Part shown: piece by piece, positions 1 to 41,682 of the stretch | Numbering within the stretch: the first letter of the stretch is position 1 | Layout of the letters: each line of letters starts with the position of its first letter | NCBI GenBank assembly: GCA_016841325.1 | Contig: JAENZJ010000027.1 | Span: forward strand, 1 to 41,682 | Direction of reading: 5' to 3' | Source of the DNA: Thermincola carboxydiphila | GTDB lineage: Bacteria; Bacillota; Thermincolia; Thermincolales; UBA2595 | Length of the DNA: 41,682 nucleotides | Position numbers and translations under genes: made by a program | Notes under the pieces: generated by a model | The model's input: only the letters and a program-made list of their open reading frames with translations | Database searches by the model: none | What the model was told of the DNA's origin: nothing

Positions 1-53
1 AACCCACGCGACTAGCTTGGAAGGCTAGGGCTCTACCATTGAGCTACACCCGC
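1..53 (-). tRNA. tRNA-Gly (TCC), 3' end cut by window edge
   Basis: Read on the minus strand, the 5' acceptor half GCGGGTG, a D-arm with AGCTCAATGGTAGAGC, and an anticodon stem CTAGC/GCTAG around loop CTTCCAA give anticodon TCC, so glycine. The T-arm and 3' acceptor lie beyond position 1. It follows tRNA-Pro and is probably cotranscribed with it. Confidence 0.93.
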
Positions 54-120
54 ATGTAATATGTCTTCTATAAAAACATATTATCCCTCTTTGGACCCTG
101 CCTATTACTCAGGAGTTTGA

Positions 121-197
121 TGGTCGGGATGGAGGGATTTGAACCCCCGACCCCTTGCTCCCAAGGCAAGTGCGCTACCAAACTGCGCTACATCCCG
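121..197 (-). tRNA. tRNA-Pro (TGG), CCA encoded
   Basis: On the minus strand the acceptor CGGGATG pairs with CATCCCG and is followed by discriminator A and an encoded CCA. The D-arm carries AGCGCAGTTTGGTAGCGC. The anticodon stem CTTGC/GCAAG holds loop CTTGGGA, giving anticodon TGG (proline). The T-arm is GGGGG/TTCAAAT/CCCTC. It is complete and lies 67 bp upstream of the tRNA-Gly gene. Confidence 0.96.
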
Positions 198-214
198 TCA
201 AACTGACAATGAAT

Positions 215-243
215 AGTATAACTCAAAAAAGCATCATCGTCAA
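215..243 (-). promoter_or_regulatory. Sigma-A promoter for tRNA-Pro/tRNA-Gly
   Basis: On the minus strand, TTGACG (243-238), a 17-nt spacer and TATACT (220-215) sit 18 bp ahead of the tRNA-Pro 5' end. This is near-consensus and correctly placed for a short leader. The rest of the gap to 450 shows nothing else I can support. Confidence 0.8.
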
Positions 244-450
244 TACCTTTTTACATGCCTATTTTTACTGCAAATTTCATTAATTTACATTATGCCCTGA
301 TTGCTGGACCGGGTGTTATTACAAGGTTTTTTTCGGCATGCAGTATTACGGACATGTACTTTTGTACTGCTCTGTTTTGCTGCCTGACAGTGCAAATCAG
401 GTATTAGCATAACATAGTATACCATAAATCACTTGCTAACTCAACAATCT

Positions 451-936
451 TTATATTTGCCGCTTTAATTCATAAATATACGGTGAGACACCTTTTTCAT
501 CAATTATCAGAATGGCATAGGAATGTCTGCTGCCTCTCCGGGGAGATGACACACTGCCCGGGTTTAAAAGGCACCCGCCAGGCAGATGGGTTATTTCCGG
601 GACATGGGAATGGCCGTAAATAATGAGGTCATATTTGCCTTTCCGGAGCTTCTCAACCAGTTTTGTATTATCAGTTTTTACCCCATACCTGTGGCCATGG
701 GTCACCAATATCTTATATCCCATTATGTCCAGTTCCTCTTCTTCCGGGCCGGAGGCATGCCAGTCACAATTCCCGGTCACTGCAACCACTTTGATTCCTG
801 TTTCCCTGCCCATACTCAGGGCATCACTGTAGTGGTCCCCGGCATGAATGAGCAGGTCAATTTCACCCATTTGGCTGACAGCCTGGCGAAAAAAATCAGG
901 CTTCCCATGAGTATCACTTACTACCCCTATCCGCAT
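451..936 (-). CDS. YfcE/YsnB-type metallophosphoesterase
   Basis: A 161-residue cytosolic phosphodiesterase of the MJ0936/YfcE class. Visible metal-binding motifs in order are SDTHG (residue ~7), HAGDH (~31), TGNCD (~54), THGH (~79) and GHSH (~108), the usual calcineurin-like pattern for a two-metal site. Length is normal for the family. It ends the rph-rdgB-phosphoesterase order that in Bacillus is rph-ysnA-ysnB, so YsnB is the likely ortholog. Members hydrolyse model phosphodiesters in vitro, but the natural substrate is unknown. The gap to rdgB is 36 bp, consistent with one operon. Confidence 0.9.
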   Translation of the reverse strand: MRIGVVSDTHGKPDFFRQAVSQMGEIDLLIHAGDHYSDALSMGRETGIKVVAVTGNCDWHASGPEEEELDIMGYKILVTHGHRYGVKTDNTKLVEKLRKGKYDLIIYGHSHVPEITHLPGGCLLNPGSVSSPRRGSRHSYAILIIDEKGVSPYIYELKRQI

Positions 937-972
937 TGACCTATCTCAACCCTTTCAAACACAGAGTTCTGT

Positions 973-1569
973 TCAGATGATTCTGGCAAGAACGTCCTCT
1001 GCCCTAGCCAGTGCCTTTCCCCGGTGGCTGATGCGGTTCTTTAGGTCCGGTTCCAGCTGGGCAAAGGTCTTGCCATACTCGGGAAGGAAAAACAGGGGAT
1101 CATAACCAAAACCATTGTCACCCCTCATCTCCCGTGCCACTATTCCCTCACAGGTGCCTTCAGCAGTATATGTCTCACCTGAGGGTGTGGCCACGGCAAT
1201 CACACACCTGAACCTGGCAGTACGCTGTGGGGCAGGGACATCCTTCATTATAGACAATAATTTAAGGTTATTATCCAGATCGTTTTTCCCTTCTCCGGCA
1301 AACCGCGCCGAATATATCCCCGGGGCGCCGTCAAGAAAATCCACCTCAAGGCCAGAGTCATCAGCAACTGCAACCAATCCGGTGGCTTTGGCAACTGTTG
1401 TTGCTTTTTTGAGGGCATTCTCCGCAAAAGTGCTGCCATCTTCAATAATTTCCCCAATATCAGGGAAATCCCTGAGGGAAAGGACCTCAATATCATGGTC
1501 ACCAAGTATCTCTTTTAACTCCCTGACCTTGCCCTGATTACCGGTGGCCAGTACTATTTTTTTCACCAT
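973..1569 (-). CDS. rdgB: XTP/dITP diphosphatase (RdgB/Ham1)
   Basis: A 198-residue house-cleaning enzyme that hydrolyses non-canonical purine triphosphates (ITP, dITP, XTP) to monophosphates and keeps deaminated bases out of nucleic acids. It begins with the family signature ATGNQGKVRE (residues ~8-17), then has AENALKKA, VADDSGLEVDFLDGAPGIYSA and GDNGFGYDPLF near residue 150, with SHRGKAL near the end. It is full length. Its ATG overlaps the rph stop codon by one base (TAATG), so it is translationally coupled to RNase PH. Confidence 0.96.
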   Translation of the reverse strand: MVKKIVLATGNQGKVRELKEILGDHDIEVLSLRDFPDIGEIIEDGSTFAENALKKATTVAKATGLVAVADDSGLEVDFLDGAPGIYSARFAGEGKNDLDNNLKLLSIMKDVPAPQRTARFRCVIAVATPSGETYTAEGTCEGIVAREMRGDNGFGYDPLFFLPEYGKTFAQLEPDLKNRISHRGKALARAEDVLARII

Positions 1570-2327
1570 TATGCATCCCTCTCCCGCTCTCGTGTCAGCA
1601 TTTCTCCCAGGTCCCCCAGGGCCTGTTTCTGGATACTCACCAGTTCGCCGATGCCTTTACGGGCAGCCTGCATAAGTTGTTCAAACTCAGCTTCCGTAAA
1701 AGGAGCCCCTTCAGCGGTACCCTGTACCTCAACAAATTTCCCTGTATCTGTCATAACCACATTCATATCTACCTGGGCCTTACTATCCTCACTGTACGCC
1801 AGGTCCAGCATTATCTCATCATCCACTTTGCCCACACTGACTGCTGCCAGGTATTCACTGACAGGAAACTTCTCAATACTCTTCTGGTCAGCCAGCTTGC
1901 CCAGGGCATCAATAAGGGCCACAAAAGCCCCGGTGATAGATGCTGTCCTGGTACCCCCGTCTGCCTGGATAACATCACAGTCAATAAATATTGTCCTCTC
2001 ACCCAATGCCTCAAGATTTACCACAGACCTCAGGGCGCGGCCCACCAGGCGTTGGATTTCATGAGTGCGCCCACTGACCTTGCCTTTTGCTGACTCCCTG
2101 ATAATACGGACCGGTGCCGACCTGGGCAGCATGGAATACTCGGCAGTCACCCATCCCCTGCCCTCCCCCTTCATAAAAGGAGGTACTTTTTCTTCCACTG
2201 AGGCAGTACAGATTACTTTTGTCTCCCCAACCTCAATCAATACTGAGCCTTCAGCATATTTCGTAAAATTCCTGGTTATCTTTACCGGCCGCATTTCATC
2301 TGCAGACCTGCCATCTGTTCTGGTCAA
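1569..2327 (-). CDS. rph: Ribonuclease PH
   Basis: A 252-residue phosphorolytic 3'-5' exoribonuclease that trims tRNA 3' ends before the CCA. Family motifs are the N-terminal [23 protein letters not shown] (~60), the [23 protein letters not shown] active region (~115-135) and [10 protein letters not shown] near residue 205. The frame stays open to a TTG at 2351, but I prefer the TTG at 2327: GGGAGG lies 8 nt upstream and the protein then starts at the family-typical MTRTDGR. It is first in the rph-rdgB-phosphoesterase unit. Confidence 0.95.
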
Positions 2328-2362
2328 TTTTGAGACCTCCCTAATCAACAATTTGTCAATAC

Positions 2363-3172
2363 TTATACCTTTTTCCGGCCCGGGGCCTGTAATAATGCAA
2401 AAGGTTCAACCTGAATCTGCAGGCCCTCCCTGGCAGGTATTACAGCTCCCCTAAAGCCTTCCTGAGCCTCTGCAATGATTGTATCCAGGCTGTATTCGGG
2501 CCAGAAGTGGGTGATTACCAACTGTCCGGCTCCAGCCTCATGTGCCAGTTCCCCCGCCTGTTTCGCAGTCAAATGACCGACAGAGGTATACTCCCTGTCC
2601 TGCTCAATAACACTGGCCTCACAAAGAGCCAGGTCTGCACCTGCAGCCACAGCAATCAGATTCTCAGCCCATTTGGTATCTGCAGAATAAAATAATCTGC
2701 CCTCACCCGAAACAACCATGGCAAAAGTCTTCAGGGGATGGTCGGTACGGATGAAGTTGATACTTACTTCTCCGATCACCGCCTGAAATGTCTCTGCTCC
2801 GTTTTGCTGTAACCGGGGCAAAGTCTCCACAGGCCTTAGGTCAAAGGCATCTGTAAAGCGGCTGATTTCGCTAAAAGCCTTTTCCGGCTCTCCCGGCAGA
2901 TAAAGTGGCAGGGGGCGCTGGTCGTTGCCGGCTCGCCTGGCCCCACTGACTGCATGCCTGAGGCAAAATAAATCCATGTAATGATCCGGATGGAAGTGGG
3001 AAATCACCACTGCATCCAGGGAGCGGAAATCTATATACTTCTGAAGATTACTCATTACTCCGTTGCCACATTCAATCAGAATGTTTTGGCTGCCGGACTG
3101 CACCAGATAACCGGAACAGGCACCCCCGGCCCTGGGATAGGGCGCCCAGCATCCAAGTACTGTCAGCTTCAT
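2363..3172 (-). CDS. MBL-fold metallo-hydrolase (YhfI-like)
   Basis: A 269-residue metallo-beta-lactamase-fold hydrolase related to RNase Z-like proteins and Bacillus YhfI. The zinc motif [11 protein letters not shown] sits near residue 58, with FYSADTKWA (~165) and [13 protein letters not shown] and [10 protein letters not shown] near the end supplying further metal ligands. The frame is open upstream to 3370, but the ATG at 3172 has AAGGAG 7 nt ahead and gives the usual start [13 protein letters not shown]. It ends 35 bp before rph, so it may be cotranscribed with it. Substrate not known; phosphodiester or lactone bonds are plausible for this fold. Confidence 0.86.
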
Positions 3173-3239
3173 AAACAGGCTCCTTTTCAGGGTACTTTTT
3201 TTGGGTACACTGGGTAATCTGTGCACATCCGGTAATCTG

Positions 3240-4028
3240 TTAATGTTTCCCGACCAGCCCGGCATGCACACAGCAGCCGATAGCCCCGTTATGCTGGGGA
3301 TATTCCGGGACAATGACTTCGAGCCCCAGTTCCGTACCCAGGATTTCTTGCAATGCCTTATTATATGCAACCCCTCCGGTAAATACCAGCAGCGGGCTGG
3401 CTAACTGCAGAAGCATGGGTTTTATCCTTTTATATATAGTATAGTTTACACCGGCACCCAGTTCTTCAACCGGGTGGCCCTCAATTATTTTTCCGACCAT
3501 CTCCGATTCCCCGAAAATGGCACATGTTGCGGTCAGGTCAACAGGCCGGTCCCTGAAGGTGCTTAATTCCCCAAGGCTGATTCCCAGAACTGCAGCCATA
3601 TTTTCCAGGTATCTCCCGGAACCTGCGGCACACTTGTCATTTGTCTGGAAATCAGCTAATTTCCCGTTACGCACCAGCACTACCTTGGTATCCTGACCGC
3701 CAAGATCCAGCAGGGTAAAGTTTTCAAGCCCGGTTTGCCATACAGCTCCAAGGGCATGGGCCTTTATCTCGGGAATCTCCTCACCGCCTTTTATCCTGAT
3801 TGTGTTCCGGCCATAACCCGTAGTCACCAGCATGTCCCTGCCCCCGCTCCCCAGGTCAAGGGCAGGCAGGCCCAGGCCGGAAAAGTCTACCACCAGCCGG
3901 TCTCCTTCCTTATGACCATGTTTTTTATAAAATTCCACAGTATCAAACTCGTATTTATCAACTATCTTACCCTGCCGGAAAAAGACTATTTTTACCTGCC
4001 TGCTGCCAAGGTCAATCCCACAGTACAT
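3240..4028 (-). CDS. BadF/BadG/HgdC-type activase ATPase
   Basis: A 262-residue ASKHA-fold ATPase of the 2-hydroxyacyl-CoA dehydratase activator family (BadF/BcrA). It has GIDLGSRQVKIV at the N-terminus and LLDLGGQDTKVV near residue 125. Two cysteines sit in NDKCAAGSGRYLE and TATCAIFGESE, the positions that in HgdC bind a [4Fe-4S] cluster bridging the dimer. Such proteins hydrolyse ATP to push a low-potential electron into a partner iron-sulfur protein. No partner is adjacent, but a dehydratase-like protein lies at 8579-9559. Start chosen at 4028 (GGAG 9 nt upstream) rather than the longer frame. Confidence 0.88.
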   Translation of the reverse strand: MYCGIDLGSRQVKIVFFRQGKIVDKYEFDTVEFYKKHGHKEGDRLVVDFSGLGLPALDLGSGGRDMLVTTGYGRNTIRIKGGEEIPEIKAHALGAVWQTGLENFTLLDLGGQDTKVVLVRNGKLADFQTNDKCAAGSGRYLENMAAVLGISLGELSTFRDRPVDLTATCAIFGESEMVGKIIEGHPVEELGAGVNYTIYKRIKPMLLQLASPLLVFTGGVAYNKALQEILGTELGLEVIVPEYPQHNGAIGCCVHAGLVGKH

Positions 4029-4066
4029 CAAAATCAGCTCCGTCTTCAAATCTAACAAATATTAGT

Positions 4067-4092
4067 AAAAAAGAGACCACCGCGGTCTCTTT
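4067..4092 (-). terminator. Rho-independent terminator after the ABC transporter operon
   Basis: On the minus strand, stem AAAGAGACC/GGTCTCTTT closes a 5-nt loop and runs into TTTTTT. It lies between the permease gene and the activase gene. The 140 bp between it and the permease stop show no gene I can support. Confidence 0.8.
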
Positions 4093-4232
4093 GGCGATGC
4101 CACTATTTTCAATTTTAGCATTGTTAAGGAAAGAGTTCAAGGTCGGCACCGATTATTCGGTATTTAGCATCAGCAGCAGCAAAAAAATGCAAACTGCTTC
4201 AGGTCAAAAACAAGACTGGTTGCCCCATATTC

Positions 4233-4898
4233 TCAAAAATCCTTACTTTCATATATCTTTAAAGAAACAAGGGCCGATACTGCTGTTAACAGGATTACAG
4301 CAGCCAGGACCAGAGTTCCCGGGGCCCATGCCGGTAAATCCTGCAGGCGGACAGCAAGCTGATGTGCTGTACCGTAATCCATGTTCTGCCTGATATAACT
4401 TACCAATGCTCCAGGGGCAAAGAACAGTACCAAAAACAATATCAGGTTCAGCATTCTGGACAAGGCGTATCCAAATCTGAAATATACCGGGTAATACAGG
4501 GAAGCCAACAGGGCCACCGCCGAAAATGCAAAAACAGCGTCATTCAGGTTAATGTACCTGACAGGAAGCGGTATCCCGGAAATGATAATAACTGCCCCCA
4601 TTGCTCCGACAATTACCAATCCAGCAACAACATATACTGCTGCCGCCAGGTATTTTGACAAGACCACCGCCTGCCTCTTCACCGGCAGGCTGTTAATTAT
4701 TATTTCACTCTTATATTTATCGTCATAGGCATTGGAAGTAACCACCATAATATAGGCTATGGCAACAGTACCCATAATATATACGGCTTCCCTGAATACC
4801 TCATTGCTGAAAATTGCAAACAGAAACACACTGTAAACAAGGGCAATAAGAAAACTCTTTTTCTGAATCAGGATGTCTTTTCGTACCAGGTTAAGCAT
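4233..4898 (-). CDS. ABC-2 type transporter permease
   Basis: A 221-residue integral membrane protein with about six hydrophobic segments (residues ~16-32, 35-52, 78-105, 120-140, 145-165 and 190-212). It matches the small ABC-2 permeases found in YtrA/YtrB-type export operons. It overlaps the end of the ATPase gene by 8 bp, so the two are coupled. The ATG at 4898 follows GGGGAG by 5 nt; the GTG at 4904 falls inside that ribosome site and is less likely. Substrate unknown; relatives respond to cell-wall-active antibiotics. Confidence 0.82.
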   Translation of the reverse strand: MLNLVRKDILIQKKSFLIALVYSVFLFAIFSNEVFREAVYIMGTVAIAYIMVVTSNAYDDKYKSEIIINSLPVKRQAVVLSKYLAAAVYVVAGLVIVGAMGAVIIISGIPLPVRYINLNDAVFAFSAVALLASLYYPVYFRFGYALSRMLNLILFLVLFFAPGALVSYIRQNMDYGTAHQLAVRLQDLPAWAPGTLVLAAVILLTAVSALVSLKIYESKDF

Positions 4899-5757
4899 TT
4901 GCACTCCCCCTCACGGTATATAACATGATATCCTCCAAAGACGGCCGCTCAATAATAACACTGTCAGCAAACAGCTTCCGTACCCTATCCACATTCCCGG
5001 TAAGGGCCTCAAAGCCGAAACCGGTCTCCCTGATGCCCAGAAACTCTTTTCTCGTATCCCCGTCCAGGAGTTCCTGACTACCCTTAACAATCCCGTACTT
5101 TTCATTAATTGACTCCTTGGAGCCTGTCAGGACCAACTCCCCATTATGGATGAATGTGATATAATCTGCCACTTTATCAAGGTCTGTGGTAATATGGGTG
5201 GAAAACAGCACTCCTTTATTCTCATCCTGCAGCAGATCCCTCATGATATCCAGGATTTCATTGCGGAACACCGGATCCAGCCCTGAGGTAGGTTCATCCA
5301 TAATAATCAGGTCTGCATTGTGGGAAAGAGCTGCTGCAAGAGAAAACTTCATCTTCATTCCCTTGGAGAGATTTTTGATCTTTTTATCAGGCTGCAGGCC
5401 AAATTCCCTGATATACCTGTTAAACATATTATCATCCCACTGCCTGTAAAATGGGGCAATTATCCGTTTCATTTCATTAATGGTCAATTCTTCATAATAA
5501 TGACTTTCATCATATACAAATCCGATTCGCTCCTTGACCTTCAACTCATATTTGCGGTTATCCAGGCCGAAAACCTTAATTTCACCGGCATCTCTCCTGA
5601 TGAGGTTCATGATCAGCTTAATGGTGGTACTCTTCCCGGCTCCGTTCGGGCCAATAAAACCCATTACATAACCTCTTTCCAGACTGAAAGAAATGTCCTT
5701 CAGAGTGAACTCGCCGAAGTCCTTTCTTAAATTCCTTATCTCCAGAATATTATCCAT
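4891..5757 (-). CDS. ABC transporter ATP-binding protein
   Basis: A 288-residue ABC ATPase for export, with Walker A GPNGAGKST (~36-44), a Q-loop region before VYDESHYYEELT, signature LSKGMKMKFSLAAAL (~133), Walker B DLIIMDEPTSGLD (~153-165) and switch FSTHITTD (~189). The signature is the LSKGM form usual in bacitracin- and YtrB-type exporters. A ~90-residue C-terminal extension follows the nucleotide-binding domain, as in drug-export ATPases. It starts within the stop of the GntR regulator (TAATG), so regulator, ATPase and permease form one operon. Confidence 0.92.
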   Translation of the reverse strand: MDNILEIRNLRKDFGEFTLKDISFSLERGYVMGFIGPNGAGKSTTIKLIMNLIRRDAGEIKVFGLDNRKYELKVKERIGFVYDESHYYEELTINEMKRIIAPFYRQWDDNMFNRYIREFGLQPDKKIKNLSKGMKMKFSLAAALSHNADLIIMDEPTSGLDPVFRNEILDIMRDLLQDENKGVLFSTHITTDLDKVADYITFIHNGELVLTGSKESINEKYGIVKGSQELLDGDTRKEFLGIRETGFGFEALTGNVDRVRKLFADSVIIERPSLEDIMLYTVRGSANA

Positions 5758-6134
5758 TACTTCCCCTCCTCATATAGCAATTGAAGCATCTCCTGCAATT
5801 CGCCCAGACTGATATCCAGCACCTTACTCTCCATTACGGCTTCAGCTAGTTTTTCCTCGACGGCCTTTAACCGCTTTTCTTTAAGCAGTTCCTTATTCTG
5901 TCCTGATACAAAAGAGCCTTTGCCGCCCACAGTCTCAATAAAACCGTCCTTCTCCAATTCCTCATAAGCCCTTTTAGTTGTGATTACACTGATTTGGAGC
6001 TGTTTAGCCAGATTTCTTATGGATGGCAGAGCCTCCCCCGGGGAAAGTTCCCCCCTGATAATGGAGTCTTTGATTTGTTTGGTAATCTGTTCATATATAG
6101 GCTCCGGGGACCTATTGGAAATAATTATGTTCAT
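5757..6134 (-). CDS. YtrA-type GntR-family repressor
   Basis: A 125-residue regulator with an N-terminal winged helix-turn-helix (IYEQITKQIKDSIIRGEL, LPSIRNLAKQL, TTKRAYEELEKDGFI, GGKGSFV) and only ~50 residues after it. This short form, with no ligand-binding domain, defines the YtrA subfamily, which usually represses its own ABC transporter operon. The ATG at 6134 sits 5 nt after GGAGG; the GTG at 6140 overlaps the ribosome site. Its promoter carries a perfect 20-bp palindrome that is the probable operator. Confidence 0.9.
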   Translation of the reverse strand: MNIIISNRSPEPIYEQITKQIKDSIIRGELSPGEALPSIRNLAKQLQISVITTKRAYEELEKDGFIETVGGKGSFVSGQNKELLKEKRLKAVEEKLAEAVMESKVLDISLGELQEMLQLLYEEGK

Positions 6135-6206
6135 GGGCACCTCCCTTTCCTAAAGCATTGGTTAACATTCGCTGTCACCTTAATTCAGTCTTTACAGACA
6201 CTAAAT

Positions 6207-6250
6207 ATACTGTATATATACAGTATATACAGTATTAACGGTTTTGTCAA
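6207..6250 (-). promoter_or_regulatory. Promoter and palindromic operator of the YtrA-type operon
   Basis: On the minus strand, consensus TTGACA (6250-6245), exactly 17 nt and TATACT (6227-6222) form a near-perfect sigma-A promoter. A perfect palindrome, ATACTGTATATATACAGTAT (6207-6226), covers the -10 and start-site region. An extra half site, TACTGTAT, lies in the spacer. Position and symmetry fit autorepression by the GntR protein encoded 70 bp downstream. Confidence 0.82.
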
Positions 6251-6258
6251 TTACTTTT

Positions 6259-6300
6259 AAAAAAAAAGTATCTCAGTCCATCCCTGTGTGAACTGAGATA
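6259..6300 (-). terminator. Terminator of the nitroreductase-sdaAB-sdaAA operon
   Basis: On the minus strand a 9-bp stem TATCTCAGT/ACTGAGATA (6300-6269, 14-nt loop) is followed by C and a run of T (6267-6259). It sits 26 bp after the sdaAA stop and just upstream of the next operon's -35 element. Confidence 0.88.
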
Positions 6301-6325
6301 CCATCCTGCCAACTGTGTTCCCATC

Positions 6326-7207
6326 CTATTCTGTTCCAAAAATCTGTCGTTCGATGGCCCTTGCAGTTGGTGTATTAGCCAGACCTGCCTGGGCGGTCTC
6401 CCTGAGTGAACCGGGCATCAGGTCCCCTATTTCCTTCATGGCCCCAATCACTTCATCAATAGGAATCCGGCTCTCAATCCCTGCCATGGCCATATCTGCA
6501 GCCAGGAGTGCATTGGCAGCCCCCATGGCATTTCGTTTGATACAGGGGATTTCCACCAGGCCGGCTACCGGGTCACAGACCAAGCCCAGAATACTCTTTA
6601 ATGCAATTGCTCCGGCGTGGGCCGCCTGGGCAGGAGTTCCACCGGCAATCTCTACTGCCGCCGCCGCTGCCATACAGGATGCCGCCCCGCATTCAGCCTG
6701 GCAGCCGGCACTGGCTCCCGATGTGGATACAGTATCATCAATAATCCGGCCAATTCCGGCAGCAGTAAACAGGCCCCCGATTATCCTGTCTTCACCTGCG
6801 CCGGTCTGTTCAGCTGCTGTCAGCAGCACTGCCGGCAATATCCCACAGGAACCGGCCGTGGGTGCAGCCACAATCTTACCCATGGAAACACTGACAGTCC
6901 CCACTCCCATGGCCCTTGCTGCAGCCAAGGTGGTAGTCCGCCCTCCCAGGGCACTTCCTGATTCGGCGTACTTTTTCAGTTGAAAAGCCTCATCACCGAT
7001 CAGTCCGCTCAGGGACTTTTTACCGGCCTGCACCCCTTCCATAACGGCCTGGGACATTGTCTGCCAGTAATCTCTCATCTTATCCCATAATTCCCGCCGC
7101 GGCACAGCATGTTCCCGTTCTTCCCTTTCCAGGATGATTTCCGACAGCGGGCAGCCGCGTTTTTCAGCCTCCTCAACCAGTTCAGCAAAAACAGGCCTTA
7201 TTATCAT
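6326..7207 (-). CDS. sdaAA: L-serine dehydratase, iron-sulfur type, alpha subunit
   Basis: A 293-residue catalytic subunit that, with the beta subunit, deaminates L-serine to pyruvate and ammonia using an oxygen-labile [4Fe-4S] cluster. Cysteines expected to hold the cluster or lie near it are in APTAGSCGILPA (~135) and SAGCQAECGAASCMAAAAA (~175-195), followed by CDPVAGLVEIPC (~235). The ATG at 7207 lies 8 nt after GGGAG; a GTG at 7216 is in frame but inside that site. The gap to sdaAB is 28 bp. Confidence 0.95.
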   Translation of the reverse strand: MIIRPVFAELVEEAEKRGCPLSEIILEREEREHAVPRRELWDKMRDYWQTMSQAVMEGVQAGKKSLSGLIGDEAFQLKKYAESGSALGGRTTTLAAARAMGVGTVSVSMGKIVAAPTAGSCGILPAVLLTAAEQTGAGEDRIIGGLFTAAGIGRIIDDTVSTSGASAGCQAECGAASCMAAAAAVEIAGGTPAQAAHAGAIALKSILGLVCDPVAGLVEIPCIKRNAMGAANALLAADMAMAGIESRIPIDEVIGAMKEIGDLMPGSLRETAQAGLANTPTARAIERQIFGTE

Positions 7208-7235
7208 TATTCTCACTCCCAGTTAACCGCGGTAT

Positions 7236-7904
7236 TTAGAAAGAGTTCAACCTTATTATCTGAATAACTTCAGGCGCCGCTGCCACCTGTATCTGAACAT
7301 CTTCCGTTACCGGTTCATCAGTCTCAATAACCATCAGATTATCTGCTCCCTTTTGCTTTCTGGCAACATTCATGGAAGCAATGTTTATTCCCCTTTGGCC
7401 CAAAACAGTGGTCACCCTGCCAATAACCCCGGGTCTGTCCCTATGTTCCACCAGAAGGGTGGGATAGACACCCCTGATATTGACCATAAACTGGTTGACC
7501 CGGGTGATGACTACATTACCTCCCCCTACAGAACTGCCTTCCACAAAAACACTCCTGCCGGAAACACCGGTCAGGGCTATGGCTGCCGTATTCGGGTGGA
7601 CAGCGCCAGAAGGCTCTGTTTTAAACACAATATCAAGGCCTTCCCGGGCGGCAGCTGCCAGGGCTTCCTTGATTCTGTCGTCATCAGTATTCATGCCCAG
7701 GAGTCCCGCTGCCAGTGCCCTGTCTGTGCCGTGTCCCCGGTAAGTTTTGGCAAATGACCCATACAAGACAACTTCTGCCCGGACAGGTTTTTCTGCGAGG
7801 ACCAGCCCGGCTGCCCGGCCTATTCTGAGCGCTCCTGCCGTATGGGAACTGGATGGCCCAATCATGGCCGGCCCGATTATTTCAAAAACGCTTTTACCTG
7901 TCAC
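7236..7904 (-). CDS. sdaAB: L-serine dehydratase, iron-sulfur type, beta subunit
   Basis: A 222-residue partner of SdaAA. The N-terminal domain begins VFEIIGPAMIGPSSSHTAGALRIGR, the classic serine dehydratase beta signature. The C-terminal ~75 residues (YPTLLVEHRDRPGVIGRVTTVLGQRGINIASMNVAR) form an ACT domain, which in this family can bind serine. It starts with GTG, overlapping the nitroreductase stop (GTGA), so translation is coupled. Confidence 0.95.
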   Translation of the reverse strand: MTGKSVFEIIGPAMIGPSSSHTAGALRIGRAAGLVLAEKPVRAEVVLYGSFAKTYRGHGTDRALAAGLLGMNTDDDRIKEALAAAAREGLDIVFKTEPSGAVHPNTAAIALTGVSGRSVFVEGSSVGGGNVVITRVNQFMVNIRGVYPTLLVEHRDRPGVIGRVTTVLGQRGINIASMNVARKQKGADNLMVIETDEPVTEDVQIQVAAAPEVIQIIRLNSF

Positions 7905-8485
7905 AGGTTGCCCTCACTCCAGAAAAAAATGGGAAACTCCTTCCGGGGCACAGGTTTTTGTGATGTAAACCGGGGATACCCAAGGACAATCGGAGCAACT
8001 GTCTCATAATCTTCAGGCACATTGTGCATTTCCCTGAATTCAGAAGAGTCACAGACCTTCTGGGCAAACCCAATCCAGCAGGTCCCCAGGCCTTCCTCCC
8101 ATGCCAGCAGCATCAGGTTTTGGGCAACTATGCTGCAGTCATACCTGCTCAATCCCCTGTCCCTTCTGCCATATATAACAACCAGTACCGGGGCATTATG
8201 AAAAATATTAAAATCCGGATTTTCCATCAGGGTACGATACCGGCCTAGTTCCGGCGTCTGATTCATTACAGAGAGCAGATCTGACTTAGCCATCTCAGAC
8301 AATGCCCTCATATACTCCCGGTCTTCAACGACAACAAAGCCCCAGGGCTGCTCATTGGATGCACTGGGCGCCCATACTGCAGTGTCTATCAGTTCCCGGA
8401 GAATCTCCCCGGGCACAGGCTTATCCTCAAACCTGCGAATACTTCGCCTTGACTTAATGGCTTCAACTAGCTCCAAAATAACCAC
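7901..8485 (-). CDS. Nitroreductase-family flavoprotein
   Basis: A 194-residue FMN-dependent oxidoreductase. FMN-binding signatures are IKSRRSIRRFEDKPV at the N-terminus, WAPSASNEQPWGFVVVE (~35-52) and GLGTCWIGFA (~130). The substrate cannot be read from sequence; relatives reduce nitro groups, quinones or flavins. The GTG at 8485 is close to its ribosome site; the TTG at 8476 is an alternative giving MELVEAIKSRRSIR. First gene of a three-gene unit with sdaAB and sdaAA; the functional link is unclear. Confidence 0.88.
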   Translation of the reverse strand: MVILELVEAIKSRRSIRRFEDKPVPGEILRELIDTAVWAPSASNEQPWGFVVVEDREYMRALSEMAKSDLLSVMNQTPELGRYRTLMENPDFNIFHNAPVLVVIYGRRDRGLSRYDCSIVAQNLMLLAWEEGLGTCWIGFAQKVCDSSEFREMHNVPEDYETVAPIVLGYPRFTSQKPVPRKEFPIFFWSEGNL

Positions 8486-8545
8486 ATCCCTTTTGAATAG
8501 TATATCTCTTTGATGTATAGTTTATCGCTTCCAGCCAAAGTTAGC

Positions 8546-8570
8546 TTGAAAATGACCTTCCCGGTCATTT
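8546..8570 (-). terminator. Probable terminator after the dehydratase-like gene
   Basis: On the minus strand AAATGACC, loop GGGAA, GGTCATTT and TC form an 8-bp stem 9 bp after the stop codon. The T-run is short, so termination may be partial. Confidence 0.55.
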
Positions 8571-8578
8571 CCGACAGC

Positions 8579-9559
8579 TTACCTGAGCATTTCTACAAAT
8601 GCATCAATCCTCATTTTGGTGCGTGCATCCAGGTGAGGCGGCCTGTCGCCCTCAATAGTAAGGACGGGTATATCAATCTTCCGCCGGATAATCAGGTCCT
8701 GTATCTGGCGGTAGCAGAAACTCTGAGCATAATGAATCAGCCCATGGATATTCCGCTTTTCTATTTCACAGATGATGTCCTCCAGCCTGGTAAAGATATC
8801 ATAGGGATAAGTATAACAGGCATACTGTTCCACAATGTCCCGGGTATCAAAAGGCATGGTGAACTGTCGCTGCACTTCATTAAATACCACCCGGGCCCCT
8901 CTTGATTCGAGATAATCATATAAATCTGTCATGACAGGCGGCACCCCAATATATCCCAACCGGACCGGGGCCTCAGTCTCCGGGGCCTTTTCCAGGTGGT
9001 CCAGATACTGCTGTACCTCTGCGGCAAAGGCTTCGGGATTACCGTTGAAATCACTGCAGGATACCTGCCACAGGTGATTTTCCAAACCCCTGACCCTGTT
9101 TCCCTTCCAGGTATGTTCATCTACCTGCCATACCAGTTTCCTCACTCTGTCCAGGTCGTCTTTAGCCCGTCTGACCTGCTCCCAATCCACCCCAAAAACA
9201 CTCATCAGCTTTTCAATCTGCAGCCTCAGCATATCCCTGTCGCGATCAAAGGGGTAGGCAAAGGGTATTATTTTAACCCCTTCCAGTGACAGGGTCTCCA
9301 TCAGTGCATGAGTATTACTGCAATCTCCCTGGGTCACCGCAATCAGCATGTCAATTCCCCTGTTCCGGATAACTGCAGAGTAAATGCCCTTTATCCAGGC
9401 ACAAATGTTTCTGGGGTAACCGGCGAGTTCCGCCTCCTCGATCATATCCTGGGTGCGTCCGGAAGTTATAAATAAATTGTTTAGGTCAACCGGGATACAA
9501 CCTCCGGCGATAACCACCTCAACAGGTATTGTTGTCGTAATCCCGACTCTTGGCATCAA
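8579..9559 (-). CDS. 2-hydroxyacyl-CoA dehydratase-like Fe-S protein (possible double-cubane cluster protein)
   Basis: A 326-residue protein of the HgdB/HgdC-partner family (PF06050-like). Cysteines lie in AGGCIPVD, RNICAWIK, QGDCSNT, VSCSDF, YACYTYP, DIICEIE and QSFCYRQI. CIPVDLNN, GDCSNT and SFCYRQIQD resemble blocks seen in the single-subunit YjiM/DCCP branch, whose member from Carboxydothermus carries an [8Fe-9S] double-cubane cluster; assigning it to that branch is my inference. It lacks the paired subunit of true dehydratases. It directly follows a GntR gene (20 bp), and a BadF-type activase lies at 3240. Start at TTG 9559 (GGGAGG 8 nt upstream); ATG 9577 has no ribosome site. Confidence 0.8.
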   Translation of the reverse strand: MMPRVGITTTIPVEVVIAGGCIPVDLNNLFITSGRTQDMIEEAELAGYPRNICAWIKGIYSAVIRNRGIDMLIAVTQGDCSNTHALMETLSLEGVKIIPFAYPFDRDRDMLRLQIEKLMSVFGVDWEQVRRAKDDLDRVRKLVWQVDEHTWKGNRVRGLENHLWQVSCSDFNGNPEAFAAEVQQYLDHLEKAPETEAPVRLGYIGVPPVMTDLYDYLESRGARVVFNEVQRQFTMPFDTRDIVEQYACYTYPYDIFTRLEDIICEIEKRNIHGLIHYAQSFCYRQIQDLIIRRKIDIPVLTIEGDRPPHLDARTKMRIDAFVEMLR

Positions 9560-9579
9560 TTGTTCATCCTCCCGCATTT

Positions 9580-10545
9580 CTAGCTTCGCTTCAGTTCCAG
9601 CAGTGCTGTCCTGACAACATTGACCGAACCCGCATCAGGGTGATACCGGAATTCGACTACCTCTTTTCCCTCGGTGTTATGGCCGGTTACCTCTTTCAGC
9701 CTGTGAGGGGACACGACAAGGGCATCCACATGATCAATAAATACCTTTAGGGCTTCGGGGTCCTGTGTAGTAGTTGCCAGCATGTGCAGGTGGTCAATAC
9801 CTGCCCTGGTAAGAGAACGGCGAATCTTGGCAGCAAAGTTGTCTGAAAGGCATACTATTCCCAGTTTCGTTCCCTGGGGCAGCCGGGCAATCCTGACGAT
9901 AGTTTCCATCTGTGGTTCCAGGGCAATACCAATGATTTCCTTTCCGGGAAGTTTAAGCATTTCCTTAACCTCCCTGAGGTGAAAGAGTGTTGTCAGGACC
10001 ATATCTGTACCGGCAATCAATTCATTAATTTCGCACGTTTTTTCCCTGAGGTCCTGGAGGAGTACCGGAACAATTGATACCCCGTGTTCCAGATGAAGCC
10101 TGCGGGAAAACTGGTCCAACTGTTCCCTGTTGCACTCAATAAATGCAATTTTCACTTTACTCAGCATCTCTTTTTTCGCCATTACCCTCTGTGTTGCAAT
10201 TACCAGAAATTCGTCAATATTAATTCCCAATTCCGCGGCATCCTCGATTGACATATCAATGATCTTCACCAGGCGTTCCTTGAGGGACTCTCTTTTGATA
10301 ACAGCATCACTGTCGGTAACAAAAGTACCCCTGCCCCTGGTGGATATCAGGATGCCTTCCGCCTCCAATTCCTTGTAGGCCGCACTGACAGTATTTCTGC
10401 TTATATTAAGCCTCTCGGCCAGCTCACGTTCGGTAGGCACCTGGGTCCCGGCTTCCCATTCGCCGTTCTGAATCAGTTTTTTTATCTCATTAATCAACTG
10501 CAGGTACTTGGGAACACCCTTGGTACGGTCAAATTCAATAGCCAT
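9580..10545 (-). CDS. GntR-family regulator with a large sensor domain
   Basis: A 321-residue regulator. Residues ~1-75 are a GntR winged helix (VPKYLQLINEIKKLIQNGEW, ERELAERLNISRNTVSAAYKELEAEGILISTRGRGTFV). The remaining ~240 residues are not a clear UTRA or FadR domain; alternating beta/alpha stretches such as VKIAFIECNREQ, DMVLTTLFHLREV and KLGIVCLSDNF suggest a periplasmic-binding-like sensor fold. It probably controls the Fe-S protein gene 20 bp downstream. ATG 10545 gives a typical MAIEFDRT start, though its ribosome site is weak. Confidence 0.83.
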   Translation of the reverse strand: MAIEFDRTKGVPKYLQLINEIKKLIQNGEWEAGTQVPTERELAERLNISRNTVSAAYKELEAEGILISTRGRGTFVTDSDAVIKRESLKERLVKIIDMSIEDAAELGINIDEFLVIATQRVMAKKEMLSKVKIAFIECNREQLDQFSRRLHLEHGVSIVPVLLQDLREKTCEINELIAGTDMVLTTLFHLREVKEMLKLPGKEIIGIALEPQMETIVRIARLPQGTKLGIVCLSDNFAAKIRRSLTRAGIDHLHMLATTTQDPEALKVFIDHVDALVVSPHRLKEVTGHNTEGKEVVEFRYHPDAGSVNVVRTALLELKRS

Positions 10546-10559
10546 ACAGAAACACACCA

Positions 10560-10590
10560 CACCTTGCATAGTTTTAACTTATTTAACTTA
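10560..10590 (-). promoter_or_regulatory. Direct repeats upstream of the GntR gene (possible operator)
   Basis: On the minus strand the gap carries tandem TAAGTTAA repeats (TAAGTTAAATAAGTTAA) about 20-40 bp ahead of the regulator start. They may be its own binding site; no convincing -35/-10 pair is visible. Confidence 0.3.
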
Positions 10591-10598
10591 ATTGTAGC

Positions 10599-10624
10599 AA
10601 AAAAGAGGGGTAAACCATACCCCT
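10599..10624 (-). terminator. Terminator of the amidase gene
   Basis: On the minus strand AGGGGTA, loop TGGTT, TACCCCT, then C and TTTTTT: a 7-bp stem with a strong T-run 30 bp after the amidase stop. Confidence 0.85.
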
Positions 10625-10654
10625 CCTGATAAAATATCCTGATAAATCTGCCTG

Positions 10655-12247
10655 TTAATTTCCGGCGGCAAAATATGCCGTCAGCCCTTCTGCTATCCCC
10701 TGGGCCACCTTGTCACGGAATTGGCGGTCTTTGAGCCGCCTTTCATCTTCCGCATTGGAAAGAAATGCTGATTCCACAAGAATTGAAGGCATTTTCGTAT
10801 TCCGCAGCACAGACAGGTTGCCCTGCAAAATGCCGATATCCCTGGTTCCCAGCAAGGATACCAGCCTGTCCTGGACATCATCTGCCAGCTGCCGTCTCCG
10901 GGCATACTGGGCATAGAGGACAGGGTCAGATGAAGGTGCATAATAATAAGTAGATGTCCCATAGGTGGAGGACCGTTCCGAGGCATTGGCATGAATACTC
11001 ACAAACACGTCGGCATAGACCTTGTTTGCTACCGCAGCCCGGCTGGTCAGGCTGATAAAACTGTCATCATCCCTGGTAAGAATAACTTCGGCCCCAAGGG
11101 CTTCCAGCTTGTCCCTTAGAATTAGTGCAGTTTCCAGGTTAAACTCCTTCTCTTCCAGTCCGGTTACCCCTATCGCACCCGGATCATATCCCCCGTGCCC
11201 CGGGTCAATGACAATCACCTTGGACTTAATCGAGGGTTCGGTTAAAGTAACCTTTAATGTGCGGCCTCCATCTTCCAAAGCCGCCCGGTAAGCCGAAATC
11301 CTGTTAAGGTCGATGACAACCCGCACAGCCATTGGGGTCAGGCTGTACTGAGCGGCCCTTATCTTGTCTATATATCGGCCGTCTGTGTCAAGTTCCCCAA
11401 TGTCATTAACATCACTGTTCCCGATGTCAATAACCAGTCTTTCCGGATTTTTCAAGGTGAACATCTGGTATTTGATCTCGCCTTCACTCTTGATAACAAC
11501 AGTTTCCTCCCCGTTACCCTCAACAAAATCGATGTCTCTCAGGAGATGGGTAACGGTATCTGTGCCGGTCTCCGAGCCAGTTCCGGGATTCCCCGGTTCT
11601 TCTGTTCCGGGGCTCTCCGGTTCTTCTGTTCCGGGATTATCCTGCCCGGTATCGCCTGGTTCTTCCGGCTGAGGACTGGGTTGATTGGGCGGGTCAGTGC
11701 CGTCTCTTGACGGAGTATCAAGGGTATTGATTTCTACCAGCCATCCGGCAATCCAGCCGGAACTGCTGCCTGAGAGAAGTATCTGATACCATTGGCCCGC
11801 CTGGGATAAAACAGGGAACTGTTCCCCGGCCCTTGTTTTACTGACAATACTGTAATCAGTCCCCGGACCGGAACGGATATTAACAATACTTTCTTTAACT
11901 ACAAGATACCTTGATGCCGGATAACCTGTTTCCTGCCCCGCATCCTTAACATTTATCAGCCACCCGGCCATCCAGCCGGATTTTCCGCTATTCAGGCTGA
12001 CCTGATACCATCCGCCGGACTTTTTAATGATGGAAAACACTTGTCCTTTACTAACGCGGTCAATTTTACTGTATCCCATCCCCGGCCCGCTCCTGATGTT
12101 GAGGTAAGCCGACCTGACAGCAGCCACTTCCCCTGCCCGGTTAATACCTGCAGCTTCAGCATAATCAGGAACTATACCGGTCCCCAGGAAAAACAATGTC
12201 AGCATAATACCTGTCAAGAGCAAAACTATGCACTTTTTTCCCGACAA
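10655..12247 (-). CDS. N-acetylmuramoyl-L-alanine amidase with two SH3b domains and an AMIN domain
   Basis: A ~530-residue exported peptidoglycan hydrolase that cuts the MurNAc-L-Ala bond. In order: signal peptide (to ~35), SH3b (~40-100, LNIRSGPGMGYS), SH3b (~110-170, VNIRSGPGTDYS), a Pro/Gly/Glu linker of PGTEEP-like repeats (~180-230), AMIN domain (~240-335) and a C-terminal Amidase_3 domain. Zinc ligands are visible in DPGHGG, LEEKEFN, SIHANA and VESAFLSN. TTG 12247 lies 8 nt after GGGGG; GTG 12256 overlaps it. It follows the GerMN gene. Two inverted 0A-box sequences lie 75-92 bp upstream. Confidence 0.92.
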   Translation of the reverse strand: MSGKKCIVLLLTGIMLTLFFLGTGIVPDYAEAAGINRAGEVAAVRSAYLNIRSGPGMGYSKIDRVSKGQVFSIIKKSGGWYQVSLNSGKSGWMAGWLINVKDAGQETGYPASRYLVVKESIVNIRSGPGTDYSIVSKTRAGEQFPVLSQAGQWYQILLSGSSSGWIAGWLVEINTLDTPSRDGTDPPNQPSPQPEEPGDTGQDNPGTEEPESPGTEEPGNPGTGSETGTDTVTHLLRDIDFVEGNGEETVVIKSEGEIKYQMFTLKNPERLVIDIGNSDVNDIGELDTDGRYIDKIRAAQYSLTPMAVRVVIDLNRISAYRAALEDGGRTLKVTLTEPSIKSKVIVIDPGHGGYDPGAIGVTGLEEKEFNLETALILRDKLEALGAEVILTRDDDSFISLTSRAAVANKVYADVFVSIHANASERSSTYGTSTYYYAPSSDPVLYAQYARRRQLADDVQDRLVSLLGTRDIGILQGNLSVLRNTKMPSILVESAFLSNAEDERRLKDRQFRDKVAQGIAEGLTAYFAAGN

Positions 12248-12321
12248 TCGTGTCACCCCCTTTCCGGCAATCAGGACATTCCTCTCTTACTAAATATTAG
12301 AAATGCCCCATGTCTCTAGGG

Positions 12322-12339
12322 TTCGACATGATTGTCGAA
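12322..12339. promoter_or_regulatory. Inverted pair of Spo0A boxes
   Basis: TTCGACA-TGAT-TGTCGAA is a perfect inverted repeat of TGTCGAA, the established 0A box bound by the sporulation regulator Spo0A. It lies upstream of the amidase gene. The spacing of two full boxes suggests dimer binding, which is inferred. Confidence 0.55.
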
Positions 12340-12391
12340 ATTCCTGCAAAAATGACTGGGAAAAAGCCTTTTTTTGCCAAGAAAGCGTGGT

Positions 12392-12425
12392 AATGGCAGA
12401 CATATTCCGGAATATGTCTGCCATT
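12392..12425. repeat. 34-bp perfect palindrome of the GGCAGAYATRTTCC family
   Basis: Left half AATGGCAGACATATTCC meets its exact complement GGAATATGTCTGCCATT with no loop. It lies between the GerMN stop and the amidase start. No T-run follows directly on either strand, so it is not a standard terminator. GGCAGACATATTCCGGAAT matches 41159-41177 at 17 of 19 positions. Confidence 0.75.
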
Positions 12426-12470
12426 CCTTGGTACCTATTTTTTTTAAAATCTTTCTTTTTTTGCGGGTAT

Positions 12471-13157
12471 TTATTGGCTGCTCTTAATCATCTGGGAATT
12501 GCGGCTGACCGGGACAGATAAGTCCATATGTCCTGCCAGGGTATCTATCTTCTGTCCCTCAATAAGGATTTCCACCTGGTCAACTGTGGAAAACTGGGTC
12601 AGGGTGTTCACCAGTGAATATACTGTCAGAATTTCTCCACTGGAGCCACCCCAGTGATTATCCCGGAACTCTCTGCTCAGGTCAACAGTACAGAGCCCAT
12701 CTGCAATATTGATATCCAAAAGTCTGGTGCCTTCCGGAATGGTTGTCGATAATCCATCCTCCTGAGGGCCTTTAATCAGTTCCCCGACCACAGCCCTGGC
12801 CAGGCCCGGTACCATAGTAATTTCCCTGGTCTCGGTTTTCAGATAATCACCACTCTGGTCTGCAAAGTAAAGGGCAACAGTAATTTTTTCGCTTTCCTGT
12901 GCCGTGCCTGGTGCAGATGTTTCCGCAGCTTCCGGTTCAGTCTGTTTGGCGGCCTGTCCCTCATTGACTGCTTGTCCTTTATCAGCAGCCTTTTCTGCAC
13001 TTTGCAGGTTCTTCCCGGTTATCATGCGGTAATGTGTCTCTTTGAGCCTGTCCCAGGAATACTTTTCAGCTTCTGTACAGCCGGCCGTCAACCCGAGCAT
13101 AATTAAGACCCCGATCCCAGCCAACAATTTTTTCCCGCTCACCTTAGTTAAAATCAC
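12471..13157 (-). CDS. GerMN-domain lipoprotein
   Basis: A 228-residue probable lipoprotein. The N-terminal hydrophobic stretch ends LTAGC (Cys ~27). A low-complexity Ala/Glu/Gln spacer follows to ~95. The C-terminal half (ITVALYFADQSGDYLKTETREI, LIKGPQ, GLSTTIPEGTRLLDINIADGLCTVDLSREF, YSLVNTLTQFSTVDQVEILIEGQ) is a GerMN domain, the domain of germination/sporulation protein GerM. In Bacillus gerM lies beside rph, and here it precedes an amidase gene, so a role in cell-wall change during sporulation is likely. GTG start 7 nt after GGGAGGG. Confidence 0.88.
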   Translation of the reverse strand: MILTKVSGKKLLAGIGVLIMLGLTAGCTEAEKYSWDRLKETHYRMITGKNLQSAEKAADKGQAVNEGQAAKQTEPEAAETSAPGTAQESEKITVALYFADQSGDYLKTETREITMVPGLARAVVGELIKGPQEDGLSTTIPEGTRLLDINIADGLCTVDLSREFRDNHWGGSSGEILTVYSLVNTLTQFSTVDQVEILIEGQKIDTLAGHMDLSVPVSRNSQMIKSSQ

Positions 13158-13225
13158 AACTTGTCCCTCCCTAATTATTTTGTATGGTTGTCCTTTTCAG
13201 TACACTATATTAGGGAGGACAAGTT
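13158..13225 (-). promoter_or_regulatory. Hairpin sequestering the GerMN ribosome-binding site
   Basis: Arms 13209-13225 (minus strand AACTTGTCCTCCCTAAT) and 13158-13175 (ATTAGGGAGGGACAAGTT) pair over 17 bp with one bulged G around a ~33-nt loop. The second arm contains the Shine-Dalgarno GGGAGGG, and the GTG start follows at once. If the mRNA begins upstream, the ribosome site is hidden. It could also end ccdA transcription. Confidence 0.6.
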
Positions 13226-13275
13226 TATATGCTACTTTTCAAAAAATTTTTTTCATTAATTTTCCTGAGAATGAA

Positions 13276-13977
13276 CTAATACACCCGGACCAGGACGAGA
13301 AAATACAGGCCCAGCAAAACCAACACCACGCCGCTGCCCATGGTAATATAGCGGGAATACTTATGAAACTTGGGCAGTTCCCTGATAACCCCCGTAAAAG
13401 TCCCTGCAATAAGCAGCGGCAGGCCGTGTCCCAGCCCGTAAACAAACAGCAGGGCCGCCCCGTAATAAAAGCTTCCGGTGGAAGCCACATAAGTTATGAT
13501 AACAGCCAGGACAGGGGTCGCACACGGTGAAGCCACCAGGCCAAACATTAGTCCGATGAGAAATGACGGGACCAGCCCGCCCTTTTTTACAGGCATTTTA
13601 TTCAGAGTGGGGAACCTGATATTAATAACTTCCAAAAGGCTTAATCCCATGACTATGGCAATAACTGCAAGCACATAATACCACAGGTTACCGGCCTGCC
13701 CCACTACCCGGCCCAGCATCACGGCTATAATACCAAAAACGGAAAACGTCACCGACATCCCCAGGACAAAGGCAGCAGACATGGCAAATCCCCTGATCCT
13801 GGTCCTGTCGTCTCCGCCGCCGCAGCCCCCGATATATCCGACAATCACAGGGGTCATAGTCAGAATACAGGGACTTACACTGGTTACAATACCTCCAAAA
13901 TATACTATTAAAAAAGATACAGGCGAAATAGTGCCCAGAGCCTGAGGCAAAACCTTATCTAAGAACTCCTGAAACAT
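13276..13977 (-). CDS. ccdA: CcdA-type thiol-disulfide transmembrane protein
   Basis: A 233-residue membrane protein with six predicted helices that carries electrons from cytosolic thioredoxin to extracytoplasmic thiol proteins. The paired redox cysteines are in TSVSPCILTMTPVIVGYIGG (helix 1) and ASPCATPVLAV (helix 4), as in CcdA/DsbD-beta. A Gly-rich GGCGGG loop with an extra Cys follows helix 1. It lies 20 bp after the seleno-thioredoxin gene, its obvious partner. CcdA normally serves cytochrome c maturation or spore envelope thiols; a multihaem cytochrome is encoded at 30753. Confidence 0.92.
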   Translation of the reverse strand: MFQEFLDKVLPQALGTISPVSFLIVYFGGIVTSVSPCILTMTPVIVGYIGGCGGGDDRTRIRGFAMSAAFVLGMSVTFSVFGIIAVMLGRVVGQAGNLWYYVLAVIAIVMGLSLLEVINIRFPTLNKMPVKKGGLVPSFLIGLMFGLVASPCATPVLAVIITYVASTGSFYYGAALLFVYGLGHGLPLLIAGTFTGVIRELPKFHKYSRYITMGSGVVLVLLGLYFLVLVRVY

Positions 13978-13997
13978 GGTTAATCCCTTTCCGGTAA

Positions 13998-14447
13998 TTA
14001 TTCTTTACCGACACCCTGGACAGCCTTGTTCAGGTGGCCCTCCAGGAAATCCCGGCTCTGGGTTCCCGCATCCGAATAAAGGACACTTCCCTGGCCATCC
14101 AGTATTACAATATGCGGGATATAATAGACTTTGAATTGCCTGGCAAGGGGAGCAGTTCCGGCATCATTGGTATCAGCAATTATAAACTCCACATCATTCC
14201 CGTATTTCTCTTTCAGAGCCAGCACCACGGGCTCCATATCCCGGCAAGCCGGTCAGGTAACTGCGTAAAATTCCAGAAACACCGGCTTTCCGGCCTCGGC
14301 AGCACCGGCAAACTTTTCTGCGGGGTCCGGCGTTGTGGCAAAATGCTGTCCGCCTTCCTGTCCGGAATTAATATAGGGAAATACAAAAATAACTCCTGCC
14401 GCAAGTACTACCAGTACCAGAATAATTACCCTGAAATTAACCTTCAT
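13998..14447 (-). CDS. Membrane-anchored thioredoxin-like selenoprotein (U-P-A-C), TGA read as Sec
   Basis: Two half-frames join through one in-frame TGA (14255-14253) into a 149-residue protein. An N-terminal membrane anchor (VNFRVIILVLVVLAAGVIFVF) is followed by a thioredoxin fold: KPVFLEFYAVT-U-PAC-RDMEPVV, then VEFIIADTND, the cis-Pro motif YYIPHIVIL and a C-terminal helix. Sec65 falls on the first redox position of CxxC and Cys68 is retained. Homology continues without a gap on both sides, which argues for recoding rather than decay. Probably extracytoplasmic and reduced by CcdA encoded 20 bp downstream. Start at ATG 14447 (AAAGGCGG 7 nt upstream); ATG 14465 is possible. Confidence 0.85.
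14212..14255 (-). promoter_or_regulatory. Candidate bacterial SECIS element
   Basis: The RNA just after the UGA can form CCGG/CUUG/CCGG, or CGGG with an 8-nt loop (AUAUGGAG) and CCCG, putting a loop about 18-25 nt after the UGA, within the range of bacterial SECIS loops. Clostridial SECIS sequences vary, so this rests on position and fold only. Confidence 0.45.
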
Positions 14448-14500
14448 GAGCGGTCCGCCTTTCATAGTTAAACTTGCATCTTTCCGCAAATATTAAGTAT

Positions 14501-14506
14501 ATTATA
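14501..14506 (-). promoter_or_regulatory. -10 element of the selenoprotein-ccdA operon
   Basis: A consensus TATAAT lies on the minus strand 54 bp before the selenoprotein start. No good -35 is visible; a near-palindrome GTTTAAGTAAAC sits just upstream and may bind an activator. Confidence 0.4.
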
Positions 14507-14616
14507 TCATCTGTTTAAGTAAACCGAAATACCGGAATTACATTATCAAAATAAAATTTGCTTAGTGTAATCAAAATGCCGGATTTGGCGCAAACTAATC
14601 ATGAGGTGATTTATAA

Positions 14617-14796
14617 ATGCGATTTAATGACAAAGACCGGCTTAAGACGGTCAGCAGACAGATCAGGATAGCCAAAACATCACTTGAGAAACTGGAAGGT
14701 TCGGAACTTACCCAGACAATTCAGACAGAATCAGCTGATATTATTCCCCTGGGCCAGTTCCCGGACGAACCGGCAGGTGATCCGGAGAACAATTAA
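14617..14796 (+). CDS. Small hypothetical protein (59 aa)
   Basis: I do not recognise this protein. ATG follows GAGGTG by 8 nt. The sequence begins MRFNDKDRLKTVSRQIRIAK (basic, likely helical) and ends in an acidic Pro/Glu/Asn-rich tail (QFPDEPAGDPENN). It has no cysteines, membrane segment or signal peptide. It is divergent from the selenoprotein gene, sharing a ~170-bp promoter gap, and a hairpin follows. The ribosome site and terminator make it a likely real gene. Confidence 0.6.
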   Translation: MRFNDKDRLKTVSRQIRIAKTSLEKLEGSELTQTIQTESADIIPLGQFPDEPAGDPENN

Positions 14797-14797
14797 G

Positions 14798-14838
14798 CAC
14801 CACAGGGAACCTAAACGGTCCCTGGTGGCGATGTTTTT
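14798..14838 (+). terminator. Terminator after the 59-aa ORF
   Basis: CACAGGGA pairs with TCCCTG, continuing with one bulge to CC/GG, around a 10-nt loop. GTTTTT follows a few bases later. It overlaps the 3' end of the convergent pduL gene. Confidence 0.5.
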
Positions 14839-15563
14839 ACATCTTCCATGGTCTTGATTAATTCACTTAAGAAATCACGCTTTGCCGTGTCTTTTTCATC
14901 ACGGACCAGCTCTCTTACGCAGACCTGTAGTGACTCTATCTGTTGTTCATCGATGATGCTGATTATCTGTTCCAGGCGGATCTTTTTGTCATTTATCCTA
15001 AAAAGCTGAACCCTGTCTCCATTCTGTAAGCCAGCTGCATTTGCCTCATCATAGTCGATGTGTATTTCCGTATGGTCATTCAGTCGGGAAACCCGTACCA
15101 GGACATGGTCAAATACCAGGCTTCTCTCTCCCTTGACAACAACCATCGCTGAATCCTTAAAATTAAATCCCAGTTTTGCGGCATCCTCAATACTCATATG
15201 GATATGCCTGTTGGGAACAATCACTGATTCCGGGATATAGAATTCTTTCCCTTTATGGACAAGGGTTATCCCGGAAGCGCCGTCAAGGTCACCCGACAGG
15301 CGTACCGGAGGAGTAATCCCCAGGGTATGCCCGTCGGTTTTGGAGATTTCCACCTGTGTCCTCTCACGGAGGCTGCTGACCAGGGCAACATTGGGAATCT
15401 CGCCTTTGGGACCCTTTAAGGTCAGGCGTTCTCTGGCAATAAATGCCCCGGCCAGGGAAAGGTCCTTATGACGGGTAAGCTTATACCCCGGACCAAAAAT
15501 CATTTCCAGGTCATGGGGCGACAGGTGGACATGTCTTCCCGAAACACCAACACTTATAAGAAT
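14811..15563 (-). CDS. pduL: Phosphate propanoyltransferase/phosphotransacetylase (PduL), apparent ATT start
   Basis: A ~250-residue PduL that interconverts acyl-CoA and acyl phosphate. Both metal-binding halves are visible: GRHVHLSPHDLEMIFGPGYKL at the N-terminus and PNRHIHMSIEDAAKLGF near residue 115, as in PF06130 pairs. The first ATG (15503) would delete the HVH motif, and no ATG, GTG or TTG exists upstream before the in-frame stop. The third of three ATT codons (15563) lies exactly 7 nt after GGAGG, so I take ATT as start. It follows metF and may link acetyl-CoA to ATP via acetate kinase, as in acetogens. Confidence 0.85.
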   Translation of the reverse strand: MLISVGVSGRHVHLSPHDLEMIFGPGYKLTRHKDLSLAGAFIARERLTLKGPKGEIPNVALVSSLRERTQVEISKTDGHTLGITPPVRLSGDLDGASGITLVHKGKEFYIPESVIVPNRHIHMSIEDAAKLGFNFKDSAMVVVKGERSLVFDHVLVRVSRLNDHTEIHIDYDEANAAGLQNGDRVQLFRINDKKIRLEQIISIIDEQQIESLQVCVRELVRDEKDTAKRDFLSELIKTMEDVKTSPPGTV

Positions 15564-15649
15564 AATAATCCCTCCCTTGCCAAAAACGGCAGCTGTTGTT
15601 TTTGCACCTTGGTTTAACTGAAGTCCTTTCTCTAACTACAGTCCTTTTT

Positions 15650-15688
15650 ATTATAGTATTTTACCAAATTTGTTTCGGCTAAAACAAA
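15650..15688 (-). promoter_or_regulatory. Possible pduL promoter with an inverted repeat over the -35 region
   Basis: TATAAT on the minus strand at 15655-15650 has a poor -35, but the inverted repeat TTTGTTT-N6-AAACAAA (15669-15688) lies over the -35 position. Such an arrangement suggests regulation by a DNA-binding protein. Confidence 0.4.
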
Positions 15689-15712
15689 AGTTTCTTACTT
15701 AAAAAATTCAGC

Positions 15713-15809
15713 AAAAAAGGGATGAATGACTTCCCGTGGCGGCCCACCGGCATCTGCCGGCTATTGCTGTTATAATGCCACCACGTGTGGGAAAACACTC
15801 ATCCCTTTT
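15713..15809 (-). terminator. Long hairpin terminator after metF
   Basis: Arms AAAAGGGATGA (15715-15725) and TCATCCCTTTT (15799-15809) enclose further pairing, including CCGGC-ATCT-GCCGG. On the minus strand TTTTTT follows the stem, so it can end metF transcription. At ~95 nt it is far longer than usual. Confidence 0.6.
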
Positions 15810-15897
15810 ATATTCCGACCCGATAAGACCCGGTTCACACCTGATTAAAGCACAACTCCACGCCAGGTAATACCACATGGCATTGGGCATCCACCTG

Positions 15898-16758
15898 CTA
15901 CCCGACCAGGCTTAGGGTATGTTCGATAATTTCATTGGATGCCTTGACATCTCCCAGTGCCATTATATGTATCCCGTCAATATGTTTATATACCCTGGTG
16001 ACAAATTCACAGGCGACCTCAGCCCCGGGGACACCTTCCCTGATCCGGGCCATTACCTCATCCGGTATTTCTATACCGTCAACACTTTCATTCATGTATT
16101 CAGCCATTTTGATACTCTTCAGGGGCATCAGGCCGATAATCACAGGTTTACCGAATTCCTTCATTTTTTCCACAAAGGCAATGGTTTTCTCGGCATCATA
16201 ACACGGCTGGGTCTGGAAGAAATCAACCCCTGCCTCCACCTTGCGCCTTGCCCTGTCGTATACCGCATCCATGTTGGCTGCAGCAGTGCTTGTTGTGCCA
16301 CTGACCATAAAACTGGTCCGCCCCTTGAATTCTTTTCCGTTGGCATCAAGGCCCTTGTTCATTTCTTTAATAAGGCCGATCAGTGAAATTGTATTCAGGT
16401 CATAAACTGCAGACGACTGGAACGGCCCATGCTGCGGCGGGTCACCGGTTGTCGGCAGGAGATACCTGATTCCCAGGGCATCTGCCCCCAAAAGGTCTGC
16501 CTGGGTCCCCAGGAGACTGCGGTCACGGCATGTAAAGTGCGGGACAGTGTCAATACCGAGTTCAGACTGTACAATATGCGCCAGGGCAATGGAATTCATC
16601 CTCAGCCTGGCCATGGGGCAGTCATGAACATTAACGGCATCAAGCTTAATATAGGACCTGGCCTTGTCCAGGGTAGTCCGGACATCAGTCCCGTCAGTAG
16701 GTCCGAGCTCGGTGGTGATGACGAACTGTTTTCCCAGTTTTTCCTTTAAACCCATCAT
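15898..16758 (-). CDS. metF: Methylenetetrahydrofolate reductase (MetF family)
   Basis: A 286-residue TIM-barrel FAD enzyme of PF02219. Visible features are FVITTELGPTDGTD at the N-terminus, VNVHDCPMARLRMNSIALA, PHFTCRDRSLLGTQADLLGADALGI (~75-100), LLPTTGDPPQHG (the TGDPP loop) and GVDFFQTQPCYDAE (~190). It reduces methylene-THF to methyl-THF for methionine synthesis or the Wood-Ljungdahl pathway; in acetogens a zinc-Cys MetV partner is common, but none is seen here. ATG 16758 or 16755 follows GGGGG by 5-8 nt. The longer frame to 16875 has no ribosome site. pduL is next downstream. Confidence 0.88.
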   Translation of the reverse strand: MMGLKEKLGKQFVITTELGPTDGTDVRTTLDKARSYIKLDAVNVHDCPMARLRMNSIALAHIVQSELGIDTVPHFTCRDRSLLGTQADLLGADALGIRYLLPTTGDPPQHGPFQSSAVYDLNTISLIGLIKEMNKGLDANGKEFKGRTSFMVSGTTSTAAANMDAVYDRARRKVEAGVDFFQTQPCYDAEKTIAFVEKMKEFGKPVIIGLMPLKSIKMAEYMNESVDGIEIPDEVMARIREGVPGAEVACEFVTRVYKHIDGIHIMALGDVKASNEIIEHTLSLVG

Positions 16759-16822
16759 CTGTTCCCCCTTAAAGTTCGTACATTTCTGACTATTTAATTC
16801 TACCCTCTTTTTGGTATTCCTG

Positions 16823-17770
16823 CTATCCCAGCACGCGGATTTTCCTGTTCTTGCTGTAAGGCTGAAAAACCGCATCTATTATAGTCTGTGTCTCATCAAA
16901 AATAACTGTGGCGCTGTGCAAAAAATCCTCCCGGAAAAAATACCTCAGGTCACGGAACCTGACAATGTGTTTTCCGTCTTCAAGGCGGTGTGAAATATGA
17001 AAGTAAGGCGTAAAACTCTGGAATAACTGTCCAATTTTACTCTTGAGAGCCTTTCCTATCAGCACGTTTTGCGGGACCTTTTCCAGTATCCTTTTAATTC
17101 CAAGTTGTGAGGAGAAACACCTGATTTCTCCTATTATATAGCTCTCCCGGGTTTCAATCAGGAAGGACCAGTTCCAGAGACTGACCATGGCAGGCATGAC
17201 AATAATCCTCAGTATACTTTCCCCGGCAAACCTGCGCTCCAGCATCCGGTACACCCTCTGCCTCAGGTAAAAACGGCTCCCCAGGTAAACCAGGGCCAGC
17301 CAGAAGGCAGCCTCTGCAATCAGACCCGGCATCCCCGGCCATAAAATAACCCCGGCAAAGAGTGCGATGATCACGGGGTCGGCAAGGACCAGCAGGTTCA
17401 GTGTATAGCTCTTCCGGGAAAAAGGCCAGAGGACCTTGGCGCCATAGGAATTTAATATATCCAGGGTTATATGTGATAATGCCCCCAAAAATGTCCACAA
17501 AAAAATAAGGCCCGGATTTATGCCGCCCAGCAGCAGCCATAAACCTGCTGCAATTACACCGGACATAACCAGCACTCCGGGGATCGAATGGGATGACCCC
17601 CTGTGATGAGTTAGATATGGCACATCACCAAATAACCGGAAAACTATATCCATGTCCGGCGCCAGCGCTCCCAGCACTGCCCCCAGGTGTACCGGGTTGC
17701 CCAGGGCAAACTTGTCCCCTGTCAGTGCGGCAACACCGACCCCAACCAGTGCGTGTGTCAGTGGATCCAT
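16823..17770 (-). CDS. YdjM-type membrane-bound metal-dependent hydrolase
   Basis: A 315-residue protein. The first ~180 residues carry the YdjM/LexA-regulated hydrolase signature: MDPLTHALVGVGVAALTG, DMDIVFRLFGDVPYLTHHRGSSHS (Asp/His ligands) and LSHITLDILNSYGAKVLWPFS, with several membrane helices. The C-terminal ~130 residues are soluble and unrecognised. ATG 17770 lies 9 nt after GGAGG; GTG 17779 overlaps that site. It ends 64 bp before metF and is probably not functionally tied to it. Function of the family is unproven. Confidence 0.82.
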   Translation of the reverse strand: MDPLTHALVGVGVAALTGDKFALGNPVHLGAVLGALAPDMDIVFRLFGDVPYLTHHRGSSHSIPGVLVMSGVIAAGLWLLLGGINPGLIFLWTFLGALSHITLDILNSYGAKVLWPFSRKSYTLNLLVLADPVIIALFAGVILWPGMPGLIAEAAFWLALVYLGSRFYLRQRVYRMLERRFAGESILRIIVMPAMVSLWNWSFLIETRESYIIGEIRCFSSQLGIKRILEKVPQNVLIGKALKSKIGQLFQSFTPYFHISHRLEDGKHIVRFRDLRYFFREDFLHSATVIFDETQTIIDAVFQPYSKNRKIRVLG

Positions 17771-17855
17771 TGATATCACCCTCCCCGGACGGTATCTGAC
17801 CCTAAAATTATACCACAGCCGGCCGGGATATTTCTAAAGGGAAATAGTGCCACTG

Positions 17856-18218
17856 TTAACTCCGCCCGCGGCCAAATGCCAATGTATTGCTCAGCAGGGA
17901 AACAGCCAGCCAGACAATCAGCGATATCCCCAGTCCAAGGGGCCAGGAATTTAGAGCCCTGATAAAATACAGAGCTGCCAGGACACAGGCGGCACATCCG
18001 ACCATACCTGCTACCGCTCCCCTGGCTACAGCTGCCGCTACCCTGTTCCCGTCGCGTACTCCGGCCATAGATACCGCTGCCACCATAACCACAGGAAAAG
18101 CGGCAAATACGCCGCTGATGAACTTAACCGGTGCATAAGCCGACACCAGCCAGCAGACCACAACTGCCAGTCCACCCATAAGAAAACGCAGTACTATTTC
18201 ACTTGTTTCACTTTTCAT
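17856..18218 (-). CDS. DUF3147-family small membrane protein (second of a pair)
   Basis: A 120-residue membrane protein of four hydrophobic segments (VLRFLMGGLAVVVCWLVSAYAP, FISGVFAAFPVVMVAAVSMAGV, GMVGCAACVLAALYFI, LGLGISLIVWLAVSLL). The GVFAAFPVV motif also occurs in its upstream neighbour (GIFAAFPAVYLAAI), so the two are paralogs. Its ATG overlaps the neighbour's TGA (ATGA). Paired small membrane proteins often act as heterodimeric transporters; that is only an inference. Confidence 0.72.
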   Translation of the reverse strand: MKSETSEIVLRFLMGGLAVVVCWLVSAYAPVKFISGVFAAFPVVMVAAVSMAGVRDGNRVAAAVARGAVAGMVGCAACVLAALYFIRALNSWPLGLGISLIVWLAVSLLSNTLAFGRGRS

Positions 18219-18604
18219 CCCAACCACCCCAGCAAACCTGTCCTGCTGACTGCCAGGTAAAAAACCGAGACAAAGAGCATCCAGACCATAAGGGCCCGGA
18301 TTAATCCCTGCTGCCAGCCGTACCTGACGATAAACACCGATGCCACCACAGCACACACAATATTGCCCAGCATCCCAACCAACGCGCCTTTGGAGACCTC
18401 CAGGGCCAGGGGTAACCCCTGACCGGATGGAAGTCCTGCAGAAACCGTAATAATGGCCGCCAGGTATACCGCCGGAAACGCTGCAAATATCCCACCCCAC
18501 CGGCCTCCTATGCGTTTTGCCAAAACATAAGCAACCGCAACGGCTCCCCCGCCCAGCACAAAGCGGATCAGGAGACCTGCGGCTGTTAGAGCATCATTAT
18601 TCAT
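18215..18604 (-). CDS. DUF3147-family small membrane protein (first of a pair)
   Basis: A 129-residue membrane protein with four hydrophobic segments (LLIRFVLGGGAVAVAYVLA, GIFAAFPAVYLAAIITVSAG, GMLGNIVCAVVASVFIV, LMVWMLFVSVFYLAV). It shares the FVLGGGAVAV / FLMGGLAVVV and GIFAAFP / GVFAAFP motifs with the next gene. ATG 18604 follows GGGGGAGAGGGAA; the longer frame to 18670 adds a tail with no ribosome site. Function unknown. Confidence 0.72.
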   Translation of the reverse strand: MNNDALTAAGLLIRFVLGGGAVAVAYVLAKRIGGRWGGIFAAFPAVYLAAIITVSAGLPSGQGLPLALEVSKGALVGMLGNIVCAVVASVFIVRYGWQQGLIRALMVWMLFVSVFYLAVSRTGLLGWLG

Positions 18605-18717
18605 TTCCCTCTCCCCCTGTTTAATATCATACGCCGCCAGACCGATGAATGCAATACTTTTCACAAACAAAATGTTCTGCTAAGCCGGGGTAAGAAGGGA
18701 CTATTAAATTCATGATG

Positions 18718-20313
18718 TCACCGGAAGGACAATTTATTTTTTGTCCAGCTGACAGATTTATTGACCACATATTTGGCCAGACTCACAGTAAACATCCTTA
18801 ATAATGTAAGCCGGCCTATTTCTGTTCCGGGAACGTCAGGTTTCAGCCCAAATAACCTGGGACCGAAATCTTCTACCAGGAGGGGGACGGAATTATCAAA
18901 CAGTTTCTGGATTATTTTCCTGTTGATTTTTACAGGGACCCTTTCCTCACGGCAAAGCACCAGCCTCTCAAGTTCCCTTTCCTTTTTCAGCCAGCGTCTG
19001 GCGTAAGTGCGTCCCACATTGTAGTCATGGGCCATGAACCCTGTACCGAGAAACCCGCCAAAGTTACCGAAGATCACGCCGGCAAGCTCCTTTTCGGCAT
19101 CCCTGGGAGCTATCATTTCAACTGTTATATCCTGTTTGTTGCGCAGGTCGGCAACCTGTTCCAGCAGGTAACAGTACTTGATAAACAAATCCCTGTTATG
19201 CACCCGGCCTATTTCGTTCCGGTACGCACATCTGATACGTTCCTCCTCTGCCTTCAGGTATTCTGCAGGGTCAATGCCGAGAATTTTCTCTCCCTTAAAT
19301 AAGGCTACTTCTCTGGAAAGACCATCCAGAATACCTTCTTTTTCCTGTGGAATGGCCTGGGTATTCCAGATATCGGCCATAACAGCCACAAAAGAATTTT
19401 TCCACCGGACCCTCCGGTTAACTTTTTCCAGTAACAAGAGGTCCTTGTAAAGAGTCTGATTACGGGGTATTGTCCAGACAGCCCTGGCAGCAACATCAAA
19501 AGCACTGCTGTTACCCCCCCAGAGCTCTTCTCCGGGCGGCGCCGGGTCAACCACCAGAAAAATCCGCTCATATTCCTCAGCCGGACTGGTGTCAGGCAGT
19601 TCACTCACCAACTCTATGGCCCTGTTTAACGGCTGGTTGTTTACTATGCCTCCATCAGCATAATGGTATGGCATTTTTACCCTTTCACGGGTAAAATTAT
19701 ATTTGGAGGCCCTGGGAAAATCATTTTCTGACCTTACTATGGTTTTTGGTCCAAAGGCAACGGGAAAGGCGCTTGAAGCCCGGACGGCATCACGAAGTTC
19801 TGTCCATTTGTCAAAGTCCCCGGTTATCCTGAATTTTAACAAATCTTCGTAGCTGACGGCGGCAATGGAAAATTCACTGGCCCTTGCTGTATGAATACGG
19901 TATTTGATGCCTTCCAGATTGGTTACTACGGCAACAAAACTGACCGGTTCCCGGTTTCCCGGATATTTAATCCTGCCGGCTTCCGGTGGACAGATATATT
20001 TGGCAATAAGCTGTTCCACTTTATTGCCGGAGAGGAGTGACCGTTCCCCGCGGCTTAAAGCAAGGAGGTCTTCCAGTCTGACCGCCATCCATGCTTCCCT
20101 CAGAATGGCAGGGTCAGTGCCATAGACTATGGTCAGTGCTGTCAGTGCACCTGTCAAAGCCCCGGCGGAAGCCCCGGCAATAACATCAATCTCCAGACTG
20201 GGGTCATTCTTTTCCTGAATATGTTTTACGATTTCATAGGCAACCCCTGCTTCAAAACTTCCCAGGGACACACCCCCGGTAAAAACCAGGGCGATTTTAC
20301 GTTTTCGGCTCAT
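18718..20313 (-). CDS. Patatin-like phospholipase
   Basis: A 531-residue protein. The N-terminal ~290 residues are a patatin domain with oxyanion-hole GGVSLGSFEAG (~14-24), nucleophile motif GASAGALTG (~46-54) and catalytic Asp in YHYADGGIVNNQPL (~215-230), forming a Ser-Asp dyad. The C-terminal ~240 residues (MIAPRDAEKELAGVIFGNFGGFLGTGFMAHDYNVGRTYA) match the DUF3376-type extension of bacterial patatins. Probable acyl hydrolase on lipids; no signal peptide. GGAGG lies ~14 nt before the ATG, so the start is approximate. Confidence 0.88.
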   Translation of the reverse strand: MSRKRKIALVFTGGVSLGSFEAGVAYEIVKHIQEKNDPSLEIDVIAGASAGALTGALTALTIVYGTDPAILREAWMAVRLEDLLALSRGERSLLSGNKVEQLIAKYICPPEAGRIKYPGNREPVSFVAVVTNLEGIKYRIHTARASEFSIAAVSYEDLLKFRITGDFDKWTELRDAVRASSAFPVAFGPKTIVRSENDFPRASKYNFTRERVKMPYHYADGGIVNNQPLNRAIELVSELPDTSPAEEYERIFLVVDPAPPGEELWGGNSSAFDVAARAVWTIPRNQTLYKDLLLLEKVNRRVRWKNSFVAVMADIWNTQAIPQEKEGILDGLSREVALFKGEKILGIDPAEYLKAEEERIRCAYRNEIGRVHNRDLFIKYCYLLEQVADLRNKQDITVEMIAPRDAEKELAGVIFGNFGGFLGTGFMAHDYNVGRTYARRWLKKERELERLVLCREERVPVKINRKIIQKLFDNSVPLLVEDFGPRLFGLKPDVPGTEIGRLTLLRMFTVSLAKYVVNKSVSWTKNKLSFR

Positions 20314-20422
20314 AAACCAACTATAAACCTCCTTTCACCGTATATTATGCAAAAATGCCCGGCTCCGCCAAACATCGGCATATTTTCATCCATTGACAAA
20401 GTGTTTGCATTGCAGACAGGAT

Positions 20423-20450
20423 TTGACAGTATTTTTGTCGAAGCTATACC
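20423..20450 (+). promoter_or_regulatory. sigI promoter with an embedded 0A box
   Basis: TTGACA (20423-20428), 16 nt, TATACC (20445-20450). Inside the spacer lies TGTCGAA (20436-20442), a perfect Spo0A box, where binding would affect RNA polymerase directly. Start codon 51 bp downstream. Confidence 0.5.
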
Positions 20451-20500
20451 CACAGAAATCAGTAAAATCCTACGTATATAAAAAGTAACGAGGTGTTAAA

Positions 20501-21232
20501 ATGGCCCCGGCAAGTAATAACATTGACGTCTTGCAGGTGATAAGCAGAATTCAGGCTGGCGACCAGAATGCCCGGGAAGGCTTTCTTCATGAATATAAAC
20601 CTTTTGTGGCCAAAACCGCCATGAGTCTCTGTAAACGCCCCCTCCAGTGGGAGGATAGTGATGAACTGAGTATCGCACTGATTGCATTCAATTCAGCTAT
20701 TGATACATATGACACCCGGAAACAGGTCCCGTTCCTGCCATATGCAAGGGTGGTCATTAATAACAGGTTAAAAGACTATTTCCGCAAGGAATCCCGTTTA
20801 AATATCGAGTGTTCCCTTGACATCGAAACCAGTGACGGCAAAATGCTTAGTCCTGCAGAGGTTCAGTCTGCCTGGGAGGATTTCCGGAACAGGACAATTG
20901 AGGAAGAACGACGGGAAGAACTGGAAGAATACGAAATACTGCTGGAGAAATTCGGTATTGACTTTGAAGACCTGGTGGAAGTATCACCAAAACACAGGGA
21001 CTCACGGCAGACCCTGTTTAAAGTAGCCGGCCTGATAGCCGGAGACAAAGAAATGATGGAACAGTTACTGGCAAAAAAACAGCTTCCTATTAGTGAACTG
21101 ACTTTAAAAACAGGGGTAAACCGCAAGACTCTTGAAAGAGGCCGCAAATTTATTATAGCCACTTCTCTGATCCTGTATTATCCGATGCAGTTTCCGTATC
21201 TGTATTCCTATATTTATCAGGGAGCTTATTAA
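20501..21232 (+). CDS. sigI: RNA polymerase sigma factor SigI
   Basis: A 243-residue sigma-70-family factor. VISRIQAGDQNAREGFLHEYKPFV (~9-32), WEDSDELSIALIAFNSAIDTYD (~50-72) and FLPYARVVINNRLKDYFRKES form the region 2 typical of SigI; a short C-terminal region 4-like segment (ISELTLKTGVNRKTLERGRKFI) follows. It begins after GAGGTG and is followed 2 bp later by rsgI. In Bacillus and Clostridium SigI responds to heat or polysaccharide signals through RsgI. The last residues (FPYLYSYIYQGAY) resemble other SigI C-termini. Confidence 0.93.
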   Translation: MAPASNNIDVLQVISRIQAGDQNAREGFLHEYKPFVAKTAMSLCKRPLQWEDSDELSIALIAFNSAIDTYDTRKQVPFLPYARVVINNRLKDYFRKESRLNIECSLDIETSDGKMLSPAEVQSAWEDFRNRTIEEERREELEEYEILLEKFGIDFEDLVEVSPKHRDSRQTLFKVAGLIAGDKEMMEQLLAKKQLPISELTLKTGVNRKTLERGRKFIIATSLILYYPMQFPYLYSYIYQGAY

Positions 21233-21234
21233 TC

Positions 21235-22515
21235 ATGGAACTGGCTGAAAGGGTGTTTCCGATGAAAATCAGCGGACTTGTTGTTAAGGTGAAAAGTCCA
21301 TATTACATTATCCTGACCAGTGACGGCACTTACCATAAGGTACCCATTTCAGGCAATCCGCCGGTGGGTATGGGGGCCCATGCAGAATTCTCAACTGCCG
21401 GTCACAGTTTTGCCCGTTTCCGCTATCTGAAGCAGGCAGTATTAGTGGCCTCTCTGCTGGTGATGGTCTTGGGATTCGGTATTATTCAAGCAGTTACAGA
21501 TCCTGAGGTGGCGGCATATGTTTCCCTGGACATAAATCCAAGTATCGAACTTGAAATAGACAGTGACCTCATCGTAACCGGAGTTAATTTATTAAACCCT
21601 GATGCCGAAAGACTCCTTTCGGGAACTCCCTTGAAAGGGGCCAGCCTGTCCGCAGCAGTTGACCTGATTATGTCAAAGGCTCTGCAGGACGGCTGTCTGA
21701 AACCGGGGGAAAAAAACCTTATCCTGTCTACCATTACCCTCAACAGCAGCCTGAAAAAGAATGTCGATTTTGAAAACCTGGCAGCATATCTGGAGCAACC
21801 GGTGGCCGGTAAGGAAATAGATGTGGAAATTGTGATTGCATCCACAGATAAATCCCTCAGGGATGAGGCAGGCAGGCAGGGCTTATCTGCAGGTAAGCTG
21901 CTGGTATATAAAAATGCCCTCCAATCCGGTGAAAAATTAACCATAGATCAGGTGAAGCAAAACAGTCTGATACAGCTTGAAAATGAATTCGGGGTCCAAA
22001 TCCTTAAGAATTATAAACATCAAATCATCCGCAAAATCCACACTGCCGGTGAAAAGGCCGGAAACGGGCCCGGAAACGGCCACAGTCAGAAGGATGCCGA
22101 TGATGACAAAAAACAAAATAATGACAACAGAAATCAAAATAATCCCGGGAAAAATAAATCAGAATCAGAAAATCAAAATAAAAACTCATCCGGCAAATCC
22201 TCAAAAGGCAGCTCATCTCGGGTGAATAAAAACCAGGCACCAGATGCAGGTCCGGAACAAGGCCAGCAGCAAACCCAGGAACAGAACCTGGAGCAGAACC
22301 AGGAACAGAACCAGGAACAGAACCAGGAGCAAAACTTACCGGAGGAGCAACCGGGAGGAACAGGAGAACAACAGGAACAGAATGATGAAAAAAACTCTTC
22401 CGGAGACAACGGACAGAGCAAACCTGGAAGCAGCAGCGGGGACACCGGAAAAAAGCAGGATTCTGACACCGGTACATCCGGCAATGCTTCTGAAGGCCAC
22501 AGCGGGAAAAATTAA
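21235..22515 (+). CDS. rsgI: RsgI-type transmembrane anti-sigma factor with a low-complexity tail
   Basis: A 426-residue partner of SigI. Residues ~10-60 are the cytosolic RsgI_N domain (KISGLVVKVKSPYYIILTSDGTYHKV), ~68-88 one membrane helix, ~90-270 the extracytoplasmic domain beginning YVSLDINPSIELEID, the conserved place where RsgI proteins undergo Asn-Pro self-cleavage (here N101-P102). Residues ~275-426 are disordered and Asn/Gln/Ser/Glu-rich, with repeats of EQNQ. Unlike cellulolytic-clostridial RsgI it has no carbohydrate-binding module. ATG 21235 follows GGGAG by 10 nt; ATG 21262 is possible. Coupled to sigI. Confidence 0.9.
   Translation: MELAERVFPMKISGLVVKVKSPYYIILTSDGTYHKVPISGNPPVGMGAHAEFSTAGHSFARFRYLKQAVLVASLLVMVLGFGIIQAVTDPEVAAYVSLDINPSIELEIDSDLIVTGVNLLNPDAERLLSGTPLKGASLSAAVDLIMSKALQDGCLKPGEKNLILSTITLNSSLKKNVDFENLAAYLEQPVAGKEIDVEIVIASTDKSLRDEAGRQGLSAGKLLVYKNALQSGEKLTIDQVKQNSLIQLENEFGVQILKNYKHQIIRKIHTAGEKAGNGPGNGHSQKDADDDKKQNNDNRNQNNPGKNKSESENQNKNSSGKSSKGSSSRVNKNQAPDAGPEQGQQQTQEQNLEQNQEQNQEQNQEQNLPEEQPGGTGEQQEQNDEKNSSGDNGQSKPGSSSGDTGKKQDSDTGTSGNASEGHSGKN
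22268..22342 (+). repeat. In-gene repeat coding Gln/Asn/Glu tail of RsgI
   Basis: Tandem copies of a ~12-nt unit (AACCAGGAACAG) code for EQNQ repeats. Such runs are prone to slippage, so copy number may vary between strains. Confidence 0.7.
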
Positions 22516-22530
22516 AACCGGGAAAAATTA

Positions 22531-22562
22531 ATGGGCTGCCCCTCACGAATGGGGCAGCCCAT
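22531..22562 (-). terminator. Terminator between convergent rsgI and chemotaxis receptor
   Basis: A 12-bp perfect stem ATGGGCTGCCCC/GGGGCAGCCCAT with an 8-nt loop. On the minus strand it is followed by TAATTTTT, so it mainly ends the receptor gene, and may stop rsgI as well. Confidence 0.82.
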
Positions 22563-22570
22563 ATTATATG

Positions 22571-24208
22571 TTACCTCACTTTAAAGCGTTCCACCAGTTT
22601 CTCCATTTCTGCCGCCGCCTCCGAGAGGGCACGCGCTGTCCCCGTAAGGCATTCACTGGCAGCTGCCTGCTCCTGGATGGAAGAAGAAATTGCTTCTGCT
22701 GATCCGGAGGTTTCCTCAGCCACATCCCGGCAGCTATCAAGGTCTTTTACGAGTATAGTACTGCGGTCGTTAATATCTGCCGCCATACTAAAAGTATCCT
22801 TCAGTTGTGCTGAGAGCAATTCAACAGCCTCAATCAGACCATTAATGGATTCTCCGGTGTCGTTAAGGACCCGGGTCCCCTTTTTGACTTCCCCTACACC
22901 TGTTCTCATCACCACTACCGCTTCTGAGGTTTTCTTCATATTATTGGTAATGATATCTTTAATCTCCTTGGCAAAAACCGCTGTTGATTCGGCAAGAGTC
23001 CTTACTTCCTCAGCAACTACCGCAAACCCTATCCCGTGTTCCCCCGCCCTGGCTGCCTCTATGGCTGCATTCAGGGCCAGCAGGTTTGTCTGCTGGGCTA
23101 CCTCTGTAATAGTATTTATGATAGTCTCGATCTGGGTAGACTGTGAGGCCAGCTCTTCAATCACCTGAGCTGTATGTTCAAAGGAAAAGTGTATTTTCTG
23201 CATCTGCTTTTCGGAAGCGCCGAGGTTCTGCATGCCCTCAGCCGCTTTTGCCAGGGAAGCCTCTGACCGTTCCAGGCCTTCCTGTGAAAAGCTCAGCATG
23301 TTCTTAACTGCAGAAGTGACTTCCACAGCGAACTTCCTGGCTGAAATCAGGCTGTCCAGCTGTCTTCTGGCCCCGGTGGCCAGTTCCTGGGAAGTGGCCG
23401 CAATTTGAGTTGATGCCTTGTTCAGCTGTAAAGTGGAACTGCTCTGTTCATCACATGACATACTGATCTGCTGGGCAAATTCCTGCATCATCTTAATAAT
23501 TGAACCCAGTCCGATACTGATTTTATTAATCTCAAAGATAATCCGGCCAATTTCGTCTCTGGAGTGGGGCTCCAAAACCCTGGTCAGGTCACCTTCAGAA
23601 ATCGCACGTGTGCCTTCAATGGCAATTCTGGAAAGCGCCGAAATTTGATTCCTGATAAAAAATGCAACTAAAATACTTAATACCAATCCTGCTCCAAAGA
23701 CAATGACCGGGTTAAACCCCAGGATATAGATTACTATTGTTGTTAAGACCGGCAGCACTGTAGCTGCAGAAAGTTTAACTCCCAGGCAGCACCCCTCAAT
23801 AACACTGCCAACCCTGATAGAGTAACGTTTGTTACCATTTACATAAACCGGACAGGATGCATCAAGGAGGACTTCCCCTGTATTGCGATGATACACCTGA
23901 AGCAGAGGTTCCCCGGTCTGAGCAGCTTTGATGCCCACCTCGTCATTGAATACAGTCCCTTCCCTGAGGCGGTTGGTATGTATCAGTGCTGTCCCCTGTT
24001 CATCAACAATGAGTATGTATTCCAGGTCTTCAAGTTCCCTGTCAAACAAGGCCCGCAGCCTTTTTTCAACATCTTTTAATTCTACATTTCCTTCCAAAAG
24101 GTAACCACATTCTCCTGCCAGTTCGGTGGCCCTTTGTAAAAGTCTGGAACCTCTTTTGCCCCTCAGCAGCCACTGCTCATTAAATATGCCGCTTTCCGTT
24201 TCGCCCAT
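22571..24208 (-). CDS. Methyl-accepting chemotaxis protein
   Basis: A 545-residue chemoreceptor. The C-terminal ~290 residues carry the receptor signalling hairpin ([48 protein letters not shown]). A HAMP region ([33 protein letters not shown], ~200-250) precedes it. The sensor (~50-140, [26 protein letters not shown]) is Cache-like but sits before the only two membrane helices (~150-195), with no helix or signal ahead of it, so it would be cytosolic. ATG follows GGGGGA by 6 nt; a 0A box lies ~63 bp upstream. Confidence 0.9.
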
Positions 24209-24270
24209 GCCAAATCCCCCAGTCCGGTGCTAAAGAATCTGAACAAAAATTCACTGCTACAGTAGAATTT

Positions 24271-24277
24271 TTCGACA
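24271..24277 (-). promoter_or_regulatory. Spo0A box upstream of the chemoreceptor
   Basis: TTGTCGAAAAA on the minus strand contains TGTCGAA, in an AT-rich gap 63 bp ahead of the receptor start. The flanks match the usual 0A-box context. Confidence 0.45.
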
Positions 24278-24283
24278 ATATTT

Positions 24284-24958
24284 TTAAAATACCTCTTTTT
24301 TTTCTGTTATTCTCTTCCATAACCGGGGTGTACATACATCTTTAAGCCTTACCTGCCGATATGACACGGCTCCGGCAAAAGGGGTCCGGGGGTAATCCCC
24401 GGGGTCAGGCCGGGGTGAAACAGCCTCATGTATAATAAGGTTATTGTTCCAGGTTTTGATCTTAAACCATTTCCTGACCAGTTCGTCTTCACCGGCATTA
24501 ACAATTTCTTCCCTGAGTTTTCTGGCATCCCGGGTTAAGGGGCAGCAAATAAATGTCTGGCACACCAGGGGACGCTTCCCGTAATTCCGGCAGAGCCCCC
24601 TGGAACTGTCGAGGCAGAGGCACTTCCCAGCTTCATTCAGACCCATGGTTATGTCCACTACCCTTCCCTCAACATAGACATGGAGCATTTCACCGACAAA
24701 CCGCCCCAAATCGCCTTCTGCCATATTTAAGGCATCAATCAGGGTTACCGGAATCCGCTCCTGGCAGCATAAATCACAAGCAAAACACGAATCCGCCTCC
24801 GGTTTTCGGGCCCGGTAACATTGGGCCGCCTCAATAAATCTGTTAACAGCATCCAGGTAATCCTGAACCGTTGCCCCGGGATCTGCTACCCTGATATCAT
24901 ATCCTGCCTGTCCGTTTATTACAACCGGCACCGCTTCTACTCTGTCCAAAAGAACCAC
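24284..24958 (-). CDS. YkgJ-family cysteine-cluster protein
   Basis: A ~224-residue protein with cysteine groups CFACDLCC (~59-66), CLCL, LCRNYGKRPLVCQTFICC (~122-139), typical of the putative zinc- or iron-binding YkgJ domain (PF03692). The exact role is unknown. The GTG at 24958 is close to AAAGGG; the TTG at 24949, 8 nt after it, is an alternative. Lies 25 bp after the ylbF-like gene. Confidence 0.82.
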   Translation of the reverse strand: MVLLDRVEAVPVVINGQAGYDIRVADPGATVQDYLDAVNRFIEAAQCYRARKPEADSCFACDLCCQERIPVTLIDALNMAEGDLGRFVGEMLHVYVEGRVVDITMGLNEAGKCLCLDSSRGLCRNYGKRPLVCQTFICCPLTRDARKLREEIVNAGEDELVRKWFKIKTWNNNLIIHEAVSPRPDPGDYPRTPFAGAVSYRQVRLKDVCTPRLWKRITEKKEVF

Positions 24959-24983
24959 CCTTTACGGTATCTGTTAAAAGCTG

Positions 24984-25313
24984 CTACTCCAGTCCTAGAC
25001 CGTCCATTAATATCTTGTGTATGTCAGCCATCATCGTGACAAAACGGTGTTCTGCTTCCACAAAATCCCTGATTGTCTGATTAGCTGTCACAACTTCATG
25101 CATCTTCTTTAAAGCCTTTACCTTTTCCTCAGGGACCTGCTGGCCTGACATATGTATTTGCTGCAGTTCAAACTGCTGCTTCCGGTAATCAGTGAACATT
25201 TTTTTTATCTGCTGGTCAGCTTCTATCCGGTCTTTATTCTTTTTAAGTAATTTATACTGCTCTGATTCCCGGATCCCTTTGGCAAGCACATTGGCCTGGT
25301 CATAAACAGACAC
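24984..25313 (-). CDS. YlbF-family protein
   Basis: A 109-residue helical protein of the YlbF/YmcA family. It matches the family's coiled layout (YDQANVLAKGIRESEQYKLLKKNKDRIEADQQIKKMFTDYRKQQFELQQ, then VTANQTIRDFVEAEHRFVTMMADIHKILMDGLG). In Bacillus YlbF, YmcA and YaaT form an Fe-S complex that aids RNase Y and sporulation/biofilm control. GTG 25313 lies 8 nt after AAGGAGG; the longer TTG frame lacks a site. Confidence 0.85.
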   Translation of the reverse strand: MSVYDQANVLAKGIRESEQYKLLKKNKDRIEADQQIKKMFTDYRKQQFELQQIHMSGQQVPEEKVKALKKMHEVVTANQTIRDFVEAEHRFVTMMADIHKILMDGLGLE

Positions 25314-25401
25314 TTCACATGCCTCCTTCCTCAAATACCTTCAAATTAATTATACGTAATTATCCGGTCCTTTGACACCTAAATATTAATATTCTCAGAC
25401 A

Positions 25402-25427
25402 AGAGGTAAGGCCTAAGCCTTACCTCT
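25402..25427 (-). terminator. Hairpin at the end of the SLH-protein gene
   Basis: AGAGGTAAGGC/GCCTTACCTCT, an 11-bp perfect stem with a 4-nt loop, overlaps the stop codon. On the minus strand only TTG follows, so it may protect the 3' end rather than terminate. Confidence 0.5.
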
Positions 25428-28400
25428 GAATGTAATATTCCAGTATTCTCGCCATAACCGCTGCCGCTTCAGCCCGGTTGGCCGTATCATTTGGTCTGAA
25501 CAAGCCTTTGTTCCCCTCCATAATCCCTGCAGCTTTGGTATCCCTGATAGCCTGTATGGCCCATGGCCGGATATCTCTCCAGTCAGTATAATTGGATGGC
25601 TGGCTGCTGTCAGGGAGGTCCAGGGCCTTATCCATGATAACTGCCATTTCAGCCCTGCTGATGTTTTTATCAGGCCTGAAGGTCCCGTCAGGGTATCCCT
25701 GGACGATACCGCGGTTAACAACAGCGCCGATACTGCCTGCAGCCCAGTCAGGGATTGGGTCAGCGAAACCTGTCCCCGGGGCTTCCTGAGCCCACCCCAG
25801 TGTTTTGGTCAACAGGGTAACAAATTCGGCCCTGGAAATACCTTTTTCGGGGAGGAAACGCCCATCAGGATAACCGTTTACGATCCTGGCAGCAGACATC
25901 CTGATTATCAGGTCTTTGGCCCAGCTGCTGCCGATATCCGACAACTGCGGGACAGGACGTACATCTGTCATCAATCCCACAATCCCGAATTCTTCTGTCT
26001 TTGCGGTAATCGTTTTATTTACGCTGTCGACCGCAGCAGGCAGCCGTTTCCATGCCAACTTGTCCTGATCCCATAACATAACCTGAAGCCTGTTCAAATC
26101 TGCCGTCCCAGCGGCCTTCAACCTGAGCTTCATCGGAGCCGGAAGTTTCCCGGCATTATCACCGTTAGCCTCTCCGCTGATCCGGTAGAGAGGCAGCAGG
26201 GGATTAAAACCCGGAGTCGGAAGGTCCGTAGTCAGCAGTTCCGCGGCTGTAACGTTATAAGTTGCGGAACCGGCCGGGTTATTAAAGATAAGTTCCAGAC
26301 GATCACCAAGCTTCAGTGAAATAGCGGCACCCGGGGCAACTGCCCTGACTGCCGAAACAGGCTCCCTGTCCACCGGCTCCTGCCCCGGGGAATCAGAAAC
26401 GCCAATTACAGACAGTTCATCTAAAAAGATCACACCTTTATCTTTGCTCCCGCCCTCGGTCTCGACCAGGTAGATGTCTGAAAGCCTCAGGGGCATTTTC
26501 AGGCCGGCCGGAATGTCTGCAGTGACATGCTTCCATCCCTTCCAGTTCACCCGGGTGAAATCCAGGAGTTTCTCAGTCCCTGCAGAGTCAGTAACCCGGG
26601 CCCTTAACCAGTGTCCATTGCCAACGTCTCCCTTTACCCAGACACCAAGGCCAAAGGGCTGTCCGGGCAGCTCCAGGCCGCCGTCAAAACTGCCGTATGC
26701 AGCCCTGGTTTTGTCTGAAGAGGTAAAATCGTATTCCAGCCGGGCCGCCCCTGCGCCACGGAAGATACCTGATTCCTCACCGGTCAGCCGGAAACTGCCC
26801 AGGACTCCATCGGGATAACCACGGAAACTGACTTTCTTAGCCGTCTCAAAGCCATATAGCTGTTTCTCCACTCTGCCCACACTTACCCTCACATTTGCTG
26901 TGGCAGAATCTACCTTTATCACCAGCTCCCCTGAAGACATTTTATCGACTGCGGTGAACTTATTCCCGCTTATACTTCCGACATCACCCTTTACCTGGAC
27001 TTCATATTCTCCCGGCTGGAGTACAAAAGACTGGCCCTGCTTTGTAGTGACCTTCACACTCAGGTCGACACTCTCTCCGGGACTCACGGCAATACTGGCC
27101 GGGGTAACCTCAATTTTGGAAATATCGGCACTGCCCAGTATCTGGACAGAGAATTCCTGAGATATATTCATAAAAGAGGCCTTCACAATGGCTTTACCAC
27201 TTTGAGCTGCCACCAGTTCATTATTGTTGAAGGTTCCGAGACCTGGGGAGATTGACCACTGGACGTCCCCCGGAGCCACGGAATAGGGATTAAAATATTC
27301 GTCATAACCCTTTGCGGAAAAAGTCTTCTTAGTTCCTACCAGGACATAGGAAGGACCCGCTACCCTCAGGCCGGCAAAAGCTCCGGCAGGGGCGGTGGAA
27401 AAGATTCCAATGGCCGTGGGAATAGACCTTTCAGAACCATAGACAGGCCTGTTCACCAGTGATGCCTCTCCATCACCGAGTGCCCTTGCAGCCATTGTGG
27501 ATGATCCGCCGCCATCCAGGTTTACAGCTGTCGAGGCTCCTATGGAAATCATAAAATCTGCCAGTTCCTCCTGGGTCATACCCCTGCTGGAGTTTCCGGC
27601 ATCAACGACAACCAGGTACAGTGTCTTGCCATCCGCAGAAGCGCCAATTGATGTCCTGGCTCTTTTACCGGTAATGTTCTGGGAAAACCAGTGCCTCTTC
27701 CCGTCTTTAACCAGCAGGGCCTGTCCCCCTACAGCAGCATAAACGTTTTCAGGGTTCACCTTATAAGCAACCTGTACCGGGTCACCGACCTTGAAATTTG
27801 CCGTCAGGAACTGCCCGGCTGTACCGTGTCCTGCCAGGACATATCCTCCGGGAGGAATCGGTGTTTTGGGCTGGTCGACCCGGATGTCCATAACCGTATC
27901 GTTTTCCACAACCATTTCTACCATACCGGTCAGCCCGGAAACAGGCCCCCGGCTCTGGTAAGACCATTTGGGAGTATACATGTTCAACCTGTTAAGGTCA
28001 CTGCTCTTCCCTTCCAGGGCCAGATATGTAGGCTTATTGATGCCAAACAACTGATGCTCCACACCCGTAGGAGCAGTAACCGTACCATTGAAACCAAAAA
28101 TATCAAAAACCGGGACCCTGTCATAGGTTATTCCAAACCCGTACATATCATTTCTCTGTGCCGGGGAAGTTATCAACTCCCCGCTCTGTACCGTAAGCCC
28201 TATGGGGGCCTTTTCCGCCATCTGGAAGAAATCGCCATTAATAGCAGCAACTGCGCCGGCTTCCCGCGCCAGATTTGTAGTACTCTTATTTGAAGTAATT
28301 ATCCCCTTGCTCCCGGCAATGGTATCCACACGGACATACTCATTGGTCAGGTCAACGGTCATCACATACACATTAAGGGCACCGTCCGTTGTCTGGATAT

Positions 28401-28563
28401 TAAGCCTCTCTATACTGACCCCTGGTGCAACAGGTTCTTTTGCCGATGTCCTGGATACCTCGGTATAGCCCCAAGCAAAGCCTGAGGGCATCAGTACTGT
28501 CACTAGCAGTACCAGAAATGTTGTCCATGCTGTCATTCTCCTGAATATACTCCTGCCTCTCAA
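25420..28563 (-). CDS. SLH-anchored phosphodiester glycosidase-family surface protein
   Basis: A 1047-residue exported protein. Signal peptide to ~32 (TAWTTFLVLLVTVLMPSGFAWG). Residues ~60-395 are a NAGPA domain (AAINGDFFQ, DAGNSSRGMTQEELADFMISIGASTAVNLDGGGSSTM, GSERSIPTAIGIF), the domain of N-acetylglucosamine-1-phosphodiester glycosidase. The middle (~400-850) holds Ig-like and a possible carbohydrate-binding segment. Three SLH repeats end the protein (VNGYPDGRFLPEKGISRAEF, VQGYPDGTFRPDKNISRAEM, MEGNKGLFRPNDTANRAEA), tethering it to secondary wall polymer. TTG start 28563 follows GAGG by 8 nt; ATG 28536 is an alternative. Confidence 0.9.
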   Translation of the reverse strand: MRGRSIFRRMTAWTTFLVLLVTVLMPSGFAWGYTEVSRTSAKEPVAPGVSIERLNIQTTDGALNVYVMTVDLTNEYVRVDTIAGSKGIITSNKSTTNLAREAGAVAAINGDFFQMAEKAPIGLTVQSGELITSPAQRNDMYGFGITYDRVPVFDIFGFNGTVTAPTGVEHQLFGINKPTYLALEGKSSDLNRLNMYTPKWSYQSRGPVSGLTGMVEMVVENDTVMDIRVDQPKTPIPPGGYVLAGHGTAGQFLTANFKVGDPVQVAYKVNPENVYAAVGGQALLVKDGKRHWFSQNITGKRARTSIGASADGKTLYLVVVDAGNSSRGMTQEELADFMISIGASTAVNLDGGGSSTMAARALGDGEASLVNRPVYGSERSIPTAIGIFSTAPAGAFAGLRVAGPSYVLVGTKKTFSAKGYDEYFNPYSVAPGDVQWSISPGLGTFNNNELVAAQSGKAIVKASFMNISQEFSVQILGSADISKIEVTPASIAVSPGESVDLSVKVTTKQGQSFVLQPGEYEVQVKGDVGSISGNKFTAVDKMSSGELVIKVDSATANVRVSVGRVEKQLYGFETAKKVSFRGYPDGVLGSFRLTGEESGIFRGAGAARLEYDFTSSDKTRAAYGSFDGGLELPGQPFGLGVWVKGDVGNGHWLRARVTDSAGTEKLLDFTRVNWKGWKHVTADIPAGLKMPLRLSDIYLVETEGGSKDKGVIFLDELSVIGVSDSPGQEPVDREPVSAVRAVAPGAAISLKLGDRLELIFNNPAGSATYNVTAAELLTTDLPTPGFNPLLPLYRISGEANGDNAGKLPAPMKLRLKAAGTADLNRLQVMLWDQDKLAWKRLPAAVDSVNKTITAKTEEFGIVGLMTDVRPVPQLSDIGSSWAKDLIIRMSAARIVNGYPDGRFLPEKGISRAEFVTLLTKTLGWAQEAPGTGFADPIPDWAAGSIGAVVNRGIVQGYPDGTFRPDKNISRAEMAVIMDKALDLPDSSQPSNYTDWRDIRPWAIQAIRDTKAAGIMEGNKGLFRPNDTANRAEAAAVMARILEYYIQR

Positions 28564-28623
28564 AACCTGATCCTCTCCCCCAATAGAAATTTCCTTTCGG
28601 TACCATTAAACATAATCCCGATA

Positions 28624-29517
28624 TTATTTAGACTCCGGAGATACTCCCCTGGTTCCCCCTTTGCCAGAGATTTTTTTCACCTCTTTCATTTTGCTCAGGA
28701 GGTCATATCGTACAGCCAGGCCTCCTGTTCCCTTACCAATTCTTATTTCCGGTTTATTGGAACCATGGAAATCACTCCCCCCGGTAACGAGTAAACCGTT
28801 TCCGGCTGCTACGGCACAGTAATAGGCAGTCTCTGCTGCGGTATGAGTAGTGTAATAAGCCTCAATGCCCCTGAGTCCGTATTCCCGCAGTTCCCTCACC
28901 AGAGCCTCAAACTCTTCCCTGCCGCCAACCCGCAAATGATGCGGATGTGCCAGGACCGGAATTCCCCCGGCAGTTGCAATCATTTCTATTCCCTGCCTGG
29001 GACTGATTTTGTCCTTCTTTACATAAGCGGGCTTTCCCGCCCCGAGATACAGGTGAAAGGCTTCCTCAGTACTTTTTACATATCCCTTTTTTCGTAAAAC
29101 TTCGGCGAAATGCGGCCTGCCAACTACTAACCCTCCCGCCGCCCGGGCTACCTCCTCCATGGTAATGTCAAAACCCAGTTCGCGGAGTCTGGCAGCCATC
29201 CTGGGATTCCTCAGGTTCCTGCTCTCCCGCAGTCCGGCCAGCTCCCGGGTTAATCGCCCGTTCTCATGGTCGATATAATAACCCAGGATATGCATCTCAC
29301 CGGGAAAGTCAACACCAATTTCCACTCCCGGAACCACTTCTGTACCAGCCTTTATCCCTGCCTGCAGGGCTTCGGCCAGCCCGTCCACCGTATCATGGTC
29401 GGTAATGGCAACAGCCCTGAGCCCGCTCCGGGCGGCATGGAATACAGCTTCCGCAGGTGTCATAGTCCCATCTGAAGCCGTAGTATGTACATGTAAATCA
29501 ATGAAATCGGTTCCCAT
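28624..29517 (-). CDS. PHP-domain phosphoesterase (YciV/TrpH-like)
   Basis: A 297-residue PHP-family metal enzyme. Motifs: DLHVHTTASDGTMTPAE (~7-23), AITDHDTVDGLAEA (~37-50), VPGVEIGV (~64), VLAHPHHL (~195) and GGSDFHGSNKPE near residue 255, together forming a multi-metal site. Related YciV/RnaAM degrades short RNAs or nucleotides 5' to 3'; the substrate here is open. The ATG at 29517 follows AAGGTG by 6 nt; GTG 29526 overlaps it. A TATAAT at 29543-29538 (minus) may start a short leader. Confidence 0.88.
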   Translation of the reverse strand: MGTDFIDLHVHTTASDGTMTPAEAVFHAARSGLRAVAITDHDTVDGLAEALQAGIKAGTEVVPGVEIGVDFPGEMHILGYYIDHENGRLTRELAGLRESRNLRNPRMAARLRELGFDITMEEVARAAGGLVVGRPHFAEVLRKKGYVKSTEEAFHLYLGAGKPAYVKKDKISPRQGIEMIATAGGIPVLAHPHHLRVGGREEFEALVRELREYGLRGIEAYYTTHTAAETAYYCAVAAGNGLLVTGGSDFHGSNKPEIRIGKGTGGLAVRYDLLSKMKEVKKISGKGGTRGVSPESK

Positions 29518-29672
29518 GTCAATCACCTTTTCTTCTAATTATATCCCGGCTGCCTGTGCTTTAAAAAGCAGTTAATTCTTTCCCCAATAATTAATTGTAT
29601 AGGTCTGCCGGTCAGATAACAATATCCAAATGTAAAAATTATCTCCCGGCCGTCTTCCCGGCCGCAGTACCT

Positions 29673-29702
29673 TTGTGATAAACTTAAGATAAACAATAAT
29701 AT
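29673..29702 (+). promoter_or_regulatory. Possible promoter of the small lipoprotein gene
   Basis: TTGTGA (29673-29678), 18 nt, TAATAT (29697-29702), with the start codon 15 bp further on. The GC-rich hairpin CGGCCG-TCTTCC-CGGCCG lies just upstream. Moderate match only. Confidence 0.35.
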
Positions 29703-29717
29703 ATGGGAGGGTGAACC

Positions 29718-30158
29718 ATGTCAAGCCACCGACTTCACCGCATTCCGTTTCACCACATGTTACTTGCAGTTTTATTGACAGTTTTGCCGGTATTCTCCAC
29801 CACCGGATGTAATTTTGCCGAGAAAGCCGATACCCTGAAAGATGATATTATCAATATAACCCTGGAACAGGTTGCCATGCAGCTGGAAAACAGTCTTAAC
29901 CAGGAACTTGGGGCAATACAGGTCAATACCCCGCAGGTAATTAACAGCAAGGGAGAGGTAGACTGGGAACTCCTGAAACAGACCGAACTGGGCAATTATG
30001 TATTTTACAGTATGGGGAGTTATGAGTTCCGGGCAGTCCTGACCGGGGACGGGATTTTCAGGATCGAACGGACAAATTTTGCCACAGGTGAAACCTTTGC
30101 CTATGCCGAGTTTAATGCCACGATTGCTGACGGAAAATTTGATGTTTCAGTCAAATAG
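29718..30158 (+). CDS. Hypothetical lipoprotein (146 aa)
   Basis: I do not recognise the family. The N-terminal hydrophobic stretch (MLLAVLLTVLPVFSTTGC) ends at a lipobox-like Cys ~31. The rest (AEKADTLKDDIINITLEQVAMQLENSLNQELGAIQV..., GSYEFRAVLTGDGIFRIERTNFATGETFAYAEFNATIADGKF) looks like a helix followed by an antiparallel beta sheet. GGAGGG lies 6 nt before ATG. It is flanked by its own promoter and terminator, so it is a single-gene unit. Confidence 0.78.
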   Translation: MSSHRLHRIPFHHMLLAVLLTVLPVFSTTGCNFAEKADTLKDDIINITLEQVAMQLENSLNQELGAIQVNTPQVINSKGEVDWELLKQTELGNYVFYSMGSYEFRAVLTGDGIFRIERTNFATGETFAYAEFNATIADGKFDVSVK

Positions 30159-30200
30159 GAGCAATGACTGCCTTCAGGTAACTGAATAATGCAGCATAAT

Positions 30201-30233
30201 TAACAAGCTGTGTCCTCCCGGCACAGCTTGTTA
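30201..30233. terminator. Bidirectional terminator between lipoprotein and UPF0180 genes
   Basis: A stem TAACAAGCTGTG/CACAGCTTGTTA (~12 bp) around a 9-nt loop between convergent genes. TCATTAT on the plus side and TTATGCTGCATTATT on the minus side are only modestly T-rich. Confidence 0.7.
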
Positions 30234-30236
30234 TCA

Positions 30237-30503
30237 TTATACCTGTTTCATTGTATTCTCCAATTGATTCAGCACTTCCTGCGGGCTCATGCCTTTGGCA
30301 GAAATTACCGGAGAACCTGTCTTGATTGTCGTCATCCCCATCATATTATCATCCATTCCGGAAATAACAACCGCATCACAGTTCTTCAGCTCAATTCCGG
30401 TCTGGGTATGGGGGTCCAGCTGGACAACCTCATAACCCTTTTGATCAAGCAGCTGTTTTACACTTCCCAGTGTATTCTCAATCGCCACCCGCTTTTTAGC
30501 CAT
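30237..30503 (-). CDS. UPF0180 (YkuS) family protein
   Basis: An 88-residue cytosolic protein. It has the family pattern: KKRVAIENTLGSVKQLLDQKGYEVVQLDP, CDAVVISGMDDNMMGMTT, GSPVISAKGMSPQEVL, as in Bacillus YkuS. Function is unknown. AGGTG lies ahead of the ATG. Confidence 0.88.
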   Translation of the reverse strand: MAKKRVAIENTLGSVKQLLDQKGYEVVQLDPHTQTGIELKNCDAVVISGMDDNMMGMTTIKTGSPVISAKGMSPQEVLNQLENTMKQV

Positions 30504-30660
30504 CTAAAACACCTCCCATACCCTTATTATTATCGCAGACAACAAATACTATTGAATTTTTCACAGCTTATTATTAGTAAGATTAACAGGGTTTATACAG
30601 GGGTCTATACAGTAAGGTTCCCATAATTACATTTGGGCACCACTTCGTTATAGCCTGTGT

Positions 30661-30706
30661 AATTAGGGAGAGGGGCAGATATGTTCCTATCTGCCCCTCC
30701 CTAATT
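30661..30706. repeat. Hairpin of the GGCAGAYATRTTCC family
   Basis: Left arm 30661-30681 (AATTAGGGAG-AG-GGGCAGATA) pairs with 30688-30706 with a 2-nt bulge around loop TGTTCC. The 14-mer GGCAGATATGTTCC (30674-30687) recurs exactly at 41159. No T-run follows. A further stem GGGCAC/GTGCCC lies at 30709-30733. Confidence 0.7.
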
Positions 30707-30752
30707 CATGGGCACATTTCTGAGCACGTGCCCCCATTACTTATGGAAAAAT

Positions 30753-32330
30753 TTACTTTAGCCTGTCTGCTGCAGCATTCAGCAGCTTCATAGTGAGTTC
30801 ATAGTTGTGGACACCCTTGCTCTTGTCAGCCTCGACAATCTGTGAATAAAGGAGAGCTTCCTTATATGCCTGGGTTTCAGAATTAGCCTTTTTGGCTTCC
30901 AGCTGTGCCTTAACTTCACCCAGTTTCTTGGTTACATCACCCTGCCAGTTGTCAACAACCCCCTGCAGGTAGTCATGACTCGCACTGGGGTGACAGGATG
31001 AACAGGAATCAGGCATGCCGAATTCTTTACCTTCTTTGGGCATTACTGTTGTCATCAGGTGGCTCACTTTGGGTCCGGTTGTTTTCGGCATATGGCAGTC
31101 AACACAGGTGACACCGGCCTGCTGCATAACACTGGGAGCCACGGCGAATCCAAGACCGATATTTCCTTCATTCATCTCCTTTTGCGGATGGTGCGGTGCC
31201 TGACCTACTTCCATCGGTCCTTCAGCATTATGACACTGGGAACATATTTCTTCCCTTGGCTTGCGCAGGAAACCCAGGCCTGCGTCAGGGTCGTGGGAAG
31301 CATGGCAAACCTGGCAGGTAACCCCAAACTTGGCGTCGGCCAGTTTAACCTCTGCACCCTCTTTAGCAAGGTACGCCTCAGCTGAGTGGCATTCAAGACA
31401 CTCGTCAGCGGCGTGGTCGCTTGACTTCAATGAATCCAGGGTCTTGGCATGTGCTGATGCCAGCCATTCAGGATACTGCAGGTGATGGGAATTCTTAGCG
31501 TGTCCGGTTGGCCAGAATGCCTTGTCATCGGTTTCAGCGCTTACCGGAGTATAAAAATCAGCAAGTTCCTTGTCAGGAGTATATTGGCCCTGTTCCTCAT
31601 TATACGGGTACCCATAGGTTGATCCGTCAGGTTTCTTGGCAGTTGAAGCTCCCCGGACATGACACTGGCCGCAGTTTTCCGCTGCCAGGGAGACCACCAT
31701 GGGATTCTGTGCCGGGGCTTCAATGTGTTTGGCGCCCGGGCCGTGACACTGCTCACAGCTTATCCCAAAACCGCTGAAGCTCCGGGCCACTTCAGGATTC
31801 TTCTCTGTAGGCACCTTTAGGCCGGTGACATGGCAGCCGGCACAGGTACTCAGCCAGGGGGTGCCTTCTCCGATAGCCTCAACTTCAACTATCCATTCAT
31901 TTTCAGTCATGTTCCAGGAACCCCAAAGCACCGGATAATCATCAGCCGGAACACCAAAGGTCCCCTTTTTGCCGACAAGTTCCTGGACATCCAGGTACCC
32001 CGCCTTGGAAAGCAGTACATATTGGATATCATCAGCAGTAAAATTCAGCATTTTGGGATAATTTCCACTGAGGTCACCTGCTATGGCATCAGGGTTTTTG
32101 GTAGCATCTTTTATGAAACTGCCATGAGTTGTCTCTGCCCAAGCCTCAAAGACCTCGGCATGACAAGCCTGGCAGGCACTATCTCCCACATAATCTCCCG
32201 AAGCTGTTTCTATACCGGAAGTAGCGGGTTGTTCAGGCTGCTTTGTGTCACCACATCCTGCAGCTGTCAGCATTCCTGCCAGGAGAACAACCAGGGCAAA
32301 AAACAGAATAATTCTGCTATTTTTATTCAC
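30753..32330 (-). CDS. Nonahaem c-type cytochrome lipoprotein
   Basis: A 525-residue extracytoplasmic electron carrier. The N-terminal membrane stretch ends TAAGC (Cys ~26), probably lipidated. Nine CxxCH haem sites follow: CQACH, CAGCH, CEQCH, CGQCH, CLECH, CQVCH, CSQCH, CVDCH and CSSCH. The N-terminal part resembles cytochrome c554-like domains, and the C-terminal HNYELTMKLL is reminiscent of NrfA ends, but no catalytic CxxCK is present. It may pass electrons to an external acceptor or serve a nitrogen-oxide reductase. GTG 32330 lies 8 nt after GGGGGAG. The 3' hairpin is the 30661 repeat. Confidence 0.92.
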   Translation of the reverse strand: MNKNSRIILFFALVVLLAGMLTAAGCGDTKQPEQPATSGIETASGDYVGDSACQACHAEVFEAWAETTHGSFIKDATKNPDAIAGDLSGNYPKMLNFTADDIQYVLLSKAGYLDVQELVGKKGTFGVPADDYPVLWGSWNMTENEWIVEVEAIGEGTPWLSTCAGCHVTGLKVPTEKNPEVARSFSGFGISCEQCHGPGAKHIEAPAQNPMVVSLAAENCGQCHVRGASTAKKPDGSTYGYPYNEEQGQYTPDKELADFYTPVSAETDDKAFWPTGHAKNSHHLQYPEWLASAHAKTLDSLKSSDHAADECLECHSAEAYLAKEGAEVKLADAKFGVTCQVCHASHDPDAGLGFLRKPREEICSQCHNAEGPMEVGQAPHHPQKEMNEGNIGLGFAVAPSVMQQAGVTCVDCHMPKTTGPKVSHLMTTVMPKEGKEFGMPDSCSSCHPSASHDYLQGVVDNWQGDVTKKLGEVKAQLEAKKANSETQAYKEALLYSQIVEADKSKGVHNYELTMKLLNAAADRLK

Positions 32331-32356
32331 TTGCTTCTCTCCCCCTTTATGAACAA

Positions 32357-32398
32357 TTATGGTGTGCAAACAAATATACTAATAATTATCTTTTGCAC
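32357..32398 (-). CDS. Possible 13-residue leader peptide before the cytochrome gene
   Basis: GTG follows GGAGG by 5 nt and encodes MQKIIISIFVCTP, ending 27 bp before the cytochrome start. The ribosome site is good but the peptide shows no known attenuation pattern. It could be chance. Confidence 0.25.
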   Translation of the reverse strand: MQKIIISIFVCTP

Positions 32399-32610
32399 CT
32401 TCACCTCCAATTAATATAAGGGCTGAACTATCATAACCACTGCAAAACGGCGTAATTAGGGGGCTGCTCACCTCCTTGTGAATGTAATTACATGCACATT
32501 TACTAATCACTTCTATAAAAAAATTGGAAATCCTGCCAATTTTGCTGCCAAATAAGAAGTTCTACTATTTAGTATTTTCTAAAATTTCAACAAGAGTTCC
32601 AAAATATAAT

Positions 32611-32638
32611 TTGCTAAATATTAAAAAAGGCATAATAC
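32611..32638 (+). promoter_or_regulatory. Ferredoxin promoter
   Basis: TTGCTA (32611-32616), 16 nt, TAATAC (32633-32638), 40 bp ahead of the start codon. A moderate match in an AT-rich stretch. Confidence 0.45.
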
Positions 32639-32677
32639 TTTCCCGGGGTGACAAACTAACGCAAAGGAGGGAATCAA

Positions 32678-32998
32678 ATGCGGGAAGAGCTGACAAAAAA
32701 TACTGACTATGCAGAAAAAGATGACCGGAGATGGGAAGCCAACACTTATGAAAACAATAAGGGAAGATGGAATGTTTATCCGGGACTGTGCAAGGGATGC
32801 GGGCTTTGTATAGAGAAATGCCCGGTAAAGGTCATAGAATGGTCCAGGGAACTGGGATTTATGGGAACTCCTGCCGTTAAACCACGGATTGAAGGCTGTA
32901 TCGTATGCGGGATCTGCCAGACAGTATGTCCTGATGCTGCAATCCTGATTGAGAAAAAGGGAAAAGAGGTTCCCCCGGCTGCAGTTCCGGTGAAGTAG
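32678..32998 (+). CDS. 2[4Fe-4S] ferredoxin-type protein
   Basis: A 106-residue iron-sulfur protein. Two four-cysteine motifs, CKGCGLCIEKCP (~37-48) and CIVCGICQTVCP (~75-86), predict two [4Fe-4S] clusters for one-electron transfer at low potential. The N-terminal ~30 residues are charged (KNTDYAEKDDRRWEANTYENNKGRW), as in delta subunits of 2-oxoacid:ferredoxin oxidoreductases, but no other subunits are nearby. AAAGGAGGG lies 6 nt before ATG. Divergent from the cytochrome gene. Confidence 0.88.
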   Translation: MREELTKNTDYAEKDDRRWEANTYENNKGRWNVYPGLCKGCGLCIEKCPVKVIEWSRELGFMGTPAVKPRIEGCIVCGICQTVCPDAAILIEKKGKEVPPAAVPVK

Positions 32999-33009
32999 TG
33001 CCAAAACAA

Positions 33010-33036
33010 ATGGGTGGATGAAGCTTATCCACCCAT
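33010..33036. terminator. Terminator between ferredoxin and rubredoxin genes
   Basis: ATGGGTGGAT/ATCCACCCAT, a 10-bp perfect stem with a 7-nt loop. On the minus strand TTTGTTTT follows; on the plus strand TAATCCTCTTCTTCTTC. It overlaps the rubredoxin stop codon. Confidence 0.78.
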
Positions 33037-33200
33037 TAATCCTCTTCTTCTTCAAACATGTCTTTCCCCACACCACATAAAGGACATACCCAGTCATCCG
33101 GTATCTCACTAAAAGGTGTCCCAGGTTCCACTTCATGTTCCGAGTCACCTTCTTCAGGGTCATATACATAGTCACAGACCGTACAACTCCATTTTTCCAC
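33036..33200 (-). CDS. Rubredoxin
   Basis: A 54-residue one-iron electron carrier. [14 protein letters not shown] (residues 6-19) and CPLCGVGK (39-46) supply the four cysteine ligands; [20 protein letters not shown] and a C-terminal acidic tail are typical. GTG follows GGAGG by 8 nt. It lies near an iron-sulfur flavoprotein and ferredoxin genes, and rubredoxins often serve oxygen or peroxide detoxification in anaerobes, as partners of rubrerythrins (see 41294). Confidence 0.95.
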
Positions 33201-33347
33201 TAACCTTACCTCCACTTCGTAAATGCTTCTGTAAATATATAACTGTATTTTTGCCCCCTTTATTACAGTATTATCCGCTAATTTTTTTGGGGCACTACTT
33301 TATTATTATCCCGGTCATGCTATATAATTGTGCCAGAGGTGATAGAA

Positions 33348-33953
33348 TTGAAAAAACCCATTAAATGCGTGGGACTAGCAGCAAGCCCCCGGCGTAACGG
33401 TAACAGCACTATACTGCTGCAGGAGGCTTTACGCGGAGCTGCTGATGCCGGGGCCGACACCGAGCTGTTACTCCTTAACAATTACAGGTTTTCCGGCTGT
33501 CTTTCCTGTGACGGATGCTTTAAAGACGGGGAATGTGTCATCAATGATGATATGCAGATAATATATAAAAAAATACTGGAAGCAGACCGTTTGGCACTGG
33601 CTGCCCCTATATTTTCCATGGGTATGTGTTCCCAGGGAAAAGCCATGATAGACAGGACTCAGCGTTTCTGGTCCACCAGATATATTCTGAAAAGGGATGT
33701 GATCCCGGACAGGGACCGGCGCCCTCAAAGGAAAGGAATCTTCATTTCAGTTGCCGGTTCAGGGCATAAAAAAGTATTTGACGGGGCCATTCAGGTCGCC
33801 AAATACTTTTTCCTGATGCTGGAAACTGAGTTTTTGGGAGAGTATTGTTATCAGGAGATTGATGGAAAAGGAATCATCCTGAATTACCCCAGGATACTCA
33901 AAGAGGCCTATACGGCTGGCTTTAACCTGGCAGGCCCGCCTCACGTCCGGTAA
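33348..33953 (+). CDS. Iron-sulfur flavoprotein (NADPH-dependent FMN reductase family)
   Basis: A ~201-residue flavodoxin-fold protein. KCVGLAASPRRNGNSTILLQEALRGA (~5-30) is the FMN phosphate site. CLSCDGCFKDGEC (~48-60) is the compact cysteine cluster of archaeal/clostridial Isf proteins that binds a [4Fe-4S] cluster. PIFSMGMCSQGKAMIDRTQRFW is the second flavin-binding loop. Likely shuttles electrons between ferredoxin and acceptors such as oxygen or peroxide. The start I prefer is TTG 33348 (GAGGTG 6 nt upstream); GTG 33330 is in frame. Confidence 0.85.
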   Translation: MKKPIKCVGLAASPRRNGNSTILLQEALRGAADAGADTELLLLNNYRFSGCLSCDGCFKDGECVINDDMQIIYKKILEADRLALAAPIFSMGMCSQGKAMIDRTQRFWSTRYILKRDVIPDRDRRPQRKGIFISVAGSGHKKVFDGAIQVAKYFFLMLETEFLGEYCYQEIDGKGIILNYPRILKEAYTAGFNLAGPPHVR

Positions 33954-33975
33954 ACCTTATGCAGCCCCGGCTGAT

Positions 33976-35073
33976 CTACATCAGGTAATCCGGGGACTGT
34001 ACGGTCTTCCCCTGATGATGCTGCTCATATGACGGCAAATATTCCGTAACATCATCCACTTTTACCGTCCTTTCTTCCCTGACAGACCTGATAATATCGA
34101 GCACCATTTTGGTATCACCATATTCCATTTCCGGTGGGACAGAAATTGGTTCTTTACCTGTAGCTGCATTGTAGAAATTCAACAGCTCATTATAGAAGCC
34201 ACGCTGGGGACGGTAAGGCACCTGTTCCGACCTCCCGTCATCATAAGCTACATTTATCGTACCACAGTCACGCTCTTCAAGGTATATCATTCCATTGGAG
34301 CAGAAAATCCTAAGCCCGGTCAGTGGTCTCTGCATTTCCCGGCCTGCACAGTAAAAGGTAAACTGACCGGTAATTCCGCTGCGGAATCTGATATTGGTGT
34401 TAATAACAGCATACGGAGCCCATGGGTCATCCTGCGGGACTCCATATGCATGTACTTCGTCAACCGCTCCGAAAAAATGCCTTAGTGCCGCGATATCATG
34501 AACAGCTGTATCCAGAATGATGCCACCGGGAAATTCCGGGTACTGGCGCCACTCCTTGGCGGCAAATTTATCTCCCAGCATATCCCGGGGGAAATTCATC
34601 ACCCTGTTCTGGATGAAGTACACCGGCTTGCCGACTTTCTCAGTCCTGATCATGTCCCTGATCAAATCAACTTCTTCATTGTACCTGTAATTCTCGGCTA
34701 TCATAATGGGAATTCCAAATTTCCGGGGCAGTTGGGCACAGGTCCTGGCTTGTTCCAGATTTGGTGCCAGGGGCTTTTCACATATAATGGGTTTGCCCGC
34801 CCTGGCCACCTCCTCAGTTACGGTAAAGTTCTGCCCAATAGGCACCATTATGTCAAACACATCTATATCGGCCCTTTTAATCATTTCCCGGTAATCACTA
34901 AAAACATCCTGTTCCGGGATGTTAAGCCGCTTGGCCCATTCCTTTGCTTTATTACTGTCAGTATCACAGAGTGCTTTGATTTCATACTTATCCTGTAATT
35001 CCATATAGGCAGGGTAATGAAGCCTTTCAAATGCCATCCCGGTACCAATAATCCCAACCCGAAGTTTTCGCAA
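33976..35073 (-). CDS. Gfo/Idh/MocA-family oxidoreductase
   Basis: A 365-residue NAD(P)-dependent dehydrogenase. The Rossmann domain begins VGIIGTGMAFERLHYPAYMEL; CEKPLAPN (~95) is the conserved Lys-Pro motif; DTAVHDIAALRHFFG (~190-205) contains the catalytic Asp/His of the C-terminal domain. The family acts on sugars, inositols and similar alcohols. TTG 35073 is 6 nt after AAGGAGGGG. It lies 25 bp after the ndh gene, so the two may be cotranscribed, though a joint role is not obvious. Confidence 0.88.
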   Translation of the reverse strand: MRKLRVGIIGTGMAFERLHYPAYMELQDKYEIKALCDTDSNKAKEWAKRLNIPEQDVFSDYREMIKRADIDVFDIMVPIGQNFTVTEEVARAGKPIICEKPLAPNLEQARTCAQLPRKFGIPIMIAENYRYNEEVDLIRDMIRTEKVGKPVYFIQNRVMNFPRDMLGDKFAAKEWRQYPEFPGGIILDTAVHDIAALRHFFGAVDEVHAYGVPQDDPWAPYAVINTNIRFRSGITGQFTFYCAGREMQRPLTGLRIFCSNGMIYLEERDCGTINVAYDDGRSEQVPYRPQRGFYNELLNFYNAATGKEPISVPPEMEYGDTKMVLDIIRSVREERTVKVDDVTEYLPSYEQHHQGKTVQSPDYLM

Positions 35074-35098
35074 AATAATCCCCTCCTTATCATCAATA

Positions 35099-36292
35099 TT
35101 ATTTCAAAAGTTTTTTGGCAACCAGCCTGAACCCGCCCAGGGAAAAAAGGTATTTCCACTGGATAGCTTCTTTTAGCAATCCGGCCACCCTTCCTGTTGT
35201 GCGGTATTCCCGGCCAACCTTTCCGACTGCTGCCTTTCTGCCAAGGGAAACAACCCTGCCCAGCTCCCTGGGATTACATTCCTTCAGGCCTTCACCCCTG
35301 ATATCTGCCAATATATTCAATGCAGCCAGCCGTCCGCTCTGAATGGCAACCTGCGCTGTGGGCCCCATAACCTCTCCTGTCGCCTGGTTGACGATGAAGG
35401 CATTGTCTCCAACCAGATAAACATTGGGATAATCTACAGACTGGAGATATCTGTTGACTTTGGCTCTTCCCCTGGCAGCAGTGGTAAAACCTGACTGGGC
35501 AATCAGCCTGTTTGCCCTGATCCCACCCGTCCAGATAAAATTACGGGTTTTGATTATCTCACCGTTACTGAGCCTGACTTCGTTTTCTGTTACACCCTCG
35601 ATGGCTGTTCCGGTAATAATCCTGATTCCCTTGTTGCGAAGAATTTCGTAGGCATTATCAATCAGTTTCCTGTCATAACCCTTGAGAATTGTGGCCGCAG
35701 CTTCTATATTAATCACAGAAACCATCTTTTCCTGAATGTCATATTCCTTTGCCAGTTTTGGGACCCAGTCAGCCATTTCACCGGTCAGTTCTATTCCGGT
35801 AAAACCGGCTCCCCCCACTACTATGGTAAGCAATTCCCTTCTGAGAGGATTACTTTTAAAAGTAGCAAAATTGTTTTCAATATGTGCCCTAATCAGTTTA
35901 GCACTGTTCAGGCTCCTCAGGGTGAGGCTGTGCTGTTCAAGACCGGGTATATTAAAATACTCCGGCTCACTTCCCAGGCCAACGATAAGGTAATCATAAT
36001 CAATTGTGCCATCCCCCAGGATAACCCTGTTATCTTTAGGCAGAATCCGGAGGACCACATCCTTAATTTGTTTAACCCTTGTCTCATCAAATATTTCACC
36101 GAGGGATATCCTCATATCCTTATTGCCCGTGACCCCGGCAGCAGATTCATGGAGTTGAGCCATAAAGTGATGATAGTTATGTTTATTGACAAGTATTATC
36201 TCAGCCTCATCTCTGCTGCTTTCCGATTCCAGTGTAAGGGCGCTTCTAACTCCGGCATAACCTGCGCCCAGGATAACAACCCGTCTGGCCAT
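35099..36292 (-). CDS. ndh: Type II NADH dehydrogenase (NDH-2)
   Basis: A 397-residue two-dinucleotide-binding FAD protein. VVILGAGYAGVRSAL (FAD), VVGGAGFTGIELTGEMADW (NADH, ~160-178) and YLVGDNAF (~275, FAD) are visible; PTAQVAIQSG follows. The C-terminal ~50 residues (KVGREYRTTGRVAGLLKEAIQWKYLFSLGGFRLVAKKLL) form the amphipathic membrane anchor of NDH-2. It oxidises NADH to reduce quinone without pumping protons, odd but not unknown in strict anaerobes. ATG after AAGGAGG by 8 nt. Confidence 0.92.
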   Translation of the reverse strand: MARRVVILGAGYAGVRSALTLESESSRDEAEIILVNKHNYHHFMAQLHESAAGVTGNKDMRISLGEIFDETRVKQIKDVVLRILPKDNRVILGDGTIDYDYLIVGLGSEPEYFNIPGLEQHSLTLRSLNSAKLIRAHIENNFATFKSNPLRRELLTIVVGGAGFTGIELTGEMADWVPKLAKEYDIQEKMVSVINIEAAATILKGYDRKLIDNAYEILRNKGIRIITGTAIEGVTENEVRLSNGEIIKTRNFIWTGGIRANRLIAQSGFTTAARGRAKVNRYLQSVDYPNVYLVGDNAFIVNQATGEVMGPTAQVAIQSGRLAALNILADIRGEGLKECNPRELGRVVSLGRKAAVGKVGREYRTTGRVAGLLKEAIQWKYLFSLGGFRLVAKKLLK

Positions 36293-36364
36293 AACACGTC
36301 CTCCTTATACTCAGGTGCAGAAAAACCGATACAACACCTTACCATATATCATTTCCAAAAAGGG

Positions 36365-36401
36365 AAAAAAAACGCCGGACAGAGAACAAAAATCCGTCCG
36401 G
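36365..36401 (-). terminator. Terminator of the CapA-like gene
   Basis: CCGGAC/GTCCGG with a 15-nt loop on the minus strand, followed by CG and TTTTTTTT; it lies 12 bp after the stop codon. Confidence 0.78.
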
Positions 36402-36412
36402 ACCGGAAATCA

Positions 36413-37654
36413 TTAATCATAAACATGGTCAACCACAGGTCCCCCCCGCTTTAAGAGGTGAGTTATAGTCTCATCCCATGCTTCCAGCAGTCTCTGGTAA
36501 TCCTGATAAGTAATCTTATTATCCAGCCCCAGCTGATAATTAATAATTGCCTTCTCCACAGGTACCACCCTGGATTTCATCCTTCCGTTGTCCCTGTACC
36601 TGTGTACCCATACCGGGACATATTCAGCGCTGTCCAGCTGTATTTTGCCGGTCACCGGCTCCTTCTGAACAGTCAGGGTCACTATTACCCCTGTATCCCG
36701 GTACCTCCCCTTCTGCCCGGAGACAAAATTGCCCAGGGAATAAGCCACAAACAGGCCCCCCTCCCGTTCCGGTTCCCTTACAGCCATAGGCTGGATAACA
36801 TGGGTATGGCTCCCGGCCACTATATCTGCACCGGCTTGAAAAAGCTCCTCAACCATCTGCCTCTCCCTCTCACCGGGAGTGCGGCGGTATTCTACCCCAT
36901 AATGCGGACTGACAATGATAAGGTCTGCTCCCTTTTCCCGCATGACAGTGATATCCTGTTTCACCTGCTGTATGTCCAGCAAATTTACCAGGTACTCCCT
37001 GCCCCAGGGAACAGGCAGCCCATTGGTGCCGTATGTATATGACAGGATACCCAGCCTGATGCCTTTAACATCTATTATCAGTGGCTCCCGGCGGCTGTCA
37101 GCAGATGCAAAAGTCCCGGTATGCAAAATGCCGGCCTTATCCAGGTGCTCAATAGTCTTTAGGACACCATACTCTCCCCTGTCCATGGAATGGTTGTTGG
37201 CAGTTGTTAACACATCAACACCTGCTTCCCTCAGGGATAATAGGATCTCTTCAGGACTGTTGAATTTGGGGTAACCGGAATATCCCCTGTCGCGCCCCGC
37301 CAGAGTTGTTTCCAGGTTTGCAATAGTAATGTCCGCTGCCCCCAGATACTGAGCCACTTCATCAAAAACTCCGGCAAAAGAATAAGTCCCTGTCTGCCTG
37401 TCATAGGCATAAGCCAGTTGGTCGGAATGTACCATAATATCTCCTGCCAGTGCAATTCTTGCTTTAATTGGTTCCGGCTTAAGATAAACTGCCTGTTCTA
37501 CAGGGGGAACATCAGCCGGAACATCCTGGACGGTGGGGACACCTGACCGGGTGCAGCCGACAGGCATCAGGCCACTTGAAACAAACACTGCCATAAGCAG
37601 CAGGCATAAAGCAATATTTCTTATTTTTTGTTTATTGAATACACCGAAATACAT
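36413..37654 (-). CDS. CapA-family metallophosphatase-fold lipoprotein
   Basis: A 413-residue exported protein with an N-terminal hydrophobic stretch ending VGC (Cys ~33, a weak lipobox). The domain (IALAGDIMVHSDQLAYAYD, TTANNHSMDRGEYGV, SPHYGVEYRRTPGERE, GSHTHVIQP) is the calcineurin-like CapA fold (PF09587) first known from poly-gamma-glutamate capsule export; in many Firmicutes it has an unknown envelope role, and no cap genes lie here. The ATG at 37654 lies 9 nt after GGGAG; the open frame to 37744 lacks a ribosome site. Confidence 0.87.
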   Translation of the reverse strand: MYFGVFNKQKIRNIALCLLLMAVFVSSGLMPVGCTRSGVPTVQDVPADVPPVEQAVYLKPEPIKARIALAGDIMVHSDQLAYAYDRQTGTYSFAGVFDEVAQYLGAADITIANLETTLAGRDRGYSGYPKFNSPEEILLSLREAGVDVLTTANNHSMDRGEYGVLKTIEHLDKAGILHTGTFASADSRREPLIIDVKGIRLGILSYTYGTNGLPVPWGREYLVNLLDIQQVKQDITVMREKGADLIIVSPHYGVEYRRTPGERERQMVEELFQAGADIVAGSHTHVIQPMAVREPEREGGLFVAYSLGNFVSGQKGRYRDTGVIVTLTVQKEPVTGKIQLDSAEYVPVWVHRYRDNGRMKSRVVPVEKAIINYQLGLDNKITYQDYQRLLEAWDETITHLLKRGGPVVDHVYD

Positions 37655-37778
37655 TTTGAAGCGCTCCCGTTTATAATAATAATTCCATCTATTCCCACAA
37701 ATATGTTTGGCATTGTTGTAAAATACTAGGCTTGTAAGCGGCATTCTTACTTACTACCAATTCTAAGGAGGTGACAAT

Positions 37779-38186
37779 ATGAGTTTTCACCAGCAGATTC
37801 AGAACCAGATGCAGCAGCTGCAGCAGGTTGAACGTAGTGCCAGCCAGCAGGCCCAGCAAATTCAGCAAATAGCATCACAACTGAGCCAGCAAATGTCCCA
37901 GATGAACAGCCTGATGTCCCAGGTGGCAAACCAGATTGGGTCCCTGTCCATGACTCAGGCCGGATACGGTGGTGGAATGCAGGGCGCCTATCAGCCGGCA
38001 ACTGACTGGTCACAAAGGACTATTTCCACTCAGGGCTTCGGTCAGTCAGGCCAGTTCGGTTCAGGCGGCCAATACGGCATGTCAACACAGCCAGGCCAGT
38101 TCGGCTATTCGGGACAGTCGGGTAACCCCGGGGAAATCCCTACAGGCCGTTCAGCTTTTAACACTAACAAAGACCTCAATCAATAA
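37779..38186 (+). CDS. Gln/Gly/Ser-rich protein of unknown function (135 aa)
   Basis: I do not recognise this family. Residues ~5-58 are a heptad-like Gln-rich segment (IQNQMQQLQQVERSASQQAQQIQQIASQLSQQMSQMNSLMSQ) that should form a long coiled coil. Residues ~60-135 are a disordered Gly/Gln/Ser/Tyr tail (GFGQSGQFGSGGQYG). No cysteines, membrane segment or signal peptide. AAGGAGGTG lies before ATG and a terminator follows. Coiled coil plus Gly/Gln-rich tail recalls spore-coat proteins, which is only a guess. Confidence 0.8.
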   Translation: MSFHQQIQNQMQQLQQVERSASQQAQQIQQIASQLSQQMSQMNSLMSQVANQIGSLSMTQAGYGGGMQGAYQPATDWSQRTISTQGFGQSGQFGSGGQYGMSTQPGQFGYSGQSGNPGEIPTGRSAFNTNKDLNQ

Positions 38187-38205
38187 GAAGGAAAAGTACT
38201 ACGCC

Positions 38206-38250
38206 GGGATGAGTCTATTTCTGTGGAAATACTCATCCCTCTTTATTTTT
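38206..38250 (+). terminator. Terminator of the Gln-rich gene
   Basis: GGGATGAGT/ACTCATCCC with inner ATTTC-TGTG-GAAAT and a 2-nt bulge, followed by TCTTTATTTTT. The outer stem shares GGGATGA with the metF terminator at 15713. Confidence 0.85.
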
Positions 38251-38304
38251 CTGCCAAAATTGAAAAGCACGGTAATATATGAGGCTTTTAGGCGCAATTT
38301 TTGG

Positions 38305-38338
38305 TATAATTACACATAAGATATGTTAAGTGACATAT
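38305..38338 (+). promoter_or_regulatory. Promoter and inverted repeat of the acidic-protein gene
   Basis: TATAAT (38305-38310) with a weak -35. ATATGT-N6-ACATAT (38321-38338) overlaps the expected start site and may be a repressor site. The start codon is 46 bp later. Confidence 0.4.
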
Positions 38339-38383
38339 TAAGGTACATAAGTACTTTGATACCAAAACTGAGGAGGTTAATCC

Positions 38384-38728
38384 ATGTCCAAAAAGTGCAT
38401 TGAATTTGAAGCAAAAATAAAGGTTAAAGAAAAGGTTGATGCCAAAACTCTGCTGCAACTGCTGAAATACATTTCAGAAGACCTTGGCTTTTCCATCAAA
38501 AAATTGGAATCAGATGAAATTACCATGATAAAACCCGGGAAAGCCCTACAGCCAAAAAGCAGTAAGAAAGAACCATCCACGGCAGATATCACAGATAACA
38601 AATACTATGAAGATGCCGCTGTCGAAATTGAAATAGAGGTTTCCACTGATGAACTGGAAATTGAAATTGAATCCGAAGATATTGAAACAGTAAAAGACCT
38701 GGCCTCAAAAATTGCAGGTATGTTATAA
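38384..38728 (+). CDS. Acidic hypothetical protein (114 aa)
   Basis: I do not recognise it. A basic/helical start (KCIEFEAKIKVKEKVDAKTLLQLLKYISEDLGFSI) is followed by a Lys/Ser/Pro hinge and a strongly acidic C-terminal half (EIEIEVSTDELEIEIESEDIETVKDLASKI). It is cytosolic with one Cys. GAGGAGG lies before the ATG. Its own promoter suggests a single-gene unit. Confidence 0.75.
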   Translation: MSKKCIEFEAKIKVKEKVDAKTLLQLLKYISEDLGFSIKKLESDEITMIKPGKALQPKSSKKEPSTADITDNKYYEDAAVEIEIEVSTDELEIEIESEDIETVKDLASKIAGML

Positions 38729-38750
38729 CAGCATAGCATATAACAGCATA
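38724..38750. repeat. Two 12-bp direct repeats after the acidic-protein gene
   Basis: TATAACAGCATA occurs at 38724-38735 and 38739-38750, spanning the stop codon. I see no terminator hairpin in this 31-bp convergent gap. Confidence 0.6.
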
Positions 38751-38759
38751 ACAGCCTTC

Positions 38760-39614
38760 CTAAAAAGCCGCAAACTGAAAACCCTGGTTCTGTAGCATAT
38801 CTATAATGGTGGGCAGGGCCCTGGCAGTAGCCATGTGCCCCCTGCCGTCATGCATAATTATTACCATATGAGGCCAAAGCTCTTTTTTCCGGGTTTGCTG
38901 CCGGACCTTTTCTATTATTTCCGGAGCAGTCAGGGACGGTTTTCTGGAATCATATGACTCCACATTCCAGTCAACAAGCCGGTACCCGCTCTCAGCCAGT
39001 GAGTCCTGCATATACCCGCTCTTACGGACTGCTCCTCCCGGGTCCCTGACGATTTTCGGTCTCTGTCCGGTAATACTAAAAATAAGCTCTTCATTTTTCT
39101 TTATGGATTCTAAAAAACTGTCCCTTCCTGAATAAATATCCTGATAACGATGGTTATAAGTATGATTTCCCAGAGAGTGCCCTCGCCGGGCTATATCCCG
39201 CAGCATGCCAGGATTCTTTTCAATTTCCGTGCCCACTACAAAGAAAGTCGCTTTGATGGCATAATGGTCAAGGATATCAAGTATCAGGGTTGTAACCACA
39301 CTGTCGGGCCCGTCATCAAAAGTGAGGTACACCTTTTTCTCTCCCGCCGCTTCACCCGGCCCGGGAAACGGGGATTCATCAATTTCACTGCTGCCGGTTT
39401 CATCACCGTTTCCGGTTTTGCCGCCACTTCCGGTTTCACCACTGTCCCCGGTTTTTCCTGCACCTGTATTGTGAAACGCCTGTTCCGTCAATGTTCTTGA
39501 TTCCTGAAAAATATATGAAAATCCCGTGGCCCCCACCCGGTTTTTGGCCACACAGCCCTGATTCAAGACTGATAAAAAAAGCGCCAAAAAAATTATCAGA
39601 GTCTTTTTTCCCAA
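38760..39614 (-). CDS. Polysaccharide deacetylase (NodB domain) lipoprotein
   Basis: A 284-residue exported NodB-fold deacetylase for N-acetylated wall glycans. An N-terminal hydrophobic segment ends NQGC (Cys ~21, atypical lipobox), then a Gly/Glu/Ser/Thr linker (~50-85). Catalytic motifs: TFDDGPD (~99), HSLGNHTYNH (~145), RDPGGA (~187), VDWNVES (~210) and IIMHDG (~253). TTG start 8 nt after GGGAGG. A 0A-box sequence lies 42 bp upstream, hinting at a spore-related role. Confidence 0.9.
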   Translation of the reverse strand: MGKKTLIIFLALFLSVLNQGCVAKNRVGATGFSYIFQESRTLTEQAFHNTGAGKTGDSGETGSGGKTGNGDETGSSEIDESPFPGPGEAAGEKKVYLTFDDGPDSVVTTLILDILDHYAIKATFFVVGTEIEKNPGMLRDIARRGHSLGNHTYNHRYQDIYSGRDSFLESIKKNEELIFSITGQRPKIVRDPGGAVRKSGYMQDSLAESGYRLVDWNVESYDSRKPSLTAPEIIEKVRQQTRKKELWPHMVIIMHDGRGHMATARALPTIIDMLQNQGFQFAAF

Positions 39615-39655
39615 CTTCAGGACCTCCCGTTAAAAATTAAGCAACATTTAATTAT

Positions 39656-39662
39656 TTCGACA
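39656..39662 (-). promoter_or_regulatory. Spo0A box upstream of the deacetylase
   Basis: On the minus strand AAAATGTCGAAATAATT contains TGTCGAA, 42 bp ahead of the TTG start in an AT-rich gap. Confidence 0.45.
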
Positions 39663-39718
39663 TTTTTCGCACATTGCCTGCCTATGTCTGTAATGTACTG
39701 TAAAAAAATAACTTCAAA

Positions 39719-39747
39719 TTGAAATTTAGGCAGGAATATATTAAAAT
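39719..39747 (+). promoter_or_regulatory. Promoter of the DUF1015 gene
   Basis: TTGAAA (39719-39724), exactly 17 nt, TAAAAT (39742-39747); start codon 61 bp later. Confidence 0.6.
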
Positions 39748-39807
39748 AAACGGGAATAACTAACCCTAAAAATTTTTATGTTTAACCACACTAAGGAGGT
39801 TCTACAA

Positions 39808-41109
39808 TTGGCGACAATAATTCCATTTAAAGGTATCAGGTATGACACCGGTAAAGTCGATATTAATGAAGTAATTACACCACCCTATGATGTCATAGAT
39901 GAATCAGGGCAGGAGTATTTTTACCGAAAAAACCCCTACAATGTCATCAGGCTGGAACTGGGCAAAAAGTATCCCGAAGATTCTGATGAGGACAACAGGT
40001 ATACCAGGGCAGCCAGGTATCTGAGGGAATGGCTGGAAACCGGTATCCTGAAACACGATGATAAACCCTCAGTCTATCTCTATGAACAGGAGTTTGATGT
40101 TAAAGGAGACAAGAAAATCCGCAGCGGTTTTATAGCCGGTGTACAAGCCAACGACTACAGTAAAGGCGAAGTCCTGCCACATGAGGAAACACTGCCAAAG
40201 CACAAGGCCGACCGCCTTAACCTGATGAAGGCTACACTGGCTAATTTCAGTCCGATTTTCGGGCTGTATGCAGACAGAGAACATGTCATCGAAAATGCCC
40301 TGGAAACTGCCAGGGAAATCCGTCAGCCCGATGCTGAGGTAACTGACAGCCAGGGTGTAATTAACAGGCTCTGGGTCATTTCAGATGAAAAGGCTCTCGC
40401 ATTAATAAAAGAAAAGATGTCAGGTGAAAAGATATTTATTGCCGACGGTCACCACAGGTACGAAACTGCCGTTAATTTTAGCAGGGAAATGGCAGCACAG
40501 GGTAAACAAGGCTATGACTTCCTGATGGTCTGCCTGGTAAACCTCTATAATAAAGGACTGGTGGTATTCCCCACCCACCGGGTAGTTAAAAACATAGCGG
40601 ACCTGGATATCACCAGGCTCCTCAGTGAACTGAGTACGGATTTTTCTGTTACCGAACTTCCTGCCGGGACTTCACTAAATGAATTTACAGAAACACTTGA
40701 AGCCAAAGGTAAGTCAGGCCCTTCTTTTGGTGTTTATGCAGGAGGCAGCAAATACTATATTATAACTTTGTCGGAACCGCACAAAATTAACTCACTGACT
40801 GACAGTGAACACTCAGAACGCTGGAAGCGGCTTGATGTTACCATACTCCATACACTGATCCTGGAAAAATACCTTGGTATAGGCAGTAAACAAAGGGCCG
40901 ACGAAAGCAACCTTATCTATGTCAGGGATGAAGAAGCTGCCAGGGAATTTGTGGACAGCGGCGAAGCACAGCTGGTTTTTTATATGAATGCCACCAAAGT
41001 CGAAGAAGTAACCGATATTGCCACCGGTGGGGAAAAAATGCCCCAGAAGTCAACCTTCTTTTACCCCAAGGTGATCACCGGACTGGTTATGAACGATTAC
41101 GAGAAATAA
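39808..41109 (+). CDS. DUF1015-family protein
   Basis: A 433-residue cytosolic protein. ATIIPFKGIRYDTGKVDINEVITPPYDVID is the family N-terminus; VYLYEQEF, FIAGVQANDYSKGEVLPHEETLPKHKADRLNLMKATLANFSPIFGLY, IADGHHRYETAVNFSREM (~212-230) and FPTHRVVKN follow. The HHRYE motif looks like an active or metal site. Members are widespread and often lie near serine or phosphoglycerate genes, but the reaction is not established. TTG 39808 lies 8 nt after AAGGAGG; the ATG at 39778 has no site. Confidence 0.85.
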   Translation: MATIIPFKGIRYDTGKVDINEVITPPYDVIDESGQEYFYRKNPYNVIRLELGKKYPEDSDEDNRYTRAARYLREWLETGILKHDDKPSVYLYEQEFDVKGDKKIRSGFIAGVQANDYSKGEVLPHEETLPKHKADRLNLMKATLANFSPIFGLYADREHVIENALETAREIRQPDAEVTDSQGVINRLWVISDEKALALIKEKMSGEKIFIADGHHRYETAVNFSREMAAQGKQGYDFLMVCLVNLYNKGLVVFPTHRVVKNIADLDITRLLSELSTDFSVTELPAGTSLNEFTETLEAKGKSGPSFGVYAGGSKYYIITLSEPHKINSLTDSEHSERWKRLDVTILHTLILEKYLGIGSKQRADESNLIYVRDEEAAREFVDSGEAQLVFYMNATKVEEVTDIATGGEKMPQKSTFFYPKVITGLVMNDYEK

Positions 41110-41152
41110 CACTCCGGGTGAGGGTAATATTCAACATTTTTGTTTATATCAA

Positions 41153-41271
41153 GGGAGTGGCAGATATGTTCCGGAATGACGAGTATGACGTCCGCTTGTC
41201 GGCAACTGCTTATGCTGGAGCCGGTAATAAGCTGAGTTGCAGCCGTCGGGAGGAATATATCTGCCACTCCC
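41153..41271. repeat. Long branched hairpin of the GGCAGAYATRTTCC family
   Basis: Outer arms 41153-41172 (GGGAGTGGCAGATATGTTCC) and 41252-41271 pair over 20 positions with one G-U if read on the plus strand. The interior pairs again (GCAACT-GCTTAT with ATAAGCTGAGTTGC). No T-run follows. The gap holds no ORF I can support. Confidence 0.7.
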
Positions 41272-41293
41272 AATTTGGGGACAAAATTCAAAA

Positions 41294-41682
41294 TTAATCA
41301 GCCTCACACTCATCCACATGGCAGTCAGCCATACTGTAGACAAAGGTAAACCTGGTAGCATGCTCCATCTCATCTGTCATCGTCTCAAACATAATATCCC
41401 TTACCCTCATATTTATTGTGGACAGGAGCATTCCCCTGTACATCTCTGCTGCCTCCAGTTCATCCTTAACGGATTTCATCACCCCGGCACAAAAATCAGG
41501 TACCCTGATATGCGGCTCTTTAACTTCAGGCTGCCTTCCGGTCAACTCCATGTAAAGCCGGCAGAACATCCTGTAATGCTTTTTCTCATCATCCCTGGCA
41601 TGGATAATAAAATCTTTGGCTTCTTCGCAGGGCGCAATAGCAGCCAGTTCAGTATAGAATTTTACAGCCTCATATTCGTTAT
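41294..41682 (-). CDS. Rubrerythrin/ferritin-like diiron protein (5' end beyond window)
   Basis: Partial: the last ~128 residues are visible and the frame runs off the window at 41682. The visible part has NEYEAVKFYTELAAIAPCEEAKDFIIHARDDEKKHYRMF and DELEAAEMYRGM...DEMEHATRFTFVYS, i.e. two ExxH-type motifs (EKKH, EMEH) of a diiron four-helix bundle. A Cys-rich tail (MADCHVDECEAD) ends it. No rubredoxin-like C-terminal domain follows. Probably a peroxide- or oxygen-defence protein, perhaps supplied by the rubredoxin at 33036. Confidence 0.85.
   Translation of the reverse strand, partial: NEYEAVKFYTELAAIAPCEEAKDFIIHARDDEKKHYRMFCRLYMELTGRQPEVKEPHIRVPDFCAGVMKSVKDELEAAEMYRGMLLSTINMRVRDIMFETMTDEMEHATRFTFVYSMADCHVDECEAD

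Follow-up and report, generated by a model that had tools for sequence, protein, structure and literature searches.

At positions 14447-13998, the minus strand of the Thermincola carboxydiphila contig JAENZJ010000027.1 (41,682 nt, analyzed at full length and called the window here) carries a frame of 149 codons that ends in TAA and is interrupted once, at codon 65, by an in-frame TGA (14255-14253). Is this TGA the scar of a broken gene, or does it encode selenocysteine (Sec), and if so, what could such a protein do next to a gene for the membrane electron carrier CcdA? The initial annotation, made from the letters of the window alone, had favored Sec.

The internal TGA of the thioredoxin gene very probably encodes selenocysteine

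Under the standard code the region gives two ORFs of 78 and 79 aa, so that standard annotation would break the gene in two, as had been foreseen. Read with TGA as Sec, the two join in the same frame into one protein of 149 residues, hereafter the selenothioredoxin, with an N-terminal membrane helix (residues 5-26) and a thioredoxin domain. The TGA stands for the first Cys of the CxxC redox motif and the second Cys is kept, giving U65-P-A-C68 in the context FYAVT-U-PAC-RDM. The choice of the ATG at 14447 as start is backed by relatives in which the upstream frame is closed (e.g. L021) and by the purine-rich AAAGGCGG upstream of it.

The read-through protein scored above the Pfam gathering cut-offs for Thioredoxin (PF00085, 42 bits vs 23.5) and Thioredoxin_2 (PF13098, 36.6 vs 27), and AlphaFold2 predicted a thioredoxin fold with a mean pLDDT of 88.5, in which residue 65 directly precedes the active-site helix (66-82). 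Pro111, invariant in the alignment of relatives, directly precedes strand 112-116 of the model and is a candidate for the cis-Pro of the fold. Foldseek returned thioredoxins and the C-terminal domain of DsbD as the top matches of the model. Together, the Pfam scores and the modeled fold place the protein in the thioredoxin superfamily, in line with the membrane-anchored thioredoxin that had been proposed. The membrane helix has no obvious cleavage site, which is compatible with a tethered extracytoplasmic domain, and the helix would keep the thioredoxin domain on the outside of the cytoplasmic membrane.

A more specific name was not provided by NCBIfam, where no model at or above its cut-off named the protein. 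The TrxA equivalog TIGR01068 gave 39.3 bits (cut-off 96.8) and the ResA model NF002854 29.3, far below its cut-off of 170. The StoA model NF041202 had no match in the selenothioredoxin and a weak one in a CcdA-fused relative (26.3, cut-off 210), and neither of the two proteins reached the cut-offs of the DsbD models. Scores for the TsoB model NF045694 were 27.8 for the selenothioredoxin, 102, and 150 for the fused relative, all below the cut-off of 805, and the SaoT model NF040730 was not among the selenothioredoxin matches at E <= 0.01.

Is the host able to decode UGA as Sec? The Thermincola genome (3.43 Mb, 99% complete) holds the whole set of genes that the initial annotation had named as a check: tRNA-Sec (selC, 75.3 bits, with anticodon TCA according to ARAGORN), SelB (369 bits vs a cut-off of 242), SelA (625 bits vs 268) and two selD genes on contigs C39 and C5, one of which adjoins selA. 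Both selD genes have an in-frame TGA themselves, as do three formate dehydrogenase loci, which by the same criteria indicates that UGA is read as Sec in standard selenoproteins of this genome. A second tRNA-Sec match above the Rfam cut-off was identified as an ordinary tRNA-Ser.

Sec and Cys exchange at one residue in relatives

Relatives were sought in 398 Bacillota genomes, and 26 of these held one at E <= 1e-18, a close one (L134) coming from a Thermincola ferriacetica MAG. The residue equivalent to U65 is a single TGA in 22 of the 26 and Cys in the remaining four, three of which belong to one family and the fourth to another. The exchange thus falls precisely in the U65 column of the alignment and stops are not found at random places. 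SelB was found in all 22 genomes with the Sec form and tRNA-Sec in 20 of them, the two misses being assemblies of 75% and 82% completeness. Among all 26, the sole genome in which both SelB and tRNA-Sec were missing (G303) carries the Cys form. Three of the four Cys rows, those from the same family, group as a clade in the tree, beside a long-branched Sec row and within the Sec-rich part; this placement suggests a change from Sec to Cys, with deep forks that are weakly supported.

Named genomes were also scanned with a DNA pattern that combines the UGA, the codon of the second Cys and the hairpin described below. The 63 loci obtained partly overlap with the genes of the 26 relatives, and all of them encode UxxC thioredoxin proteins. 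An earlier scan of contigs with single-protein patterns gave no match; those patterns were perhaps too specific, and one had Cys at the Sec codon. The selenothioredoxin family is conserved across many anaerobic Bacillota families.

Selection on the gene was followed in a within-genus comparison, where dN/dS was 0.12-0.22 before the TGA and 0.05-0.11 after it. Purifying selection therefore acts on both sides, with a constraint after the TGA that is no weaker than before it, and a degraded gene would not give such values. Judged from these sequence comparisons, the internal UGA very probably encodes Sec in an intact gene.

A hairpin downstream of the UGA

The initial annotation had noted a loop-forming sequence after the TGA, and a SECIS-like hairpin, GGAGCC-CGUGGUGCU-GGCUCU, is indeed found at 14235-14215 (minus strand), 17 nt from the UGA to the stem and 23 nt from the UGA to the apical loop, with GU in the loop. 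As given in a review (PMC13188914), the bSECIS model has an upper stem of 4-16 bp, an apical loop of 3-9 nt with a G in its first two positions, a distance of 16-37 nt from the UGA and a minimum free energy of <= -7.5. The predicted hairpin has 6 bp, a 9-nt loop (smaller if inner pairs form), a distance of 23 nt and -8.9 kcal/mol, and so fits the model. The stability is moderate: the bare hairpin has the energy stated, 3 nt of flanks bring it to -9.7 (z = -2.15), and in many relatives the bare 21-mer reaches -7.2, slightly short of the -7.5 threshold. Against the hairpin counts that a longer piece of the window, 55 nt, has a different minimum-energy structure. A search of Rfam gave only a snoRNA match, which we dismissed as chance.

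The hairpin is conserved in relatives, and most of the 22 Sec rows follow the consensus GGAGCC-NGUGRUNNN-GGCUCU after the UGA, at the same distances of 17 nt to the stem and 23 nt to the loop. Stem pairing holds in 89% of the cells in Sec rows as compared to 43% in Cys rows, i.e. the stem is broken in the Cys relatives. The stem also encodes MEPV..AL, and conservation of the protein alone could account for part of its conservation. Since covariation is too sparse to carry the case (three cells changed on both sides of the stem), we turned to codon choice, on which the support for an RNA element mainly rests. In the Sec rows the Glu codon of the hairpin is GAG in 21/21, the Val codon GTG in 22/22 and the Ala codon GCT in 19/22, as compared to 36%, 24% and 25% for the same codons elsewhere in the same genes (p = 1.4e-5, 4.5e-8 and 4.1e-5, respectively, counted by family). 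By this comparison of sequences, the codons of the hairpin are held beyond the needs of the protein in Sec members.

Linkage and fusion to CcdA

The gene directly downstream, at 13276-13977 on the minus strand, lies 20 bp past the selenothioredoxin gene and encodes a CcdA of the DsbD_TM family (PF02683, 107.2 bits vs a cut-off of 27.1) with one cysteine in each half, C37 in SPC and C152 in SPCATP. In the 26 relatives, tblastn found ccdA directly downstream in 17, three Cys forms among them, and in three more a CcdA that continues the thioredoxin frame as a fusion. It was not found beside the other six, so that the partnership with CcdA is not universal. At the 63 loci of the DNA-pattern scan, 36 in-frame CcdA fusions were found and 11 loci had ccdA just downstream; the remaining 16 showed no ccdA in the available stretch, several of them ending at a contig or locus edge. 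Fusions occur in Desulfosporosinus and in MAGs labeled Syntrophomonadaceae, which from the names of the isolates we take to be of soda-lake origin. Across 23 aligned fusions there is no variation at the Sec position, at the second Cys or at either cysteine of CcdA. The link to CcdA that the initial annotation had drawn from adjacency in one genome is thereby extended to a conserved and often fused arrangement. Beyond ccdA, we looked among the relatives for conserved neighbors and found none; neighbors vary by lineage.

The same Thermincola genome has a second thioredoxin-ccdA pair (L002:1504-2634, contig C22), which is Cys-based with the motif KTCQSC and, by eye, has a methyltransferase-like gene nearby. 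The Sec version is therefore not simply the only extracytoplasmic reductant of the organism.

Several arrangements were observed in individual lineages. In soda-lake and related MAGs (L073, L115, L121, L122 and L126) the fusion is followed by two genes that by eye resemble 2-oxoacid:ferredoxin oxidoreductases, and in several of them an MFS-type transporter precedes it. MAGs of the fusion clade also hold second-copy selenothioredoxins with long acidic linkers that are not fused to ccdA (L091, L096, L105 and L123). For a UxxC branch that includes Ca. Formimonas warabiya (L034, L038, L039, L040, L124 and L133), ccdA was not found in the available stretch, and in L119, L124 and L133 the UxxC gene is, by eye, close to a tsaB/tsaD-like cluster. 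A locus in Desulfosporosinus nitroreducens (L117:6642-7184) has a frame that diverges past the thioredoxin core, and a complete fusion (L095) is found elsewhere in that genome. Elsewhere in the window, at 20501-22515 on the plus strand, a gene that by eye resembles a sigma-I-type sigma factor adjoins one for an RsgI-type anti-sigma-like protein, whose long tail is rich in Gln, Asn and Lys.

Relation to known selenoproteins and thiol relays

Since at least 2006, UxxC selenoproteins have been on record for both the thioredoxin and the 'thiol:disulfide interchange' family, and PMC1794560 and PMC13188914 list Sec thioredoxins from Geobacter, Treponema denticola and Carboxydothermus (hydrogenoformans). 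The Thermincola protein shares with the bacterial selenoprotein Trx (PF00085) the UxxC in place of CxxC and the Sec/Cys exchange at the same residue, but differs by its N-terminal membrane helix, by the linkage or fusion to CcdA in its family and by its score on TIGR01068 (39 vs 96.8). The Carboxydothermus Trx may belong to the same clade. With the 'thiol:disulfide interchange protein' selenoprotein it has in common the match to PF13098, the UxxC and a presumed role as exported thiol oxidoreductase; in the available sections of the 2006 survey (PMC1794560) that protein is listed from Deltaproteobacteria (Syntrophus and Geobacter), and no CcdA link is described for it. TsoB (NF045694), which resembles a rhodanese/DsbD fusion, is likewise a selenoprotein with a DsbD-type membrane domain, but has a rhodanese part and two Sec (UxxxxU), and its model matches the selenothioredoxin weakly. 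SaoT (NF040730) is also a thioredoxin-like UxxC selenoprotein; its model is unmatched at the E-value used, and genes for a sao-type ABC transporter were not noticed beside the selenothioredoxin. A further parallel is the pairing of CcdA with ResA, StoA or TlpA, and DsbD, where CcdA or a DsbD_TM domain feeds an extracytoplasmic thioredoxin fold, but these use CxxC and the ResA, StoA and DsbD models remain under their cut-offs here.

UxxC thioredoxin selenoproteins are thus already known, whereas a CcdA-linked or CcdA-fused selenothioredoxin was not found in the open-access papers searched. The available text of a 2026 review does not list it and mentions DsbD for TsoB alone (PMC13188914). Automatic annotation is expected to hide the family, since the standard code splits it at the catalytic residue.

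A probable selenium version of the CcdA relay

CcdA and DsbD take electrons from thioredoxin in the cytoplasm and hand them to thioredoxin-fold proteins on the other side of the membrane. Our full reading, which we hold with high confidence, is that the selenothioredoxin is decoded by means of SelB and the hairpin, fed by CcdA and active as a general extracytoplasmic reductant. It draws on sequence evidence, namely the position of the TGA, the Sec machinery, the Sec/Cys exchange, the RNA element and the linkage and fusions to ccdA, and on the modeled fold. SelB and Sec-tRNA would recode the UGA at 14255-14253 via the hairpin at 14235-14215, leading to insertion of Sec and a Sec-Pro-Ala-Cys site, presumably of low pKa. 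With its two cysteines, CcdA would take over these electrons from cytoplasmic thioredoxin and use them to reduce the selenenylsulfide (Se-S) of the selenothioredoxin. The Sec selenolate could then attack disulfides of extracytoplasmic proteins, and Cys68 would resolve the mixed Se-S bond. Physical linkage and fusion make the selenothioredoxin the most likely direct acceptor of electrons from CcdA, and from this we infer that reduction is likelier than oxidation as the direction of flow. The protein would serve as a general reductant, with cytochrome c maturation as one plausible client in Thermincola.

Could the frame instead be a pseudogene or a sequencing error, i.e. a thioredoxin of the CxxC kind whose Cys codon has turned into a stop? 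The two ORFs of the standard annotation are what such a gene would give, but the same-residue TGA in 22 of 26 relatives, the TGA at the 63 named loci, the purifying selection on both sides of it, the Sec machinery and the conserved hairpin leave this explanation with hardly any probability. Decay is improbable, as the initial annotation had argued, and misreading of TGC or TGT as TGA is excluded by the identical TGA in 22 genomes and 63 named loci. UGA recoding is always in competition with termination, and with a hairpin of modest stability one may picture a switch, where translation mostly ends at the UGA, yielding a peptide with the membrane helix, and a minor, selenium-dependent product contains Sec. 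The truncated peptide would however be without the second Cys and the remaining fold, and in the fusions a stop at the UGA would cost the protein its CcdA part as well; we regard a switch of this kind as very improbable.

Narrower roles may also be considered for a protein that does contain Sec. In Bacillus subtilis, CcdA feeds ResA, and a seleno-ResA dedicated to cytochrome c maturation, keeping the CxxCH cysteines of apocytochromes reduced for ResB/ResC, would fit this link and the three ResB matches in the Thermincola genome. ResB is somewhat more common in genomes with the gene (14/26) than in those without it (6/20), but not significantly so (Fisher p = 0.14), and ResB, which marks system II of cytochrome c maturation, was not found in 12 of the 26 genomes carrying the gene. 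Cytochrome genes are not beside the selenothioredoxin, and the ResA model is far under its cut-off (29 vs 170 bits). Cytochrome c maturation is therefore a possible client but cannot be the sole one, and a dedicated role is rather unlikely. CcdA also reduces StoA in B. subtilis, an established link that, together with the downstream neighbors in the window, a GerMN lipoprotein and an SH3/amidase protein (the latter by eye), could point to a StoA-like selenoprotein in synthesis of the spore cortex. These neighbors are not conserved, as other members are flanked, by eye, by genes resembling 2-oxoacid oxidoreductases or argininosuccinate lyase or by unrelated ones, and the StoA model is weak in the fused relative (26 vs 210) and unmatched in the selenothioredoxin, which makes the spore role a doubtful one, less probable still than the dedicated cytochrome role.

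Taken together, we consider a general CcdA-fed selenothioredoxin the best account of this locus. The family probably represents a widespread selenium version of the CcdA/DsbD relay, in which a tethered selenothioredoxin, often fused to CcdA as a two-part enzyme, would let electrons leave strict anaerobes via Se-S and not via a disulfide. This links selenium with thiol-based electron transfer across the membrane in metal-reducing, sulfate-reducing and soda-lake anaerobes. The fusion with CcdA offers one polypeptide in which to ask why Sec is used over Cys in the extracytoplasmic reductant of a strict anaerobe, with the natural Cys relatives as controls.
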